NCBI GenBank assembly: GCA_020846775.1 | Contig: JADLDG010000034.1 | Coordinates: forward strand, 1 to 64,000 | DNA: 64,000 nucleotides | Source of the DNA: Nitrospirota bacterium | GTDB taxonomy: Bacteria > Nitrospirota > 9FT-COMBO-42-15 > HDB-SIOI813 | Reading direction: 5' to 3' | Part shown: piece by piece, positions 1 through 64,000 of the stretch | Numbering within the stretch: the first letter of the stretch is position 1 | How the letters are laid out: each line of letters begins with the position of its first letter | Made by a program: the position numbers and the translations under genes | The notes under the pieces: generated by a model | Told to the model about the DNA's origin: nothing | Databases searched by the model: none | The model's input: the letters and a program-made list of their open reading frames with translations, nothing else

Positions 1-155
<155 letters not shown>

Positions 156-262
156 TTAATAACGATAATACAATAACAAAAGAAGCTACATGTTTCAATC
201 ATTATTTTATTTTTTTAATGGGGGAAATGAAAGGTTTCTTATGAAAACATCATGAGTAAAAA

Positions 263-562
263 CTATTTCCAACCGAGCTGCTTCCGGGCCCAGTCGCTGA
301 TCCGTTCAGGAGTCCATGGAGGATCCCATACCAGGTCAACCTTAACGTTTGATACGCCTTCAAGCTGTCTCACAGCATCCTCTGCCCCTCTCGATATACT
401 TTCATGTAGAGGACATCCTGCTGTGGTCATGGTCATCTTGATGACTACATCGCCACTATCAAGCTTTACATCGTAAATAAGTCCCAGGTCAACTATGTTA
501 ATACCTATTTCAGGGTCAATGACATGTTTCAATGCGGTTAATATAAGCTGTTCAGAAAGCAT
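263..562 (-). CDS. MIP18/SufT family (DUF59) Fe-S assembly factor
   Basis: A 99-residue single-domain protein. It has the DPEIG motif near residue 17 and the TTAGCP motif near residue 47-52, including the conserved cysteine; both are hallmarks of the DUF59/MIP18 family (SufT, PaaD, Cia2). Family members help insert or maturate Fe-S clusters in target proteins. It is the last gene of a minus-strand run that begins with a Crp/Fnr regulator, 11 bases after the heme-copper-oxidase-like gene, so it probably serves a metalloprotein made under the same conditions. The C-terminal stretch after residue 75 (WDPPWTPERIS) is typical of the PaaD-like subgroup. Partner protein unknown. Confidence 0.8.
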   Translation of the reverse strand: MLSEQLILTALKHVIDPEIGINIVDLGLIYDVKLDSGDVVIKMTMTTAGCPLHESISRGAEDAVRQLEGVSNVKVDLVWDPPWTPERISDWARKQLGWK

Positions 563-573
563 TTATATCCGTC

Positions 574-1845
574 CTATTTACGTGTAAATACCGTCAGCAT
601 ATTATAGCCAAACAAAAGCGATGCAACAAATGTTATAGTTAAGCCAACTCCTAATATCATCTGATTCTCCAGGTATAAACCGACGATTACGTTCGGAACA
701 CCAATATTTATAAGCCAGAACTGGATGTTGCCAACCTTCTCGGAAAACATGTCTTTAAGAAGAGGCACCTTTTCCTTTCCGACCTTATCACTGTATTTGT
801 GAAACCAGACCAGGAATGGGACAATCTTGTACATCATACCGATCATCAATAATGTAATACAACCAAACAACACGGTAAATCCATATATAAGTATTATACG
901 CTGACGTATATCAGGAGATATATTAATTAACGAGATAATGACTCCAAGCACAGCAGCTAATGGTATATATGCATACGATAACATAGCGTGGCGAAGACCT
1001 ATATCCAACGCCTTTCTCATTCGGCCTTTCATTATGATCACAACCTGATAAGAGAACATAATCAGACCTGCTAAAATAAACAGTGTGCTGTAAAAAGGTC
1101 TGTGCGAAAGAAACTCGACAATAATACCAATAATGCCAAGATTAACCAGCGAGAATGCGGTCCATCCAGGCCAGGTCCTGTATGAATATGATAGAGTAAA
1201 CATTGGGAGGAGTTTGTATGACACCCCCATGATAATCATGGAAAACCACCCGCCGAATCCTATGGCCGCATGCAAAGCAAGGTAGTTCAGGTGGTTGCTC
1301 TTTATAAAGGGCATACTCAGGTTAAATCCAAGGAATAAACCTATGGAGGCAACGATGGTCAGGTAGACTATCGCAGCAATAATATGGGCTATTGTAATAT
1401 TAATACTCTTTACCTTACGTAAGGTCAGGGCAACATTTATAACGAACAGGAGGATAGCGGAAAAGGCTATGCCTGCAGCCCAGGCCATCCCGCCTCCCTT
1501 CGTAGCAAAGAACCAGAAATGACCTGCAATAGTTACGACAGCCAGGACATAAAACCACAGACCCCATTTTGCAATCCAAACGCTGAAGAGGGATGTTTCA
1601 AGTATTACAGGCACAAGTTGCGTCATTGCACCCATTATAATCAGAGTGGCCCATCCAAGAACAGCTATATGTGCAAACGACAGGATTTTAGGCTGAAAAT
1701 GGAATCCGGAAATATAACCTGAACTCAACAGCATAAGCCCATTTAAGAATATAAGGGTTATTGTAGCTATGATGAAGTAGAGGCGCACAACCTTAAATGG
1801 CGGTGTAAAAGGTGTCGCTATACTACCTGGAAATGAAGTACTCAT
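574..1845 (-). CDS. Polytopic membrane protein related to heme-copper oxidase subunit I / NnrS-type proteins
   Basis: A 423-residue protein made almost entirely of hydrophobic segments (about 12 predicted by eye). Three related segments can be seen: HIAVLGW followed by IIMGAMTQLVP near residue 80, HAAIGFGGW followed by IIMGVSYKLLP near residue 195, and LLMIGMMYKIVP near residue 335. The histidines at the start of the first two are candidate heme or metal ligands. I see no HH pair like the Cu-B ligands of true oxidases, so oxygen or NO reductase activity is doubtful. Its place behind DUF2249 and ScdA_N genes and a Crp/Fnr regulator suggests a role in the nitrogen-oxide response. Exact function not assigned. 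Confidence 0.6.
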   Translation of the reverse strand: MSTSFPGSIATPFTPPFKVVRLYFIIATITLIFLNGLMLLSSGYISGFHFQPKILSFAHIAVLGWATLIIMGAMTQLVPVILETSLFSVWIAKWGLWFYVLAVVTIAGHFWFFATKGGGMAWAAGIAFSAILLFVINVALTLRKVKSINITIAHIIAAIVYLTIVASIGLFLGFNLSMPFIKSNHLNYLALHAAIGFGGWFSMIIMGVSYKLLPMFTLSYSYRTWPGWTAFSLVNLGIIGIIVEFLSHRPFYSTLFILAGLIMFSYQVVIIMKGRMRKALDIGLRHAMLSYAYIPLAAVLGVIISLINISPDIRQRIILIYGFTVLFGCITLLMIGMMYKIVPFLVWFHKYSDKVGKEKVPLLKDMFSEKVGNIQFWLINIGVPNVIVGLYLENQMILGVGLTITFVASLLFGYNMLTVFTRK

Positions 1846-1857
1846 GAACGTATTTAC

Positions 1858-2385
1858 CTACCCCTTCTTTGTAATCCTGACCTTGTAATATCCCTCTTGT
1901 ATCTTTTCTGAAGATGCCTGAAACCCAAGGTGCTCGAGCTTGTCATAAAGCATAACAGGTTCGCGGTGATGATGTACGAGCAGGGTGGAATTCTTACCAA
2001 CCTGTGGAAGCAGCTCAAGTATCTTTACCATAGGCTCCGGCGGTTCGAGGCCCCGGACGTCAATCTCAATGGTCTTTTGCTCTTCAGAGGCAGATTCTTC
2101 ATTCCCGGCAATTTTGCCTGCCGGGGCCCCTGTTTCGCCTTTGTAAAAGTAAATATGCCATAATCCATTTATCTGTTCTGTTTTGTGATCATAGCCCTTC
2201 ATCTGCAATACTGTATACAATGGCACCGGTTCGAAAACGATAACCAGGTGTAACACCTGATCATCGCTCATACTGCCAAGTGTCTTTATTATGAGGTTGA
2301 ACGGGTCCCTGCCGGCATCTAATTCAGGTCGCACATCCAGATCTACAATCTTTTCCTTTGGTAAACTTTTCAGTTTCTCTATCAT
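1858..2385 (-). CDS. Tandem DUF2249 protein
   Basis: 175 residues with two copies of the DUF2249 fold. The first copy starts at IVDLDVRPELDAGRDPF (residues 13-29) and the second at IEIDVRGLEPPEPM (about 107-120); each begins with the typical D-V/D-R-P-like strand and ends with an aromatic-rich strand. A charged alanine-rich linker (about residues 85-105) joins them. The second copy contains VHHHREPVMLYD, where the usual DxDP region of single-domain members sits. DUF2249 proteins are small cytoplasmic proteins of unknown biochemistry that recur beside nitric-oxide and denitrification genes; a redox or metal-handling role is only an inference. Twelve bases separate it from the single-domain DUF2249 gene upstream. 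Confidence 0.75.
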   Translation of the reverse strand: MIEKLKSLPKEKIVDLDVRPELDAGRDPFNLIIKTLGSMSDDQVLHLVIVFEPVPLYTVLQMKGYDHKTEQINGLWHIYFYKGETGAPAGKIAGNEESASEEQKTIEIDVRGLEPPEPMVKILELLPQVGKNSTLLVHHHREPVMLYDKLEHLGFQASSEKIQEGYYKVRITKKG

Positions 2386-2397
2386 TCTAATTATCTC

Positions 2398-2640
2398 CTA
2401 TTGTTTTTTTTCTATTTCCACCTTCCATATCTCCGGCCCCTGCGCGATATACTTCCATCCATATTTGCCCTGCCTCTCAAACTCAAACTGATACTTAAGC
2501 GGCACCGGGTCATGATCATTAATAATCAGTAATATTTCACCCGGATTCAGGCTGTCAAATGTCTGAAATATCCGTGGATGCTTATCCCTCGGTGGTATAA
2601 CCCTTACGTCAAGTTCTACAATCTTTTTTTCTGTTTGCAT
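2398..2640 (-). CDS. DUF2249 single-domain protein
   Basis: 80 residues covering one DUF2249 domain: VELDVRVIPPRDKHPRIF at the N-terminus, then a LIINDHDPVPLKYQFE segment, which carries the D-H-D-P motif typical of the family. It sits between the ScdA_N-domain gene and the tandem DUF2249 gene with 12-14-base gaps, so these are almost certainly one transcript. Start ATG at 2640 is preceded by GGAGG at short distance. Function of the family is unknown; the histidine in the DHDP motif could bind a metal. Confidence 0.75.
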   Translation of the reverse strand: MQTEKKIVELDVRVIPPRDKHPRIFQTFDSLNPGEILLIINDHDPVPLKYQFEFERQGKYGWKYIAQGPEIWKVEIEKKQ

Positions 2641-2654
2641 TTTCTACCTCCTTA

Positions 2655-2843
2655 TTATATTACACATTGATCAAGAGCCTTCATTAAGTCATCCAGGACA
2701 GCCTTATCTTCCCTGGCTGCCTGTTCAAGGCTTCTGTTTCCGCCACAACAGGCATCTATGTTAAACGTGGTAAATATACCGACACTCTTAGGGTAGAGTT
2801 TCAACACCTGATTGACTGTCATCTCTTTAGTTATTCCCGGCAT
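2655..2843 (-). CDS. ScdA_N (DUF542) domain protein
   Basis: 62 residues comprising only the N-terminal domain that in ScdA/YtfE/RIC (di-iron proteins that repair Fe-S clusters after NO damage) precedes the hemerythrin domain. The diagnostic IDACCGGNRSL motif with its adjacent cysteines is present at about residues 29-39. The di-iron domain is absent, so this is a stand-alone version rather than a truncated RIC: it has its own ribosome-binding site (AAGGAGG, 2851-2857) and stop. It is the first gene after the FNR/DNR-like operator at 2895-2908 and heads the DUF2249 cluster, which supports an NO or redox stress role. Confidence 0.8.
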   Translation of the reverse strand: MPGITKEMTVNQVLKLYPKSVGIFTTFNIDACCGGNRSLEQAAREDKAVLDDLMKALDQCVI

Positions 2844-2894
2844 CTCATTACCTCCTTGTATTATAGAATTTAACAGTAAGACTGATAATTCACA

Positions 2895-2908
2895 ATGATA
2901 TATATCAT
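2895..2908. promoter_or_regulatory. FNR/DNR/CRP-type operator palindrome upstream of the ScdA_N-DUF2249 operon
   Basis: Perfect 14-base palindrome ATGATATATATCAT. Its core TGAT-N4-ATCA is the half-site pattern recognised by FNR and DNR/NnrR regulators. It lies between the Crp/Fnr gene (ending at 2910) and the ScdA_N gene (start 2843). Its centre is 41.5 bases from position 2860, where a transcript would begin just before the ribosome-binding site; a TTAAAT at about 2867-2873 could be the matching -10 element. A perfect TATAAT at 2865-2860 would start transcription inside the ribosome-binding site and fits less well. The adjacent regulator is the obvious candidate ligand. Confidence 0.55.
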
Positions 2909-2909
2909 A

Positions 2910-3602
2910 CTAATTATCACTTTCTTGTCCGATGATCTCCTGGAGTCTGTCAGGCTTGAGGATAGTAATTCCACTTTTTGCTGTCTCTATGACCCCCTCC
3001 TTCTGGAATCTGCTCATTACCCTTATGGTGGTCTCTATTGTGGTTCCAACCATACTTGCTATATCCTTACGAGTCAGGTGCAGATTAATACTCTTCCCAC
3101 GGTCTTTATCAGTCATATTGGCAAGTTTCAAAAGAGTGGCTGCAATCCTTTTTTCTACCCTGGCAGTCAGAGCCGCCTCAATCCGTTCTACGAACTCTCG
3201 TTGTTTCCTGCCCATAGTCAGAAGGAACTTGGCAGCAACCTCAGGCATTGTTTCAAGGATTTCAAAACAGTGAGTATGGTGAAACTTAATAACTGTAGTT
3301 TTTCCCACGGTAAGCGCAGATGCGGGGTATGGCCTCCTGTCAAACACTGCAACCTCACCAAACGTATCCCCGGCCTTGAACATGTGCATTATTATCTCTT
3401 TACCATCTTCTGCCTGCTTTATTGCCTTAATATTCCCCTCTTTAACTATACAAAACCAATCCGGTGAGTCTCCTTCATAGAAGACATATTCACCATTATT
3501 ATAGATAAACTCCTGTGCCATGTTGGATATTCCGGTTAGGTCTGTATCCGAGAGTGAAGAAAACATCGGAAGGTTTTTTAGAAATTCTTTTTTGGAAGTC
3601 AT
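2910..3602 (-). CDS. Crp/Fnr family transcriptional regulator
   Basis: 230 residues: a cyclic-nucleotide-binding-type beta-roll (about 20-120), a dimerisation helix (about 125-150) and a winged helix-turn-helix (about 170-215). The recognition helix reads TTIETTIRVMSR; the E-x3-R spacing matches the DNA-contacting residues of CRP and FNR. There is no N-terminal four-cysteine set, so it is not an oxygen-sensing FNR with an Fe-S cluster; DNR/NnrR-like (heme/NO) or effector-free members are possible. A TATAAT sits at 3641-3636, about 34 bases before the start. The gene directly precedes a TGAT-N4-ATCA operator and the ScdA_N/DUF2249 operon, its likely target. Confidence 0.85.
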   Translation of the reverse strand: MTSKKEFLKNLPMFSSLSDTDLTGISNMAQEFIYNNGEYVFYEGDSPDWFCIVKEGNIKAIKQAEDGKEIIMHMFKAGDTFGEVAVFDRRPYPASALTVGKTTVIKFHHTHCFEILETMPEVAAKFLLTMGRKQREFVERIEAALTARVEKRIAATLLKLANMTDKDRGKSINLHLTRKDIASMVGTTIETTIRVMSRFQKEGVIETAKSGITILKPDRLQEIIGQESDN

Positions 3603-3698
3603 AATCTCAGAGATAAAGCGATAATCTTATGACAGATTATATCCCGTTCTTATCTGAAATGGAAGTCAATATATGTGAGGGATAATAAATCCTGTGTA

Positions 3699-3857
3699 TC
3701 AGGAACTAAAGTCGACAGCGTCAGAAGTGGTCTTTTCATTATCCGGACTGTATTCAAGGTGTGAAATTATTTTTTGAATTAGAGAGTTCTTCTCATCTTC
3801 AGTCATTGTAACAAATAGAGGACTCAAACTGAGTGTTTCTTCTATATGATCATCCAA
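3699..3857 (-). CDS. Unlisted microprotein, 52 residues, TTG start
   Basis: Open frame starting with TTG at 3857-3855, preceded by AAGGAG at proper distance (about 3867-3872), ending TGA at 3699. The product begins LDDHIEETLSLSPLFV and is acidic, with a predicted helical middle (TEDEKNSLIQKIISHLEY). I recognise no family. A competing ATG frame behind the same ribosome-binding site stops after seven codons. It lies 38 bases after the next small frame (3896-4036) and 96 bases before the Crp/Fnr gene, all on the same strand, so the three may be one transcript. It fills what otherwise looks like an empty 770-base gap. Confidence 0.45.
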   Translation of the reverse strand: MDDHIEETLSLSPLFVTMTEDEKNSLIQKIISHLEYSPDNEKTTSDAVDFSS

Positions 3858-3895
3858 ACTTTCATCTCCTTAAAAAATACGGTGAACGATCTACA

Positions 3896-4036
3896 TCAGG
3901 CATTACCGGAAAATGGTTGAATATAAAAGGGCACGTCTTTAGTCACACCGACAATCTTTTCAATTATCGCCAAAGTATCCTGAGTCGGCAAATGCATTTC
4001 AACACTTAATATATACGTCCTGATAATTTCATTCAT
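3896..4036 (-). CDS. Unlisted microprotein, 46 residues
   Basis: Frame beginning at ATG 4036 (an in-frame ATG also exists at 4045) and ending TGA at 3896. GGGGG at about 4046-4050 gives normal spacing to the 4036 start. The peptide (MNEIIRTYILSVEMHLPT... ending FSGNA) alternates hydrophobic and polar residues as a soluble alpha/beta peptide would and has no membrane segment. No family recognised. It is the first gene after a sigma-54-like promoter at 4077-4092, whose predicted start point near 4066 leaves a 20-30-base leader. Codon use resembles the neighbours. Expression is inferred only. Confidence 0.42.
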   Translation of the reverse strand: MNEIIRTYILSVEMHLPTQDTLAIIEKIVGVTKDVPFYIQPFSGNA

Positions 4037-4076
4037 GACCTTCATCCCCCAGTCTTAGTTGCATATGGTATTATTT

Positions 4077-4092
4077 TGCATTTTGTATGCCA
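4077..4092 (-). promoter_or_regulatory. Sigma-54-like (-24/-12) promoter for the two microprotein genes
   Basis: On the minus strand the sequence TGGCATACAAAATGCA has the -24 GG and -12 GC separated by exactly ten bases, as required for RpoN promoters, and matches TGGCA and TGCA on either side. The predicted start is near 4066, 20-30 bases before the start of the 46-residue frame. A sigma-70 reading of the same stretch also exists (TTGATA, 17-base spacer, AATAAT), so RpoN dependence is not certain. Two direct copies of GTGTAGAAAT lie 140 and 170 bases upstream, a normal distance for activator sites. A sigma-54 activator gene is in the window at 27797-29239. Confidence 0.4.
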
Positions 4093-4200
4093 TATCAAGA
4101 AAAACAGTTACGTTTGGGCAGCACTCTATAACCTATTGATATTATAGAATATACAAAAATATAGACAGAGACGGATGTCAGGGTTCGTTGAGTTGAGTAC

Positions 4201-4240
4201 GTGTAGAAATGGAAACAAATGTTATAAAGTGTGTAGAAAT
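4201..4240. repeat. Two direct copies of GTGTAGAAAT, 30 bases apart
   Basis: Identical ten-base words at 4201-4210 and 4231-4240, about three helical turns apart, in the spacer between aconitase and the microprotein genes. Their distance from the sigma-54-like promoter at 4077-4092 suits enhancer-type activator sites. No protein can be assigned to them from the sequence. The rest of the 4046-4371 gap holds the aconitase terminator and AT-rich sequence with no further gene that I can support. Confidence 0.4.
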
Positions 4241-4273
4241 CGTATCCTCCATAATAATTGTGTAATTACTACA

Positions 4274-4315
4274 CAAAAAAGATGGGGAACAACTGCTGTG
4301 CAGTTTGTCCCCCAT
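4274..4315 (-). terminator. Rho-independent terminator of the aconitase gene
   Basis: Read on the minus strand, a nearly perfect stem (ATGGGGGACAAACTGC pairing with GCAGTTGTTCCCCAT, one bulge) with a short loop is followed directly by TCTTTTTTG. It lies 57 bases beyond the aconitase stop codon. Stem at 4282-4315, U-tract at 4280-4275. Confidence 0.85.
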
Positions 4316-4371
4316 TCAACATGCATAGAAAGGTACATCAATTGATAACCGCTGGTACTGGTCTTTGCCCT

Positions 4372-6288
4372 CTAAATCATGGCAAGGGCTCCACCAGCCT
4401 TAAGCATAGGGATGTCCTTCTCTGAAAATGCCGGTTTAAGTTTGATCTCTGTTCCTCCATTTACAACCAGAGTAAGCAGCTCAGACGATATGTCAGATGT
4501 ATTCAACGTGACCTTATCTCCCTGCTTAATTTTTCCGTAATCTTCAGGATTGGCAAATGTAAGAGGAAGGATACCAAAATTAATAAGGTTTGCAAGATGT
4601 ATCCTGGCAAATGAGGTTGTAATTACTGCCTTGACCCCGAGAAACATGGGGCAAAGTCCTGCGTGTTCACGACTGGAACCCTGTCCGTAGTTTTCACCCC
4701 CCACAATAAATCCATAACCTCCACTGTCACGCAATGCCTCTGCACGGCTCGCAAATGTAGGGTCAACCTGCACAAATGTTGCCTTGCGTGCGTACTCAGG
4801 AACATTAGACCTGAGCGGCAGGTATTTTCCGGCAGGCTGAATATGATCAGTTGTTATATTGTCTCCAAGATAGAGCAGCACCTCACCAGAGATTTTATCC
4901 GGCAGAGGTCTGAATTCAGGAAGAGGGGCAATATTGGGTCCACGAATAATCTTCACCTGTTTTGCAGCTTCTTCAGTATATGGAGGGATAATCATCCTGT
5001 CATCTATAACCGGAGATGTTATTTTAATCACAGGGGCCTTTCCCAGAGTCCTGGGATCTGTCATTACGGCTGTTAATGCGCATGCCCCTGCAACCTCAGG
5101 ACTAACCAAATATGCCTTAGCCGACTTCGTACCTGTTCTACCGGCGAAATTTCTGTTAAAGGTCCTGACAGTCACTCCACCACTTGGCGGCGCACCGCCC
5201 TGCCCTATACATGGGCCGCAAGTTGCCTCCAGTATCCTGACCCCGGCTGCAATGAGCATGGATAAATGCCCTGACTTCTCAATCTGTTGATAAACAGCAC
5301 GGGATCCGGGAGAAACTGTAACTGAGACATTAGGATTTACGACCTTACCATTTAGTATCTCTGCAAATATTGCCAGATCACGGAAAGAACTATTGGTACA
5401 ACTGCCGACGGCAACCTGGTCAACTTTCATACCGGCAAGTTCTTCTACTGTTTTTACATCTCCCGGACTTGGATCAACAGCCAGCAGCGGGACTAATGAC
5501 GACAGGTCAATTTCTATAGTATCGCTGTAAACAGCATCCTTATCAGCAGACAGAGCTACATACTGATCACCGCGACCCTGACTCTCAAGCCATGCCTTAG
5601 TCACCTCATCACTTGGAAACACTGACGTGGTTGCACCGGTTTCAGCGCCCATATTAGTAATCGTGGCACGTTCAGGAACAGCAAGTGTCGCGACTCCCGG
5701 CCCGGAATATTCAAAGACCTTCCCAACCCCGCCTTTTACACCAACACGCCTTAATAGCTCAAGGATTACATCCTTGGCGGAAACCCATTCAGGCAATTTC
5801 CCTGTAAGCCGAACATTTACAACTTCAGGCATCTTCAGGCCAAACGGCTTCCCCGCCATAGCGAATGCCACGTCAAGACCACCCGCACCTATCGCAATCT
5901 GCCCGACACCTCCTCCGGTAGGGGTATGGCTGTCCGAGCCTAACAGGGTCGTTCCAGGAACTCCGAAACGTTCCATGTGAATCTGGTGACAGATACCATT
6001 ACCAGGACGGGAGAAGTAAATCCCGTGTTTTGCAGCTATGCTCTGGAGAAACAGGTGATCATCAGGGTTCATATAATCCTGCTGTAATGTGTTATGGTCA
6101 ACATAACTTACCGACAGCTTTGTCTTTACCCTTGGTACACCCATAGCCTCAAACTGAAGATATGCCATTGTACCTGTTGCGTCCTGGGTCAACGTCTGAT
6201 CAATCCTGACAGATATTGACTTGCCAGCCTCCATACTGCCGGAGACCAAATGCTCCTGTATGATTTTTTGGGTAAGATTTGCTCCCAT
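4372..6288 (-). CDS. acn: Aconitate hydratase, Aquifex type
   Basis: 638 residues, the length of the short Aquifex-type aconitases (AcnA and AcnB are about 860-900). It isomerises citrate to isocitrate in the TCA cycle through a [4Fe-4S] cluster. The cluster cysteines are visible: GSCTNSS at about residue 295 and ATCGPCIGQGG at about 355-365. Early active-site histidines lie in LLGSDSHTPTGGG (about 115-127), and the swivel domain has YGQGSSREHAGL with the catalytic serine near residue 540. The ATG at 6288 is preceded by AGGAG. The gene stands alone with its own terminator downstream; isocitrate dehydrogenase is encoded 4.3 kb further along the same strand. Confidence 0.95.
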   Translation of the reverse strand: MGANLTQKIIQEHLVSGSMEAGKSISVRIDQTLTQDATGTMAYLQFEAMGVPRVKTKLSVSYVDHNTLQQDYMNPDDHLFLQSIAAKHGIYFSRPGNGICHQIHMERFGVPGTTLLGSDSHTPTGGGVGQIAIGAGGLDVAFAMAGKPFGLKMPEVVNVRLTGKLPEWVSAKDVILELLRRVGVKGGVGKVFEYSGPGVATLAVPERATITNMGAETGATTSVFPSDEVTKAWLESQGRGDQYVALSADKDAVYSDTIEIDLSSLVPLLAVDPSPGDVKTVEELAGMKVDQVAVGSCTNSSFRDLAIFAEILNGKVVNPNVSVTVSPGSRAVYQQIEKSGHLSMLIAAGVRILEATCGPCIGQGGAPPSGGVTVRTFNRNFAGRTGTKSAKAYLVSPEVAGACALTAVMTDPRTLGKAPVIKITSPVIDDRMIIPPYTEEAAKQVKIIRGPNIAPLPEFRPLPDKISGEVLLYLGDNITTDHIQPAGKYLPLRSNVPEYARKATFVQVDPTFASRAEALRDSGGYGFIVGGENYGQGSSREHAGLCPMFLGVKAVITTSFARIHLANLINFGILPLTFANPEDYGKIKQGDKVTLNTSDISSELLTLVVNGGTEIKLKPAFSEKDIPMLKAGGALAMI

Positions 6289-6483
6289 TTCATTCTCCTT
6301 TCTAAATTATACAAAATAGTTTATACGGGTTTAAATAACGAGGGGAATTTATGTTGTCAAATACCTGATACTGCACCCCCTTAACCTTAAGAGCCAAGGG
6401 AATTTAAGTATATTTAATAAAGGCAGATGTGTCAATATTTTTTTTACAGCGTTTTAGCCATTTTATGACTCCATTTTAGTCCC

Positions 6484-6511
6484 TTGACAATGACTTTTCA
6501 TAGACTATATT
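6484..6511 (+). promoter_or_regulatory. Sigma-70-type promoter ahead of comEC
   Basis: TTGACA at 6484-6489 and TATATT at 6506-6511 with a 16-base spacer (17 if ATATTT is used). It points toward comEC and would give a leader of roughly 140 bases that contains the 11-base tandem repeats at 6563-6595. The rest of the 6289-6660 gap shows no gene. Confidence 0.45.
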
Positions 6512-6562
6512 TAATTTTATAGACCTGCAAAAAAAGTCCTTTCCCGGACCATCATTATTACA

Positions 6563-6595
6563 TGCCTGACATTTGCCTGACATTTGCCTGACATT
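6563..6595. repeat. Three tandem copies of TGCCTGACATT
   Basis: Exact 11-base unit repeated three times head to tail (6563-6573, 6574-6584, 6585-6595), 66 bases before the comEC start. The unit length is close to one helical turn, so the copies present the same face. Could be regulator sites in the leader or a slippage-prone repeat; an in-frame TTG/ATG that would lengthen ComEC lies right at its end. Confidence 0.8.
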
Positions 6596-6660
6596 TGATG
6601 GACCCGTTAAACAAATCAATTAATTGTAAGTTCCATACGAACTATTTTGAAGGTATATTC

Positions 6661-9186
6661 ATGCGACAGCCGCTCGTTATCATTACACTTTTCTATATCT
6701 ATGGCATTGCCACCGCTGACCTGTTCCATTATTTCCCAATCAGCACAATGACAATTACCGTCCTGGTTCTTATAACCATCTCCGGCATCAACAGATACAG
6801 GGGGAAACCACTTCTTGTCCCCATACTAATTATGGTGACGGCAATTTCTTTTGGTTTCTCATATACGATTTACATGGAAAGAATCCCTGCCAACGACATT
6901 TCTAATTTTGCAAGTGGTGAAAAAATGACCATTACTGGAACAGTATCCGAGCCTGCAACACATTATTCACAAAGAGTTGTGGCAACCCTGAAGTCAGCGA
7001 CGATACGAAAGGAGAATCACGAAGTGCCTGCAAGCGGAATGATCAGACTCACAATTTATGACCCTGAAACAGAGCTGGACTATGGCAATGAAATAAGATT
7101 CACAGGAAGACTTAAAAATATCCGCGGTTTTAAGAATCCATGCATGTTTGATTATGCAAATTATGTGTCTCGTAAAGGTATCAGGGCAGGGGCAAGCTCT
7201 GGCAAAAAAGAGGCGATTATCATAACCGGAGAAGCCGGTAACCCGATTATGAAAAAGATATACCGGTGGAGAGAGGAAATCCGCCTGTCCATCATCCATG
7301 GGCTTTCATTCCAGTCATCCGCTGTACTTCAGGCAATGATAATCGGGGCAACCGGTGACCTGACCCCTGAGTTGAGGGATAAATTTACAGCGGCAGGAGT
7401 CACCCACATACTCTCCATTTCAGGTTCTCATCTGGGTTTCGTTACATTCCTTGCCTTTTTCCTCACCAGATGCTTATTCACCCATTTACCTCACAGTTTA
7501 TTCCTGCGAATGACCTTATATACAACCCCGTCAAAGATATCGGCAATTGCAACGATACCCCCGATAATCTTTTATTCGGTTCTATCAGGAGGAGAAACTG
7601 CCACAATAAGATCCCTGATCATGGCGATTGTCTTCTTGCTGGCCATCCTCATTGAAAGAGATGACGACCCGGTATGCACATTGGCAATGGCAGCCTTGCT
7701 TGTCCTAATCTGGGATCCGCAGGGATTATTTGATATATCGTTCCAATTATCATACACCGCAGTCTTATCCATGATTATAACTGTCAGCAGATACAATGAC
7801 ACAGGCGATGGAAAGGTTATCACAAAATGGCATAAGGTATGGCAGAGGAAGTTAATGCTTCTACTGCTGCTTACATTCAGCGCCACTGTCTCTACAACAC
7901 CTATAGTCACACATTATTTCAATCAGATAACCTGGGCTGGTCTTCTGTCAAACATGATAATAATACCGTATGCTGGATTTACTATTGTACCCATTGGCCT
8001 TTTTACCAGCTGTCTTGGACTGATCCTGAATGTTGATGTAATCCCGCTTGCAAAATTTAACGAAATCCTTCTGACCCTTTTCCTGAAGATGACAGACATA
8101 TTTGCAGGCCTCCCCTTTTCTGTCATACATACCCCTTCACCTGACATCATCTTCATCTTTTTTTCTTATCTGCTCCTTATTTCACTCTTCTACCTGAAAC
8201 AAAGATGGGCAAAGATCACGTTATTAATCTCACTATTTCTAATTGCCGTTTTAATAGCCGGGCGGATGTTCAGCAAACCCGATAAAGAAATGATGCGCGT
8301 TACATTCCTTGATGTCGGGCAGGGAGACTCGGCCATTATAGAGTTTCCAGGCCGGAAGTTTATGGTAGTAGATGGCGGAGGAACCTTCAGTGACACATTC
8401 GATATAGGCAGAGCGGTGGTTGCTCCATATCTCTGGAACAAGGGAATACGAAGTATTGATTACATGGTACTTTCACACCCACAGAGAGACCATGTTGGAG
8501 GGCTAATATACTTACTGGATCAATTTCACGTCAGTGAGGTCTGGAGCAATGGAATAACCAGCCCTGCAACATATTTATTTGACAGGAGAATCAGGGAAAA
8601 GGGGATAAGACATCTGAAGGTAAATAATAATATGGAGCAGAAAACAATAGGGGGATGCAGTGTACAGATTCTTAATCCTCCTCCAGACATTTCAGGTTTT
8701 CAGACTGAAAATTCCAGATTGATTAATGATCTCTCTGTTGTTATGAAGATTACATGTAACGACAACTCTATTTTATTAACAGGGGACATTGAGAAAGAAC
8801 AGATCAGAAAAATGGATGCAGGCAGGACGATTCTCAGGAGCAATATAATTAAGGTCCCCCATCACGGGGCACGGGGTTCCGTAGACAGCAATTTTATATC
8901 ATACGTAAGACCGGACATTGCAGTTATATCGGCCGGATATCAGAACTCATACCACCATCCCTCTGCTGAAGCAATTTCTTTATACAAGAGGGCTGGTACG
9001 GCTATTTACCGCACTGATTTGGATGGAGCAATAATAGTGAAATCAAGTAATGGAAGAAATGATGTCATAACTTACTACGACACTCTCTTAAAGAAAGTTT
9101 CCTCAGACAGGGTGACATCAATACTATTCTCAGAATTTATAAATATTAAAAAAGCGATTGGAGGATATTGCAATGGGGGCTTATAA
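6661..9186 (+). CDS. comEC: ComEC/Rec2 DNA-uptake channel
   Basis: 841 residues from ATG 6661. That start has GAAGG seven bases upstream and gives the usual ComEC N-terminus (MRQPLVIITLFYIYGIATAD, membrane helices); longer in-frame starts at 6595/6598 lack a site and add a charged tail. Order: short N-terminal membrane part, DUF4131 region (about 40-170), the Competence permease domain (about 220-500, with GVTHILSISGSHLGF), and a C-terminal metallo-beta-lactamase domain (about 545-800) with DVGQGDS, SHPQRDHVGG and VPHHGARGS metal motifs. It moves single-stranded DNA across the inner membrane during transformation. It overlaps gspE by 14 bases, so the two are co-expressed. Confidence 0.93.
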   Translation: MRQPLVIITLFYIYGIATADLFHYFPISTMTITVLVLITISGINRYRGKPLLVPILIMVTAISFGFSYTIYMERIPANDISNFASGEKMTITGTVSEPATHYSQRVVATLKSATIRKENHEVPASGMIRLTIYDPETELDYGNEIRFTGRLKNIRGFKNPCMFDYANYVSRKGIRAGASSGKKEAIIITGEAGNPIMKKIYRWREEIRLSIIHGLSFQSSAVLQAMIIGATGDLTPELRDKFTAAGVTHILSISGSHLGFVTFLAFFLTRCLFTHLPHSLFLRMTLYTTPSKISAIATIPPIIFYSVLSGGETATIRSLIMAIVFLLAILIERDDDPVCTLAMAALLVLIWDPQGLFDISFQLSYTAVLSMIITVSRYNDTGDGKVITKWHKVWQRKLMLLLLLTFSATVSTTPIVTHYFNQITWAGLLSNMIIIPYAGFTIVPIGLFTSCLGLILNVDVIPLAKFNEILLTLFLKMTDIFAGLPFSVIHTPSPDIIFIFFSYLLLISLFYLKQRWAKITLLISLFLIAVLIAGRMFSKPDKEMMRVTFLDVGQGDSAIIEFPGRKFMVVDGGGTFSDTFDIGRAVVAPYLWNKGIRSIDYMVLSHPQRDHVGGLIYLLDQFHVSEVWSNGITSPATYLFDRRIREKGIRHLKVNNNMEQKTIGGCSVQILNPPPDISGFQTENSRLINDLSVVMKITCNDNSILLTGDIEKEQIRKMDAGRTILRSNIIKVPHHGARGSVDSNFISYVRPDIAVISAGYQNSYHHPSAEAISLYKRAGTAIYRTDLDGAIIVKSSNGRNDVITYYDTLLKKVSSDRVTSILFSEFINIKKAIGGYCNGGL

Positions 9187-10783
9187 AAGGATCGGAGAAC
9201 TGCTTGAACAGGTCGGGATAATAAGCATTGACTCCATAGATAAGGTACTCGCCGAACAAAATGGCGCTCACTTGAGATTCGGAGAAATTCTCATTTGCAA
9301 AGGACTGGCATCCGAGGATGACATAGCAAAAACACTCTCAATACAGCATGGGCTTAAATATTATGATGTGCGTAATCTCGCTGTCATGCCTGATGTTCTC
9401 TTGCTCGTTCCTGAAGATTTGGCAAAGCGGCATTCCGTACTGCCGGTATGCATAAAGGACAAGACCCTCCACATAATTACACCTGATCCCCTGGACATGG
9501 ACGCTGTCAAAGAGATTGAATTCTTCAGTGGAATGAAGATAAAAACCCTTATAGGGTCAAGGTCTGCAATAACCGAAGCCATCAGATATCACTACAGGTT
9601 CGAATCATCCGTCTCAGAGTTTAAAGGATTGGCATCGCCCTCAGGAAATATCCCGGCGCCGGAAACCGGCGGCAAATCCGCACCGATTATCAGACTGGTA
9701 AACATGCTTCTTTCAGAGGCCGTTGAAAACAGGGCCAGTGACATACATATAGAGCCTTCCGGAGATTCTGTTGCTATACGGTACAGGATTGACGGAGCCC
9801 TGCTGGAGAAGACACGGATTCATTCAGGGATTCATGGTCCATTGACATCACGCCTTAAGATCCTCGCACGATTAAACATCGCAGAGAGGAGGCTTCCTCA
9901 GGACGGGGGTTTCAGATTAAGGCTTCTGGAAAGGGAGATTGATGTTCGGATTTCAACACTTCCGGTAACCGGTGGTGAAAAGACGGTAATTAGAATCCTT
10001 GATAACACGCAGACTACAGTATCGTTAGAGAACCTTGGCTTATCTCAACATGAATACAGCACGATTCAGAGTCTGATTAATAGAAAGAAAGGGATTATCC
10101 TGGTAACCGGCCCAACCGGAAGCGGTAAAACAACAACCCTTTACGCAATCATAAACAGGATTAAGTCCGGCATGCTCAATATTGTTACAGTGGAGGACCC
10201 CGTTGAATATAAGATACCCGGCATTAATCAGGTACATGCCAGGTCGGATATCGGCCTGACATTTGCCAGAAGCCTGAGATCCATCTTACGCCAGGACCCT
10301 GACGTTATATTGATAGGCGAGATCCGCGACGAAGAAACTGCTGCCATTGCTTTCAGGGCGGCCATGACAGGACATCTCGTACTAAGCACACTTCATACGA
10401 ACGATTCCGTGTCAGCGATTACAAGGCTCAGTGATATAGGTATACCGGGACATATTATGGCATCCACTATTATCGGCATTGTTGCTCAGCGGCTGGTCAG
10501 GAAATTATGCCCGCATTGCGGCAGAGACGGTAATACGCAGGCCGCATGCTATTACTGCAACAGGACAGGCTTTCTTGGAAGAACCGGCATCTTTGAAATA
10601 TTTACCATCACACCTGCCGTAAGGGAACACATAGTATCAGGTGGCACAGAAACGTCAGTTCGAAAGGCGGCAGCAGAATCCGGGATGATGAATCTATTTA
10701 ACGATGCAACGGCTAAAGTGAGGCAGGGCATAACTACTGAGGAGGAAGTCTACCGAGTCATTGACGCCGCAGTTTTATTGTAA
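9173..10783 (+). CDS. gspE: GspE/PilB-type secretion or pilus assembly ATPase
   Basis: 536 residues from ATG 9173, chosen because GGAGG at 9160-9164 lies eight bases upstream. N-terminal MshEN-type domain (about 1-140, with the repeated FGEILICKG / EDDIAKTLS pattern), then the hexameric ATPase: Walker A GPTGSGKTTT at about 313-322, Walker B DVILIGEIRDEE at about 374-385, and a C-terminal zinc module CPHCGRDG...CYYC at about 447-466. It powers type IV pilus extension or type II secretion. No other pilus or secretion gene adjoins; the overlap with comEC suggests a competence-pilus role. Whether PilB or GspE cannot be decided here. Confidence 0.92.
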   Translation: MGAYKRIGELLEQVGIISIDSIDKVLAEQNGAHLRFGEILICKGLASEDDIAKTLSIQHGLKYYDVRNLAVMPDVLLLVPEDLAKRHSVLPVCIKDKTLHIITPDPLDMDAVKEIEFFSGMKIKTLIGSRSAITEAIRYHYRFESSVSEFKGLASPSGNIPAPETGGKSAPIIRLVNMLLSEAVENRASDIHIEPSGDSVAIRYRIDGALLEKTRIHSGIHGPLTSRLKILARLNIAERRLPQDGGFRLRLLEREIDVRISTLPVTGGEKTVIRILDNTQTTVSLENLGLSQHEYSTIQSLINRKKGIILVTGPTGSGKTTTLYAIINRIKSGMLNIVTVEDPVEYKIPGINQVHARSDIGLTFARSLRSILRQDPDVILIGEIRDEETAAIAFRAAMTGHLVLSTLHTNDSVSAITRLSDIGIPGHIMASTIIGIVAQRLVRKLCPHCGRDGNTQAACYYCNRTGFLGRTGIFEIFTITPAVREHIVSGGTETSVRKAAAESGMMNLFNDATAKVRQGITTEEEVYRVIDAAVLL

Positions 10784-10821
10784 ATCTGTCAATATTGGTT
10801 AAACTCTGCTATTATGAATTC

Positions 10822-11643
10822 ATGCAGTTATCTCCAAAGCAGTGGATAGATGTCTTGCAGGAAATCGGCAAATGCCTTCTTGAGAGAATTCCCCAAATAG
10901 CCGGCAGTGCAGATGCCTCAGTCAGTCTCGGGCGCGGTGCAAGCGGCGATCATACATTTCTTATTGATGAAACAGCAGAAAAAACTATAATAGAGAAATT
11001 GGAAAAGACATGCGTTAAAGGACCCGGGTTTACCCTGATATCCGAAGAATGCGGCATTAAACAATACGGAGAAGACAGTAACATAGTCATACTGGTTGAC
11101 CCTATTGACGGAAGCAATAATGCAAAAAGAGGTGTGCCCTACTATGCCGTTTCTATTGCAGTCCTTAATGGGAAAAGGCTCGAGGACCTTGTTGCCGGAT
11201 ATGTCCTGGATGTGTCATCAGGCAAAGAATACTGGGCTATAAAGGGTGAGGGCGCCTGGTACAATGGGAAAAGGATTGAATGTCGAGGCAGTGAAGGGTT
11301 GGAGATGGTAGCGTATGAGGCTTCTGTTCCAAGGAAGGACATTGACAGGATACTCCCGGTACTCAGATCTGCAATGAAGGTGAGGTGTCTCGGGGCCACA
11401 GCCCTTGACCTTGCTATTATGGCAAATGATGCTATTGATCTCCTGCTTGTCGCCACACCGGCAAGAAGTTTCGATTTCGCTGCTGGAATGCTCATACTTC
11501 AGGAAGCAGGCGGCATTATTACAGATATGGACGGAGGAGATATCAACCGGATTAATGCAGGGCTCGAACGTACAGTACCGCTCATAGCGGCTGCGAACAA
11601 GAAACTGCATAAGCAGGCAGTTGAACTATTAAAGTTATCTTAA
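10822..11643 (+). CDS. Inositol monophosphatase / fructose-1,6-bisphosphatase family phosphatase
   Basis: 273 residues from ATG 10822 (a TTG at 10795 in frame would add nine residues; neither has a strong ribosome-binding site). The three metal motifs of the IMPase superfamily are present: SEECG near residue 74, the signature LVDPIDGSNN near 95-104, and SFDFAAG near 215-221 (F where most have W). Such enzymes hydrolyse inositol-1-phosphate, and archaeal-type relatives also fructose-1,6-bisphosphate; the short insertion-free architecture and ATALDLAIMANDAIDLL segment resemble that dual-activity group. Lithium-sensitive Mg2+ chemistry is typical. It follows gspE by 38 bases and is followed after four bases by a DUF4149 gene. 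Confidence 0.85.
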   Translation: MQLSPKQWIDVLQEIGKCLLERIPQIAGSADASVSLGRGASGDHTFLIDETAEKTIIEKLEKTCVKGPGFTLISEECGIKQYGEDSNIVILVDPIDGSNNAKRGVPYYAVSIAVLNGKRLEDLVAGYVLDVSSGKEYWAIKGEGAWYNGKRIECRGSEGLEMVAYEASVPRKDIDRILPVLRSAMKVRCLGATALDLAIMANDAIDLLLVATPARSFDFAAGMLILQEAGGIITDMDGGDINRINAGLERTVPLIAAANKKLHKQAVELLKLS

Positions 11644-11647
11644 AGCT

Positions 11648-12121
11648 ATGATTATTTTATTAAGATTTCTGCATCTGCTGTCGTTGGTAGTATGGATCGG
11701 GGGAATGATTTTCCTTGTCGTTATAGGCGCCCCAAGTATATTCAAGGTGTTACCAAGAGAAAGCGCCGGTGATGTTCTCGGCGAAATATTTCCCAAATAC
11801 TGGATAATGGGTTATTTATGTGGCGGCACTGCCCTCGCAACTGTAATCTTGTTGTCATTTAAAGAGCATCTGTTTCCATGGGGCAAGATCGGACTCCTGA
11901 TCCTGATGACTGTCCTGACACTCTATCTTGGGCTTGTTGAGGCTTCAAGGGCCAGAGAAGTGAGGCTCCAGATCAGGGCTGAAGAAGACACCGTCAGAAG
12001 AGAAACCCTTAAGAAGGAATTTAAAGTCCTTCACAGGAAGTCGGTTGCCCTGAATGCTGTAATACTGATATGCGGGTTGATTGTATTATTTCTTATGACA
12101 GATTATAAGGAACCATTTTAA
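11648..12121 (+). CDS. DUF4149 integral membrane protein
   Basis: 157 residues with four hydrophobic segments (about 3-27, 55-72, 78-98 and 132-152). The opening RFLHLLSLVVWIGGMIFL matches the DUF4149/CopD-like membrane fold, with the conserved H9 and W16 near the start of helix 1. Helices 3 and 4 are separated by a charged cytoplasmic loop (EASRAREVRLQIRAEEDT). Function unknown. It begins four bases after the phosphatase stop codon and is probably translated from the same mRNA. Confidence 0.75.
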   Translation: MIILLRFLHLLSLVVWIGGMIFLVVIGAPSIFKVLPRESAGDVLGEIFPKYWIMGYLCGGTALATVILLSFKEHLFPWGKIGLLILMTVLTLYLGLVEASRAREVRLQIRAEEDTVRRETLKKEFKVLHRKSVALNAVILICGLIVLFLMTDYKEPF

Positions 12122-12247
12122 TATTTCCTGTAAGTGTTGCATTTTGAGCGGCAATAGTTCTGACATCACAGTCAATGCTCCCGTATGCACTTGCATTTTC
12201 TGCCGGCGCTATGATATAAACAATCTTTAATATGAAAGGAGAAGTAT

Positions 12248-12832
12248 ATGCAGTTTTCTATCTTAAGTTTAATTATTGCAGCATCAATGGTCATGATGGT
12301 AGTATCCGGAGAAGCTGATGCAGAGGACAGGAACCCGGTTGTACTGATGGAGACATCAGCTGGGAACATCAAGATTGAGTTAGACCAGAAAAATGCACCG
12401 GTAAGCGTAAATAATTTTCTGTCATATGTGGATGACAAGTTCTACGACGGGACGATATTTCACCGTGTCATATCAAATTTCATGATCCAGGGTGGCGGAT
12501 TTACTCCGGATATGCAGCAGAAGCCAACAAAGGCACAAATAAAAAATGAGGCCGGCAACGGTTTAAAGAATAAGAGGGGTACCATCTCCATGGCAAGGAC
12601 AATGGTAGTAGACAGCGCAACGGCCCAATTCTTTATAAATGTCGTAGATAACGACTTCCTGGATCACCGGGATACATCGCCTCAGGGTTTCGGTTACGCG
12701 GTGTTCGGCAAGGTACTGGAAGGAATGGATGTGGTTGACAAAATAAAGGGTGTAAAGACAGGCACTAAGATGGGATTCGGCGATGTCCCTGTGGAGACCG
12801 TTGTAATAAAATCTGTAAGAAGGGCAAAATAA
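12248..12832 (+). CDS. Periplasmic cyclophilin-type peptidyl-prolyl isomerase
   Basis: 194 residues with a signal peptide (about 1-26, SGEADA before the cut) followed by a complete cyclophilin domain. Key motifs: [15 protein letters not shown] (catalytic arginine, about 75-89), GTISMAR (about 116-122) and TAQFFIN (about 129-135). It lacks the tryptophan of cyclosporin-binding forms, as is usual for bacterial PpiA. It catalyses cis-trans prolyl isomerisation of exported proteins. AAAGGAG at about 12235-12241 sets the ATG at 12248. It ends the plus-strand block; the next gene is convergent. Confidence 0.93.
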
Positions 12833-12868
12833 CCACCTGCTCCCCTTCGAAAAAGTGGGAGAAGCATT

Positions 12869-14458
12869 TCAAAATACCCCGGCAGATACATTCCCGGCAT
12901 TATCAACTGCACATACGCGGTAATAGTATGTTGTCCCGCTGATCAATCCTGAATGGATATATGATGTTTCAGGGCCTGAATAAATTTGAGTCCCGCTCGA
13001 GCACGAATCTGGTATACCGTTGGTGCTATATACAAGCTTATATACACCTATCCCGCTGGTGACATCGGCGAAACCGCTCCAGCTTAATGAGGACTGCCCG
13101 ACCCCTGCCGTAACAGTTAACATACCATCAACCGGAGGTGTAGAATCAAGTAATATATCATCTACGAAAAAACTTGTCCTGTTGCCATTGCTTTCTTCGA
13201 ACCATGCGAAGACGACCTTAAAACCGTCTCCTGGCGGAAGTATCCATAACCTTGAGGACGTGTAAGGCTCCCATGATGAACATGCTGGTGTGTTACTTAT
13301 GCACATTTGGGAAATGCCTACAGGAGAAGTTGATAAAAGCAACAGATTAACGTCTGTTGAGGCAGTAAAAAAAGCTTTATCGTTAATGATGACAGAACCT
13401 GAAGGTGGATTTGTATCAATTAATACTGGCGCTGAAGCAACCTCGACAGACTCAGGACTCTCTCCGAAACCATTGCCTGCTGTCACTACGTAAAAATAGT
13501 TTTTCCCATTAATAAGATTTGTGTTTGTGTATGAGGGCGATGTAATTCCAGATATCTTTGTGCCTGTAGTCTTCGTAACCCCCGTGTTTTCAGCCCGGTA
13601 GACGTTGTAAAATGAAGCTGCCGGCACTGCATCCCAGGCAATCTTGATCTGGCTGTTACCTGAAGCCGCAATTAAACCGGCAGGCGCCTCAGGTATCGTG
13701 CCTGGTAAAGGCTGGTCCTCAGTTGTAAACCGCCATTCGTAGACTGACGCCATCTTTTTGCCTGCCATATCTTCAATATCCGTTGTTAGAGTTGCGGTGT
13801 AAGTGGTTGAGTAAGAGAGAATGCCTGAAGGATGAAACTCTGCACGCCCTCTAGTTGAGTCGTAAACCACAGAACCGTTCACGGTAGTTGCGCCATTATT
13901 AAGTCTAAATGTCGAGTCATTAATAGATGATGCAGCCATCTTTTCGCTGAATGCAGCGATTATTGTACTGGTTGCAGGGACACCAGTTGCTTCTGGCTTT
14001 GGATTAGTTGAGTCTACAAACGGCGGTGTATTATCATCTCCGATGTACGTCATTGATATCAAACCTGCAGACGTTTCCACTCCTGACATAACACTTATAC
14101 CACTTTTTTCGCCTCTCCAGGCATTTGGAATTCCAGTGACGGTCCCCGTTATTCTTATGGTATAGTCAGCTCCGGCCGGAACGTTTTGAATAATACCGGC
14201 GTGGAGTTCACATGACCAGTCTCCCGCGGCTATCTCCACCCCTGACTTATTTACCACCCTTACATTAATGTGTGTTATACCGTAGTCCATGCAGATATTG
14301 ACAGATGTCGCTGCTGCAGCACGAGACATAGTTACAGGGCGTGAAAGTTGTAATTTGAAAGAGATGGAACCGGTGTCAGATGATGGATATTGATTGCTGC
14401 CGCAGGCGGTCAGGAAGATTAACAGGATGATATAATATGGGATTATTTTAAACTTCAC
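12869..14458 (-). CDS. Lipoprotein with Big_5 (SbsA Ig-like) and fibronectin type III domains
   Basis: 529 residues. The N-terminus is a lipoprotein signal with lipobox LTAC (Cys19), so it is anchored at an outer or inner membrane face. After an unassigned domain (about 25-145) comes a Big_5/SbsA Ig-like domain (about 147-245; STIIAAFSEKM and SYSTTYTATLTTDIEDMAG are typical), then two fibronectin type III modules (about 255-345 and 435-525, each with the YYYRVCAVD-like or YFYVVTAGN ending) around a beta-rich segment. Proteins of this architecture are exposed adhesins or scaffold proteins. The small Gly-rich exported protein and the lipoprotein upstream are on the same strand. Confidence 0.75.
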   Translation of the reverse strand: MKFKIIPYYIILLIFLTACGSNQYPSSDTGSISFKLQLSRPVTMSRAAAATSVNICMDYGITHINVRVVNKSGVEIAAGDWSCELHAGIIQNVPAGADYTIRITGTVTGIPNAWRGEKSGISVMSGVETSAGLISMTYIGDDNTPPFVDSTNPKPEATGVPATSTIIAAFSEKMAASSINDSTFRLNNGATTVNGSVVYDSTRGRAEFHPSGILSYSTTYTATLTTDIEDMAGKKMASVYEWRFTTEDQPLPGTIPEAPAGLIAASGNSQIKIAWDAVPAASFYNVYRAENTGVTKTTGTKISGITSPSYTNTNLINGKNYFYVVTAGNGFGESPESVEVASAPVLIDTNPPSGSVIINDKAFFTASTDVNLLLLSTSPVGISQMCISNTPACSSWEPYTSSRLWILPPGDGFKVVFAWFEESNGNRTSFFVDDILLDSTPPVDGMLTVTAGVGQSSLSWSGFADVTSGIGVYKLVYSTNGIPDSCSSGTQIYSGPETSYIHSGLISGTTYYYRVCAVDNAGNVSAGVF

Positions 14459-14505
14459 TTTGTTAAAGGTTCTTTCATTAGCACAATTCTCAAGGTCATG
14501 TATTA

Positions 14506-14832
14506 TTACCAGCTCACGTTAATACTGCCAGTGCCGCCTCCGTTATTTCCTCCGCCACTTCCTCCTCCGCTCCCTGCGACAGCTACGATGCCGACGATGG
14601 CTGCAATACCGGCAACTGCCCACAGCCATTTATTGCCGCCTTTCCCTGATGTTGCTTTCTCTGTCTCACCCGACATGTCCTTTTCAGGCGTGCCAACGGA
14701 TTCAGGAAGGTGGGTTGTAATATTGTCCCGGGAAGAGAGGATTATTTCACCGGAGAAGGATGATTTAGGAAAATTGAAGATTATTATTATCAGAATCATG
14801 CTTGCTGCAAATATCTTTTTAACGTACCTCAT
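14506..14832 (-). CDS. Small exported Gly-rich membrane protein
   Basis: 108 residues from ATG 14832 (an in-frame ATG at 14844 lacks a ribosome-binding site; GAGAAGG precedes 14832). Signal peptide or first helix at about 4-24, a polar stretch (about 27-68), a second hydrophobic helix WLWAVAGIAAIVGIVAVAG (about 71-89), and a tail made of glycine, serine and asparagine. The tail ends INVSW. It overlaps the end of the upstream lipoprotein gene by 14 bases. No family recognised. The glycine-rich end after a helix resembles small anchor proteins found beside FN3/Ig-like lipoproteins, but function is unknown. Confidence 0.6.
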   Translation of the reverse strand: MRYVKKIFAASMILIIIIFNFPKSSFSGEIILSSRDNITTHLPESVGTPEKDMSGETEKATSGKGGNKWLWAVAGIAAIVGIVAVAGSGGGSGGGNNGGGTGSINVSW

Positions 14833-15301
14833 CTGCCTTCTCATTCCGTATTGTAAAACCCTTTTGTATAATCAGGGTGCCGTCAAGATAAACCCTGATC
14901 TGCCACTCTCCCGGGGAGTATGATGCCTTGTCACCCCGGATTGATAACCTGTGCCATGCAACCACTTCTTCCCTGTACCTCCCTTTTGAGGCGCTCATGA
15001 CATAATCACCTGAGGAGGTATAGATATCTCCTTTGGGGCCGACCCATTCCCACCTGAGTCTGTGCTCACCTGTCAGGTTCTTAAACTTGACGTATGAGAT
15101 AGCCTCTGTGTCTTCTGTAGAAAATGTAAGGGTCGGTTCTATTGGCACTGCAGTGGTGTCTTTTACATACAGCCTCCTTGTCAGGGTTGCTTCGGCAAAC
15201 TTCATGTTTGGGGCGGTTGCTATGTCTTTCTTAGCAGTGGCGCAGGCGAAAATCATGGGAGAAATTAATATTAATATGAAAAATGTGCTTAACCTCTTCA
15301 T
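14819..15301 (-). CDS. Lipoprotein of unknown family
   Basis: 160 residues with a lipoprotein signal ending IFAC (Cys20). The mature part is a single beta-rich domain (TLTFSTEDTEAISYVKFKNL, GEHRLRWEWVGPKG, SPGEWQIRVYLDGTLI) that looks like an immunoglobulin-type sandwich, as in proteins that bind ligand through W-x-W-like strands. No family named with confidence. It heads the three-gene minus-strand run 15301-12869 (lipoprotein, Gly-rich membrane protein, Big_5/FN3 lipoprotein), which suggests a surface assembly. Confidence 0.65.
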   Translation of the reverse strand: MKRLSTFFILILISPMIFACATAKKDIATAPNMKFAEATLTRRLYVKDTTAVPIEPTLTFSTEDTEAISYVKFKNLTGEHRLRWEWVGPKGDIYTSSGDYVMSASKGRYREEVVAWHRLSIRGDKASYSPGEWQIRVYLDGTLIIQKGFTIRNEKADEVR

Positions 15302-15492
15302 TTATGGACGTAGTAAAGACCTCTGCAATAAGAATGGATTTGACGATTTTAAGCACATAGACTAACCATTGTCAACGGTTCATTTTATTTTAGTTAGGAA
15401 AATCCTGTATTATGTGATATGATGTCAGTTGAAATCATATCAGATGTATAACTCTTAACCCCGGTCTGTAATTAAACAGGAAGGATACACCT

Positions 15493-15951
15493 ATGAGCAA
15501 TGATTATTCGGTCAGTGGAAATGTTGATGGATGGTGCACAAAATGTAAACTGGTATTAGCCCACACAATAATGGCTATGGCTAACAATTTGCCGGTAAAA
15601 GTCAAATGTAACACTTGCAACAGTGCACACAAGTTTCGGGCAAAACAATCCGGCATAAGCAAACCAAAATCGGCAAAATCAAAAAGCCCTGCCCGTAAAG
15701 TTAAGACTCAGGAGGCAAATTACAACGATTACATGTCCAGGTTATCAGATTATGATCTAACCAGGGTTAAGATTTATAGTATGGATGGAAATTATAAAAA
15801 AGATGAGATTATTGAACATTTCAAGTTCGGGGTCGGAATAGTTTTATCATTGATTCAAACTAATAAGATAGAAATGCTTTTTAAGGATGGTCCCAGAATC
15901 CTTGTTCACAATACCGCGTTGGGTTTAAATCAAAACTATTTGGCAACATAA
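15493..15951 (+). CDS. Zinc-ribbon protein with basic linker
   Basis: 152 residues. The N-terminus has CTKCKL (residues 15-20) and CNTCNSAHKF (39-48), two CxxC pairs that form a zinc ribbon. A lysine/serine/proline-rich linker (about 55-80) leads to a C-terminal beta-rich domain (about 85-152) with HFKFGVGIVLSLIQTNKIEMLFKDG, similar in layout to a small barrel of the CarD/Tudor type. A nucleic-acid-binding role is plausible but inferred. AGGAAGG at 15479-15485 sets the start. It stands alone between lipoprotein genes of opposite orientation. Confidence 0.65.
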   Translation: MSNDYSVSGNVDGWCTKCKLVLAHTIMAMANNLPVKVKCNTCNSAHKFRAKQSGISKPKSAKSKSPARKVKTQEANYNDYMSRLSDYDLTRVKIYSMDGNYKKDEIIEHFKFGVGIVLSLIQTNKIEMLFKDGPRILVHNTALGLNQNYLAT

Positions 15952-16040
15952 ATAGTTGCCATTTTTAGTCACCGCCATACATTAGGTATTTGAGTAGCTG
16001 ACTTGGTTCAGTAGCAATATCTGTTTGCGCTATTGCCGCA

Positions 16041-16625
16041 CTACTTCTTCATCTCTTCTGCTTCGAGCTGATCAAATGCCTTATCAGCATTCTTACGCAC
16101 GAAGTCGCGAAGATCGCGATTAAGCTCTTTCGCCTTATCCAAACTTTTCTTGAAATTATTAATGTCCAGTCTCGCAAGGGCGTACATAGTCCCATTTGAG
16201 GGGTCTTTCCAGTGGTCAATAATCATTACGCCACTGAGAGTTACTGCAGAAAAGGTCTTTACAGCATGTTCGATGTACAGTCCCCCGGATGCAGCCTCGC
16301 TTTCGGTACCTGTTGTTCCGACAGTAGTAGACTCCATATAATTACGAATGATAGAAGCGGTATAGGTCTCGAATACCTTACCGATCTCAACACGTGCCAT
16401 GTTCTCTGCCGTTGTCCTGGCAATGGATTTATTTTTAATACCATTTACAGAACCAACACCATATAAGACTTTTTTTTCTGAATCTTTAAATACAACGCTC
16501 CCATGAGTTATCCATCCGGGAGATATAACCTCCGTCGGCAACTTTTTTGCACAACCGGATATACAAGGCATTCCCAGAATAACAACGATAAACCCGGCAT
16601 ACATGCAGCGTTTTATCATTCCCAT
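16041..16625 (-). CDS. LPP20-family lipoprotein
   Basis: 194 residues with a lipoprotein signal (lipobox ISGC, Cys25). The mature protein contains the LPP20-type domain: GWITHGSVVFKDSEKKVLYGVG (about 38-59), a long helix (about 66-90) and YALARLDINNFKKSLDKAKEL (about 148-168). The family is named after a Helicobacter surface lipoprotein and is of unknown biochemical function. The last 30 residues form a charged helix. It stands alone on the minus strand, with about 200 bases on the upstream side. Confidence 0.7.
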   Translation of the reverse strand: MGMIKRCMYAGFIVVILGMPCISGCAKKLPTEVISPGWITHGSVVFKDSEKKVLYGVGSVNGIKNKSIARTTAENMARVEIGKVFETYTASIIRNYMESTTVGTTGTESEAASGGLYIEHAVKTFSAVTLSGVMIIDHWKDPSNGTMYALARLDINNFKKSLDKAKELNRDLRDFVRKNADKAFDQLEAEEMKK

Positions 16626-16832
16626 GCTAAATCCCCCTGTACTTTATTTTCTATAACGATTTCTGATCTATCATGACAAGCGCCTGTGAAAGAACCGGCA
16701 CAACTATTAAAGTCTTTATGTCTAACCTCATTGAATTTATTACTAATGACGTGACTCTTCAAAGATGAGATTATGCTATGGATACTGCGTAATATTACTA
16801 GACTGCACCGGCACTGTCAATGTACGTGGGCA

Positions 16833-17552
16833 TCATATTAACCCGGGCAGAACCTCTGAGGCACGGCCGGCAAGGACTTCATCTGCAAAAGATGAATTCG
16901 GAGTTTTTTCAGGATTTATCTCAACTATGTACGCACCTGAGCTCCTGGCGGCATATGCAAATGATGCGGCTGGCCGAACAACCCCTGATGTGCCGATAAC
17001 AAGAAGTATCTCACATGAGTGCAGGGCATCCATACTGCGGTCAATATCGTCTGGATTCAGGGATTCTCCAAACCAGACTATATGTGGACGCAGGAGTCCC
17101 TGGCAATGAATACAGTGAGGCAATATTTCAATCGGCACATCGTAATTGTCTGACAAGTCCTCACAGACAGTACACCTTGTCCTCCATATGTTTCCATGCA
17201 TCTCAATAATATTGGCTGAACCTGCCTTGCCATGCAGGCCGTCAACATTCTGCGTGATCAGGGTAAATCCCTTTGCCCTTTTTTCCATTTCAGCAAGGGC
17301 ATAATGCGCAGGATTGGGATACTTCGATGAAATAATCTCCCTGCGCCAATTGTACCACTCCCATACAAGCCGCGGATTGTCCCTGAACGCCTGTGGTGTG
17401 GCAAGGTCTTCGGCCCTGAAGTTACGCCAGAGTCCATCCTTACCACGAAATGTTGGGACACCGCTATCAGCAGAAATACCTGCACCTGTAAGCACTGCTA
17501 TAGAAGATGAATGGGCTATGTGTGATTTAATACTGTTTATCTTTTCCAACAT
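16833..17552 (-). CDS. cobB: Sirtuin, NAD+-dependent protein deacylase (class III type)
   Basis: 239 residues, normal for bacterial sirtuins. TGAGISADSG (22-31) and TFRG bind NAD+; TQNVDGLH (100-107) and catalytic His119 in EMHG follow; Cys127, Cys130, Cys147 and Cys150 bind zinc; VWFGE and GTSG complete the set. Y67-x-x-R70 (YNWR) is the Tyr/Arg pair that in CobB and SIRT5 holds acidic acyl groups, so succinyl or malonyl lysine may be removed as well as acetyl. It stands alone between a lipoprotein gene and a divergent YhcH gene. Confidence 0.92.
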   Translation of the reverse strand: MLEKINSIKSHIAHSSSIAVLTGAGISADSGVPTFRGKDGLWRNFRAEDLATPQAFRDNPRLVWEWYNWRREIISSKYPNPAHYALAEMEKRAKGFTLITQNVDGLHGKAGSANIIEMHGNIWRTRCTVCEDLSDNYDVPIEILPHCIHCQGLLRPHIVWFGESLNPDDIDRSMDALHSCEILLVIGTSGVVRPAASFAYAARSSGAYIVEINPEKTPNSSFADEVLAGRASEVLPGLI

Positions 17553-17678
17553 CGCGCGAGTCCTGCCTTTGTCCTGCAGCTATTAATATGCCTTCACCTT
17601 TTTACATCATCATTATATACTAAATAAGAGGAGAGGGAGTTGTAAATAACAGAGACTGATAAATGCGGGGATTATGAT

Positions 17679-18137
17679 ATGATCGTTACAGATATCAGGC
17701 ATATCGCTCATCAGATTTCAATGTCATCAGCTCTTAAAATGGCAATTGATTTTCTGCAAGAACCGGACATTCATGACCTCGCTGACGGCAGGGTGAACAT
17801 AGACGGACAACATGTGTTTGCCCTTGTCCAGCGTTATGAGACCATAATTGCAGACATCCCCAGATTTGAATACCATAGGGCATTTATGGATATTCAATAT
17901 ATCGTATCCGGAGAGGAGATTATAGGCTGGGCCCCGGCCGGACGAATGGTGGTTACAGAGTTATATAACTCTGAGCAAGACATCTGCTTTGGTATAGTTC
18001 CGAAGGGGGAAATAACACCTGTCTATCTTCAGGCAGGGCAATTGGCAATACTCTACCCGGAAGATAGTCATGCGCCTAAGTTAGCCGCAGGTTCACCATC
18101 CCAGGTTACAAAGATTGTTGTTAAAGTCGCGGTATGA
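17679..18137 (+). CDS. YhcH/YjgK/YiaL (DUF386) family protein
   Basis: 152 residues covering one cupin-like DUF386 domain. The family pattern is clear: ERYET replaced by VQRYETI near residue 52, EYHRAFMDIQYIVSGEE (about 64-80) with the metal-binding histidine and aspartate, FGIVPKGE and FAILYPEDSHAPKL-like LAILYPEDSHAPKL (about 126-139). Members bind metal and some act on sialic acid or anomeric sugars; the substrate here is unknown. It converges on the MFS/acyltransferase fusion gene, 62 bases away, with no clear terminator between. Confidence 0.85.
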   Translation: MIVTDIRHIAHQISMSSALKMAIDFLQEPDIHDLADGRVNIDGQHVFALVQRYETIIADIPRFEYHRAFMDIQYIVSGEEIIGWAPAGRMVVTELYNSEQDICFGIVPKGEITPVYLQAGQLAILYPEDSHAPKLAAGSPSQVTKIVVKVAV

Positions 18138-18199
18138 CACGGCATTCCTAACTGCCTGTTTGATTGTCTACCTGCTTCGATATGCCGGATCATCTATCT

Positions 18200-21100
18200 C
18201 TATTTTGCTGAACGTTGTATACTGTTTTTTATGGTAATAAAACCATCAGAGTCTATAACGGCTATATCACCGGTAACGTACCAACCGTCTCTCATTTCCT
18301 CTTCTCTATATCCTGCTCTGCGGTCCGCCTTAATGCCCTGCCCCAGGTAGCCCATCATCTGTCCCGGCCCTTTAACAAGCAATATCCCCTCTTTACCAGA
18401 CGGGAGATCTGCGCCGGTATCAACATCAACCACCTTTACTGCAACTCCCGGCAGGGGATGTCCGGCAGTTCCTGGTTTGTTGCCTGTTTGACTTATATCT
18501 CCATGTACTATATCAGGTGTATTAACCGAAACAACCGGCCCCATCTCTGTAGAACCATACCCTTCCAATAAATCGAGTCCAAATTTTTCTCTGAACTCAA
18601 CTGCAATGGATTCATGCAGCTTCTCTCCCGCGACCACAGCATATCGTAATGTCGAAAACTCCTCCCGTGTGCATTTGTCAATATATGAAGAACAATAAGC
18701 TGGAGTACTGATAAGTATCGTAGCCTTATGCCTTGACACCATTTCACCAATAGTACCGGCCTCCATAGGATTTGAGTGATAGGCCACACCAAACCCTGTA
18801 ATAAGCGGGAACCATACCGTAGCAGTTACACCAATGGAAAGAAATAATGGCAAAACACCTATCAGGCGATCTTCTTTAGTCAGATTGAAAACCTGGTCAA
18901 TACCTTCAATATTTGAGATGATATTATGATGAGACAGCATGATCCCTTTAGGAATCCCAGTATTGCCGCCTGCAAATATTAAATATGCAAGATCATCGGG
19001 CATTGATTTACCATGATTGATGTATATGTTAAGGAACCTTAAAGGGAATAATCTGCCAACCGCTGCTGTGAAGATCTTTCTGAACGTTGATACGCCTCCC
19101 ATCAGGTCTTCGAGAAAGACCATTCCTTCCATCTCTTTCATCCCGGCCTTCTCCAGGAACAACCGCGAAGTCAGGATTGTTTTTATACCGCTTTGTCTGA
19201 TGGATGACGCAATAGCATCCTTGCCTGCTGTGTAATTCAGATTTACCACTGACTTTCCAGCCATTAATGCAGCGACATTCGCCAGCGCTCCACCTACAGA
19301 TGCCGGCAGCATAATCCCTGCCGCAGACACTCCGCGGCAATGCCTTCTTATCAAACGGGAAAGCAGCAGACTTCCGGTCAGGGTCTTTCCATACGTAAGC
19401 TCCTCACCGTCTGAATCAGCCATGCAGAATGAGGCCCAATTATTTCTTGCAGTTCTTACGAATCGCAGGTGAAGCAAATCAAGCCGGTTCCTGCGATATT
19501 TGACAGCTGCGGCTCCAAGCTCAGTGGTCGCCTGCCGTACTTCACGAGCAGTAGCATTTGAAGCAAGCGGTTTGCCAAAAGACACTGTAACAGTACGGAA
19601 TATGCCTTCAGGCAACTTATAAAAGAATCTGCTCCCCCTGAAACTGAAAATACTCCCCCATACCCTGTCGAGATGAACTGGAATAACAGGGACATCCAGT
19701 CCCTCTGCAATCTTCTCGAGACCCCTCTTAAATGGACGAATATTGCCCGTCCTGCTGATCTCACCCTCTGCGAATATACAGACGACATTTCCATTAATCA
19801 GCTCGTTTCGGGCCTGTTCAATCGCTCGTACAATATCTCTCCTGTTATTGGGAGACAGCGGTATTGCCTTCATCAAACGAAAAAACCACTGGAGCGATTC
19901 TATATCATAATAATCCCTCGCAATTATAAACCTTATAAACCCCGGAACCGATGCTCCAATGAAAAACGGGTCTGCAAACGATACGTGGTTGCTTACCAGA
20001 ATGGCTGGTCCCCTTACGGGAATATTTTCTTCCCCGACAATCCGTATCCTGTAGACAGTATGTGTGAGTATATAGAGCAAAAAACGGATCAGGAAATCAG
20101 GAAGCTCACCGATTATTATCGCTGTTATTGCAAAAGAGAAGACGCCGGCAATAAGTGCAATCCAGTCAGCGCCTATGCCGATCAGATCCCTTAATAACCA
20201 CAGGATACCTGAAGCCATAAGAACTCCAAGGGTATTTACAAGATTATTAGCCGCGATCATGCGGCCCTTTTCCTGTGGACCGCTTTTCTGCTGGAGCAAT
20301 GCATTAAGGGGGACGACAAACACACCTCCGGAGAATCCCAGGAATATAAGGCAAACTGCTGACATGGCAAATGATGAGAGAGAAAAAGAGAGAAGGATCG
20401 CGAATAATCCCATACCTAGTGAACCAAGTGGAACAAGACCGGCCTCTATCCTGTCGCCTGAGAGCCTGCCTGCAAGAATACTTCCCGCGCCCATACCGAT
20501 TGCGAGGAATGTTACGAGTATACCAATCCACTTATCATCAAGTCTCATAATCTCTTTACCAATAAGAAGTATATCCATCTGCAGGAGCGCGCCGATGAAC
20601 CAGAGATATGAGATCCCAATCACTGTCATAAAGAGGAGTTTATTATGGTACAGACGACTAAGGCCAATAGATATCTCTCCCCACGGGCTAATGCGAAAGG
20701 CATTTTTTGCTCCTGACGAAGGAACCCTCGGGATACCAAAACTGGTACAGATGCCTGTAAATGCTGTAACTATGACAAGAATACCAATCCATCCAATGCT
20801 GTCTTTCCAAATACCGAAGATCATCCCTCCTATGGCAGTCCCCATAATAATCGCAAGGAATGTACTCATCTCCAGCAGGCCGTTGGCCCTCGAAAGTTCT
20901 TTGTCCGGAAGCATTTCAGGGATAATCCCATACTTGGCAGGACTGAAAAAGGTTGACTGCAGCGCCATCAGGAACAAGACAACAAGCATAAAGTCAATAC
21001 GGCCTGACCATAATGCAAAGAGCGCCAACCCCATGGCAACAATCTCAAAACTCTTGGTAACAATAAGTACACTGCGCTTACTGAATACATCTGCTATATG

Positions 21101-21322
21101 TCCTGCGTAACCGGAAAACAGGATAAATGGAAGAATGAACACAGCCCCTGCAAGTGAGAGGTAGGCACTCCCTCCATTACCTCCTCTTGTCGCAGCTTCA
21201 ACAGCAAACAGAGAAACAACCATCTTGTAGATGTTATCATTGAAGGCACCGAGGAATTGAGTCCAGAGGAACGATTGGAAACCGAAATTTTTCAGAAGAT
21301 CTGTGTATTTGCCGGAGGACAT
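18200..21322 (-). CDS. MFS transporter / PlsC acyltransferase / acyl-ACP synthetase fusion, C-terminally shortened
   Basis: 1040 residues in three parts: an LplT-like major facilitator permease (about 1-410, FLGAFNDNIYKM near the start), a PlsC-type 1-acylglycerophosphate acyltransferase (about 425-620; NHVSFADPF as the HX4D motif and FAEGEISRTG), and an AMP-forming acyl-ACP/CoA synthetase (about 640-1040; GGNTGIPKG, YGSTEMGP, DGWYVTGDIA). Such fusions retrieve, flip and reacylate lysophospholipids. The synthetase stops right after DGFITI; the usual C-terminal lid of roughly 100 residues, with the catalytic lysine, is missing. The end NSIQRSAK looks like a shifted RLQRFSK, so a frameshift plus deletion is likely and ligase activity is doubtful. 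Confidence 0.88.
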   Translation of the reverse strand: MSSGKYTDLLKNFGFQSFLWTQFLGAFNDNIYKMVVSLFAVEAATRGGNGGSAYLSLAGAVFILPFILFSGYAGHIADVFSKRSVLIVTKSFEIVAMGLALFALWSGRIDFMLVVLFLMALQSTFFSPAKYGIIPEMLPDKELSRANGLLEMSTFLAIIMGTAIGGMIFGIWKDSIGWIGILVIVTAFTGICTSFGIPRVPSSGAKNAFRISPWGEISIGLSRLYHNKLLFMTVIGISYLWFIGALLQMDILLIGKEIMRLDDKWIGILVTFLAIGMGAGSILAGRLSGDRIEAGLVPLGSLGMGLFAILLSFSLSSFAMSAVCLIFLGFSGGVFVVPLNALLQQKSGPQEKGRMIAANNLVNTLGVLMASGILWLLRDLIGIGADWIALIAGVFSFAITAIIIGELPDFLIRFLLYILTHTVYRIRIVGEENIPVRGPAILVSNHVSFADPFFIGASVPGFIRFIIARDYYDIESLQWFFRLMKAIPLSPNNRRDIVRAIEQARNELINGNVVCIFAEGEISRTGNIRPFKRGLEKIAEGLDVPVIPVHLDRVWGSIFSFRGSRFFYKLPEGIFRTVTVSFGKPLASNATAREVRQATTELGAAAVKYRRNRLDLLHLRFVRTARNNWASFCMADSDGEELTYGKTLTGSLLLSRLIRRHCRGVSAAGIMLPASVGGALANVAALMAGKSVVNLNYTAGKDAIASSIRQSGIKTILTSRLFLEKAGMKEMEGMVFLEDLMGGVSTFRKIFTAAVGRLFPLRFLNIYINHGKSMPDDLAYLIFAGGNTGIPKGIMLSHHNIISNIEGIDQVFNLTKEDRLIGVLPLFLSIGVTATVWFPLITGFGVAYHSNPMEAGTIGEMVSRHKATILISTPAYCSSYIDKCTREEFSTLRYAVVAGEKLHESIAVEFREKFGLDLLEGYGSTEMGPVVSVNTPDIVHGDISQTGNKPGTAGHPLPGVAVKVVDVDTGADLPSGKEGILLVKGPGQMMGYLGQGIKADRRAGYREEEMRDGWYVTGDIAVIDSDGFITIKNSIQRSAK

Positions 21323-21389
21323 GATGTATCTATGCTTTCTCTACCAGTTTAGAAAGATCTTGGCAACCTGGTTCACTGTTTTATTAATC

Positions 21390-21434
21390 AAAATCCCCCA
21401 TTACCCCCTTTAACAAGGGTAAATTGGGGGATTA
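21390..21434. repeat. REP-like inverted repeat (AATCCCCCATTACCC family)
   Basis: An imperfect hairpin: AATCCCCCATTACCCC on the left pairs with AAGGGTAAATTGGGGGATT on the right over a short loop. It lies between the start of the acyltransferase fusion gene and the NifU-like gene. C-rich/G-rich hairpins of this form are common dispersed repeats in many bacterial genomes; no T-tract follows, so termination is not its obvious function. Confidence 0.6.
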
Positions 21435-21505
21435 TTTGCAGTTGCAAATTACTACATGTTACTGTATTATAAACAAAATAGCAAAACATAGGAGGAGGTA
21501 ATTTA

Positions 21506-21739
21506 ATGGAGACAACAATTGATCAGACAAGGGTAGAGGAAGTCCTTGCCATGATACGGCCTGCCCTTCAGCGAGACGGCGGGGACATACAACTTGTGGG
21601 TATTGAAGGGGCTACTGTAAAAGTTCGCCTGGTAGGCGCATGTTCCGGCTGCCCAAGCTCCACATATACGCTGAAACTGGGTGTAGAAAGACAACTTAAG
21701 GCAATGATCCCTGAGATAGAAGAAGTAATCTCAGTATAA
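21506..21739 (+). CDS. Nfu-type Fe-S cluster scaffold (NifU C-terminal domain)
   Basis: 77 residues, one NifU C-terminal (Nfu) domain. Cys46 and Cys49 in GACSGCPSS hold the cluster at a dimer interface; RDGGDIQLV (23-31) is the usual opening. It carries [4Fe-4S] clusters to target proteins in the cytoplasm. AGGAGG at 21491-21496 precedes the ATG. Within this window it could serve aconitase, ThiC, GlcF and the Ehr complex. A strong hairpin repeat begins ten bases after its stop. Confidence 0.93.
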   Translation: METTIDQTRVEEVLAMIRPALQRDGGDIQLVGIEGATVKVRLVGACSGCPSSTYTLKLGVERQLKAMIPEIEEVISV

Positions 21740-21748
21740 AGCCAGATT

Positions 21749-21812
21749 AAAAGGGGACGGTTCTGTTTGTTTGCGTTAATTTCTTTACAAATAAACAGAA
21801 CCGTCCCCTTTT
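21749..21812. repeat. Long perfect hairpin (AAAAGGGGACGGTTCTG family), likely terminator after the Nfu gene
   Basis: Twenty-base perfect inverted repeat (arms 21749-21768 and 21793-21812) with a 24-base loop. The right arm ends in CCCCTTTT, so it can act as a terminator on the plus strand, and the symmetrical AAAA makes it work both ways. Its sequence type recalls the palindromic repeats mobilised by REP-associated tyrosine transposases; that link is from general knowledge, and no such transposase is in the window. Confidence 0.75.
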
Positions 21813-21833
21813 ACGTGCAGAAATAAATGTATA

Positions 21834-24270
<2,437 letters not shown>

Positions 24271-24316
24271 GATTTCGTAACAATTTAAAAGTGCTTAACA
24301 AAGGGAGAATCTAATT

Positions 24317-24787
24317 ATGAAAAAAGTAAATAAAAAAGTTGCAACTGTGCTGGTTGAAGTATACACAGCTGAGGTAGGCGCAGTTGGTATATACATGGAC
24401 CAGCACACTAAATGTGCTGGCAAAGGCTATAAGAAAATTGCAGATATGCTCAAAGAGGATGCTGTTGATGAAATGAAGCATGCAGAGAAACTTGCCGAGC
24501 GAATCCTTTTTCTGGGCGCTGAAGTAACCTATCAAAAACACATGGTACCCGACATGGAACAGAAAGAAATCATTGACATGGTTAAGACTAATATCAATAT
24601 AGAGATCGAGGCAATAGACAGACTGAATTCCGGAATCTCAACCTGCTTCTCAGAGAGAGATAACGGAAGCAGGCTGCTGCTTGAAGAAATTCTGAAGGAT
24701 GAAGAAGATCACCTCGATAAATTAGAGATTATTTATGACAATATTAAGAAGTTTGGAGATCGGTATGTAGTATCACACCTGATATAG
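24317..24787 (+). CDS. Bacterioferritin-like ferritin-family protein
   Basis: 156 residues, a four-helix ferritin-like protein of bacterioferritin length. Expected ligands can be picked out: Glu19 (TAEVGAV), Glu52 with Met53 and His55 in DEMKHA, a glutamate at 96 or 98 (NIEIEAID), and Glu129 with His132 in KDEEDHLD. Met53 corresponds to the heme-ligand methionine of Bfr, so heme binding is possible. It would oxidise and store iron in the cytoplasm. AAGGGAG at 24301-24307 sets the start. A 31-base perfect hairpin follows seven bases after the stop. Confidence 0.85.
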   Translation: MKKVNKKVATVLVEVYTAEVGAVGIYMDQHTKCAGKGYKKIADMLKEDAVDEMKHAEKLAERILFLGAEVTYQKHMVPDMEQKEIIDMVKTNINIEIEAIDRLNSGISTCFSERDNGSRLLLEEILKDEEDHLDKLEIIYDNIKKFGDRYVVSHLI

Positions 24788-24794
24788 TGTCTAC

Positions 24795-24858
24795 GGTTAA
24801 ATAGGGACAGCGACTATTTATTTGGAACCAAATAAATAGTCGCTGTCCCTATTTAACC
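24795..24858. repeat. 31-base perfect inverted repeat between convergent genes (GGTTAAATAGGGACAGCGAC family)
   Basis: Arms 24795-24825 and 24828-24858 are perfectly complementary with only two bases between. It sits between the ends of the bacterioferritin-like gene and glcF and would terminate both. Its right arm carries the final glycine codon and TAA of glcF, so the repeat supplied that stop. A related piece sharing GCGCTGTCCCTATTTAAC-type sequence lies at 58594-58618. Confidence 0.85.
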
Positions 24859-26166
24859 CATCCTCTCTGCAATCAATTCAACAATATGTTTGACCTCAAC
24901 CTTGGCATTAATCTTGTGTAGTCCATCCTTTAGTTGTACCATGCACCCGGGACATGCAGTGGCTGCAATCTCAGCGCCAGTTCCTTTTATATCCTCGGCC
25001 TTGAGCATATTTATCTCAGTAGAAAGCTCATAGTTAGTAATACTGAAACTCCCTCCGAGCCCGCAGCACCTGCACGGGTGTTTCATCTCTTTTATATCGA
25101 ATCCCGCTGTTTCAATAAGTTCACGGGGCTCATCCTTAATACCAAGCCCCCTGCGCAGATGACATGGATCATGATAGGTGACAACAGCCCCGCCTTCTGA
25201 TGTATTCAGTCCTGACATTGAAGCAGGCAACTTCAATTCATTAACCAGCAAGTCTGTAATGTCTCGTACCTTACTGCAGAAGGCATCCACACGCATTTTC
25301 ATTTCAGTGCCTTCATCCTCAAGTAGTTTCCTGAATTTGTTTTTTAGTCCATCTGTGCATGTTGCACATGCTGTAGTAATAAAATCAAGGTCATGTGATT
25401 CAAATACCTCAAGGTTTTTCAGCGCCAACGCCTTCGCATCCTCAAAGTCTCCCATACTGGTGGCAGGCATACCGCAACAGGTCTGGCCAGACGGGACCAC
25501 TACTGCAGCACCGGCCTTTTCCAGCACTTTAAGTGATGCTAAACCGATATCCGGCATTACGTAATTTATGAGACAACCTGCAAAGAAGCCGACCCTTGAG
25601 GTTTTTGCTGCTGATGACCCCGCTCTCACTCCTTCGAACTCTCCCAGGACAGGACTTTCTTCCGTAACAATATCAAGAAAGAACCTCTTTGCAAGAGGCG
25701 GGACGAGTCTCTCGTCCGTAATATAAGGAAGCGGCAGCCTGCGCTGTAAACCACCGGTATTTGACACATCTTTGAAAACAACCCTTTGAGCAATAGATGC
25801 AAGCTTAAGGGTCTTTCCAACAAAGCCATCAGGCTCCCTCAACCCCTTCATGATTGCTGATGTTATGAGAGGCACCCCCCTGTCATTTATTACCTCTGCC
25901 CGTGCCGCCATAATAATTTCAGGAACAGGAATGCTGTTCGGACAACTCTGCTGACATGCCCCGCAGAGCAGGCACTCTGATATATGTTTTACAAACGTGT
26001 CGGATAACCCAATATCCCCACTGATATATGCATCAATAAGAGTGAGCTTCCCCCTTGCGCTCGCAGTCTCCCTCCCCAGAGTAATAAGCGTGGGACATGT
26101 ACTTCTGCATGTACCACAACGAACGCACATGGAAAGCTCTCGAATGTAATCAGCAAGTTTCTTCAT
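24853..26166 (-). CDS. glcF: GlcF-type Fe-S subunit of a glycolate/D-lactate oxidase
   Basis: 437 residues. Two [4Fe-4S] ferredoxin motifs lie at the N-terminus (CVRCGTCRSTCP at 14-25 and CLLCGACQQSCP at about 65-76), followed by two CCG domains: CLINYV...TCCGMP (about 197-232) and DPCHLRRG...CRCCGLGG (about 335-375). CCG domains are the site where GlcF and HdrB-like subunits bind further clusters. With the FAD subunit encoded just upstream (42 bases) it oxidises glycolate or D-lactate and passes electrons to the membrane quinone pool. The last codon and stop are inside the hairpin repeat at 24795-24858. Confidence 0.88.
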   Translation of the reverse strand: MKKLADYIRELSMCVRCGTCRSTCPTLITLGRETASARGKLTLIDAYISGDIGLSDTFVKHISECLLCGACQQSCPNSIPVPEIIMAARAEVINDRGVPLITSAIMKGLREPDGFVGKTLKLASIAQRVVFKDVSNTGGLQRRLPLPYITDERLVPPLAKRFFLDIVTEESPVLGEFEGVRAGSSAAKTSRVGFFAGCLINYVMPDIGLASLKVLEKAGAAVVVPSGQTCCGMPATSMGDFEDAKALALKNLEVFESHDLDFITTACATCTDGLKNKFRKLLEDEGTEMKMRVDAFCSKVRDITDLLVNELKLPASMSGLNTSEGGAVVTYHDPCHLRRGLGIKDEPRELIETAGFDIKEMKHPCRCCGLGGSFSITNYELSTEINMLKAEDIKGTGAEIAATACPGCMVQLKDGLHKINAKVEVKHIVELIAERMG

Positions 26167-26207
26167 ATAATAATGTTACCTCAATCACGTCATTTCCCAC
26201 TCATTGC

Positions 26208-27584
26208 TTATGCAAAGATCTTCCCGGGATTCAATATTCCTTTCGGGTCAAGCACTCCCTTTATCTTCTTCATCACTTCAACAGCAACCGGATGAAGCTC
26301 CATCCCTGAATAAACCCTCCTGGTAATACCTATCCCCTGCTCACCTGAGATAGAACCTCCAAGCCTTACGGTCAGGCCCATTATTTCATCAGCTGCCTCC
26401 TCAGCCCTTCCAACCTCCTCAACATTATTCTTATCCAGCAATATATTTACATGAATGTTACCCTCGCCAGCGTGGCCGAAACATGCGATAACAATGCCCT
26501 TCCCTCTCTCAATATTCCTAACTGCCTGCAGGAACTCAGAGACCGAACTCAGCGGGACAACTATGTCGTGAACTATCTTATCCGGCCTAATGTTTGCAAG
26601 AGAAGGGGAGATTGCCCTCCTCAACCACCATATGTCTTTCACCTCCTTCTTGGATGTAACCCTCCGTACATTTACTGCCCCTTCCCTGAGACAGATATCA
26701 CTAACCGCCCCGGACCTTCGTTCTAACGACTCTATTTCACCATCAATTTCTATCAATAAAACAGCACCGTTATCAGTTTGAAAATCAAATCTGTCACTTT
26801 CCCTTGTACATTTAACTGATGCCATGTCCATAAATTCAACAGCAGACGGTTTGACACCAGAACCCATAATCTCAACTACAGCATTTCCAGCTGCACACTC
26901 ATTATCGAAGATTGCAAGTATCGTATTGACAAACCTGGGAAATGGAAGGAGTCTCAGGGTTGCCTTCGTTACGATGCCAAGTGTCCCCTCAGAACCAACG
27001 ATAAGGCGAGTGAGATCATAACCTGTTACACCCTTTACGGTCTGAGTACCTGTCTCCATTTTCTCACCGGTTGGCAGCACCACCTCAAGCCCTAAGACAT
27101 AATCGCGAGTAACACCATACTTTACAGACCTCGGCCCGCCGGAACAGTTCGCAATATTTCCTCCAATTGTGCAGTACCTCATACTCGTCGGCTCAGACGG
27201 AAAGAAAAGGCCGGACTTACCAAGCTCCATCTGCAGTTCGAAATTCACAACACCGGGTTCAACAACAGCAATGAGATTCTTAGTGTCAATCCTAAGTATC
27301 CTTCGCATCCGCTCAAGAGACAGGACAACCCCTCCACTGATCGGGATACTCCCTCCGGAAAGACCTGTACCAGCGCCTCTCGGAGTGACATTAAACCTCT
27401 CCGTATTTGCAAGACTGAGAACCTTTGAAACCTCTTCAGAATCAGACGGGAATACTACAGCATCAGGAAGGAATATTTGCTTCGTCGCGTCACAGGCATA
27501 GCATAATCTATCCTCTTTTGAGGTCAGGACATTATCACTACCTGCTATATTCTTCAAACTTCTTATTACTGACTCTGACAACAT
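26208..27584 (-). CDS. glcD: GlcD-type FAD-linked glycolate/D-lactate dehydrogenase subunit
   Basis: 458 residues of the FAD-binding type 4 family. RGAGTGLSGGSIP (about 60-72) and IGGNIANCSGGPRSVKYG (about 139-156) bind FAD; the C-terminal half has CFGHAGEGNIHVNIL (about 368-382) and SGEQGIGITRR (about 413-423), the GlcD/Dld active-site histidine region. It transfers electrons from a 2-hydroxy acid to the GlcF subunit encoded next. The start ATG at 27584 has no ribosome-binding site but lies about 10 bases after an extended -10 promoter, so the mRNA may be leaderless. Substrate (glycolate or D-lactate) cannot be told apart here. Confidence 0.88.
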   Translation of the reverse strand: MLSESVIRSLKNIAGSDNVLTSKEDRLCYACDATKQIFLPDAVVFPSDSEEVSKVLSLANTERFNVTPRGAGTGLSGGSIPISGGVVLSLERMRRILRIDTKNLIAVVEPGVVNFELQMELGKSGLFFPSEPTSMRYCTIGGNIANCSGGPRSVKYGVTRDYVLGLEVVLPTGEKMETGTQTVKGVTGYDLTRLIVGSEGTLGIVTKATLRLLPFPRFVNTILAIFDNECAAGNAVVEIMGSGVKPSAVEFMDMASVKCTRESDRFDFQTDNGAVLLIEIDGEIESLERRSGAVSDICLREGAVNVRRVTSKKEVKDIWWLRRAISPSLANIRPDKIVHDIVVPLSSVSEFLQAVRNIERGKGIVIACFGHAGEGNIHVNILLDKNNVEEVGRAEEAADEIMGLTVRLGGSISGEQGIGITRRVYSGMELHPVAVEVMKKIKGVLDPKGILNPGKIFA

Positions 27585-27593
27585 AACATATTC

Positions 27594-27602
27594 ATTATAT
27601 CA
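27594..27602 (-). promoter_or_regulatory. Extended -10 promoter of glcD (possible leaderless start)
   Basis: The minus strand reads TGATATAAT, an extended -10 element with a perfect TATAAT. Transcription would start near 27587, only a few bases before the ATG at 27584, and no Shine-Dalgarno sequence is visible. No good -35 box is seen, as is usual for extended -10 promoters. Confidence 0.4.
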
Positions 27603-27747
27603 TGCCATCAGGGCAAGAACTATTTCTTGTGTGCAAAGAATCAAACACCACAGCTTATATCAAAGATTTTACCTATTAAATTGATGCTATAATGAGTGAA
27701 AATGCCTATTTCCGGAAGTAATTTCCCTTTTAAATCAGAAGGATAGC

Positions 27748-27760
27748 GTGGTCCGACCCC
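27748..27760. repeat. Dispersed word GTGGTCCGACCCC, copy 1
   Basis: Thirteen-base word shared exactly with 41616-41628. Both copies sit at the 3' end of a minus-strand gene (here 36 bases past the stop of the sigma-54 activator). TGGTCCGACC is itself nearly palindromic. Likely the core of a REP-type element. Confidence 0.55.
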
Positions 27761-27796
27761 TAAGAGGAGACCCTAAGAGAAGAGAAAAGAAACAGA

Positions 27797-29239
27797 CTAA
27801 AGATTTTCTTTCCCAATATCAAGCGCCTTCAGCTTTCTCCACAGCGTAGTTCTGCTCATATTCAGCCTTCTGGCACACTCCAGATAATTCCAGTTGGTCT
27901 CAATAAGGAGACGGATGACAAACTCTCTCTCCAATTCTCTGAGGGGGTCATGTTTATTTATAACCTTATCAATGATGCTCTTGTTTTGAATATCCTTAGG
28001 AAGGTGTTCGGGATTAATAGTCGCCCCATGACATCTGATAACGGCATATTCTATAATATGTTCAAGTTCCCTGATGTTTCCGGGATAATGATACTCCATA
28101 AGAAACTCCATTGCAGCGGGAGAAACATTCCCCACCTTAGCACCCATCTCCGTGTTAAACTTTTCTATAAAATGTTTTAAAAGGAGCGGAATATCATCTT
28201 TTCTTTCCCGCAACGGTGGGACCAGTACAGGCACTACCTTTAGTCTGTAATAAAGGTCTTCCCTGAATTCGCCCTTTTCTACAGCAAGTCTCAGGTCTTT
28301 ATTAGTAGCGGCAATCACCCTGACATCTACCCTTATTGTCTTTGAATCACCAACCCGTTCTAATTCCCCCTCCTGAAGCACCCTTAAGAGTTTTATCTGA
28401 GTATGGAGGGCAACATCTCCGATCTCATCCAGAAAAATGGTCCCCTGATTTGCCAGCTCAAACCTTCCGGTCTTATCTGTTATTGCACCGGTAAAAGCAC
28501 CTTTGACATGCCCGAAGAGTTCACTCTCCAGCAGGCCTTCAGAAAGGACAGCACAGGTTGCCTTAACAAACGGTCTGTTGTTTCTTGGAGAATGCAGATG
28601 TATGGCATTTGCTATTAACTCCTTTCCTGTTCCTGTTTCTCCTTCGATAAGAACAGTTGCCTTTGTAGGGGCTACTTCCCGTATCAACTCATAGACTTCA
28701 TGCATGCGCTGGTCTTTCCCAATGATGTTCTCAAAGGAATACTTATTCTTGAGTTCATTATGCAACTCTTTAATAATCGTAATGTCCCTGAACGTCTCTA
28801 TGCCTCCGATAATTTCATTATTGCCATCCCTGAGCAGAGCCGTATTGATGCTGAGAAAAAGTTTTCGCCCCTTTCTTTCAAAGAAAGTTTCATAGTTATA
28901 GACAGGCTCTCCCGTCTCTAAAGTTGTGTTGATCAGACAACCAATGGTGCAACCCGGATGTGAAATAACCTCATTGCACTTTTTATCACCTATAATGGAC
29001 TCCATGTCCGGCCGCCCTAACATCTCTTCTGCAGCACGGTTGATAAAAAGGATCCGATGGTCCAGCCCTATGACCACTATACCATCTGCGATGCTGTTTA
29101 ATATTGTCTCGCTATTAACGTCAAGATACCGCTGGACACTTGCGGCATTAGGAAGGATACCTGCAATACTATCAAGGATGGCATCGCTTGATATCTTAGA
29201 TGGGCTGTCTTCTCTGTTCATATTACTATTATATGCCAT
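27797..29239 (-). CDS. PAS-domain sigma-54-dependent transcriptional activator
   Basis: 480 residues: a PAS sensor (about 42-158), an AAA+ activator domain (about 170-400) and a Fis-type helix-turn-helix (about 438-478). Walker A GETGTGKE (200-207), the sigma-54 contact loop GAFTGA (247-252) and Walker B FLDE (269-272) are intact. There is no receiver domain, so the signal is sensed by the PAS domain itself; Cys88, Cys97 and Cys101 in it could bind a cofactor or respond to redox state. The neighbouring 60-residue membrane-protein gene, with a -24/-12-like promoter and two upstream palindromes, is the best candidate target. Confidence 0.92.
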   Translation of the reverse strand: MAYNSNMNREDSPSKISSDAILDSIAGILPNAASVQRYLDVNSETILNSIADGIVVIGLDHRILFINRAAEEMLGRPDMESIIGDKKCNEVISHPGCTIGCLINTTLETGEPVYNYETFFERKGRKLFLSINTALLRDGNNEIIGGIETFRDITIIKELHNELKNKYSFENIIGKDQRMHEVYELIREVAPTKATVLIEGETGTGKELIANAIHLHSPRNNRPFVKATCAVLSEGLLESELFGHVKGAFTGAITDKTGRFELANQGTIFLDEIGDVALHTQIKLLRVLQEGELERVGDSKTIRVDVRVIAATNKDLRLAVEKGEFREDLYYRLKVVPVLVPPLRERKDDIPLLLKHFIEKFNTEMGAKVGNVSPAAMEFLMEYHYPGNIRELEHIIEYAVIRCHGATINPEHLPKDIQNKSIIDKVINKHDPLRELEREFVIRLLIETNWNYLECARRLNMSRTTLWRKLKALDIGKENL

Positions 29240-29333
29240 CTTTCCAACAGGAACAAATTTGCCGGGAAAATGCTGCCACTATATGATCCGGATGCAGCAA
29301 AATAAAAAAGAGTATGAACATCCTGCCGCCTGA

Positions 29334-29373
29334 AAATAAAAACCCCCCATGAGTGGTATGCTTATGAGGGGCT
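29334..29373 (-). terminator. Rho-independent terminator after the tail-anchored protein gene
   Basis: Minus-strand stem CCCCTCAT pairing with ATGGGGGG around a loop, followed by TTTTTATTTT. It separates the 60-residue protein gene from the sigma-54 activator gene. Confidence 0.65.
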
Positions 29374-29400
29374 GCCATGCAAAACTATGCAAAACAAAAC

Positions 29401-29583
29401 TTACCAGAGGAGAAAATAGGCGGCAACTAACATCCCTATTGAAATAATTGCACCAACTGAGACACCAGAGATATATAAATCTCTCTTCTCTATATCCACT
29501 TTATTTAATTCTTTTTTTGTCCCGTCCACATGACTGTTGTTGATGTGATTTAAGCCATGATGGAAAGTATGAGTCGTTTCCAT
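29401..29583 (-). CDS. 60-residue tail-anchored membrane protein, unknown
   Basis: Starts at ATG 29583, which has AAGGGGG eight bases upstream; a longer frame from 29637 lacks a site. Residues 1-38 are polar and histidine-rich (THTFHHGLNHINNSHVDG); residues 40-58 form one hydrophobic segment (SGVSVGAIISIGMLVAAYF) ending LLW, so it is a C-terminally anchored protein with its N-terminus probably in the cytoplasm. The clustered histidines could bind metal. It has its own terminator and a sigma-54-like promoter, beside a sigma-54 activator. No family recognised. Confidence 0.7.
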   Translation of the reverse strand: METTHTFHHGLNHINNSHVDGTKKELNKVDIEKRDLYISGVSVGAIISIGMLVAAYFLLW

Positions 29584-29657
29584 GTTAAACACCCCCTTCC
29601 AGAAGTTAATAGACCCTTTTGGGTCCCTCATTTGCATCCCTTATGCTTAATATATAT

Positions 29658-29673
29658 TTCAAAAGGCATGCCA
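29658..29673 (-). promoter_or_regulatory. Sigma-54-like promoter of the tail-anchored protein gene
   Basis: The minus strand reads TGGCATGCCTTTTGAA: TGGCATG and TTGA with the ten-base GG-to-G(C) spacing of RpoN promoters. The -12 dinucleotide is GA instead of GC, which weakens the call. The start would be near 29647, giving a leader of about 64 bases before ATG 29583. Confidence 0.4.
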
Positions 29674-29758
29674 TTTAATAACAAATATTTTTCATGTGTA
29701 ATACATTGATTTCATTAATAAAAACAAGACAAGACAAAAGAGCTAAAAATATGACATC

Positions 29759-29861
29759 GTTTCAATTATGAAACAAATAAGAATAGTACTCCTTAGCATT
29801 ACATTAACTATCAAATAGTTATAGTATTTTTCCAATTCTGAAACATTTTCATATTTGAAAC
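29759..29861. promoter_or_regulatory. Pair of TTTCA-N4-TGAAA palindromes, candidate activator (enhancer) sites
   Basis: GTTTCAATTATGAAAC at 29759-29774 and a second TTTCA-N4-TGAAA at 29847-29860 with centres 87 bases apart (about eight helical turns). They lie about 120 and 205 bases upstream of the predicted sigma-54 start near 29647, a usual place for activator sites. A third overlapping TGAAA-N3-TTTCA adjoins the second. The rest of the 29641-30019 gap is AT-rich, with no gene that I can support. Confidence 0.5.
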
Positions 29862-30019
29862 ATACAAACTTCATTTAAAAGCACATAATATTCACCATTT
29901 GGTAGAGCAACTGGGGCAGACCACACGGCAGCGGCAAGAGTATTCGTGGTATTTTAAACATGCTGTCATTTAAGATTCCGACTTTCAACATCTTCGTTAC
30001 TTAGTGACGCCAAGCCACT

Positions 30020-30919
30020 CTATTGACTTGTAAACCTCTCTTCCACATGTTCATCAAAATACTGCAACCAGTAACTAAGCTCCCGTTCAACAGCCTGAAT
30101 CCGTGGTATGCGGAGCGGGTCAAAGGATTTGTGGAATGGAGGGACTGCCGGGCCGCCTGTTACCATCATCACGCCTTTATGCCTGTATGATACACCCTCA
30201 TATGTACCGTTCAGCAGGGTGCTTGTGTCCTTCGGATAAATCCCCATGGGAAGGGAAAGTGATTTGACCTCGTAGCCCGGCACCGCCTCCTGTATCGCCT
30301 TGACAGCAAGCGCAAGCTGACGGCGCACACCTTCGGGGCTCTGTTTTGACAGCGTTGCATGCCATAAGGTGTGATTGCCGATTTCAAAGCCTTTGCGCAC
30401 CAGGTAGCGGAGCTTCTCCTGTGTATATTCAGGCTGGTTAAAAAGCTTATTTGGCGGGTCAGCCGCAGGCAGGACGTAGAAGACTGCCGCTAATCCAAAA
30501 TCGGGATGTTTTGCATGGAATGATTCAAGTATGCCCACTGCACAGTCAGGATCCACCTTATAACCGCTATTTCCATCAGAAAGAAACCTGAGCTGTCCCG
30601 GTGATGAATCATCGAAGGTCAGGATAAGCGGCGTCTTTCCATTCCCAACCCGGATACGGCCTTCCAGAAAATCGTCCATCCGTGTCAGCTGGTAGCCTTT
30701 CTCATAGAACCTCTGCAGGTCTTTCCTGAAATTCTCAGGCGTCCGTGTCCAGCGGGACTCAGGATAGTCAATCTTATGGTATTCAAGGATCATGACCTTG
30801 CCTTTATTATCAGATGGAAGAGATTCAGACATGACTGATGATGGATTAACAGTAGATACAACCTGAATGATAAATATGATACTCAGAATCTTATGAATAA
30901 GATGTGCTCTGATTTTCAC
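30020..30919 (-). CDS. Exported polysaccharide deacetylase family protein
   Basis: 299 residues with a signal peptide (about 1-31) and a NodB-homology domain. The metal/catalytic motifs are LTFDDSSPG (about 97-105) and NHTLWHATL (about 180-188, H-x3-H). Such enzymes remove acetyl groups from cell-surface or peptidoglycan sugars. GTG start at 30919 overlaps the res stop codon by four bases (GTGA), so it is translated with the restriction subunit, an unusual partner. Strand, spacing and the lack of a promoter gap support one operon mod-res-deacetylase. A biological link is unknown; it may be chance read-through into a chromosomal gene at the island edge. Confidence 0.85.
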   Translation of the reverse strand: MKIRAHLIHKILSIIFIIQVVSTVNPSSVMSESLPSDNKGKVMILEYHKIDYPESRWTRTPENFRKDLQRFYEKGYQLTRMDDFLEGRIRVGNGKTPLILTFDDSSPGQLRFLSDGNSGYKVDPDCAVGILESFHAKHPDFGLAAVFYVLPAADPPNKLFNQPEYTQEKLRYLVRKGFEIGNHTLWHATLSKQSPEGVRRQLALAVKAIQEAVPGYEVKSLSLPMGIYPKDTSTLLNGTYEGVSYRHKGVMMVTGGPAVPPFHKSFDPLRIPRIQAVERELSYWLQYFDEHVEERFTSQ

Positions 30920-33582
30920 GTCTCACATGCCCTCACCAAATAATTGAAACTCATGTTAGCCTGAACAATGTTATGTGGTATAAGGACATACTTCCACTGC
31001 TTGCCGCTGTTTTGCGACGTGAACTCAGTGGCATATTTGCAGTGTTGCAGAGCCGCCTGACTTTTTTCTTGAACATCCTGGTCATCTATGGCGCCCTCTT
31101 TCTTTGTCTCCACCATATAAATAGTGTCTACCGTCTCAACGATAAAGTCAGGATTGTATTGCTTGGAGTTATGCCTCCAGTAGATGTGAAACTGCCTCTG
31201 AGCCGGTCTCATCCATTTTAATACCGCCGCTTCATTTTCCAGGATGATGGCAAAGTCCTTTTCTGTCTTGGAGTCGAATTTATAAAGATTATGACAGGCC
31301 TTTCTGAATCCGCAGAAAACCTTGCCCGGGATTGCACTTGTTGGAGTTATGGTATCGGTATAATGATGTATGCTGTCCTTTGTATATTTGGAGAAATTGT
31401 GTTCTTCAATTTTTGTAAAAGGTTTTACAACCGGTTGTTCAAAGCCTGTCGTCTCACAATAGAAATGCACCATTAACTGGGAATAGATATACCGTCCTAT
31501 CTCTTTCTTGTGATATTGGACGACATTTAAAATCTGATCAGCTCCCAGCCAGGACTGAAACTTCTCAATGGCCTGTCCAGTCAACTTGAACAACAGCTCC
31601 GACTGTTCATCGTAGTTTATTTCAGGGTAGTTCATAAGCTCATTCACAATGATACGTTCCGGGACATCAGGAATAATTCTGCCCCTACCTATAACAATGT
31701 CAACACTATTTTCCTGCTCCCTCAGTTTCCTGATGAGAATCTCCTCTGAGACAGGTTGATAATTCAGGTTGTTCGTGTCCAGATCAAAATCCCTGAAACC
31801 CGATCTTATCTCACCGGATTGCTGGATGGTTATTCTCGGGATTTCAATAATGTTCTTTGCAAACTCATCCACAATCATTTCATAGGTATTCTCTGCATCC
31901 TTTATCATTTCTGCAGCAAACATTACCTGCTGCGGCGAGCTTGCCAGGCTCTCCCTTATCTTCTCAATGGCCATCTCCTTAATTTCTTCCTTCTTCAATC
32001 CATTAACACTTGTCACTTTATTGTTAAGCTCCGGAAGCATGTAGAGAATGGCCTTTTGAACATCGAGACTTATCTGCGCCCGCTGTTTCTCTTCCGGCCC
32101 TGCAATGGAGTCAATTACTTTCTGCTGCTCCTCAATCTTTTTCTCAACCAATGGGACGGACGTAATGACTTCTTTAGTATGGCTTAATTCTTCCGCATCA
32201 ATGGTAATGATATTTTCTTTTCTGATGATTGAATCGGGCCTGTTAGCAGCATCAATAATCTCCTGAAACCTGTCATGGGCAACAATAGTGAGCTTGTCAA
32301 CCTTGTCATGACCTGTCCTCTTTCCATAAGGAAGGCGCAGTCCCCTGCCGATCGTCTGTTCTCTCAGAGTAGTTGAGGCCGCCGTCCTCAAAGGAATTAT
32401 GGTATAGAGGTTTGTAACATCCCACCCCTCTTTGAGCATATTCACATGAATAACAATCTCTATCCTGTTGTCAGGACTTTCCAAAGAGAGCAGACGATCA
32501 ATGTTCTCATCTTTCTCATCCCCGCTCTGATTCGAATGGATTTCCATAACCTTATCCTCATAGTGCCCCTCAAAGAAAGCGCTTGATACTATAAGCTCTC
32601 TTAACCTGCCGGCATGTTCCGTATCTTTGGCAACCACCAGCACAAATGGCTTTACTACCGGCATTCTGTGATCCCGTGCAAAGATATCCAAAGCAACCTT
32701 TGTATCCTCATGGATCCGGATACCGTCTTCAAGCTTGATCCTGTCCAAATCCTCAGGTGAATACTGGCCCGGATCAAAATCTTTGCGGGTAGCCACTGCC
32801 GGCTCTTTAACAAAGCCGTCCCGGATAGCCTTAGCAAGAGAATATTCATATACCACATTCTTAAATTTTACCGCCCCTCCGCTTCGTTCAACCTGCGGGG
32901 TTGCCGTAAGCTCCAGACCTAAAATGGGGTTCAACTCATTGATAACCTCCATGCCCCTGTCTGCACGGTAGTGATGGGATTCGTCCATAAGCAGGACAAG
33001 GTCATCAAGGCCGGAGAGGTAGTTGAAATACGAGTATCCCAAATATTCCGACAGCCTTTTGATACGAGGGAGCTTCCCGCCCCTCATCTCTGAGTTTATC
33101 TTGGAGATATTAAAGACATTAATCCTTATCTCCTGCTCCCTGAAAAGGTCACCAATGGAGTTGTAATTATCGCCGGTAACGATTACAGGATTGTTGTGGA
33201 CAAACTCTCCGATCCCCTGAAATACATACTTGGGACAGGTGGTATTGGAAAAATCCACAATGAGCTTATTGTAAATAGTCAGGTTCGGGGCAAGGACAAA
33301 GAAGTTTCTAAAACCCTTGGCAAGGTAGAGATAAGCGATAAATGCCCCCATAAGCCGTGTCTTGCCGACACCGGTTGCCAGTGCGAAGCAGATAGAAGGG
33401 AAGCTCCTTTCAAAATCGGTACAGACAGGATAGGCGCTCCTGACCTTTTCAAGCTCTGCAGATAAATCGCAGTTTTTTTGAAGGGCTAAACTGTCCATAA
33501 GCCCTGCCAGTATATTCAGGCTCCCCTCCTGCGGAGGCCGCAGGCTCAGGCGGTTTTTAATGGAGCTGGCAATGCGGTTCAT
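30916..33582 (-). CDS. res: Type III restriction endonuclease subunit (Res)
   Basis: 888 residues. SF2 helicase motor: Walker A ATGVGKT (69-75), MDESHHYR (about 199-206), ELTATP, then the second RecA lobe ending GRGLRLPYGKRTG. The C-terminal nuclease carries the PD-(D/E)xK pattern NPDFIVE...YMVETKK (about 813-831). Complexed with Mod it translocates on DNA and cuts between two head-to-head unmethylated sites. It follows mod by 103 bases. Upstream of the ATG lies a 12-base tandem duplication (AAGAGGGTAATA on the coding strand) that contains the only ribosome-binding-like sequence. All motifs look intact. Confidence 0.93.
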   Translation of the reverse strand: MNRIASSIKNRLSLRPPQEGSLNILAGLMDSLALQKNCDLSAELEKVRSAYPVCTDFERSFPSICFALATGVGKTRLMGAFIAYLYLAKGFRNFFVLAPNLTIYNKLIVDFSNTTCPKYVFQGIGEFVHNNPVIVTGDNYNSIGDLFREQEIRINVFNISKINSEMRGGKLPRIKRLSEYLGYSYFNYLSGLDDLVLLMDESHHYRADRGMEVINELNPILGLELTATPQVERSGGAVKFKNVVYEYSLAKAIRDGFVKEPAVATRKDFDPGQYSPEDLDRIKLEDGIRIHEDTKVALDIFARDHRMPVVKPFVLVVAKDTEHAGRLRELIVSSAFFEGHYEDKVMEIHSNQSGDEKDENIDRLLSLESPDNRIEIVIHVNMLKEGWDVTNLYTIIPLRTAASTTLREQTIGRGLRLPYGKRTGHDKVDKLTIVAHDRFQEIIDAANRPDSIIRKENIITIDAEELSHTKEVITSVPLVEKKIEEQQKVIDSIAGPEEKQRAQISLDVQKAILYMLPELNNKVTSVNGLKKEEIKEMAIEKIRESLASSPQQVMFAAEMIKDAENTYEMIVDEFAKNIIEIPRITIQQSGEIRSGFRDFDLDTNNLNYQPVSEEILIRKLREQENSVDIVIGRGRIIPDVPERIIVNELMNYPEINYDEQSELLFKLTGQAIEKFQSWLGADQILNVVQYHKKEIGRYIYSQLMVHFYCETTGFEQPVVKPFTKIEEHNFSKYTKDSIHHYTDTITPTSAIPGKVFCGFRKACHNLYKFDSKTEKDFAIILENEAAVLKWMRPAQRQFHIYWRHNSKQYNPDFIVETVDTIYMVETKKEGAIDDQDVQEKSQAALQHCKYATEFTSQNSGKQWKYVLIPHNIVQANMSFNYLVRACET

Positions 33583-33587
33583 TTAGT

Positions 33588-33611
33588 TATTACCCTCTTT
33601 ATTACCCTCTT
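33588..33611. repeat. Tandem 12-base duplication TATTACCCTCTT upstream of res
   Basis: Two exact head-to-tail copies (33588-33599, 33600-33611) with a third degenerate one at 33619-33630. On the coding strand each copy contains AAGAGGG, so copy number would change the position or number of ribosome-binding sites for res. Confidence 0.65.
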
Positions 33612-33685
33612 TTAGAGGTAATACCCTATTAAAAACTGGATGGTCTTCATGACTAGTCATCCCCGCTAATTTATTCTTCCCGGAC

Positions 33686-35356
33686 TTATTCTTCATTAAT
33701 CTCTTCTTCAACAAAAAGCTCCCCCTGTGTCTTGTCTTTAACCTTGCGTACAGGTTTCTGCTGTACCTTAACCGGCTCAGGTTGCGGTTCATTTTCATCA
33801 ACCGGCATATTGACAATATTCAGGCTGTAATCCTCTTTCCCAAATTCACAGCGGCCCAGGAGCATCTTTGGGATTTTCCTTACGGTAATGTTCAGGTGTC
33901 TGCTCTCACAAGCCTTTGAGAAGGACTTGCAGCAGATCAGCAGGCTCTGATCAGGCTGCATCTCGTCATGAATCTTATCGAGAAACTCAACAGTGACGAA
34001 GTTTGTGGTTGTAAAGATATAATCCTTCTCCGTTGACCTCCCCTGCTTCCAGTAGATCTGCTCATCAGGGGAGTATTTAAAGCTCTCATGCTTTGCCATT
34101 GCAGCGGCCAGCATGTCGGCATTATACCGTTCATCAATCACCCAGCTGCCGTGTTTATCCTCTTTAAGCAGACTTGGGGCAAGATAATAATATTTGAAAC
34201 CACCACCGCCCTGCCAGGTTACGGCCTTGGATATTCCACCCTGATCTGTACCATCAACAACCTTTTTCAAACGCGGCAGGCAATGGGTGTGGCAGTGCTC
34301 ACCAAGCTCAATGCCTATCCAACTGCGCTTCATCTTATGGGCAACGGCGGCGGAAGTGCCGGAGCCAAGAAAGGAGTCAAGGACAAGATCGCCCTCGTTG
34401 GTAGCTAAGGTAAGAATACGCTGGATAAGGCGTTCAGGTTTGGGGGTAGAGAAAACATCCTCGCTATTAAATGTCTTTATCTCACGCTTTGCCTCTTGAT
34501 TATCACCAACATCAGTTCTGTGCCAAATAGTTTTAGAGACAGTTCCTACTTGTACTTCCGTTAAAAAACGTTTGATTGAGGGCACACTATTACCATCTCG
34601 TCCAAACCAAATCCTATTATCTTTGACCATCTCTTCATATTTTTCTTTTGAAATAACCCAACATCTACTTTCTGGAGGATTAACAATGCGACCAGAAGAC
34701 AGGGTAACAGGATAGTCCGTTGCAGCTGTATATGTTTTTACTGACATATCACTCGATTTCCACAGGCCTCTCGGATCATTGTCAGGGTTTTTATAGCGGG
34801 CATTCATCTCCTCTGTTCTCGGCAAGAGATTCGGTCTCCATGTCTCTTTGTTCTTTGCATATACCAGAATATGGTCGTGGCTATCAGACAACCATTTTGC
34901 ATCATTCTGCGGAGAATATTTCTTTTCCCATATAACATTATTTACAAAATTCTTTCTTCCAAAAACCTCATCACACAACACCTTCAGATAATGACTCTCA
35001 TCGTCATCAATAGAAATCCAGAGTGTTCCGTCATTGCTCAACAGCCTGTGCAGCATCTCAATCCTCGGCCTTATCAGACTCAGCCATATTGAATGCTCCA
35101 GCCCGTCATCATAATGCTCAAAGGCATTGCCGGTATTATAAGGCGGATCAATATAGACACACTTAATCTTCCCTGCAAAATCCTGCTCAAGCGCCTTGAG
35201 GGCAAGGAGATTGTCACCCTGAATAAGCATATTATCAGTATTCCTGTCACCGAAGGACTTTTCAGTGTCTTCAATAAGAATCCTCGGCTCCAGCTTCGGC
35301 TGGTTCTCCTTGCCTATCCATGTTAGTTCGAGTTTTTGGTTTTTGTTGGACATCAT
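33686..35356 (-). CDS. mod: Type III DNA methyltransferase (Mod)
   Basis: 556 residues, a beta-class amino-methyltransferase. Motif IV DPPYNTG is at 70-76, followed by the variable target-recognition region (about 120-300) and motif I DSFLGSGTSAAVA (about 327-339) for SAM binding, the order typical of Mod. It methylates adenine in a short asymmetric site, providing modification and site recognition for the Res complex. A second in-frame ATG follows directly at 35353. The GGAGG used for its start is contributed by the end of the decayed frame upstream. The C-terminus ends in an acidic-lysine tail (QGELFVEEEINEE). Confidence 0.93.
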   Translation of the reverse strand: MMSNKNQKLELTWIGKENQPKLEPRILIEDTEKSFGDRNTDNMLIQGDNLLALKALEQDFAGKIKCVYIDPPYNTGNAFEHYDDGLEHSIWLSLIRPRIEMLHRLLSNDGTLWISIDDDESHYLKVLCDEVFGRKNFVNNVIWEKKYSPQNDAKWLSDSHDHILVYAKNKETWRPNLLPRTEEMNARYKNPDNDPRGLWKSSDMSVKTYTAATDYPVTLSSGRIVNPPESRCWVISKEKYEEMVKDNRIWFGRDGNSVPSIKRFLTEVQVGTVSKTIWHRTDVGDNQEAKREIKTFNSEDVFSTPKPERLIQRILTLATNEGDLVLDSFLGSGTSAAVAHKMKRSWIGIELGEHCHTHCLPRLKKVVDGTDQGGISKAVTWQGGGGFKYYYLAPSLLKEDKHGSWVIDERYNADMLAAAMAKHESFKYSPDEQIYWKQGRSTEKDYIFTTTNFVTVEFLDKIHDEMQPDQSLLICCKSFSKACESRHLNITVRKIPKMLLGRCEFGKEDYSLNIVNMPVDENEPQPEPVKVQQKPVRKVKDKTQGELFVEEEINEE

Positions 35357-35365
35357 CCTGATTAT

Positions 35366-35598
35366 TTACTCCTCCAACTGTCTTTTCAATTCTTCCTTGC
35401 TTGGCAGATACAACTGGCATTTATGTGCGAATGTTTGCTCATTGTTCACCAGCAAGGTTATTTCAACCAGAGCCTTCTTCTTATCTTTGCACAAAATGAT
35501 ACCAATTGTCCTGTTTTCATCTTCTGCCTTGACGTTGTGGAGAGGGTCTTTATATCAAATAATTTACGATTCGTTTGAGGGTTACTTGTTATTGCCAT
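35366..35598 (-). pseudogene. Remnant of a DUF1016/YhcG-type (PD-(D/E)xK) nuclease gene
   Basis: Between mod and the ATP-binding protein gene lies a broken frame. From 35548 to the TAA at 35366 the peptide reads NVKAEDENRTIGIILCKDKK and ends LYLPSKEELKRQLEE, the C-terminal end of DUF1016/YhcG proteins (typically DENPSIGIILCK and LPSxEEL). An ATG at 35598, overlapping the preceding gene's stop, starts a short frame that joins it only through a +1 shift at about 35548. The N-terminal 250 or so residues are absent. These proteins are common companions of restriction systems. Confidence 0.55.
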
Positions 35599-35601
35599 TG
35601 G

Positions 35602-36711
35602 TCAATCCTTTACTATCTCCCAATGCCCGCCTTTGTCAGGGCCGACACGTTTGAGAACTTTTTTTGATTTCAGTTTTGCAAGATTATTTTCCACTGCTGT
35701 CGTGCTTATTCTAAGCGTCGCAGCAAGTTCTGGTATTGTTACGAACTTATTCCTATCAATAATTCCTAATACCTTTCTTTCATTTTGACCCAACTTTTGA
35801 CCCAACTTTTTCACCCAACTTTCCTGGGTAGTCTCGTTGGTTATATCTTCCTCCTCTTTCTTTACTTCACTCCCTGTGGGCCGTTTAAAGACAATCGTAT
35901 AAAAGCCGCTTTGCCGGATCTTTGGTAGCGGAAGTCCTGCTGCGGCCATTGCCTCTCTCATCCGCCTGATTCCGGTACCTGCCAGTTCAACCTTGTCCAT
36001 ACGGAAAAAGAGGTCTGCAATGCGCTCGTTTCTCCGAACAGAAATTTTTCCGAAGTCTTTCTTCTGATGCCACGGGAATACGCCTGGATTTATAATCTCC
36101 ACCCTGTCATCAGATACTTCGACCATAAGACTCGTGCCCCGCACACTATAATCACGATGGATTATAGCGTTGGCAATCGCCTCCCGCAAGGCCTCAAATG
36201 GTATCTCATAGATGTCTTTACGATTCACGCCTTTTATCTCGCTACGGAGGTTCAAATGTTTCATAAGGAAAAACACGGCTGCATTGAACTGGGTAAGAAG
36301 GTCGTCCTGCACATCCTGCCTGTCATAGATGTGTATACGGTCTACCCCTTTGAATGCAATCAATGTCATCTGCGCCTGGACAATCAACCTGCGCGGCTCC
36401 TTGGCAAAAAAGAGGACACCGGCATTGGTAATCCCGTTACCCTCTGCAATGTTCAGGCTTGTCAGGATGTCACGAGGCACTATTTTACGTATGCTGATGT
36501 CTGCCTCTTTCAGGAAGTTCCGGATCTTTTCCTTTGAGATGTTGTCCCACGTTGCATCTTTATTGATCTTATCCTCAAAAGGCACTGTCTCATTCTCCTG
36601 GAACATTAATCTCAATTCATGGTTTGTCATCTTTTGTGTTGTGCCATCAAGCCTTCTGAAATAGCCGGAGCTGCAGCTATTCAGTATTCCTACTTTATTG
36701 ATATCCGTCAT
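35602..36711 (-). CDS. ATP-binding winged-helix protein (COG2865 type), lacking its N-terminal AlbA_2/Schlafen domain
   Basis: 369 residues. The middle shows the HATPase-like C-terminal part of the COG2865 family: EALREAIANAIIHRDYSVRG (about 170-189), VEIINPG (about 204-210) and GTGIRRM (about 246-252). The end (about 305-369) is a winged helix (TIPELAATLRISTTAVENNL). Relatives are usually 450-550 residues with an AlbA_2 (Schlafen-type) domain first; here the frame begins at its last strands (SGYFRRLDGTTQKMT), so about 100 residues are missing although ATG 36711 has an AGAGGA site. It lies between the SNF2 helicase and the type III genes. Confidence 0.75.
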   Translation of the reverse strand: MTDINKVGILNSCSSGYFRRLDGTTQKMTNHELRLMFQENETVPFEDKINKDATWDNISKEKIRNFLKEADISIRKIVPRDILTSLNIAEGNGITNAGVLFFAKEPRRLIVQAQMTLIAFKGVDRIHIYDRQDVQDDLLTQFNAAVFFLMKHLNLRSEIKGVNRKDIYEIPFEALREAIANAIIHRDYSVRGTSLMVEVSDDRVEIINPGVFPWHQKKDFGKISVRRNERIADLFFRMDKVELAGTGIRRMREAMAAAGLPLPKIRQSGFYTIVFKRPTGSEVKKEEEDITNETTQESWVKKLGQKLGQNERKVLGIIDRNKFVTIPELAATLRISTTAVENNLAKLKSKKVLKRVGPDKGGHWEIVKD

Positions 36712-36869
36712 TTAGTCAATATCCTCTTCTATACTATCGCCCATTTTATTAGCCTTTAAGTTCCTCATGTGATGCCCGCAGGGGAAAATATTACTAATAA
36801 CTTATTTCAGGACAAACGAGTAAAAATGTCTTATCTTTCAAATAGTAATAATTCCCTGTTCTCTGTCTA

Positions 36870-36904
36870 TTCTAATTATTTCTAATAGTTTCTAATAATT
36901 TCTA
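36870..36904. repeat. Ten-base-period repeat of TCTAATnnTT
   Basis: Three consecutive ten-base units, TCTAATTATT, TCTAATAGTT and TCTAATAATT, followed by a partial TCTAAG, in the 265-base spacer upstream of the ATP-binding protein gene. The period matches the DNA helix, so the copies face one side; on the coding strand they read TTAGAAATTA-like. Could be a regulator-binding array. I see no gene in the spacer. Confidence 0.55.
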
Positions 36905-36976
36905 AGCCAAAACCCATGAAGAATTTCTATCCGAACCAATGTTTCTTATGGCCTTATCCATTCTTGCCCGGTTCTA

Positions 36977-39844
36977 TTATAACAATCTCCATCGTATTGT
37001 AAACATAACATCACGTGATATTTTCTGTTTCAATCTTGCCTCAATCTCGCTTATCAGGTTTTCCTTTTTGCTATCCACTTCATCCTGCGCCTGATAGAGA
37101 TTCTGCCGCAGCGTATTTCTCTTCTTCTCCATTTCCTTGATTTCCCTCTGGGCAGCGACCTTTTCCTCAAGTTTGAGAATCTTCCTGGACTCGGTTTTTC
37201 TGGTTTTTATTTCTTTGTCAAGTTCTTTCAATTCAATTTCGAGGCTGTTTTTAACATCCTCTGCCCATTTATCGAGCTTTTCTATTTCCGAATCGAAAAA
37301 ACCGGCATTACGGCCGACATTCCTTTGCAGGATGTCCTCCTGTTGTTTGCCGGCTAACACTTCCAATGTCCTCATTACATCTCCAGAGATCTCGCCTTGA
37401 ATGGGTTTTATTGTGGCCGGCAGAGAAAAGAATCTCTGACACTGTTCTACATCCAGAGCCATGCCGTCATCTGTCATACCGCAAAATAAAATGTCGTTTT
37501 CGATTTCAAACGACTCGATTGTAAGATCACTAACAGACAACCAACCAGTCTTGCCGATTAATGGCTCCAATATGCCGATCTTCCTCTGCGTCCCTGAGTA
37601 ATCAAATACTAATTCCTGACAATCCAGTGCAGAGGACTTACATCTTTCAATAATACGCTGTGCAAGGGGGTGGCCGAACCTGTAGATGTTAGCGTCTTCA
37701 ATGTTCTTCCCTATTCTGTATGGTCCGGGATGGATGACCTCGCCAGGAAAGGGATTCTGCCGCAGTGTAAAGGAGTGCCCGTTATCGGCAAAGTCGGCAT
37801 AGGGTTCAAGATAATATTTTGTGAGTTCCCAGAGCCAGTTTTCGTATTTGGAAATATACTCCCTGCTCTCCTCAAGATTCATCCGGAGTTTTTCATGCAC
37901 CTCTTCATCGAAGTTCTCAAGGAGGTTCCGGCGCGTGAGCCGCATGGATCCGTCTATTTGGGGTTCAAGCTCCTTCTGAAGGGTATCAAAGGCGGCCTGT
38001 ATCTCATCCTCTGTCCGGCATTGCTGATAGATCTGTGCAATCCGCTTCTCAAAGTCAACACCGGACTCGATGCTCCCCAGGACCTCATCGCTTGCGCCAA
38101 AGACGCCTTCGAAGAGTTTGAATTTTTCAGCGAGAAGCTGGTATACCCTCTGGTCTGCGGCATTCTTCTTATTGAGGAAGTTCACAACCACCACATCGTG
38201 CTTTTGTCCGTAACGATGGCATCTCCCTATCCTCTGTTCAATCCGCTGAGGATTCCACGGGAGGTCATAATTTACAACAAGAGAGCAAAATTGCAGATTA
38301 ATCCCTTCGGCGGCCGCTTCGGTAGCAATCATGATCACCGCTTCATCCCTGAAGTAGTCCACGATAGCAGCCCGCATGTCCGCACTCTTTGAGCCTGTAA
38401 TCCTGTCCGTGCCCTGGTGCCTTTCTATCCATCGTTTATAAATCTCCTGAGATTTTGGATCACTGTTTGATCCGTTGAACAGGACAATGCTCCCCTTGTA
38501 ATCCGTATCTTCAAGAATGCTTGCAAGATATTTCTGAGTTCTGGTTGATTCAGTGAATATAATGGCCTTTTTACTGCCACCACGTTTCTCAGCTTCGGCA
38601 AAACCGGCTTTCAACGCAGTGATAAGAACCTCTCCCTTGGAGTTCCTCCGGATAGACCTGGCCAGTTCGTAGAATTCTTTCAACGACCGGCTTTCCTCCC
38701 GAATGGACTTTATTTCTTCTGGAGTATAGATCTTTAATTCTTCACCGCTTTCATCCTCTTCTGTCCATTCATCCTTCAACTCCTCATATTCTTCAAAGTT
38801 CTCAGAAATAGCGGACTCTAAAATCAGAGGTTCACATTCTTCAATAACTGCATCAAGCTTGTGTGCCAGGGCTTCGAGTGTCCCTGAAATGGCATAGGTA
38901 GAAGAGGCAAGGAGCTTACGCAAGATCAGCGTCATCAACTGTCTCTGACTTGCCGGTAATGCGTAAAGGTTAGGTCTTTGAAGGTATTCAGATACCATGT
39001 CATAGAGCATCTGTTCACTTTCCGTTGGATGGAACTCCTGTGTAATTGGAATCCTGTTGGTATATTTCACATACTCCAATACCTGTCTTCTGAGTGTCCG
39101 CTTGCAGACAGGGTAAAGACGCGCCTTCAGGTCATCAAAGTTGTCATCATTCGTCAGCCTGGCAAACTGACTTTTAAAGCTCTTCAGATCGCCAAAGGTA
39201 TAGTCATCAATAATACTCACGAGACCGTAGAGTTCCAGCAGGGAATTTTGAAGCGGGGTTGCAGTTAAAAGAAGCTTTGGAGAATGGGCAACGGCAGTTT
39301 TAATGGCACTGGCAATCTTATTGGTATTCTTATAAACATTTCGCAAGTGATGGGCCTCATCAATAACCACCAGGTCCCAATTGACCAGCTTGATATAGGC
39401 ATCCTTTGACCTGGCAAAGTGGTAAGAACAGATAATGACTTCATTCTGATGAAATGGATTCAGATTGCCTTTCCTGATTTCTTCGTTGAAGGATTTCGTT
39501 TCAAGGATACAGGAAGGGAGGAAAAACTTATCTGCCAGTTCCTGATTCCATTGTTTCCTGAGGCTGGAGGGGACTATAATAAGTATCCTTCTATTCCGTT
39601 CAGCCCATTTCTGAGAAAGGACGATACCGGCCTCTATGGTCTTGCCAAGGCCAACCTCATCTGCCAGAATTGCTCCTTTGGATAAGGGTGAACGAAAGGC
39701 AAATAAGGCGGCTTCTACCTGATGGGGATTTAGATCAACCTGTGCATCAGACAAAGAGGCGGCAAGCTTCTGCAGGCTGTCAGAAGAATATTGCCTTGTC
39801 AGTTCATACGCAAAGTATTTGGCGTGGTAAGATGTTATAGGCAT
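36977..39844 (-). CDS. SNF2/RapA-like DEAD/DEAH helicase of the defence island
   Basis: 955 residues. SNF2-type motor: Walker A ADEVGLGKT (61-69), VIDEAHHLR (about 159-167), LLTATPLQNS (about 192-201), motif VI RIEQRIGRCHRYGQ (about 530-543). The C-terminal third holds an unassigned domain and a long charged coiled coil (about 865-945). RapA/HepA-like members without an RNA-polymerase-binding N-terminus often accompany restriction systems (the DISARM DrmD protein is one example). It is encoded upstream of the truncated ATP-binding protein and the type III mod-res genes, all on the same strand, so it may be an accessory translocase of that system. Confidence 0.85.
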   Translation of the reverse strand: MPITSYHAKYFAYELTRQYSSDSLQKLAASLSDAQVDLNPHQVEAALFAFRSPLSKGAILADEVGLGKTIEAGIVLSQKWAERNRRILIIVPSSLRKQWNQELADKFFLPSCILETKSFNEEIRKGNLNPFHQNEVIICSYHFARSKDAYIKLVNWDLVVIDEAHHLRNVYKNTNKIASAIKTAVAHSPKLLLTATPLQNSLLELYGLVSIIDDYTFGDLKSFKSQFARLTNDDNFDDLKARLYPVCKRTLRRQVLEYVKYTNRIPITQEFHPTESEQMLYDMVSEYLQRPNLYALPASQRQLMTLILRKLLASSTYAISGTLEALAHKLDAVIEECEPLILESAISENFEEYEELKDEWTEEDESGEELKIYTPEEIKSIREESRSLKEFYELARSIRRNSKGEVLITALKAGFAEAEKRGGSKKAIIFTESTRTQKYLASILEDTDYKGSIVLFNGSNSDPKSQEIYKRWIERHQGTDRITGSKSADMRAAIVDYFRDEAVIMIATEAAAEGINLQFCSLVVNYDLPWNPQRIEQRIGRCHRYGQKHDVVVVNFLNKKNAADQRVYQLLAEKFKLFEGVFGASDEVLGSIESGVDFEKRIAQIYQQCRTEDEIQAAFDTLQKELEPQIDGSMRLTRRNLLENFDEEVHEKLRMNLEESREYISKYENWLWELTKYYLEPYADFADNGHSFTLRQNPFPGEVIHPGPYRIGKNIEDANIYRFGHPLAQRIIERCKSSALDCQELVFDYSGTQRKIGILEPLIGKTGWLSVSDLTIESFEIENDILFCGMTDDGMALDVEQCQRFFSLPATIKPIQGEISGDVMRTLEVLAGKQQEDILQRNVGRNAGFFDSEIEKLDKWAEDVKNSLEIELKELDKEIKTRKTESRKILKLEEKVAAQREIKEMEKKRNTLRQNLYQAQDEVDSKKENLISEIEARLKQKISRDVMFTIRWRLL

Positions 39845-39935
39845 TTATTCCAGGTCTGTTTTTGCCCATCATCTTACCATTGATGGACGAAAAAGTCATG
39901 AGACAGGCAGGAAATAGAAAACAAATAAAATCAAA

Positions 39936-39978
39936 ATTGACTTGATATGATCTTAGTGGATTGATAATATGAAGTGGT
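39936..39978 (+). repeat. 43-base inverted repeat, copy A, containing the fic promoter
   Basis: From ATTGACTTGATATGAT to ATATGAAGTGGT; 40 of 43 bases recur in opposite orientation at 41478-41520, with the mismatches in one four-base block. This copy contains TTGATA (39942-39947), a 17-base spacer and TAATAT (39965-39970), a good promoter for the fic gene starting at 40025. The two copies bound a 1.6-kb segment. Confidence 0.8.
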
Positions 39979-40024
39979 CAATGTCAGCATCATAGGCAAA
40001 TGGGGACAAAATGGCAGGCGTTAG

Positions 40025-40780
40025 ATGAGTGAGACATATAAAGAGATATTGGGGAAAGTTGATGCCATTAAGTCTGCCCTTGACTGCTATCGTCCCTTTC
40101 CTGAACATGTCGTTCAACAACTAAGGAATTATTACCGCATTGGTCTGACCTATACATCCAATGCCATAGAAGGGAACACCCTGACAGAGTCAGAGACCAG
40201 GGTTGTCATTGAGGATGGACTAACCATAGGCGGGAAGTCCATAAGAGAACATTCTGAGGCTATTGGACATGCAAGGGCCTATGACCATATTTATTCCCTC
40301 CTGAACAAGGCGTTGTCTGAGAAAGATGTCCTGTATCTTCACAGGCTTTTTTTTCAGCAGATAGAACCGGGTGACGCCGGAAAGTACCGGCAGAGGAATG
40401 TCATAATTACAGGGAATGATTTCCTGCCTCCTGATTATCGTGAGATTTCCGGGTTAATGAAAAGGCATGTTGAAAATCTGAACAGAGTCCAGACAGATCA
40501 ACACCCGCTTGAATGGGCTGGCGACCTGCACTCTGAGTTTGAATCCATTCATCCCTTCATTGATGGCAATGGAAGGGTCGGAAGACTTTTATTGAGTATA
40601 TTAACTATGAAGAATGGATACTGCCCTGTGATTATTCCTCCAATAAGAAGGGCAGCGTATATAGCGGCGTTGCAAAAGGCAAATAAAGGAGACCTGTCTA
40701 TGATAAGGACTTTCATTCTTAGTGTTGTCCATGAAGAGATGAAGTCATTAAATAGACTCGTTACAAGTCTCGTTCAGTGA
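40025..40780 (+). CDS. Fic-domain protein (probable AMP transferase), self-inhibited type
   Basis: 251 residues. The Fic motif HPFIDGNGR (176-184) is complete, with the catalytic histidine, so it should transfer AMP or a similar group from a nucleotide to a protein hydroxyl. An inhibitory helix motif S-N-A-I-E-G (45-50, S/T-x3-E-G/N) precedes the domain in the same chain, as in class II Fic proteins that keep themselves off until activated. An N-terminal Fic_N-like region covers about 1-90. It is divergent from the SNF2 helicase, with its own promoter in the inverted repeat. Commonly linked to toxins and phage response; target unknown. Confidence 0.9.
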   Translation: MSETYKEILGKVDAIKSALDCYRPFPEHVVQQLRNYYRIGLTYTSNAIEGNTLTESETRVVIEDGLTIGGKSIREHSEAIGHARAYDHIYSLLNKALSEKDVLYLHRLFFQQIEPGDAGKYRQRNVIITGNDFLPPDYREISGLMKRHVENLNRVQTDQHPLEWAGDLHSEFESIHPFIDGNGRVGRLLLSILTMKNGYCPVIIPPIRRAAYIAALQKANKGDLSMIRTFILSVVHEEMKSLNRLVTSLVQ

Positions 40781-40897
40781 GGAAGGGGCAATACGCTCAA
40801 TATGTCTTGTACAGCCTGTCAACTTGACAATGGGGAGTACCTTACTCACAATAAGACAGCAATAATAAGAACAAAAGAGGGTAGAAGATGAAAAAAA

Positions 40898-40960
40898 ATG
40901 AAACTTTCAAACATGAAGACTTTGTGGATAGTCGGCTTTGTAGAGGCTTTATCCTTAGGC
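40898..40960 (+). pseudogene. 5' fragment of an exported protein gene
   Basis: A frame from ATG 40898 begins MKLSNMKTLWIVGFVEALSL, a plausible signal peptide, behind a GAGGG site near 40878. After about 20 codons it runs into sequence that is the reverse strand of the truncated TrkA gene (stop at 41020), giving a meaningless cysteine-rich tail. This looks like a gene start joined to unrelated DNA by a deletion or inversion. Confidence 0.35.
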
Positions 40961-41265
40961 TACTCCTGCGCTTGCTTCTGCAGCCAACGCTTCTGCAACG
41001 TCGGTATATTTTTGCTGTGAGTTAGAATTACAATCTCGTCGCCTATGCGGAGTGTTGTTTCTTCATGCGCATGTGAAAACTTGCCATCACGGTAATAGCA
41101 GATGACCTCGAATTGCTCATCGCGAATGCTCGTCTCGACTCGCTTGAATCCGAGGGAGCGGCCGACCAGGCTGGCAATGACGTTGGCCTGGTAGCTATCG
41201 GTCAAGCAGAACAGGAAGTCGGTGGCCTGCCAGCCGAGGCTCTATGACGGCGTGTTTCGGCAGGC
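40960..41265 (-). pseudogene. TrkA-type K+ channel regulator, N-terminally truncated fragment
   Basis: Frame from about 41265 through the TGA-side end at 40960 encodes GWQATDFLFCLTDSYQANVI followed by VGRSLGFKRVETSIRDEQF and a TrkA_C domain (LRIGDEIVILTHSK near the end). The first part is the end of a TrkA_N nucleotide-binding domain; about 100 residues in front of it are missing. Base composition is more GC-rich than in the neighbouring genes. An internal ATG at 41205 could still give an 81-residue protein, but it would start inside the first domain. Confidence 0.55.
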
Positions 41266-41359
41266 AGGTCCGCAGAAGCATCGAGAAGATAAGTACCAGT
41301 GCCCGAAATACTTGCAGACCACACGAAACCGGACAGCGTACCTGAGTTCTGTTGCCTGA

Positions 41360-41482
41360 TTAACCATAAATGGATGCCGTCTCCTCACGCTGCAGGGCAT
41401 CTTTCAATCGAATGACATCTTCCTTGTTGACATCCCTATTCCGCTCAAGTGCGACACTCATTCCGGTAAGGTTGACCACCAC
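41360..41482 (-). pseudogene. Short fragment of unknown gene attached to inverted repeat B
   Basis: A 40-codon frame starting at GTG 41482, inside copy B of the 43-base repeat, and ending TAA at 41360. The peptide (MSVALERNRDVNKEDVIRLK and ending REETASIYG) looks like the soluble end of a larger protein. It has no ribosome-binding site. Together with the TrkA fragment it suggests that an ion-transport gene was cut here, but this origin is inferred. Nothing else is recognised in 41266-41477. Confidence 0.3.
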
Positions 41483-41520
41483 TTCATATTATCAATCCAC
41501 CTAAATCATATCAAGTCAAT
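41478..41520 (-). repeat. 43-base inverted repeat, copy B
   Basis: Reverse-orientation copy of 39936-39978 with mismatches only in the four-base block TTAG/CTTA. The promoter-like TTGATA and TAATAT are preserved and point leftward into the fragment at 41360-41482. Sequence identity ends at GAAGTGGT on the inner side and at ATTGAC on the outer side. Confidence 0.8.
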
Positions 41521-41610
41521 ATTAATTTCTTTGTCCTCTATTCTGCATCACCGGAAGTTCTCTTTTTGACGCCTGTAACGTAGTATGTTACGGTTTCATG
41601 GGGATACTGG

Positions 41611-43047
41611 TTAGGGTGGTCCGACCCCATCGAAGCCCTGCAACGTCCCCTGGTAAATGACATCGCATTTGCCCCCTTTGAGCATCTCGTAAGATTTGGA
41701 TGCGAGCGAGATGGCCGGACCTATGAGCGAAAGGAAGATATTCGGCTTGTCTATCTGTGGTTTATTGAAACTACCGTGTATCCTCTGGCTGTAAGTGGCG
41801 CACCCGTTGTCGTTGAGCACGGCAACCGTTACGTCCTCGAACCTGTCGTGGACGAAATCGAGCTTTCCATTAAGTGCGACACGGTTTTTTCTTGTGATAA
41901 AGGCCACGTCTTCGGCTTCAGCTATGCCGTTCCTGACTTTCCAGTCTGAGACAAGTTTTAATATCGTGCTCGTTCCCCCCAGGGACTCCATGTAGGCTCT
42001 CCCGAAATCGTAGCCCTTTGTAATCACCGTACCCATTGGGCCCACGACAAAGAATGCTCCCAGGTCTACCAGATTGAAGTTCTGGCTCTTTTCGTACTTA
42101 TTCAGCATACGGTCTATGTCAAGGCTTGCGAGAGAGAGGTTATTTCCCCGGATCGAGACATCTCCATGGGCACTCCTCGTGAGCTCATTTGAGGTGTTTC
42201 CCTTCATTGCGAGGTGCAATTTCATATCCATTTCGCCATGTATCGTTTGTTTCTGATTAAACGTCCCAAGAACCTCTTCGAAACGGAATTTTGTGAGCGC
42301 AAGGTCAATCGAGTATTCCCGGCTTTCGCCTGACATCATACCTTTGATGCTCCCTTTGCAGTCACCGCCAAAGATCCTCATAGTAAAGGGGGATGCCTCT
42401 AACTTCCCTTTGCGGACATTCATGTCAGCTCGAATATCAGAGATCCTCAACTCTTGTTCTTTCATTTCTTCGCATGACAAATGTCCATCGAAGGATAGGG
42501 CGCCAAAAGATTCTCCCCAGCCTGAAGAGAGGTCCTGGATCGAAAGGTCGCAGTTTTTCGCCTCGGTTTTTCCCCCCGATTTTACGTCTAAGTACGTGGC
42601 ATGCCCCCTCACGATAAGGATTTTCTCCATTTCAAAGGGACCCATGGGGGCAGGCTTCTTCTCTGTTGTTTCAAAATTAAAGCGCCCGTCTCTGTCTCTG
42701 GTGATGAACAAGCTGGGGGTAACGAACCTGAGCTGTCGTATGAGTACTTTCCGCCTGATAAGAGGCAGCAGTCTTAATTTAATATGCGCCTCTTTTGCCG
42801 AGGCAACAACTGTCCCATTGTTCTGTATAATAATATCTTCAAGAGATATTCCTACACCCGGGAATAACGAGAGCTTCATTTTGCCGTTCACAAGGACATT
42901 CATCCCCGTGGCAGTGGAAGCCGCCGCCTCTATGCGGGGTTTGTAAGAGTTCATGTCGAAGGTAAGCAGGAAGGCGACCGCAGCCAGGACAACAGCCGCT
43001 CCACTGACGCCAAGGATAAAAAGTATTTTTTTCGTCTTCGATTTCAC
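41611..43047 (-). CDS. AsmA-family envelope protein
   Basis: 478 residues from GTG 43047, which has AGGA nine bases upstream (a TTG at 43065 adds six residues but has no site). One N-terminal membrane helix (about 8-28), then the AsmA pattern FDMNSYKPRIEAAASTATGM (about 30-50) and a long beta-rich, probably bridge-like region. AsmA-like proteins sit in the inner membrane, project into the periplasm and are linked to phospholipid transport and outer-membrane homeostasis. The last residues (GFDGVGPP) are encoded by the dispersed repeat at 41616-41628, so the natural C-terminus may have been replaced. Confidence 0.8.
   Translation of the reverse strand: MKSKTKKILFILGVSGAAVVLAAVAFLLTFDMNSYKPRIEAAASTATGMNVLVNGKMKLSLFPGVGISLEDIIIQNNGTVVASAKEAHIKLRLLPLIRRKVLIRQLRFVTPSLFITRDRDGRFNFETTEKKPAPMGPFEMEKILIVRGHATYLDVKSGGKTEAKNCDLSIQDLSSGWGESFGALSFDGHLSCEEMKEQELRISDIRADMNVRKGKLEASPFTMRIFGGDCKGSIKGMMSGESREYSIDLALTKFRFEEVLGTFNQKQTIHGEMDMKLHLAMKGNTSNELTRSAHGDVSIRGNNLSLASLDIDRMLNKYEKSQNFNLVDLGAFFVVGPMGTVITKGYDFGRAYMESLGGTSTILKLVSDWKVRNGIAEAEDVAFITRKNRVALNGKLDFVHDRFEDVTVAVLNDNGCATYSQRIHGSFNKPQIDKPNIFLSLIGPAISLASKSYEMLKGGKCDVIYQGTLQGFDGVGPP
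41616..41628. repeat. Dispersed word GTGGTCCGACCCC, copy 2, inside the AsmA 3' end
   Basis: Exact match to 27748-27760. Here it supplies the last codons (GVGPP) and lies directly before the stop of the AsmA-family gene, showing that the element inserted at or close to a gene end. Confidence 0.55.
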
Positions 43048-43165
43048 CTGTCTTTGTCCTATCAACGATATCAGCGTTACCCCTTTGACCTCGCTCCCCT
43101 CTCACTGCATCCACAAATTCCTGTTGCCGATTTATTCCGCTTCCCTGTGCGATCATATATAATGC

Positions 43166-43783
43166 CTACCTCAGTAATTTCTGGTCAGCCATCGCCTTCA
43201 CCATGACACCGATATAGGATTTAATTTGATTCTGATCAGAGCCAAGGATCTCCGTTTCAGATGAGGCGGACCAGATCAGCTTGTCTTTACCTGCGTCATA
43301 AAGGTTGATTTCCATGACAGCGTATTCGTCCTCCGCCATATAACCTGGTGAGTACACAGCCTGCGAGCCATACCCGTAATAGTCGCGCCAATTGCTGTAA
43401 TAGGACTGCGGATAAGATGAGATCCCCGGAATATAGGTGTGCACTGTCTTTTTGCTCGCCAGCCTCGCAATGAGCACTGCATCGGCTCCCTGTTCCTTCA
43501 TCTTCGCAGCGATGGCCGAATTATCACCCTGCTTTTCATCAGGCATAACAGTATAACTCGCAACGGCATCCGTCCCCCTGGCCATGAGCTGCCGGACAAA
43601 CTCGTCCTCAAAAATTCTTTTATTTACCGGCTTCTTGGCTACCCCTATGATCATGATCTTATGGGGCTTCCCCTTATACAACGGGTCCTTCCATGCCGAG
43701 GTAAGCTTTGTAGTGGCACATGCCGCGATGAGCATTGTTATGAGTATCCCAAAACCAATTGAGACTTGCAAAGTCCGCTTCAT
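43166..43783 (-). CDS. DUF4136-like lipoprotein
   Basis: 205 residues from ATG 43783, preceded by AAGGAG (a start at 43807 has no site). Lipoprotein signal with lipobox IAAC (about Cys22). The mature domain has KIMIIGVAKKPVNKRIFEDEF (about 42-62), EQGADAVLIARLA (about 96-108), a tyrosine-rich loop SYPQSYYSNWRDYYGYGS and DKLIWSASSET near the end. This order (a small nucleotide-binding-like alpha/beta domain with W-S-A-x-S) is typical of DUF4136 and related periplasmic lipoproteins. Function unknown. It precedes the AsmA-family gene on the same strand with a 118-base gap. Confidence 0.6.
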   Translation of the reverse strand: MKRTLQVSIGFGILITMLIAACATTKLTSAWKDPLYKGKPHKIMIIGVAKKPVNKRIFEDEFVRQLMARGTDAVASYTVMPDEKQGDNSAIAAKMKEQGADAVLIARLASKKTVHTYIPGISSYPQSYYSNWRDYYGYGSQAVYSPGYMAEDEYAVMEINLYDAGKDKLIWSASSETEILGSDQNQIKSYIGVMVKAMADQKLLR

Positions 43784-44168
43784 TGTTCGTTTCGCTCCTT
43801 CATGCATATAGATAATTTATCTTTCCAACCAAGCAGGACTTAGGACTATCGAGGATTATCGAAAATTAGTACTCATTTTACTCTCCGGTATCCACCTCGT
43901 CAAGGATAGTTTTTTAATTGTGCCCATCAACACATAACTCTTCATAAAGCTTAAAAATGAGGGCTTTCAGGTTAATAAAGAAACCGTATCCTCTGTATTT
44001 TCGTTTAAATAATTACCACAACATACTTGCAGTTCCATTATCATCGTGCTATTGTAGAAATAATACTTCGATAAGACGCTCAAAAACCATCCAATCCTGG
44101 ATGCGTCAATCATCAATGTTATCACAACAATTTTCACAGATTCAAAAGTGTTCAAGGAGGGGACACGT
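43784..44168. other. 385-base spacer between divergent lipoprotein and stress-gene cluster
   Basis: AT-rich sequence with no gene that I can support on either strand. Around 44028-44060 TTGCAG and TATTGT with a 17-base spacer may form a weak promoter pointing to the CsbD-BON genes. The spacer must hold the control region for both directions. Confidence 0.35.
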
Positions 44169-44240
44169 ATGAACACACACAGAGAGCAGATAATTGAACA
44201 AAATAAACCACATGGAGGAATAGGGAACTTAATTACATAA
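44169..44240 (+). CDS. 23-residue leader or microprotein frame coupled to the CsbD gene
   Basis: ATG 44169 lies nine bases after a very strong AAGGAGGGG site; the frame runs 23 codons (begins MNTHREQIIEQNK) and ends TAA at 44240, overlapping the CsbD ATG by one base (TAATG). Such TAATG joints usually mean translational coupling. The better ribosome-binding site belongs to this short frame rather than to CsbD. The peptide itself is polar and matches nothing I know. Confidence 0.4.
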   Translation: MNTHREQIIEQNKPHGGIGNLIT

Positions 44241-44425
44241 TGAACAAACTGACATTCAAGGGTACATGGAATGAAGTGCAGGGCAAGCTCAAGAAGAAGT
44301 ATGGCCAGCTTACGGACGATGATCTTGTTTACGCGGAAGGGAAGCATGACGAGTTGCTTGGCCGGCTGCAAAAAAAGCTGGGCAAGGCGGAGGATGAAGT
44401 CCGCCAGATTATCGCCGATCTGTAA
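44240..44425 (+). CDS. CsbD-family stress protein
   Basis: 61 residues, a single CsbD domain: FKGTWNEVQGKLKKKYGQL (about 6-24) and DELLGRLQKKLG, the usual W-x-x-x-x-G-K pattern followed by a Lys/Glu-rich helix. CsbD proteins are abundant small general-stress proteins in many bacteria; their molecular role is not settled. It is the second frame of a plus-strand cluster with BON-domain, lmo0937-type and DUF3185 membrane proteins, which are also typical of stress or envelope responses. Confidence 0.88.
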   Translation: MNKLTFKGTWNEVQGKLKKKYGQLTDDDLVYAEGKHDELLGRLQKKLGKAEDEVRQIIADL

Positions 44426-44457
44426 GCTGTAATAATTAACTAAAAGGAGACGAAGCA

Positions 44458-45219
44458 ATGAAAATTAAAATAAAATATTATGCAGTACTATTAGTGGTTG
44501 TGGTTGCGATGCTGGCGGCAAACGTGCCTGTGCACGCGTCCACGATGGATGACCGCATCGAATCATCTGCCAGGAAGTCGTATGTATTCAAGACCTACCT
44601 TAAGGGTGATGATATTAAAATCAAATCTGATGATGGCGTCGTCATCTTGACAGGGACTGTCTCCGAAGAATCCCACAAGTCATTGGCTTTTGAGACTGTG
44701 TCGAATCTGCCAGGGGTCAAAAGCGTGGATAACAGGTTGGTAGTCAAAGGTGAATACCCCGCTGAGAAGTCGGATGCGTGGATCACTATGAAATTGAAAA
44801 CCACGCTATTGTTCCATAGGAGCGTAAGCGCCATGACGGAGGTTGAGACCAAAGACGGTATTGTGACACTGAAAGGTGAGGCCGATAATCAGGCACAAAA
44901 GGACCTGACGACCGAATACGCCAGGGATATTGATGGGGTTAAAGATGTCAATAATGTAATGACTGTGTCAAAGGCATCTAAAAAGACTAGCGATATCGTA
45001 ATTGATAAGATTGATGATGCATCCATCACCGCTCAGGCGAAGATGTCTCTGCTGTTCCATCGCTCGACCAGCGCCGTCAACACCAAGGTTGAGACGAAGA
45101 ATGGCGTGGTTACGTTATATGGGAAGGCCAGTAACGCTGCCGAAAAGAACCTGGTCACCAAACTGGTAAACGACATAACAGGTGTTAAGAGCGTAAACAA
45201 CCGGATGACAATCGAGTAG
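44458..45219 (+). CDS. Periplasmic protein with three BON domains (OsmY-like)
   Basis: 253 residues with a signal peptide (about 1-27, NVPVHAS at the cut) and three BON repeats at about 30-98, 103-172 and 180-253. Each repeat has the pattern K-x-D-D/T-K-x-G-V-V-x-L-x-G and ends with a V-K-x-V-x-N-x-L/M strand (GVKSVDNRL, GVKDVNNVM, GVKSVNNRM). BON domains bind phospholipid and stabilise the envelope; OsmY is the best known and is induced by osmotic stress. AAGGAG at 44442-44447 sets the start. It lies 32 bases after the CsbD gene. Confidence 0.9.
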   Translation: MKIKIKYYAVLLVVVVAMLAANVPVHASTMDDRIESSARKSYVFKTYLKGDDIKIKSDDGVVILTGTVSEESHKSLAFETVSNLPGVKSVDNRLVVKGEYPAEKSDAWITMKLKTTLLFHRSVSAMTEVETKDGIVTLKGEADNQAQKDLTTEYARDIDGVKDVNNVMTVSKASKKTSDIVIDKIDDASITAQAKMSLLFHRSTSAVNTKVETKNGVVTLYGKASNAAEKNLVTKLVNDITGVKSVNNRMTIE

Positions 45220-45315
45220 TAAGAGCCTATGAACACGTATACTTCTGGACAGTTGCCGGCTGGTGCAGGTTTGCCGGCCGGCAGCTAACCGGCAGTGATC
45301 TGAAAGGAGGATCAT

Positions 45316-45468
45316 ATGTTGTGGACGATAGCTGTTATACTTATCATTTTGTGGATACTGGGTCTGGTAAGCAGTTACACCATGGGAGGGTTTATTCACC
45401 TCCTGCTGGTAATTGCCATAATCGTGGTGCTGTTTAACATCATTCAGGGGCGCAAACCTTTTGGATAA
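45316..45468 (+). CDS. lmo0937-family small membrane protein
   Basis: 50 residues starting MLWTIAVILIILWILGLVSS and ending QGRKPFG; two hydrophobic stretches (about 2-20 and 25-43) around TMGGFIH. This is the pattern of the lmo0937 family, short inner-membrane proteins of unknown role that recur in stress clusters. AAAGGAGG at 45303-45310 sets the ATG at 45316. It was too short to be listed by usual length limits. It continues the CsbD-BON cluster on the same strand, about 97 bases after the BON gene. Confidence 0.8.
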   Translation: MLWTIAVILIILWILGLVSSYTMGGFIHLLLVIAIIVVLFNIIQGRKPFG

Positions 45469-45612
45469 TTTTAAGCACATCTCCTTAGTTTTTTTATCCT
45501 TTAATTAAAACATGTCAACGCAACCGATAAACCTGTTAACAGAAAAATCTCATCCTGCTGCCTTAACCTCAGAAAACCAAATTCATAGTACGTTTACCGG
45601 AGGAACTATATC

Positions 45613-45960
45613 ATGAAACATCGAAAAAAAGCATTCAACGTTTTCATTGTTATGCTTATTTCAAGTGGCTTGATCGCTCTAAGCAGTTGTGCCTTTGCAC
45701 AGGGCAGCATCACGAGCGAGGTGATCATCACGGCAAAAGATGTAAATACGGGTGTGTTGACAGGAACAGATACGACTGATACTTTGGGTAACTATTCATA
45801 TGACAATATCCCGGAACTGGATGTGATTGAGATCTCTGAATGGAACCCTAATCGTACAGTAATGATGGCTGTGGTCGAAAAAGGGTGGTTGCATAACAAG
45901 TCCGGTGTGCTGACACCGCTCGGCGACACCCGGTTCGGCGCTACAGGAGGCACAAAGTGA
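45613..45960 (+). CDS. Exported protein of unknown family
   Basis: 115 residues. Signal peptide (about 1-29; ALSSCAFAQG, either a lipobox at Cys26 or a cut after FA-Q). The mature part is a short beta-type domain (TSEVIITAKDVNTGVLTG and AVVEKGWLHNKSG) rich in threonine. No family recognised. CCGGAGG precedes ATG 45613. Its stop overlaps the start of the DUF3185 gene by four bases, so both belong to the same unit. Confidence 0.55.
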   Translation: MKHRKKAFNVFIVMLISSGLIALSSCAFAQGSITSEVIITAKDVNTGVLTGTDTTDTLGNYSYDNIPELDVIEISEWNPNRTVMMAVVEKGWLHNKSGVLTPLGDTRFGATGGTK

Positions 45961-46139
45961 AAATAAATACACTGCTTGCAATCATCCTCATCGCTATAGG
46001 GATCGTGGCCTTTGCATATCAGGGCATCACCTACACGACCAGAGGGCAGGTCGTAGATATCGGTCCCCTTCACATGACGGCTGAGAGGACGAGAACTATC
46101 CCGCTGCCGCCGATAGCTGACACAAAGCATGCAGAATGA
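45957..46139 (+). CDS. DUF3185-family membrane protein
   Basis: 60 residues: one membrane helix (about 4-22) followed by the family signature GITYTTRGQVVDIGPLHMTAE (about 23-43) and a proline-rich end (PLPPIADTKHAE). DUF3185 proteins are short membrane proteins of unknown function, often near BON, CsbD or lmo0937 genes, as here. It overlaps the preceding gene by four bases (GTGA/ATGA type). After it comes a small perfect hairpin (46159-46181) between convergent genes. Confidence 0.75.
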   Translation: MKINTLLAIILIAIGIVAFAYQGITYTTRGQVVDIGPLHMTAERTRTIPLPPIADTKHAE

Positions 46140-46213
46140 GCAGCGTCTCTCCCGATAAGAGATCGGATATATCCCGATCTCCTACGAGATATATTAAAGA
46201 TGAAATGGAAGGT

Positions 46214-47719
46214 CTATCCTCCTATGGAAAAGAGGGTGATATCCTGGACAGCTATTTCCGGTGAATAGATAACCTCCGGGGAGCCCCAGAGGAGAACTGG
46301 TTTTATGTCTTTGGTAGTCCCGATAACCTGATTTAAGAGGCTGCGGATATTATCGGCGATCCTGATGCTGTTTGGTTTTAACGGCTCTGTTATCTTTCCG
46401 CCTTCTATAAGGTATGAATCACCAATCACTGTGCATGTGAAATCACCGGCAAGGAGGCCGTTTATCGGATAGGTGTACCAGATACGTCCTATATAGATGC
46501 CGTCTCCAATCATGCGTACAAGTTCGTCTGATGGAACTGCACCTGATGTCTCTACTATGACATTTGTGGGAACGATAGATGGTTTGCCCCTGAAAGATCT
46601 CAGCATGGATTCCCCTGTCCGGAAGCCATTGCGGGGTAAAAGAGCATTTGCGATGTCTGCCGGGTCAGCGCCTATCTTATCTCTGGCGGAACTGTCATGT
46701 AAGACCTTATTCCTGTAATAGTTGTTTGATAAATAGCCTGTAAGCAGACCATCTTTTATTAATTCAGTCCTGCCGGTAGATAGTCCCTCGCACGTAAATC
46801 TCCGGCTCATGGGATAGCCGCTGAGTGACCCGTCATCATAAATGGAGATCCTGCTGTCTGCCACGGCTGTCCCATATCTTCCGCTGAATGCAGAACTTGC
46901 GGCATCTACAACAGCGAGGTTAAGAGATGGCAATACGATGTTGCCAAGGAGGTCTGCAACAGGCTGTGGGCCCAGTATCAGCTTGTATTTTCCTGACGGC
47001 ACCCGGCGGCCATTCCTTGACTTTATGGCGCTCATGGCAGCCCTGATACCTGCATTCTCAGGGACAAACTCACCGAGATTCATCCCAACCTCATATCCGC
47101 TTCCCTTTGCATTATCAGCCTCTATCATCGTAGTAATATATGCAGAGGCACTGGCGGCTTCATCACAGGCTATTATACCTGTTGTTGATGCTATCGCCAT
47201 CTTCTCCTGTACAATGCTTACATCCCCCCCAATGATCACTGAATCCATAATATTATGTTCCCGGAATGTCTTGACCGCCCCTTCGAGTGCCTTCCACCCA
47301 AGAAACACAAGCCCCTCATCTCCGAGGATCATCAGTTCAGGGTCTTCATAATCAGGGTCCATTACCGGAGAACCTGATGGGGTTGGAAGGAAATGGAAAT
47401 CAGGGTCATCTACTGCTGACATCCTTGCCTTCTCCACTGCCTCTTTTACACCTTCAATAGAGATATCAGCGGTCTGACTTCCGAAGCCTATTTTTTTTCT
47501 GTCTCCATCCTTGAAAACGACCTGGACGCCTATGCCATATGATAATGTGGACTTGGGCTCTTCTATTCCGTTACATGGGATAGAGGATGTAAAGTTTATG
47601 CGGGTTAGCAGATGGGAGATAGTGCTTACAAAGACCTCGGCCTCGGCTACATCAGGAAGGCTCTGTATGTATGTAAGGCCGTTTGATGCTGTTTCTTTTA
47701 ATTTAGCTACTGGTAACAT
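46214..47719 (-). CDS. pmbA: PmbA/TldE, TldD-partner metalloprotease homologue
   Basis: 501 residues of the TldD/PmbA family. It lacks the HExxH zinc motif, as expected for the TldE half of the TldD-TldE heterodimer, which unfolds and cuts peptides and, in some bacteria, matures antitoxins or RiPPs. Characteristic segments include GIGVQVVFKDGDRKKIGFGS (about 54-73) and RMIGDGIYIGRIWYTYPING in the last third. The gene follows tldD by 39 bases. I searched the flanks for a small precursor peptide and saw no convincing candidate. Confidence 0.9.
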   Translation of the reverse strand: MLPVAKLKETASNGLTYIQSLPDVAEAEVFVSTISHLLTRINFTSSIPCNGIEEPKSTLSYGIGVQVVFKDGDRKKIGFGSQTADISIEGVKEAVEKARMSAVDDPDFHFLPTPSGSPVMDPDYEDPELMILGDEGLVFLGWKALEGAVKTFREHNIMDSVIIGGDVSIVQEKMAIASTTGIIACDEAASASAYITTMIEADNAKGSGYEVGMNLGEFVPENAGIRAAMSAIKSRNGRRVPSGKYKLILGPQPVADLLGNIVLPSLNLAVVDAASSAFSGRYGTAVADSRISIYDDGSLSGYPMSRRFTCEGLSTGRTELIKDGLLTGYLSNNYYRNKVLHDSSARDKIGADPADIANALLPRNGFRTGESMLRSFRGKPSIVPTNVIVETSGAVPSDELVRMIGDGIYIGRIWYTYPINGLLAGDFTCTVIGDSYLIEGGKITEPLKPNSIRIADNIRSLLNQVIGTTKDIKPVLLWGSPEVIYSPEIAVQDITLFSIGG

Positions 47720-47758
47720 TATAGACCCACAATTAAAACACCCATCATATACTGGCCA

Positions 47759-49300
47759 TCAACTTCCACCGACTATCCTTGCCCTGCCCCTCAATGTAGG
47801 CCCGCCGTTTCCGAGCCTTTTTGTCTGCATCGGCTGGCCCTTGCCGCAATTTGCTATGGGGTATATTTTAAAGTCATTGCCGACTGCATCAATACTCATA
47901 AGGTAACTCATACTGTCAGCGCTGATCCCGCCTCCCCGGAATAATTCTGTAATCTCACCACGATGTATCCTGTATGTCTTTATAGCAGACATTGAAAAAT
48001 TCTCTCTCGACTCAGAGATTGATGGAGTGTGCATACCCCACAGATAGTAGCCGTCACTAATATCACCTATAATCTTTTTAGGGTCAGTTTTACCATTTGC
48101 AAATACAGTCGTAGACATGCGGATTAAGGGCACCAGTGATGCATCTGTTGCCATATAAGAACCATTGGGGCTCATACCGAGTAAAGATGCCGTCTGCCTG
48201 CTGTTCATAAAGCCCCTGAGCACCCCGTTTTCCATATGAATAACCTTTCTGCCCTTTGTCCCTTCATCATCGTATACATAGTGACCATAACCAGGCAGTG
48301 CCGGGTCTGAATATGTTGTTATCAGTGGAGATGCCACCTGTTTTCCTATGTAGTTTTCATTTAGACCTCTATAAAACCAACTCCTTCCTGCATAGGCAGT
48401 CTCATATTTCAATACCCTGTCTGCCTCCATCGGATGACCTATTATCTCGTGAGAAAGGAGTGTATTAAAATAAGGGTCAGTGACCACTATCACCTCTTTT
48501 TCTGTAGTCTTGAGCACCTTTGCATCAGACAGGGCGGCAGCATCCCCTGCAACACGCATAGAGAAATCAAGAAGGTTCATCTCCATTGCGTTTTCACCGC
48601 CGCTGACTGCCTCCCATCCCCTCTGATCTCCTATATATTCATAAAGTTCCTGCTGTCCCTCTTTGCCTGAGGCTACGACATAGACATTGCCCTGACTATA
48701 TGCATAATACTGATCTATAAGGGCACCTTCGGTGTTTATAAATAATGTTCCAAGATTTTGTGTATATGCAGTGACATCATTAAACTTTATGGCAGATATC
48801 CCCCTGACGCTTTTTGATGCATCTTCAACAAATAAAAGAATATCCTGAGGAGAAACTGATTTGGGAGATATCTTAAAGACCGCAGGTATTGTATCTCTGT
48901 GAATTTCTATATTCGCGAGTTCTGTGCTGTAGAGTATGTTGTCAAGGCCTGCAATTGAGTCGGCAACCCTGCTTTTATGCTTACTGTTTGCTGCTGCCCG
49001 TGCATGGGCGTGGTTTAAACCTTCTTTTATAAGGTCATTAATTCGGTGCAAATCTCTAATACTGAAGATACTTCCATAGTAACCCGGGGCCTTTTTTCCC
49101 CTCCCCGCTATTACCCGTATGCCAAAGGAACCCCCTTCATCCCTGCCAGCGGACTTGGGCTTTCCATCTTCAGCAGAGGCCCAGCGGGTATCGTTCAGCT
49201 CGATGCGGATATCAGCATATTGGCAGTCAGACAGGCTGCGGGCGTATGAAGTAAAGAACTCGCTGATTTGATGTTTCAGATTACCAATGTTATCTATCAA
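47759..49300 (-). CDS. tldD: TldD-type zinc metalloprotease
   Basis: 513 residues, slightly longer than E. coli TldD. The zinc motif HEIIGHPMEADR (HExxxH form used by TldD) is at about residues 284-295, within LLSHEIIGH. Other conserved parts are DDEGTKGR, GFMNSR and GGGISADSMSY. With PmbA it forms a peptidase chamber that degrades or trims unfolded peptides; the physiological substrate is unknown here. It starts the tldD-pmbA pair and lies 49 bases upstream of nothing on its own strand except trxB at its 5' side. Confidence 0.92.
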   Translation of the reverse strand: MIDNIGNLKHQISEFFTSYARSLSDCQYADIRIELNDTRWASAEDGKPKSAGRDEGGSFGIRVIAGRGKKAPGYYGSIFSIRDLHRINDLIKEGLNHAHARAAANSKHKSRVADSIAGLDNILYSTELANIEIHRDTIPAVFKISPKSVSPQDILLFVEDASKSVRGISAIKFNDVTAYTQNLGTLFINTEGALIDQYYAYSQGNVYVVASGKEGQQELYEYIGDQRGWEAVSGGENAMEMNLLDFSMRVAGDAAALSDAKVLKTTEKEVIVVTDPYFNTLLSHEIIGHPMEADRVLKYETAYAGRSWFYRGLNENYIGKQVASPLITTYSDPALPGYGHYVYDDEGTKGRKVIHMENGVLRGFMNSRQTASLLGMSPNGSYMATDASLVPLIRMSTTVFANGKTDPKKIIGDISDGYYLWGMHTPSISESRENFSMSAIKTYRIHRGEITELFRGGGISADSMSYLMSIDAVGNDFKIYPIANCGKGQPMQTKRLGNGGPTLRGRARIVGGS

Positions 49301-49348
49301 TTCACAGTCCTCTTTGCTTCACTCGAATATCAATTTCTGTTATCCGTT

Positions 49349-50275
49349 TTATCCTTCCAGATAACGTTCAGCATCAATAGCTGCCATGCACCCCATGCCT
49401 GCGGCAGTTATCGCCTGCCTGTAATATGGGTCTGCCACATCTCCTGCGGCAAAGACTCCCGGTATGTTTGTATATGTCCGTTCTTTAAGCACTATGTAAC
49501 CCTGGTCATCAAGATCAATCGTGCCTGCGAAAAGCTTTGTATTGGGCGTATGACCTATTGCTATGAATACACCATCACAGTGGATATCAGTCACTGCACC
49601 ACTCTTGACATTTTTAAGCCTTATCCCTCTGACATGCCCGACATCCACACCAAGGATTTCTTCAACAACTGAGTCCCAGATAAATGACAGCTTCTCATTT
49701 TTTGATGCCTTCTCCTGCAATATCCTTGATGCCCTCAATTGGTCCCGTCTGTGGACCAAACTCACTTTATTGGCAAATTTAGTCAGGAAAACTGCCTCTT
49801 CAACCGCAGTATCTCCGCCACCGACTACCACTACATCTTTCCCTTTAAAGAAAAATCCGTCACATGTAGCACACCCTGAAACACCGCTCCCGCGCAGCTT
49901 GCTCTCGGACTCTAAACCGAGCCACCTTGCTGCAGCCCCTGTGGCTATAATGATGGTTTTAGCCCTGTAGGAGGCATCACCTATATTAACAGTAAACGGA
50001 GGATTTGAGAAATCTACTGACGTTACATCTCCTGAGACGAACTCAGTCTCAAAACGTTCAGCCTGTTTTTTCATATCCATGACGAGCTCTGGGCCCATTA
50101 TACCATCAGGAAAACCAGGATAGTTATCCACGTCAGTAGTAATGGTCAGCTGACCTCCCGTCTGCGGACCTTCTATCACAATCGGCTTTAAGTCCGCCCT
50201 TGCAGCATAAATAGCCGCAGTAAGACCAGCAGGGCCGGACCCTATAATTATTACATTTCGAATGTCGTTACTCAT
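49349..50275 (-). CDS. trxB: Thioredoxin reductase
   Basis: 308 residues, normal length. FAD-binding GSGPAG (12-17), redox pair CATC (about 134-137) in GCATCDGFF, NADPH-binding GGGDTAVEEA (about 151-160) and the second FAD motif GVFAAGDVAD (about 273-282) are all present. It passes electrons from NADPH to thioredoxin in the cytoplasm. It lies 48 bases before tldD on the same strand; ATG 50275 is preceded by GGAGGAG. No thioredoxin gene is next to it. Confidence 0.96.
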   Translation of the reverse strand: MSNDIRNVIIIGSGPAGLTAAIYAARADLKPIVIEGPQTGGQLTITTDVDNYPGFPDGIMGPELVMDMKKQAERFETEFVSGDVTSVDFSNPPFTVNIGDASYRAKTIIIATGAAARWLGLESESKLRGSGVSGCATCDGFFFKGKDVVVVGGGDTAVEEAVFLTKFANKVSLVHRRDQLRASRILQEKASKNEKLSFIWDSVVEEILGVDVGHVRGIRLKNVKSGAVTDIHCDGVFIAIGHTPNTKLFAGTIDLDDQGYIVLKERTYTNIPGVFAAGDVADPYYRQAITAAGMGCMAAIDAERYLEG

Positions 50276-50456
50276 ACTCCTCCTTTTCCATACTTGCTCA
50301 AATATTACGGTACGGGCCTCTTCCCTGAGTATCCATCTGCTGCAGACGTCGCTCGCCCTGAATAAAAAACAGCTCAGGACTTATTTATAATAGATTGTTG
50401 CTGATACTGTCAAGCTTGCAACTTAACAAACTTTAATATACAGAAGGATTTTCCCA

Positions 50457-52100
50457 TCAACTTTTACCCGTTCCTTCAGGGAGTGTAAATGTAAAGGCGC
50501 TTCCCTTTCCGTATACGCTTTCTGCTGACAACCCTCCACCAAGGTGTTGTGCAATCTTATATGATATATAAAGCCCAAGCCCTGTACCTTCTATTACAGG
50601 CATGTTTTCATATCGTATTTTGCTGAATGACTTAAAAAGGCTTCCCATGTCCTCAGGTTTAATTCCGATGCCTGTATCCCGGAAACTTAAACTGATGTTT
50701 CCATTTGCTTCTGCTACATCAATCTCTATTCCACCATGGTCTGTAAATTTTATTGCATTGCTCAGGAGATTATTCAGAACCTGCCTTACCCTTTTCTCAT
50801 CAGTTCTGATTATGAGTTTCTCTGGCGCCTTAATATTCAGGCTAAGCCCTTTTTGTTCTAATTCATTGTTGAATGACATGATAACTTCATTTAAAAGACG
50901 GGAGATATCAATGTCCACTGGATTTAGTTCCACTCTGTCAGATTCAATCTTGCTGATATCTATCACGTCATTTATCAAATCGAGGAGGTGATTCGCACTC
51001 TTCTTGACAATGGAGAGTTGTTTTCTTTGCTCCGTTGTGATATCACCTGTCAGGCCCTGGAGTATAATTCCTGTGAAACCTATTATGGAGTTGAGCGGAG
51101 TCCTTAACTCATGGCTCATGCTGGCGATAAAAATGCTTTTCAGGCGGTCAAGTTCCTTAAGTCTTATGTTTGCCCTTTCCAAATCTGCCGTACGCTCTGC
51201 AACCTTCTCTTCCAGCTTTTCAGAATGATTTAAAATGTTTGTGTATAGTCTTGCATTTTCTATAGACAGAGATATCTGTGAAGTAATTGTCTCAAGCAGA
51301 TGAATGCTTCTCTCAGTTGGCTTCCTGTCAGTCCTTGTGAATACGCACAAAACCCCGAGGCAAATATCATCTCTTATTACAGGAAAAGCTGCATGAAAGC
51401 GGATATCATCTGCCAAAGCGGCTTCAAGTGTTGAAAAAGAATGGACCTCATCCCTGTTCCGGAGTATCAATGGCCTTTTGTCACGGGCAGCTGAACCGCA
51501 GAGGCAGTCACCAACCTTGATGCGGTGTGACGTCAGGTCTTTGATCATGTCTTCAGAGGCATTCCTCTGAGCACCAAGGCTTAATGAACCGTCAGGTTCG
51601 AGAAGGCAAAAGGTTCCACCCTCAAGACCGGCAATGGCAAGGGCTTCGTCTAAAACCCTCTGCAGTATATCGTATACGTCCATGGTACTCGAACATGTTG
51701 CAATAACCCTGTTGATAGTACGGAGCTCCTGCTCACTTTCACGTAAACTTACTTCTGTCTTCTTTCTCTCTGTTATATCCTGGTAAAATATGGTAATACC
51801 ATCCGGTGATGAGTAAATTCGGTTTTCAAACCATCGGTCCCAGGGGGGGTAGTATTCTTCGATCCGAATGTTTATCTGTTTTTCCATCGCATTATGGTAT
51901 GCCTTGTAGAATGGCTGGTCTATGCCTTCAGGAAATTCAGTCCATATATGCTTTCCAATGAGGTCTTCAGGTTTTCTTCCAAGCATCTCAGCCCCGAGCT
52001 TGTTTACATAGATGTAATTCCAGTTTTTATCAAGGGCGACAATGCCATCGCTCATGCGCTCTAAGATATCATACAGCTGTTGTTTGCTAAGGTCTTTCAT
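50457..52100 (-). CDS. PAS-GAF sensor histidine kinase
   Basis: 547 residues without membrane segments, so a cytoplasmic sensor. PAS domain (about 5-115, ALDKNWNYIYVNKLGAEMLG), GAF domain (about 135-285), then HisKA with the phospho-accepting histidine in SMSHELRTPLNS (about 335) and HATPase with NLLSNAIKFT (N box), DTGIGI (G1) and GTGLGLYIS (G2). A coiled coil (EKVAERTADLERANIRLKEL) links GAF and HisKA. It is divergent from a large hybrid kinase at 52285-54858, with 184 bases between, so the two could share a control region. No cognate response regulator is encoded directly beside it. Confidence 0.92.
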   Translation of the reverse strand: MKDLSKQQLYDILERMSDGIVALDKNWNYIYVNKLGAEMLGRKPEDLIGKHIWTEFPEGIDQPFYKAYHNAMEKQINIRIEEYYPPWDRWFENRIYSSPDGITIFYQDITERKKTEVSLRESEQELRTINRVIATCSSTMDVYDILQRVLDEALAIAGLEGGTFCLLEPDGSLSLGAQRNASEDMIKDLTSHRIKVGDCLCGSAARDKRPLILRNRDEVHSFSTLEAALADDIRFHAAFPVIRDDICLGVLCVFTRTDRKPTERSIHLLETITSQISLSIENARLYTNILNHSEKLEEKVAERTADLERANIRLKELDRLKSIFIASMSHELRTPLNSIIGFTGIILQGLTGDITTEQRKQLSIVKKSANHLLDLINDVIDISKIESDRVELNPVDIDISRLLNEVIMSFNNELEQKGLSLNIKAPEKLIIRTDEKRVRQVLNNLLSNAIKFTDHGGIEIDVAEANGNISLSFRDTGIGIKPEDMGSLFKSFSKIRYENMPVIEGTGLGLYISYKIAQHLGGGLSAESVYGKGSAFTFTLPEGTGKS

Positions 52101-52284
52101 CTGAAAATCCCTGTATGCTTGAATTGTTATTCATTATTGCCTGTGTTATTATAGCAAATTAATAGCTGCTAATACCATGCAAAGCTGCAAAAACCCGATT
52201 GGCATTAGATTACTTTGATATGGGTGCAGCAGTAGTTATTTCCATCCTGTAATTCAAAGGTTTATCGCAGCAGGAGGTTTAACA

Positions 52285-54858
52285 ATGATCAAAATCCTCA
52301 TCGTTGACGACAACCAGCCGGATCTCTATATGCTTGAAACTCTTCTTAAGGGATACGGATATGAGATAGAAACCGCTTCTAATGGTGTTGAGGCCCTTGC
52401 TAAGGCCAGGCTCAGCCCTCCTGCATTAGTCATCTCCGATATCCTGATGCATGAAATGGATGGATTCGCGCTTTGCAGACAATGGAAGCAGGATCCAACC
52501 CTGAACAGGATACCCTTCGTTTTTTACACGGCGACATATACTGACTCGCGGGATGAAGAGTTTGCATTTTCCCTTGGAGCAGAGAAGTTCATCGTAAAGC
52601 CAGCTGACCCTAAGGCGTTTGCAGACATAATAAGGGATGTCATTTTGCAATATAAGCAAGGCAAGCTTGTCAGCACTGTAAGGATTGCAAGGGCTGAGAA
52701 GGATTTAAACAGGATGTACAATGAGACACTTGTCAGGAAGCTCGAAGATAAGATGGGACAGATTGAAGCGGCAAACCAACTCCTGAAAGAAGAGGTTGCT
52801 AAGAGAACCAGAACAGAAAAAGAAATCAACCTCCTTTATGGGATGACAAAGGAAATTGTTACCAGTAAAGATTTCCGCTCTGCTTTAGAAGTAGTTTTAA
52901 GAGAGGTGTGCAATGTAATTGGCTGGGATTACGGAGAGGCATGGCTGCCATCTGAAGATGGGACAACACTTGTATACTGCGACTCATGTCATTGCAATCT
53001 CACTGCCTCCATGGAATTTGAGACATTAAGCAAAAAACATGTTTTTGAGAAAGGCGCCGGCTTGCCAGGGAGTATATGGTCAAAAGGGGAAATTGAGTGG
53101 ATAACGGATGTGACAAGTGAGTCGCAGAAACTGTTCATCAGGAAGGATATCGCAAGGGAAACTGGCATTAAAACAGCATTAGGCATTCCAATTATAAGCG
53201 GAGATGACTGTCTTGCAGTATTAGTTTTCTTTTCTGCTGCGATTAAGAAAAGGGAAGACCGTACAATAGAACTTGTCACTACAGTCGCTTCACAGCTTAG
53301 TTTGATAATTAGTCAAAAAAAGGCAGAAGAGGAAATACGCAGGCGGAATTCTGAACTTTCCCTTCTGACGCAGGTAATCGAACAGACCATTGAGAGTGTA
53401 ATCATTACTGACACTGATGGTGTTATAGTATATGTCAATCCCACCTTCGAAAGGATTACAGGTTACAGAAGGAGTGAAGTTATTGGCAGGACGCCCGGTA
53501 TAATCAAGAGTGGAGAGCATGATGACAGTTTTTTCAGGGATATGTGGGCAACTATCAAGTCAGGAAAGATATGGCGAGGGCAAATAGTCAATTTGCGAAA
53601 AGATGGAACACGTTATGTTGATGAATCTACAATTATTCCTGTTAGGGATGATAAAGGGACGATTGTAAACTTTGCCGGCATACAACAAGATGTCACACTT
53701 GCATTCCAAATTGAAGAGCAATACCGGCAGATGCAGAAGATGGAGGCTATAGGGCATCTGACCGCAGGCATTGCCCATGATTTCAATAATATAATGACTG
53801 CTCTTAATGGTTATGCCGAGTTGCTTCAGATGCGATTTCCTCAGGACGACCCCCGTCAGGAGCTGTTGAACAATATTATATATTCCGGTGATCAGGCAAC
53901 GAACCTGATTCAGCAGCTGCTTGCATTCAGCCGCAGGCAGGTCATTGAGCCGAGAGTACTTAACTTAAACAACCTCATAAACAATATGAGCAAGATGCTG
54001 AAACGCCTTGTGGGGGAACAAGTCCAGCTCAAGACTATTCTGTCTCAGGATTTGTGGAATATCGAGTCGGATCCAACACAGATTGAACAGGTTATAATCA
54101 ATCTTGCAATTAATGCCCGTGATGCAATGCCCGATGGCGGACAACTGACCATTGATACGTCCAACATTGTTTTGGATGATGATTATGTATCTACTCATAT
54201 TGAAACAAGTAAGGGAGATTATGTAATGCTTGCGATTTATGATACTGGCCAGGGCATGGCAAAGAACGTCGTCTCTCACATCTTTGAACCTTTTTTTACT
54301 ACAAAGGAAATCGGCAAGGGCACCGGGCTCGGGCTTTCCACAGTCTATGGAATTGTTAAGCAAAACAACGGCAGTATCTGGGTCTACAGTGAGGAAGGAT
54401 ATGGTACTACTTTCAAGATATTTCTTCCCCGTGCAAAAGGTCCTCTATGTGAGATATCAGCAGCATCTGCTGCAGGGGAATTTCCGGGGGGAGATGAAAC
54501 AATCCTTGTTGCTGAAGATGATGATAGGGTCAGAGAGATGGTGTCGCAGATTTTACTGGCCTATGGATATAAAGTTCTTGCAGCAAAGGATGGACATGAA
54601 GCAATGCAGTTGTCTAACATGCATTTCGGAGACATTCATCTTCTGTTGACCGATGTTATTATGCCCGGAGTGACAGGAAAGATATTGTCTGAACAGATAG
54701 TAAGGACCAGGCCAGGAATTAAATCCCTGTTCATGTCAGGTTATACTGCTGACATGATAGGACTCCAGATGCTCAGGGCAGCAAACCTGCCGCTAATACA
54801 AAAACCTTTCAATGCAGGTGAATTGTTACGTAAGATCAGGGATATACTGGACAAATAA
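52285..54858 (+). CDS. Hybrid histidine kinase: REC-GAF-PAS-HisKA-HATPase-REC
   Basis: 857 residues. An N-terminal receiver (about 2-120; DDNQPD, phosphorylated aspartate in LVISDILM, about residue 53), coiled coil, GAF (about 195-345), PAS (about 355-475, with the IIKSGEHDDSFF loop), a kinase core of the NtrB-like type (GIAHDFNN about 500, NLAINARDAMPDGG, DTGQGM, GTGLGLSTVYG) and a C-terminal receiver (about 735-855; aspartate in LLLTDVIMPGV). With receivers at both ends it can receive and pass phosphate. Cytoplasmic. AGGAGG precedes ATG 52285. No output domain, so a partner regulator must exist elsewhere. Confidence 0.93.
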   Translation: MIKILIVDDNQPDLYMLETLLKGYGYEIETASNGVEALAKARLSPPALVISDILMHEMDGFALCRQWKQDPTLNRIPFVFYTATYTDSRDEEFAFSLGAEKFIVKPADPKAFADIIRDVILQYKQGKLVSTVRIARAEKDLNRMYNETLVRKLEDKMGQIEAANQLLKEEVAKRTRTEKEINLLYGMTKEIVTSKDFRSALEVVLREVCNVIGWDYGEAWLPSEDGTTLVYCDSCHCNLTASMEFETLSKKHVFEKGAGLPGSIWSKGEIEWITDVTSESQKLFIRKDIARETGIKTALGIPIISGDDCLAVLVFFSAAIKKREDRTIELVTTVASQLSLIISQKKAEEEIRRRNSELSLLTQVIEQTIESVIITDTDGVIVYVNPTFERITGYRRSEVIGRTPGIIKSGEHDDSFFRDMWATIKSGKIWRGQIVNLRKDGTRYVDESTIIPVRDDKGTIVNFAGIQQDVTLAFQIEEQYRQMQKMEAIGHLTAGIAHDFNNIMTALNGYAELLQMRFPQDDPRQELLNNIIYSGDQATNLIQQLLAFSRRQVIEPRVLNLNNLINNMSKMLKRLVGEQVQLKTILSQDLWNIESDPTQIEQVIINLAINARDAMPDGGQLTIDTSNIVLDDDYVSTHIETSKGDYVMLAIYDTGQGMAKNVVSHIFEPFFTTKEIGKGTGLGLSTVYGIVKQNNGSIWVYSEEGYGTTFKIFLPRAKGPLCEISAASAAGEFPGGDETILVAEDDDRVREMVSQILLAYGYKVLAAKDGHEAMQLSNMHFGDIHLLLTDVIMPGVTGKILSEQIVRTRPGIKSLFMSGYTADMIGLQMLRAANLPLIQKPFNAGELLRKIRDILDK

Positions 54859-54898
54859 CTATGAAAGACATCCTGCAGGCAGACCGTCCGAATCGGGA

Positions 54899-55405
54899 TT
54901 AACGGATAACTCGCAGGATGCCCCTGAGAAGATCTGCTGGTTTTGGAGGACAGCCCTTGATATAGGCGTCTACCCTGAGGACCTTTCCTATGCCTCCGAG
55001 GGATGCATAGCCTTCACCAAAGATTCCGCCGTCATATCCGCAATCTCCCACAGCAACGACGAACTTCGGCGGAGGCATTGCATTGTATGTCCTCTTTAAG
55101 GCAATCTCCATGTTTCGGGTAGCAGGGCCTGTGACCAAAAGCATATCGGCAAATCTTGGTGAGGCTGTAAAATGGATGCCGAACCGCTCACAATTGTAGA
55201 CGGGGTTATTCATGGCCTGGAGCTCCAGTTCGCAGGCATTACATGAGCCGGCATCTACTGCCCGGATGGTGAGGCTCCTATGGAAACACCGCCTTATGGC
55301 CTCTTCCAGTTCTTGCCCTACTACTTGTATCTCTTCTTCCACTCCTGTCGGCAGAGGTTCTGTGACGATGCCTGTTCTGAATATCTGATGCAGGATTTTT
55401 AGCAT
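54899..55405 (-). CDS. hyfI: Ehr/hydrogenase-4-like small subunit (NuoB/HyfI type)
   Basis: 168 residues of the NuoB/HycG family, short and cytoplasm-facing. The four ligands of the proximal [4Fe-4S] cluster are present: CNACE (two cysteines, about 55-58), GDC (about 119) and GCPP (about 149). It is the last gene of the six-gene complex and carries electrons next to the large subunit encoded 51 bases upstream. It starts MLKILHQIFRTGIVTEPLP, as HyfI/HycG proteins do. The next gene to the left is the convergent hybrid kinase. Confidence 0.88.
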   Translation of the reverse strand: MLKILHQIFRTGIVTEPLPTGVEEEIQVVGQELEEAIRRCFHRSLTIRAVDAGSCNACELELQAMNNPVYNCERFGIHFTASPRFADMLLVTGPATRNMEIALKRTYNAMPPPKFVVAVGDCGYDGGIFGEGYASLGGIGKVLRVDAYIKGCPPKPADLLRGILRVIR

Positions 55406-55433
55406 AACTTTTAGTACCCATCCTCATCCTTGA

Positions 55434-55452
55434 CCTCTCCCTGAGGGAGAGG
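55434..55452. repeat. Small perfect hairpin CCTCTCCC-TGA-GGGAGAGG
   Basis: Eight-base perfect stem with a three-base loop between the large- and small-subunit genes of the Ehr complex. This CCTCTCCC/GGGAGAGG type is a widespread dispersed repeat in bacterial genomes; it may lower expression of the downstream small subunit or stabilise the upstream mRNA. Confidence 0.6.
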
Positions 55453-55456
55453 GAAT

Positions 55457-57034
55457 TTAGAGATCGTTTCCGGAATATGATTGATTGAAGCTCTTGTTAC
55501 ACACCGGAAAATCAGGGACGATATTACCGTGGATCGCAAGTTCCAGTGCAAGCCAGTTTACACTTGAGGGGTCTCTTACCATGCAGCGGTTTATCTCCCC
55601 TTTTGGGCCAGACTGGAGCCAGTAGACGATCTCTCCCCGCCATCCCTCGACAACTGCAAACCCTGAACACTCCTTCGAAGGCGGATCAAAACGACCGTTG
55701 GTTATACCTTCCGGGATGCCTTCTAATATTTCACCAATAATACGAAAGGATTCTCTAATCTCTTCAATCCTTACCCATACCCGGGCATGAATATCACCTG
55801 ATCTCAAGACCGTCATCCTGGGAATAATGCGGTCATATGGAGGAAAAGGTGTCTGGATGCGGCAGTCCAATCCTATCCCGCTGGCACGCGCAGCAAAGCC
55901 AACTACACCAAGCTCTCTTGCATCATCAGTCAACAGAATCCCTGCATCCCTTACCCTGTCTTCGAGTGAAGAATTTTCATCATAGATTATAACCAGTCTT
56001 TCGAGTTCTTTCCTTATGCAGTCTATCTCTCTCAGGATTTCTTCTTTCCCTTCTGCAGTTATGTCAACAGCCGCCCCGCCCGGAAGGATTTTATCCATCA
56101 TTAATCTGTGACCGAAGAGCTTATCATTTGTTTTCAATACAGTCTCTCTGAGTATGGAAAACTGATAAAGCAGGAACGAAAACGCCACATCATTACAGAT
56201 GGCTCCGATATCACCCAAGTGGTTTGCAATCCTCTCCATCTCCAGCAACAGCGCCCGAATCCATAGGGCTCGCTCCTGCGGGACAAACCCGGACATGGCC
56301 TCGAGGGCCATGCAGTAAGCAAGTGTATGAGCCACTGTAGTATCTCCGGATACACGGCCTGCCAGTCTGGCTCCATCCAGCCAGGTGAGGGACTCAAATC
56401 TCTTTTCTATCCCCTTGTGTACATAGCCAAGCCTCTCTTCCAGGTGGAGGATGTCCTCTCCTACTGCCTGAAAGCGGAAATGACCTGGTTCGATGATACC
56501 GGCATGAACAGGACCGACAGCTATTTCATAAACCCCTTCACCTTCTGCCCTGATCCACTGATATTCCCCCTTCACCCGCTGCATCGGCACAGAAGGATCA
56601 AACCCTTTCCTCAAAGGATATGCATCCTCCGGCCAGTCCTCGTGTTTTATCCATGGCCTCGTGTCAGGGTGGCCGGCAGGGATAACCCCCATGAGGCTTC
56701 TCATCTGGCGTTCAAAGCGGGAGGCAGCTGCAAATATCCCGGTAAGGCTTGGGAATGTTGGATCATCAATAGGAATGCGGCAACTGACTATGATGTATTC
56801 AGAGTCGAGTGCATAACATGTGTAGATTCCGAACCCTCTGATGGGACCCATCCCTGTTTCGTCTGTTGCCCATTCTGCAACAAGCCTTGCGCCGGACTTT
56901 TTCATTTCCTTTGCCGCTTCTAAAAACCTTTCCCTTGGAATATGAAAAGATGGGACAGTGGCCGGATAGTGACAAACATCCTTTAAGGCATCTGGACCAA
57001 GCACTCCTGTTATAATTTTTTCTAAACTTTCCAT
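55457..57034 (-). CDS. hyfG: Ehr/hydrogenase-4-like large subunit (NuoCD/HyfG type) without Ni ligands
   Basis: 525 residues from ATG 57034 (GAAGGA upstream; a frame from 57124 adds 30 residues without a site). The first 150 residues are NuoC-like and the rest is the NuoD/hydrogenase large-subunit fold. Where NiFe hydrogenases have CxxC near RVCGIC, this protein has RVSGDTTVAHT, and where they have the C-terminal DPCxxC it has DFPVCNKSFNQSY. All four nickel-ligand cysteines are therefore missing, as in energy-converting hydrogenase-related (Ehr) complexes. It should link electron transfer to the membrane pump without producing hydrogen; substrate unknown. Confidence 0.85.
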   Translation of the reverse strand: MESLEKIITGVLGPDALKDVCHYPATVPSFHIPRERFLEAAKEMKKSGARLVAEWATDETGMGPIRGFGIYTCYALDSEYIIVSCRIPIDDPTFPSLTGIFAAASRFERQMRSLMGVIPAGHPDTRPWIKHEDWPEDAYPLRKGFDPSVPMQRVKGEYQWIRAEGEGVYEIAVGPVHAGIIEPGHFRFQAVGEDILHLEERLGYVHKGIEKRFESLTWLDGARLAGRVSGDTTVAHTLAYCMALEAMSGFVPQERALWIRALLLEMERIANHLGDIGAICNDVAFSFLLYQFSILRETVLKTNDKLFGHRLMMDKILPGGAAVDITAEGKEEILREIDCIRKELERLVIIYDENSSLEDRVRDAGILLTDDARELGVVGFAARASGIGLDCRIQTPFPPYDRIIPRMTVLRSGDIHARVWVRIEEIRESFRIIGEILEGIPEGITNGRFDPPSKECSGFAVVEGWRGEIVYWLQSGPKGEINRCMVRDPSSVNWLALELAIHGNIVPDFPVCNKSFNQSYSGNDL

Positions 57035-57090
57035 ATTATCCTTCGTCCGGAAACAGCGCCTGCCTGTCTTTGCTACATTGCAATCATTGC

Positions 57091-58539
57091 TTATTTTAAC
57101 AACTCCACGGCCGTATGAAACCATTGAGACAGAAAATTCGGCATATATAATCCTATTACAAGTACAAGCGCCAGGTGCAGCACAACCGGGATGTGGGCGG
57201 CCTTAAGAATATGCTGTTTTGGCGGCTGATGGCCGGAAACCATTGGCTGGATACGCCGGAATATAGCAGCGAAGGCAACACCCAGACCCAGAAGAAGAAA
57301 AGGCATCAGGTATGGCGCATCTTTCATCGTTGCTGTCAGGATCAGAAACTCGCTCGTGAATACACCGAAAGGCGGCATTCCAACAATAGCCATAACGCCC
57401 AGGAGAAGCCCCCATCCCACAAGAGGGTTTCCACGAACCAGCCCCTTTATTTTGCTCATCTCCTGAGTATCATGCATCTGTGCCGCATGCCCCACTGTAA
57501 AAAAGATAGAAGACTTGGTAAGGCTGTGGACCAGCATATGAAGCAAGGCCCCGAAGGTTGCAACTGGCCCCCCAAGGCCGAAGGCAAACGTTGCGATACC
57601 CATATGTTCGATAGAAGAGTATGCGAACATCCTCTTGATGTCCTTCTGGCGAAGGAGCGAAAAAGCGGAAACTATAATTGAAAGGATGCCGAAACCCATC
57701 ATTATATTACCTGCCAGGTTTGTACCGAGAGATCCATCCACTAATACCTTGCACCTTACCAGCGCATAGAGTGCAATGTTTAACAGGAGGCCCGAGAGTA
57801 CTGCCGAGATCGGTGTAGGACCTTCGCTGTGGGCATCGGGAAGCCAGTTGTGAAGCGGCACAAGCCCTACCTTTGTCCCGTATCCCACCATAAGAAACAC
57901 GAATGCCAATTGCAGGACTGTAGGTTCAAGCTGCCCGCTCACAAAGCTCAGGTTAGTCCAAAGCAATGCCTCTCCTCCCTCACCAAGGACCCTCTCAGCC
58001 GCAAAATAAAGCAGTACCGTTCCGAAAAGTGCAAGTGCAATCCCCACACCGCAGAGGATAAAATATTTCCATGCCGCCTCTATTGCTGTGGGCGTCCTGT
58101 ATAGAGATACGAGAAGTACCGTGGAAAGGGTTGCAAGTTCCATTGCAATCCAGAGGACACCAAGATTGTTGGTTAAAAGACAGAGCAGCATCGCGAAAAT
58201 GAAGAGCTGGAACATCGCATGATAGAAGCGCATACCCCAGTGGCCGACACGGCCATGCGCCCTCTCTGTTCTCATATATCTCCTGCTGAAGATAGCGGTA
58301 GTCATGGAAACGAATGTCGTCAGCACAACAAGATAAACATTAAATTCATCAATGAAGAAAAACTTCCTCCCGGCCATAAACGATCCGTCAATATAGACCT
58401 GTCTGGCGAGGGCAATGCTGACTGCAAAAGTTGCTAATGAACAGACAATGTTTATCTCAGGGGCATACTTCCTGTCCCCCACAAAGGCCAGGATAGCGGC
58501 AGCTATTAAAGATACACCTAATAAAAGTAAAATAGTCAT
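57091..58539 (-). CDS. hyfF: Ehr/hydrogenase-4 proton-pumping subunit F (NuoN/HyfF-like)
   Basis: 482 residues, about 13 membrane helices, an antiporter-like subunit of the NuoL/M/N family. The two lysine/glutamate channel regions are visible: LWIAMELATLSTVLLVSLYR (glutamate, about 128-147) and VGLVPLHNWLPDAHSEGPTPIS (about 222-243), then SSIEHMGIATFAFG. It moves protons (or sodium) while electrons pass through the soluble arm. It lies between HyfE and HyfG genes; the 57-base gap to hyfG and 82-base gap to hyfE contain repeat sequence on the hyfE side. Confidence 0.9.
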   Translation of the reverse strand: MTILLLLGVSLIAAAILAFVGDRKYAPEINIVCSLATFAVSIALARQVYIDGSFMAGRKFFFIDEFNVYLVVLTTFVSMTTAIFSRRYMRTERAHGRVGHWGMRFYHAMFQLFIFAMLLCLLTNNLGVLWIAMELATLSTVLLVSLYRTPTAIEAAWKYFILCGVGIALALFGTVLLYFAAERVLGEGGEALLWTNLSFVSGQLEPTVLQLAFVFLMVGYGTKVGLVPLHNWLPDAHSEGPTPISAVLSGLLLNIALYALVRCKVLVDGSLGTNLAGNIMMGFGILSIIVSAFSLLRQKDIKRMFAYSSIEHMGIATFAFGLGGPVATFGALLHMLVHSLTKSSIFFTVGHAAQMHDTQEMSKIKGLVRGNPLVGWGLLLGVMAIVGMPPFGVFTSEFLILTATMKDAPYLMPFLLLGLGVAFAAIFRRIQPMVSGHQPPKQHILKAAHIPVVLHLALVLVIGLYMPNFLSQWFHTAVELLK

Positions 58540-58593
58540 AATAACGTTACCTAATCCCGGGCAGTTAAATAGAATTAAATAGGTTAAATAAGA

Positions 58594-58618
58594 TAAATAG
58601 GCGCTGTCCCTATTTAAC
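58594..58618. repeat. Partial copy of the GCTGTCCCTATTTAAC repeat within the hyf operon
   Basis: Sequence AAATAGGCGCTGTCCCTATTTAAC matches the right arm of the perfect hairpin at 24795-24858 except for one change. The matching left arm is degenerate (GTTAAATAG... pieces upstream, 58560-58590). It lies in the gap between hyfF and hyfE, three bases from the hyfE stop. Confidence 0.65.
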
Positions 58619-58621
58619 TGC

Positions 58622-59287
58622 TCAGTCCTCCTCTTTCAGTCTTGCCATCTGTTCCACATCAAGGCTTTCAAAGGTAGTTCTTATATGGAAAAAGAATATG
58701 CCGAAAATGAACGCAGCAATCAATATATCCAGGGCAACGCCAAGTTCCACTACCAGCGGCATACCGTAAGTTGCGCTCGTCGCAGCAAAGAACAATCCGT
58801 TTTCCATGGCAAGGAAGCCTATTATCTGGGTAACAGCATGCTTCCGGGTAATCATCATCAGAAGCCCAAGCATTACGGTCGCCAGGGCCACAGAAATAGT
58901 CGAACGGGTAACAAGGGTTGACAACTCACGGATGGGCGAAGTCAGATGATATGAGAAGATAACGATTGCGATTCCTATCAGCATAGTGCTGGGGATATTG
59001 ATAACCGTCTCAACTTCCTTGTGAATCTGTAACCGGATTATAAGCAAATGGAGAATATACGGGAGTGCGATGACCTTAAGAATCAGCGTAAGAACAGACG
59101 ATATATAAAGATGGTGTTGTCCCGCAACATACCCGACTACTGCGGTACTGATCGAAAGAAATAGTCCCTGCCACGCAAAGATGTGCAGGAGGCCGTATAT
59201 CCTTCTTTGGGCAAGGAGACCAAAGGAGGTCAGGAGTATCATCGCCGCCAGTACACTATTTAGTTGTGCAGCAACATTTACTGACAT
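58622..59287 (-). CDS. hyfE: Hydrogenase-4 subunit E-like membrane protein
   Basis: 221 residues with six or seven membrane helices, in the NuoK/HyfE family. Typical features are QRRIYGLLHIFAWQGLFLS (about 27-45) and MLGLLMMITRKHAVTQIIGF with the conserved pattern GFLAMENGLFF (about 150-178), whose glutamate is the NuoK-type channel residue. It is a bridging membrane subunit between the pump and the NuoH-like anchor. Overlap or short gaps with hyfC (25 bases) support co-transcription. Confidence 0.88.
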   Translation of the reverse strand: MSVNVAAQLNSVLAAMILLTSFGLLAQRRIYGLLHIFAWQGLFLSISTAVVGYVAGQHHLYISSVLTLILKVIALPYILHLLIIRLQIHKEVETVINIPSTMLIGIAIVIFSYHLTSPIRELSTLVTRSTISVALATVMLGLLMMITRKHAVTQIIGFLAMENGLFFAATSATYGMPLVVELGVALDILIAAFIFGIFFFHIRTTFESLDVEQMARLKEED

Positions 59288-59312
59288 ATCAAACTGCCCA
59301 TTGTATCAACCA

Positions 59313-60263
59313 TCATTCCAGCATATAGAAAGAGAGCATCCCAAGTGTTGCAAACAGGAAGGCGCTCCCTAAAAACTCGGGAACCCTGAAAAACCTCATC
59401 TTTGCAAAACCGGTTTCTATCAACACAAGACCGATCCCTGCTAAACACAGCTTCACTGCCAGAACTAAAAAAGCTATCGGAACGAAGGTTAAATCCCCTC
59501 TCCCGGCAATCCCCCATGGAAAGAATGCAGCAATTCCCATCACCACAAAAAGGTAAAGCTTCATCATCCCTGCCCATTCCATGAGGGCTAAGTATCTTCC
59601 CGAGTACTCCAGTATCATCGCTTCATGAATCATCGTTAACTCAAGGTGAGTAGCCGGATTATCTACAGGTATCCTTCCTGTCTCCGCTAATGAAATGAAG
59701 ATGAATGCAAGCAGTGCAAATGCAAGAGAAGGCCTCAGGTTAAGATCACCATGTGCAATAACCTGAACCATCTGCGAAAGAGACGTTGACTTACTGGCAA
59801 GCGAAACTGTAAATACAGCCATCAGCATGGCAGGTTCAGCAAGGGATGCTATAGTCATCTCCCGGCTTGACCCCATCCCGCCAAAGGCAGTGCCTATGTC
59901 CATGCCAGCCAGAGCGGTAAAAAATCTCGACATGGCAAAAAGGGAGACGATAGCTATTACATCTGCTGTAGTGGACAAGGGAAGATCTACAGACAGTACA
60001 GGTATTATAGCACCGATCAAAACAGTGAAACCGAATATGAGATAGGGTGTAACCCTGAATATCCAGGATGCATTTTCAGCGAGAACGATGTCTTTGTGAA
60101 AGAGCTTTATCAAATCCCGGTAAGGCTGAAATATACCGGCTGTAGTCCGTCCCTGAAACCAGCACTTTAATGTTCTCACCCACCCTATGAACACAGGTGC
60201 AGCAGTAAAGAGCAATAATATCTGTATGACTTCTAATATATATGAAGAAAGCATTTCGCTCAT
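59313..60263 (-). CDS. hyfC: Hydrogenase-4 subunit C-like membrane anchor (NuoH type)
   Basis: 316 residues, about eight membrane helices, NuoH/HyfC family, which anchors the soluble arm to the membrane and lines the quinone or coupling site. Seen: WVRTLKCWFQGRTTAGIFQPYRDL (about 24-47), ETGRIPVDNPATHLELTMIHEAM (about 188-210), both strongly conserved. The start ATG overlaps the hyfB stop by four bases (60260-60263). It is the second of the six genes. Confidence 0.92.
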   Translation of the reverse strand: MSEMLSSYILEVIQILLLFTAAPVFIGWVRTLKCWFQGRTTAGIFQPYRDLIKLFHKDIVLAENASWIFRVTPYLIFGFTVLIGAIIPVLSVDLPLSTTADVIAIVSLFAMSRFFTALAGMDIGTAFGGMGSSREMTIASLAEPAMLMAVFTVSLASKSTSLSQMVQVIAHGDLNLRPSLAFALLAFIFISLAETGRIPVDNPATHLELTMIHEAMILEYSGRYLALMEWAGMMKLYLFVVMGIAAFFPWGIAGRGDLTFVPIAFLVLAVKLCLAGIGLVLIETGFAKMRFFRVPEFLGSAFLFATLGMLSFYMLE

Positions 60264-62302
60264 CTTAAAAGCACCAATAATATGATGATCGTAGCAAATG
60301 AATATATGAGGTATACCTGAATACGCCCTTTCTGCAATTTTCCTGTCTTTCTGGATATCCAGAAAGAGGCGTCAGCAACTGGTTTATACAGCCACCCCCA
60401 AAAGCGGTCCCTGGTCTTCAGTGAATAACCAATACTCTTAATAAATGCCTTATGACCGGAAAGATATTTCAGTTCTTTCCGCTCACGAATACGAAAATAG
60501 TATCCGAATATCCTCCTGACCGGCATGGAGAATGCTGCTGCCGTATACTGCATCCTCGGGGTCACTTTCTCAAAACCGCAGTCCCATAAAGGTCCCGTAT
60601 GGATGGTTTTTCTGCGGGCATGAAGGAAGATATATACCAGGGCCACTACCCCCACCAGACCAAGTAAGACAATAGGTCCTGAGTAGGATGCCCTCTCATG
60701 GGAAATAGGGGTAAGCCACATCCACCCGAATGCACCTGCAGATTCAGACAGCTCTCCACCGACATATCCGGCAGCAATAATGTCCATCCAGCGGATCATG
60801 GCCGTTGGAAAGATACCGAGGCATAGACATGCAATTGCAGTCATCCCCATACCAATCCTCATGAACCAGTCTACCTCATTGATTTTCACCTGATGCTGGC
60901 CTCTCCAGTTTCCAAGAAATGTAACACCGTACGCCTTGACAAAGCACATTGCGGCGAGTGCAGCGGTAAGCGCCAGTAATGCGGCTCCCATAGGAATCAG
61001 GAAATTGAGAAGTGCGCTCGGGAGGGCCGGCGAAAGCAGGAACGCCTGAAACATAAGCCACTCGGAGACAAATCCGTTAAAAGGAGGAAGGGCTGATATG
61101 GATATACACCCTATCAGGAAGATGGCAGAGGTCCAGGGCATAAGGTGAATAAGCCCCCCCATCTTTTCCATGTTGCGCTCATGGGTTGCATGAAGAACAG
61201 CACCTGCCCCCATGAAGAGAAGACCTTTAAACATGGCATGATTGAATGTATGATACAGCCCCGCAGTAAGTGCAAGGGCTGAGAGAACAGGCCTGTCGTA
61301 TGATGCAAAGGTCATGGAAAGTCCAATAGCGACCAGAATAATACCGATATTCTCCACTGAAGAGTAGGCAAGCAGTTTTTTGAGATCCTGCTGCTGCAGG
61401 GCAAAAAGAATCCCAAGCAGCGCTGATACCAGACCCAGGATCAATACTACTGCACCCCACCACCAGGGGAAATCCCTGATCAGGTCAAAGGTGACCCGGA
61501 TAATCCCATATACAGCAGTCTTCAACATAATGCCGCTCATCAGTGCAGACACGTTGGAAGGCGCCACTGGATGTGCCTCAGGCAGCCAAACGTGCAAAGG
61601 TATAACACCGGCCTTTGCCGAAAATCCAAAGAAAGCAAGAAAAAACGTGAGCGCCGCCCAATGGGGAGGGTATACGGCATGACGCATGGCATCAAAGGTA
61701 TATCCGCTGAAACTTCCGAATCCGTTTGAAAAACCTGCCATCAGACCAAAGGATAGAAGTATGGCAAGCGCCCCCACATGGGCTATGACCAGGTAGAGGA
61801 ATGCAGCCCTCCTGTTCTCTGTCCTCTCATCCTCAAACATTACAAGGAAGTATGAAGCAGCCGCCATAACCTCCCAGGAGATCAGAAAGAAAAATGCATC
61901 ATCCGCCAGTACCACCATTAACATGCCTGCGAGGAAGAGAGAGTAGAAGATGGTAAGGCTTGTCACAGGCCTGTGCCCTATAAAACCCTTTACATAACCT
62001 ATAGAATAGATAGAAACGATAAATCCAAGGGCCCCGATCAGGGTAAGAAAGAATCCCGACAGGGGGTCGAGCCGCATATGAAACGGAAGGTCGGGGAGAC
62101 CCAACAATATAATATAAGACTCTATTATCCCGGACCGCACCGTCCAGATACCGGCGATGAGAGCTAAAAACGAGGCGATGGATGTCAAAGAAAATACAGA
62201 ATATACCAACATCCTCTGGTGCCGGAAAAAGAATAGTGCACATATCAACACTGAGAATAATATAAATAGAGATGTTGATATTAAAGTAAATGGTGAAATC
62301 AT
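60260..62302 (-). CDS. hyfB: Hydrogenase-4 subunit B-like pump (NuoL type)
   Basis: 680 residues, about 14-15 membrane helices, NuoL/HyfB family. Conserved parts are FFLISWEVMAAASYFLV (about 136-152; channel glutamate), VIPLHVWLPEAHPVAPSNVSAL (about 226-247), and SSVENIGIILVAIGL (about 308-322). It starts one base after the stop of the XRE-cupin regulator, and overlaps hyfC by four bases. With hyfC, hyfE, hyfF, hyfG and hyfI it forms a complete Ehr-type set; no formate dehydrogenase, ferredoxin subunit (HyfA/HyfH) or maturation gene is present in this window. Confidence 0.92.
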   Translation of the reverse strand: MISPFTLISTSLFILFSVLICALFFFRHQRMLVYSVFSLTSIASFLALIAGIWTVRSGIIESYIILLGLPDLPFHMRLDPLSGFFLTLIGALGFIVSIYSIGYVKGFIGHRPVTSLTIFYSLFLAGMLMVVLADDAFFFLISWEVMAAASYFLVMFEDERTENRRAAFLYLVIAHVGALAILLSFGLMAGFSNGFGSFSGYTFDAMRHAVYPPHWAALTFFLAFFGFSAKAGVIPLHVWLPEAHPVAPSNVSALMSGIMLKTAVYGIIRVTFDLIRDFPWWWGAVVLILGLVSALLGILFALQQQDLKKLLAYSSVENIGIILVAIGLSMTFASYDRPVLSALALTAGLYHTFNHAMFKGLLFMGAGAVLHATHERNMEKMGGLIHLMPWTSAIFLIGCISISALPPFNGFVSEWLMFQAFLLSPALPSALLNFLIPMGAALLALTAALAAMCFVKAYGVTFLGNWRGQHQVKINEVDWFMRIGMGMTAIACLCLGIFPTAMIRWMDIIAAGYVGGELSESAGAFGWMWLTPISHERASYSGPIVLLGLVGVVALVYIFLHARRKTIHTGPLWDCGFEKVTPRMQYTAAAFSMPVRRIFGYYFRIRERKELKYLSGHKAFIKSIGYSLKTRDRFWGWLYKPVADASFWISRKTGKLQKGRIQVYLIYSFATIIILLVLLR

Positions 62303-62303
62303 A

Positions 62304-62849
62304 TCAAGCCCCTGGAATCACCAACATGATTATTGCCTCTTTACTTCCGACATTCTCCCATTTGTGCGGCCTCGTTGAGTTAAAATAGACACTATCCCCC
62401 TTACCAAGGGTGAATTCTTTACTGTCAAGGATGAACCTGACCTTACCGCTGATGAGGATTCCAAACTCCTCACCGTGATGTGAAGAATATGGGTGTTCAC
62501 CGCTTTCTCCACCAACTTCGAGTGTTAGCATGAACGGTTCTATCTTTTTTTTACTCAACTGATGGGCAAGCGGCTGGATGATGGCCTTTGACCCCTGGCT
62601 GTATATCTTCTTCCTCTCGGACTTTCTGATGACGACACTGTCTTCTCTGAAGGGATCATCGAAAAAATATGTAATGTGTACATTTAGGGCGTTGGCGATA
62701 TTTTCCAGAGATGCAATGGAAGGTGAACCTTGTCCCAACTCAAGTTGAGAAAGGAAGCTGGCAGAGAGGCTGGTCTTCTCACCGAGGTCCCGAAGAGAAA
62801 GTCTTGCATCCTCTCTGAGCTTCTTGATCTTGTTGCCGAGGTTAATCAT
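62304..62849 (-). CDS. XRE-family regulator with C-terminal cupin domain
   Basis: 181 residues: an XRE helix-turn-helix (about 5-62, SLRDLGEKTSLSASFLSQLE) and a cupin (about 100-178, with GEHPYSSHHGEEFGIL and HKWENVG). Proteins of this type sense small molecules through the cupin barrel, whose histidines may hold a metal. Its stop (TGA) is one base from the hyfB start, so it is co-transcribed with and likely controls the Ehr complex, possibly autoregulating through the TGTCAA inverted repeat in its own promoter. Confidence 0.9.
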   Translation of the reverse strand: MINLGNKIKKLREDARLSLRDLGEKTSLSASFLSQLELGQGSPSIASLENIANALNVHITYFFDDPFREDSVVIRKSERKKIYSQGSKAIIQPLAHQLSKKKIEPFMLTLEVGGESGEHPYSSHHGEEFGILISGKVRFILDSKEFTLGKGDSVYFNSTRPHKWENVGSKEAIIMLVIPGA

Positions 62850-62864
62850 CTGATAGAGATGATT

Positions 62865-62906
62865 TATTTACGCTTAATATTTACAATTGTCAAGTTATAT
62901 TTGACA
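62865..62906 (-). promoter_or_regulatory. Promoter and inverted-repeat operator of the XRE-cupin/hyf operon
   Basis: Minus strand: TTGACA at 62893-62888, a 17-base spacer, and TAAATA at 62870-62865. The -35 box is one arm of TGTCAA-N7-TTGACA (62888-62906), a 6-7-6 inverted repeat that would suit a dimeric XRE repressor and block RNA polymerase, consistent with autoregulation. Confidence 0.6.
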
Positions 62907-62931
62907 CCGGTAATGTATCATAGCTCATATC

Positions 62932-63132
62932 ATAAAAAGGAATGGTGTAGACTATGGAAATTTTCTAACAGACAGGCTTATAGATAGAATGAGCCATGAA
63001 CTGGTGGGCGTTATAATAGATCTGAAAGATCTGGCCGCAAAGGTTCAGTTGAAAAACAGACTGGACGCAGGCGATCCTGTAGAGTATTTAACTCCATGCT
63101 TTAAAAAAGAGAGTTTTATTCGGCGATTATAA
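62932..63132 (+). pseudogene. Possible remnant of a peptidase U32 C-terminus
   Basis: A frame running through 62932-63132, with an internal ATG at 62989, encodes NGVDYGNFLTDRLIDRM and then VQLKNRLDAGDPVEYLTP, ending TAA. The KNR-x-x-x-G-D-x-x-E-x-L-T-P pattern is the C-terminal barrel of U32 peptidases. No start or catalytic part is upstream. It overlaps the 3' end of the convergent HIRAN gene by 17 bases. Weakly supported. Confidence 0.32.
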
Positions 63133-63796
63133 TCTTCAGCAAAATAGAGTTAACCACGCCGTTAACATCAAAATTCTTGACCTGTACCTTAACATTATTT
63201 CCCTTTTCTAACGCTTCGGCAATGGTCTGCGAATGCACCCTCTTGATATATCCAATTTGTTCGCCATTGTATAAAACCTTAACAGCATAGGGATCGTAGA
63301 GGTTATCTGGCTCACGCTCAAGCTGAAGTTCTGCTCCGGCAGGAATTGACCTTAACTTGTGGTCTTCGGCATGGTAGACAAAACCGGCCAGTTCTGTTAA
63401 AAACTGATTTGGCCGCTTTACCTTATGTGGATCAATAAATTCAAAATTATCGGTGCGCAGCTTTCCACCGGTAATAGCAAGCAAATCAAAATCACTGATA
63501 TCAGAATTCCTGATTTCCCAGTAATTCAGCAAGTCAATGAAATCTGCCCGTGACCTGGCCGGTAAGCGCATTACAAACGGGTCAATGGCATTGAGAGAAT
63601 ATTCCTTGTCCAATTCAGGAAACGCCGGATATCCATTAAACCCCAGCCTCCTGGCCTCTTCCAGATCATGACCCGGAATATAACGAAAGGAATATTCTCC
63701 TGTTGACTTTTCCGTCAATTCAGCCACTATATACCGCTTGCTGTGGTCAGTCGCCTGCCATGACAAATAAATTGTTCGTTCTTCTAACGTAATCAT
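63116..63796 (-). CDS. HIRAN-domain protein with HipA-like N-terminal region
   Basis: 226 residues from ATG 63796 (AGGAA upstream; a frame from 63835 has no site). The C-terminal 80 residues form a HIRAN domain: LQLEREPDNLYDPYAVKVLY (about 158-177) and GEQIGYIKRVHSQTIAEAL, the classic R-E-P-x-N-x-x-D-P-x-A-V motif that binds DNA ends. The first 130 residues (SFRYIPGHDLEEARRLGF, RLPARSRADF) resemble the N-terminal part of HipA-like kinases. Such proteins accompany toxin-antitoxin or defence genes. Its ATG overlaps the stop of a short frame upstream (ATGA), so the two are coupled. Confidence 0.75.
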   Translation of the reverse strand: MITLEERTIYLSWQATDHSKRYIVAELTEKSTGEYSFRYIPGHDLEEARRLGFNGYPAFPELDKEYSLNAIDPFVMRLPARSRADFIDLLNYWEIRNSDISDFDLLAITGGKLRTDNFEFIDPHKVKRPNQFLTELAGFVYHAEDHKLRSIPAGAELQLEREPDNLYDPYAVKVLYNGEQIGYIKRVHSQTIAEALEKGNNVKVQVKNFDVNGVVNSILLKIIIAE

Positions 63797-63927
63797 AATT
63801 GAAATTCCTGCCTTAATAAATCTCGGCGCATGCAAATGATGTTCATCATTCTATCACAAACGTCTAAAAGCGTTTCGATCTGCTGATAACACTGGTCATT
63901 GTCATCCCATTCATGCGTATTTATCAT
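63793..63927 (-). CDS. Short frame coupled to the HIRAN gene
   Basis: Frame from ATG 63927 to the TGA at 63793 encodes 44 residues (MINTHEWDDNDQCYQQIETL and onward to RRDLLRQEFQL), ending in an ATGA overlap with the HIRAN gene start. It has no clear ribosome-binding site, and an in-frame TAA lies about 40 bases before the ATG. The helical, charged end resembles a small antitoxin or the tail of a lost larger gene. Function unknown. Confidence 0.35.
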   Translation of the reverse strand: MINTHEWDDNDQCYQQIETLLDVCDRMMNIICMRRDLLRQEFQL

Positions 63928-64000
63928 CCATATGCGCGCAAAGTGATCAACATTAATACATTAGTAGTTCATATATCTACCAGGCTCACTGGCGCAACGT

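Follow-up and report, generated by a model that had tools for sequence, protein, structure and literature searches.

One-component sigma-54 activator with PAS-domain cysteines and a conserved palindrome array beside a membrane microprotein gene

The microprotein gene, its activator and the region between promoter and palindromes

The window analysed here, 64,000 nucleotides in length (G000:C34:1-64000), belongs to a Nitrospirota assembly of 2.73 Mb that is 99.6% complete. Its minus strand carries, in this order, a palindrome array, a sigma-54-type promoter, a 60-codon open reading frame (ORF), a terminator and the gene for a 480-residue activator. Upstream of this unit, at 30916-35356, lie genes for a type III restriction-like helicase/nuclease and an N6/N4 methylase.

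The ORF (29401-29583 including the stop codon, minus strand) encodes a 60-residue microprotein (METTHT...YFLLW), a gene call based on a homologue, pN/pS and hydropathy. An earlier sequence-only reading had described a tail-anchored, His-rich small membrane protein, and this description holds: the peptide has five histidines, a His-rich N-terminus and a single C-terminal transmembrane (TM) span at residues of about 36-60 by hydropathy, with a predicted topology that places the N-terminus inside and the C-terminus outside. A ribosome-binding site, GGAAGGGGG, lies at 29592..29600 (minus strand), with AAGGAGG at the equivalent place in the congeneric genome G001. An alternative start at 29637, giving 78 residues, is unlikely because a stop codon stands just upstream of the equivalent start in G001 and because both genomes have GGTGTTTAA(A/C)ATG. 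The only homologue, 44% identical, is in G001; small-protein searches of 99 relatives and 396 phylum genomes returned no other real homologue of this kind, the remaining matches being fragments, mostly within larger frames. For the window gene, pN is 0.35 and pS 0.68. Pfam and NCBIfam hold no family for the peptide and Rfam none for the RNA, and no significant Pfam match, CydX and other small oxidase subunit families included, was obtained with the window peptide and nine related peptides. The terminator attributed to the small gene was recovered at 29337..29372 (minus strand) by folding, as a G+C-rich hairpin of 9 bp with a U run behind it (-22.1 kcal/mol, z -2.1); a simple terminator scan had found nothing there. 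G001 has an equivalent hairpin and T run.

The activator gene (27797..29239, minus strand) was assigned from Pfam, orthologues and a tree. Its product comprises a PAS domain (residues 44-154, 28778..29110; PF00989/PF13426), an AAA+ sigma-54 interaction domain with GAFTGA (residues 172-338, 28226..28726; PF00158, E 7e-71) and a Fis-type helix-turn-helix (HTH; residues 433-472, 27824..27943; PF02954) whose recognition helix region, SRTTLWRKLK, is conserved across enhancer-binding proteins (EBPs) with a cysteine-bearing PAS domain (Cys-PAS); all three are encoded on the minus strand. The GAFTGA-bearing AAA+ domain and C-terminal Fis HTH give it the composition of a bacterial EBP. Pfam detected no Response_reg match, and with a PAS domain and no receiver the protein is of the one-component type, not the two-component NtrC type. 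The PAS cysteines to which the sequence-only reading drew attention, residues 88, 97 and 101, form a motif C88-x5-H-x2-C97-x3-C101 (28937..28978, minus strand) that conservation marks as a candidate metal/Fe-S or thiol redox site. Orthologues 52-84% identical occur in many genomes, and a maximum-likelihood tree places the window activator with those of G001, of G005 and G008 and of Deltaproteobacteria-labelled genomes in a 12-row clade with support of 100/99. C-x5-H-x2-C-x3-C is invariant in all clade members checked; the Cys triad also occurs in sister groups, whereas the histidine is specific to this clade. The activator is neither NorR (it has a PAS rather than a GAF domain, and scores 351 bits with the NCBIfam NorR model against a cut-off of 476) nor NifA (384 bits with the equivalog against 529). 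The window genome has a single RpoN.

The TGGCATG-N4-TTGA element reported upstream of the small gene is present as TGGCATGCCTTTTGA at 29659..29673 (minus strand), a -24/-12 promoter with GG-N10-GA spacing whose assignment rests on 24 aligned promoters and the presence of RpoN. An IHF-like site, AATCAATGTATTA, with an exact WATCARNNNNTTR match to the consensus from PMC3897727, lies at -38 (29699..29711, minus strand). Further upstream on the same strand are three putative EBP palindromes, identified comparatively: proximal TTTCATAATTGAAA (-100, 29760..29773; exact), middle TTTCAGAATTGGAA (-170, 29830..29843; one mismatch) and distal TTTCAAATATGAAA (-187, 29847..29860; exact). The sequence-only reading had seen two TTTCA-N4-TGAAA palindromes, and both are exact, with starts 87 bp apart; it had overlooked the middle palindrome and the IHF-like site. 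Within the 260 bp before the promoter there are four palindromes with at most one mismatch against 0.06 expected, a number that 3000 dinucleotide shuffles never reached. Genome-wide there are 17 exact palindromes, compared with two occurrences of a reversed control pattern, and only the copies at the small-gene locus form a composite with a promoter. That composite (palindrome, 69-99 bp, promoter core) is found once in the 2.7 Mb genome, at the small gene, and its reversed control not at all. With a -24/-12 promoter, upstream activator sites and an RpoN in the genome, the region has the predicted make-up of a sigma-54-dependent promoter unit. The caa3-type oxidases of the same genome, and other heme-copper oxidase loci, were considered as targets and rejected, being without the palindrome/promoter unit.

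Conservation of the control region in other genomes

We used the PAS region as query against 84,980 species genomes and added further loci by pattern and profile searches; nearly all genomes compared are metagenome-assembled (MAGs). The scan recovered activator orthologues in Deltaproteobacteria-labelled MAGs and in one Nitrospinota MAG. Altogether 24 control regions were tabulated, 21 of them (20 genomes) before microprotein genes and three before a NirK-like gene. Each adjoins an orthologous EBP of one clade, apart from a single case in which the contig ends before the EBP. Each microprotein locus encodes, beside the orthologous activator, between one and four single-span microproteins that are 25-60 residues long and unannotated. 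The search for co-occurrence of activator and peptide that had been recommended thus found activator, array, promoter and microprotein gene(s) together at 21 loci, in line with the earlier proposal of a dedicated signal-response unit with a small membrane protein as its output.

Spacing of the sites is held to a few bases, and the remaining control-region sequence has diverged. Counted from the TGG in the -24 element, the distal palindrome lies at about -177, the middle at about -160 (16-18 bp from the distal in most regions) and the proximal at about -91; in the window genus the set has moved about 10 bp outward. Most control regions have an IHF-like site at -30 (-38 in the window genus). Across 16 control regions we counted 39 palindromes with at most one mismatch against 0.94 expected (maximum four in 300 shuffles), and seven exact IHF-consensus matches against 0.54 in shuffles. 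Some regions have individual sites that are degenerate or absent, for example L144, L151, L152 and L339. Loss of the palindromes or promoter where the gene pair persists had been named beforehand as the observation that would count against the unit, and the arrangement is kept in the 24 regions. A further worry, that the GA change at -12 might harm an RpoN promoter, proved unfounded, since 10 of the 24 promoters read TTGA (TTGT in 12, ATGC in two); at the position after TTG, 12 promoters have T, 10 have A and two have C.

The closest comparison is with G001, where palindromes lie at -188, -171 and -100 together with TGGCACAGTTATTGA, between diverged flanks. The G001 activator next to the microprotein gene is 83% identical to that of the window and is truncated after about residue 370 by a transposase insertion (L026 13215-13300). 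A second, C-terminal activator piece, 94.6% identical over a 280 bp overlap, terminates a contig (L072 end).

At each Deltaproteobacteria-labelled locus the output amounts to between one and four ORFs, 25-47 codons long and equipped with ribosome-binding sites, that each encode a single hydrophobic span. They fall into at least two families, class I (consensus MK....L....F.LG..AL...LLQ.GRG) and class II (.E..AH.A......I); class II keeps a Glu, and the fourth residue after it is often His/Asn/Tyr. Pooled dN/dS values of 0.19-0.45 indicate purifying selection, although resemblance between the families is slight. In G452 a single 27-residue peptide is divergent from its activator. No homology between the window microprotein and those of the other loci is detectable; position, size and a single span are what they have in common. 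Class II members also occur without a nearby activator or composite site, as at least five tandem copies at L341 6627-7613 (G396:C9) and as a lone copy at L342 5810-5902, so this family exists outside the activator's regulon. Conserved neighbours of the Deltaproteobacteria-labelled loci (L143 5377-5622, L149 6566-6790 and equivalents) are a DUF1858 gene, a CapA-like gene and RND efflux genes; DUF1858 is a family named after its association with the hybrid cluster protein.

Comparison of the loci establishes that, in two lineages far apart from each other, the gene pair is accompanied by the same domain content, palindrome array, putative bend site, predicted promoter and terminator.

Other targets and candidate functions

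The output of the regulator differs elsewhere. The control region of G005, of G008 and of the Nitrospinota MAG precedes genes for a NirK-like multicopper oxidase with two domains and for two cytochromes c; the activator gene comes after them. The NirK-like protein has the NirK model as its best match, below the cut-off (165 vs 296 bits). In G005 and G008 a heme-copper oxidase operon, whose oxidase falls into no class, is divergent and has its own promoter-like TGGYATGAATTATGC. Because the control region would drive the NirK-like oxidase and cytochromes c, with the heme-copper oxidase divergent, these neighbours circumstantially favour a nitrite/NO or redox signal. The idea that a small membrane protein is the only visible output holds for the window genome, where the exact composite is unique at that stringency. 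Elsewhere several tandem microproteins are frequent, and in sister lineages the output is the NirK-like oxidase with cytochromes c instead.

Sister EBPs with similar recognition helices have a TTTCA-N4-TGAAA-like palindrome nearby and different neighbour genes. A second Cys-PAS group, in G001, G003, G005, G008 and G007, has an TTCATTAATGAAAC-type site over its own stop codon (L066 7144, L062 7986, L065 5529, L068 1704 and L070 3736, respectively), which precedes a small Cys-rich (Zn-ribbon-like) gene and 2-oxoacid:ferredoxin oxidoreductase-like genes; this second activator is present in G001, and a full-length copy was not found for the window genome. At L258, L259, L265, L268 and L269, Cys-PAS activators and the same palindrome stand beside orp-like Fe-S (NifX/MinD-ferredoxin) and DsrE/TusA genes. 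Among the sequences compared, the palindrome follows the HTH while the target differs from clade to clade, a pattern suggesting that one DNA motif may be reused across the whole Cys-PAS activator family. Heme-copper oxidase operons in G011 (L093 around 3790-4425) and G020 (L099 around 560-860) have sigma-54-like promoters with repeated ACAAAATTGTA-type palindromes; given this different A+T palindrome, they probably answer to another dedicated activator.

We propose that the one-component activator, with its cysteine-bearing PAS sensor, would bind the three TTTCA-N4-TGAAA palindromes, that an IHF-type DNA bend would help it to open the sigma-54 promoter of the adjacent microprotein gene, and that the terminator would confine the transcript to that gene. 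The PAS Cys/His motif may hold an Fe-S cluster or another redox/NO-responsive centre, and the induced single-span protein might protect or tune the respiratory chain in the membrane when the cell is exposed to nitrite/NO or redox stress. As a whole, this account, from Cys-PAS activator through palindromes and IHF bend to a microprotein with a redox/NO-linked respiratory role, is the best explanation we can offer, and we consider it probable. Its parts differ in strength. Action of the window activator through the window array on the window promoter is well supported by the comparative evidence; sensing of NO or redox state by a metal/thiol centre in the PAS domain is less so, and tuning or protection of the respiratory membrane by the peptide least of all. 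We infer both signal and peptide function, and the unit is most likely redox- or NO-responsive.

Alternatively, the microproteins could serve a respiratory enzyme (a terminal oxidase, NO reductase or similar) as small subunits or as assembly factors, with the unit remodelling that enzyme upon a change in NO, nitrite or redox state. Single-span proteins of this length, 25-60 residues, are typical among oxidase accessory subunits, the class II residues described above would suit such a role, and sister EBPs with the same sites control the NirK-like oxidase, cytochromes c and probably the heme-copper oxidase. We nevertheless hold this as a tenable but somewhat doubtful reading, as no microprotein gene was found adjoining an oxidase gene, Pfam gave no match to CydX or other small-subunit families, and the microproteins are diverse and tandem, unlike one fixed subunit. 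A Psp-like response to envelope or proton-motive-force stress, in which membrane or redox damage would trigger the activator and the hydrophobic microproteins would either stabilise the membrane or depolarise it on purpose, appears unlikely: the activator has a cysteine PAS sensor, no PspA-type partner is nearby, and sister targets are redox enzymes, not envelope genes. It is kept alive by two related genomes (G399, L232/L264; G404, L248/L263) in which a VTT/DedA-type membrane protein gene is preceded by the palindrome and sigma-54 composite, and it also accords with products that are all membrane peptides and with the RND efflux genes adjoining the Deltaproteobacteria-labelled loci.

That the sigma-54 transcript acts as a regulatory RNA, the small ORF not being the product that counts, would fit a predicted transcript that is short and terminated, and D. 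vulgaris EBPs with such targets are on record (PMC4641369). The idea is made very improbable by the quality of the ribosome-binding sites, by codons under purifying selection, by the presence of a TM span at all loci despite divergent nucleotide sequence and by the lack of an Rfam match. An ordinary activator beside an unrelated small ORF, with the palindromes an A+T-rich coincidence, could draw only on the whole-window count, in which the one-mismatch palindrome is at chance level (6 vs 5.0); local clustering, the conserved spacing in 24 regions and the excess of palindromes in 16 of them already refute this at the level of comparison, and we give it almost no credence.

Returning to the preferred redox/NO-linked account, we would go further only tentatively, somewhat short of an even bet: tandem single-span microproteins may form a new class of dedicated, sometimes sole, effectors of a metal/thiol-PAS sigma-54 activator sensing NO or redox state, a regulator that swaps to denitrification-type enzymes in sister lineages. 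The conserved unit itself shows a whole promoter/enhancer machine, usual for large operons, retained over long evolution for one or a few peptides of 25-60 residues. Peptides of this size tend to escape gene finders, and the control-region signature locates them in otherwise silent intergenic space.

Comparison with known systems

The Psp system pairs a sigma-54 EBP, PspF, with the small membrane proteins PspB-D and PspG. The window unit likewise combines a sigma-54 EBP with a small membrane protein, but it has a sensor domain, no PspA/B/C homologues alongside and no sequence match. Three enhancer sites precede norVW. The window activator resembles NorR in being a sigma-54 activator with three such sites and in having nearest orthologues with NirK-like and heme-copper oxidase genes next to them. 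The sensor of NorR is a GAF domain (PMC2941729), whereas the window activator has a PAS domain with a C/H motif and another palindrome. The regulatory logic here, of EBP palindromes, IHF and sigma-54, is of a known kind; a dedicated microprotein output in this form is undescribed in the literature searched.

The OrpR protein of D. vulgaris reportedly senses redox state through a [4Fe-4S] PAS cluster. OrpR (DVU2106) is a one-component EBP without a receiver that has few target operons, the target adjoining the regulator (PMC3897727, PMC4641369), and at orp the EBP sites and the IHF sites between them and the sigma-54 promoters are experimentally required (PMC3897727). The window unit also has an EBP without a receiver, upstream palindromes and, before the sigma-54 promoter, a predicted IHF site, the exact WATCARNNNNTTR at -38; EBPs beside orp-like genes in the compared genomes share the Cys spacing and palindrome of the window EBP. 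The window EBP nevertheless belongs to a clade apart from those EBPs, has an extra His in its Cys motif and carries GAFTGA where OrpR has GAFTDA (PMC4641369). Its target is a membrane microprotein gene rather than an orp operon, orp-type neighbours belonging to other EBPs, whereas the orp operons encode soluble proteins of Fe-S/Mrp type with a link to cell division. Four further D. vulgaris EBPs, DVU0653, DVU0679, DVU1419 and DVU2359, have ncRNA targets (PMC4641369). DVU2359-type EBPs resemble the window activator in that they have a single target, a short transcript from a place where no protein gene is annotated (PMC4641369); window-type transcripts differ in that they appear to encode conserved membrane microproteins. 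Certain EBP targets now listed as non-coding RNA may therefore merit re-inspection for peptides, and the unit ties an OrpR-like, redox-type sensor family to membrane microproteins and nitrite/NO chemistry.
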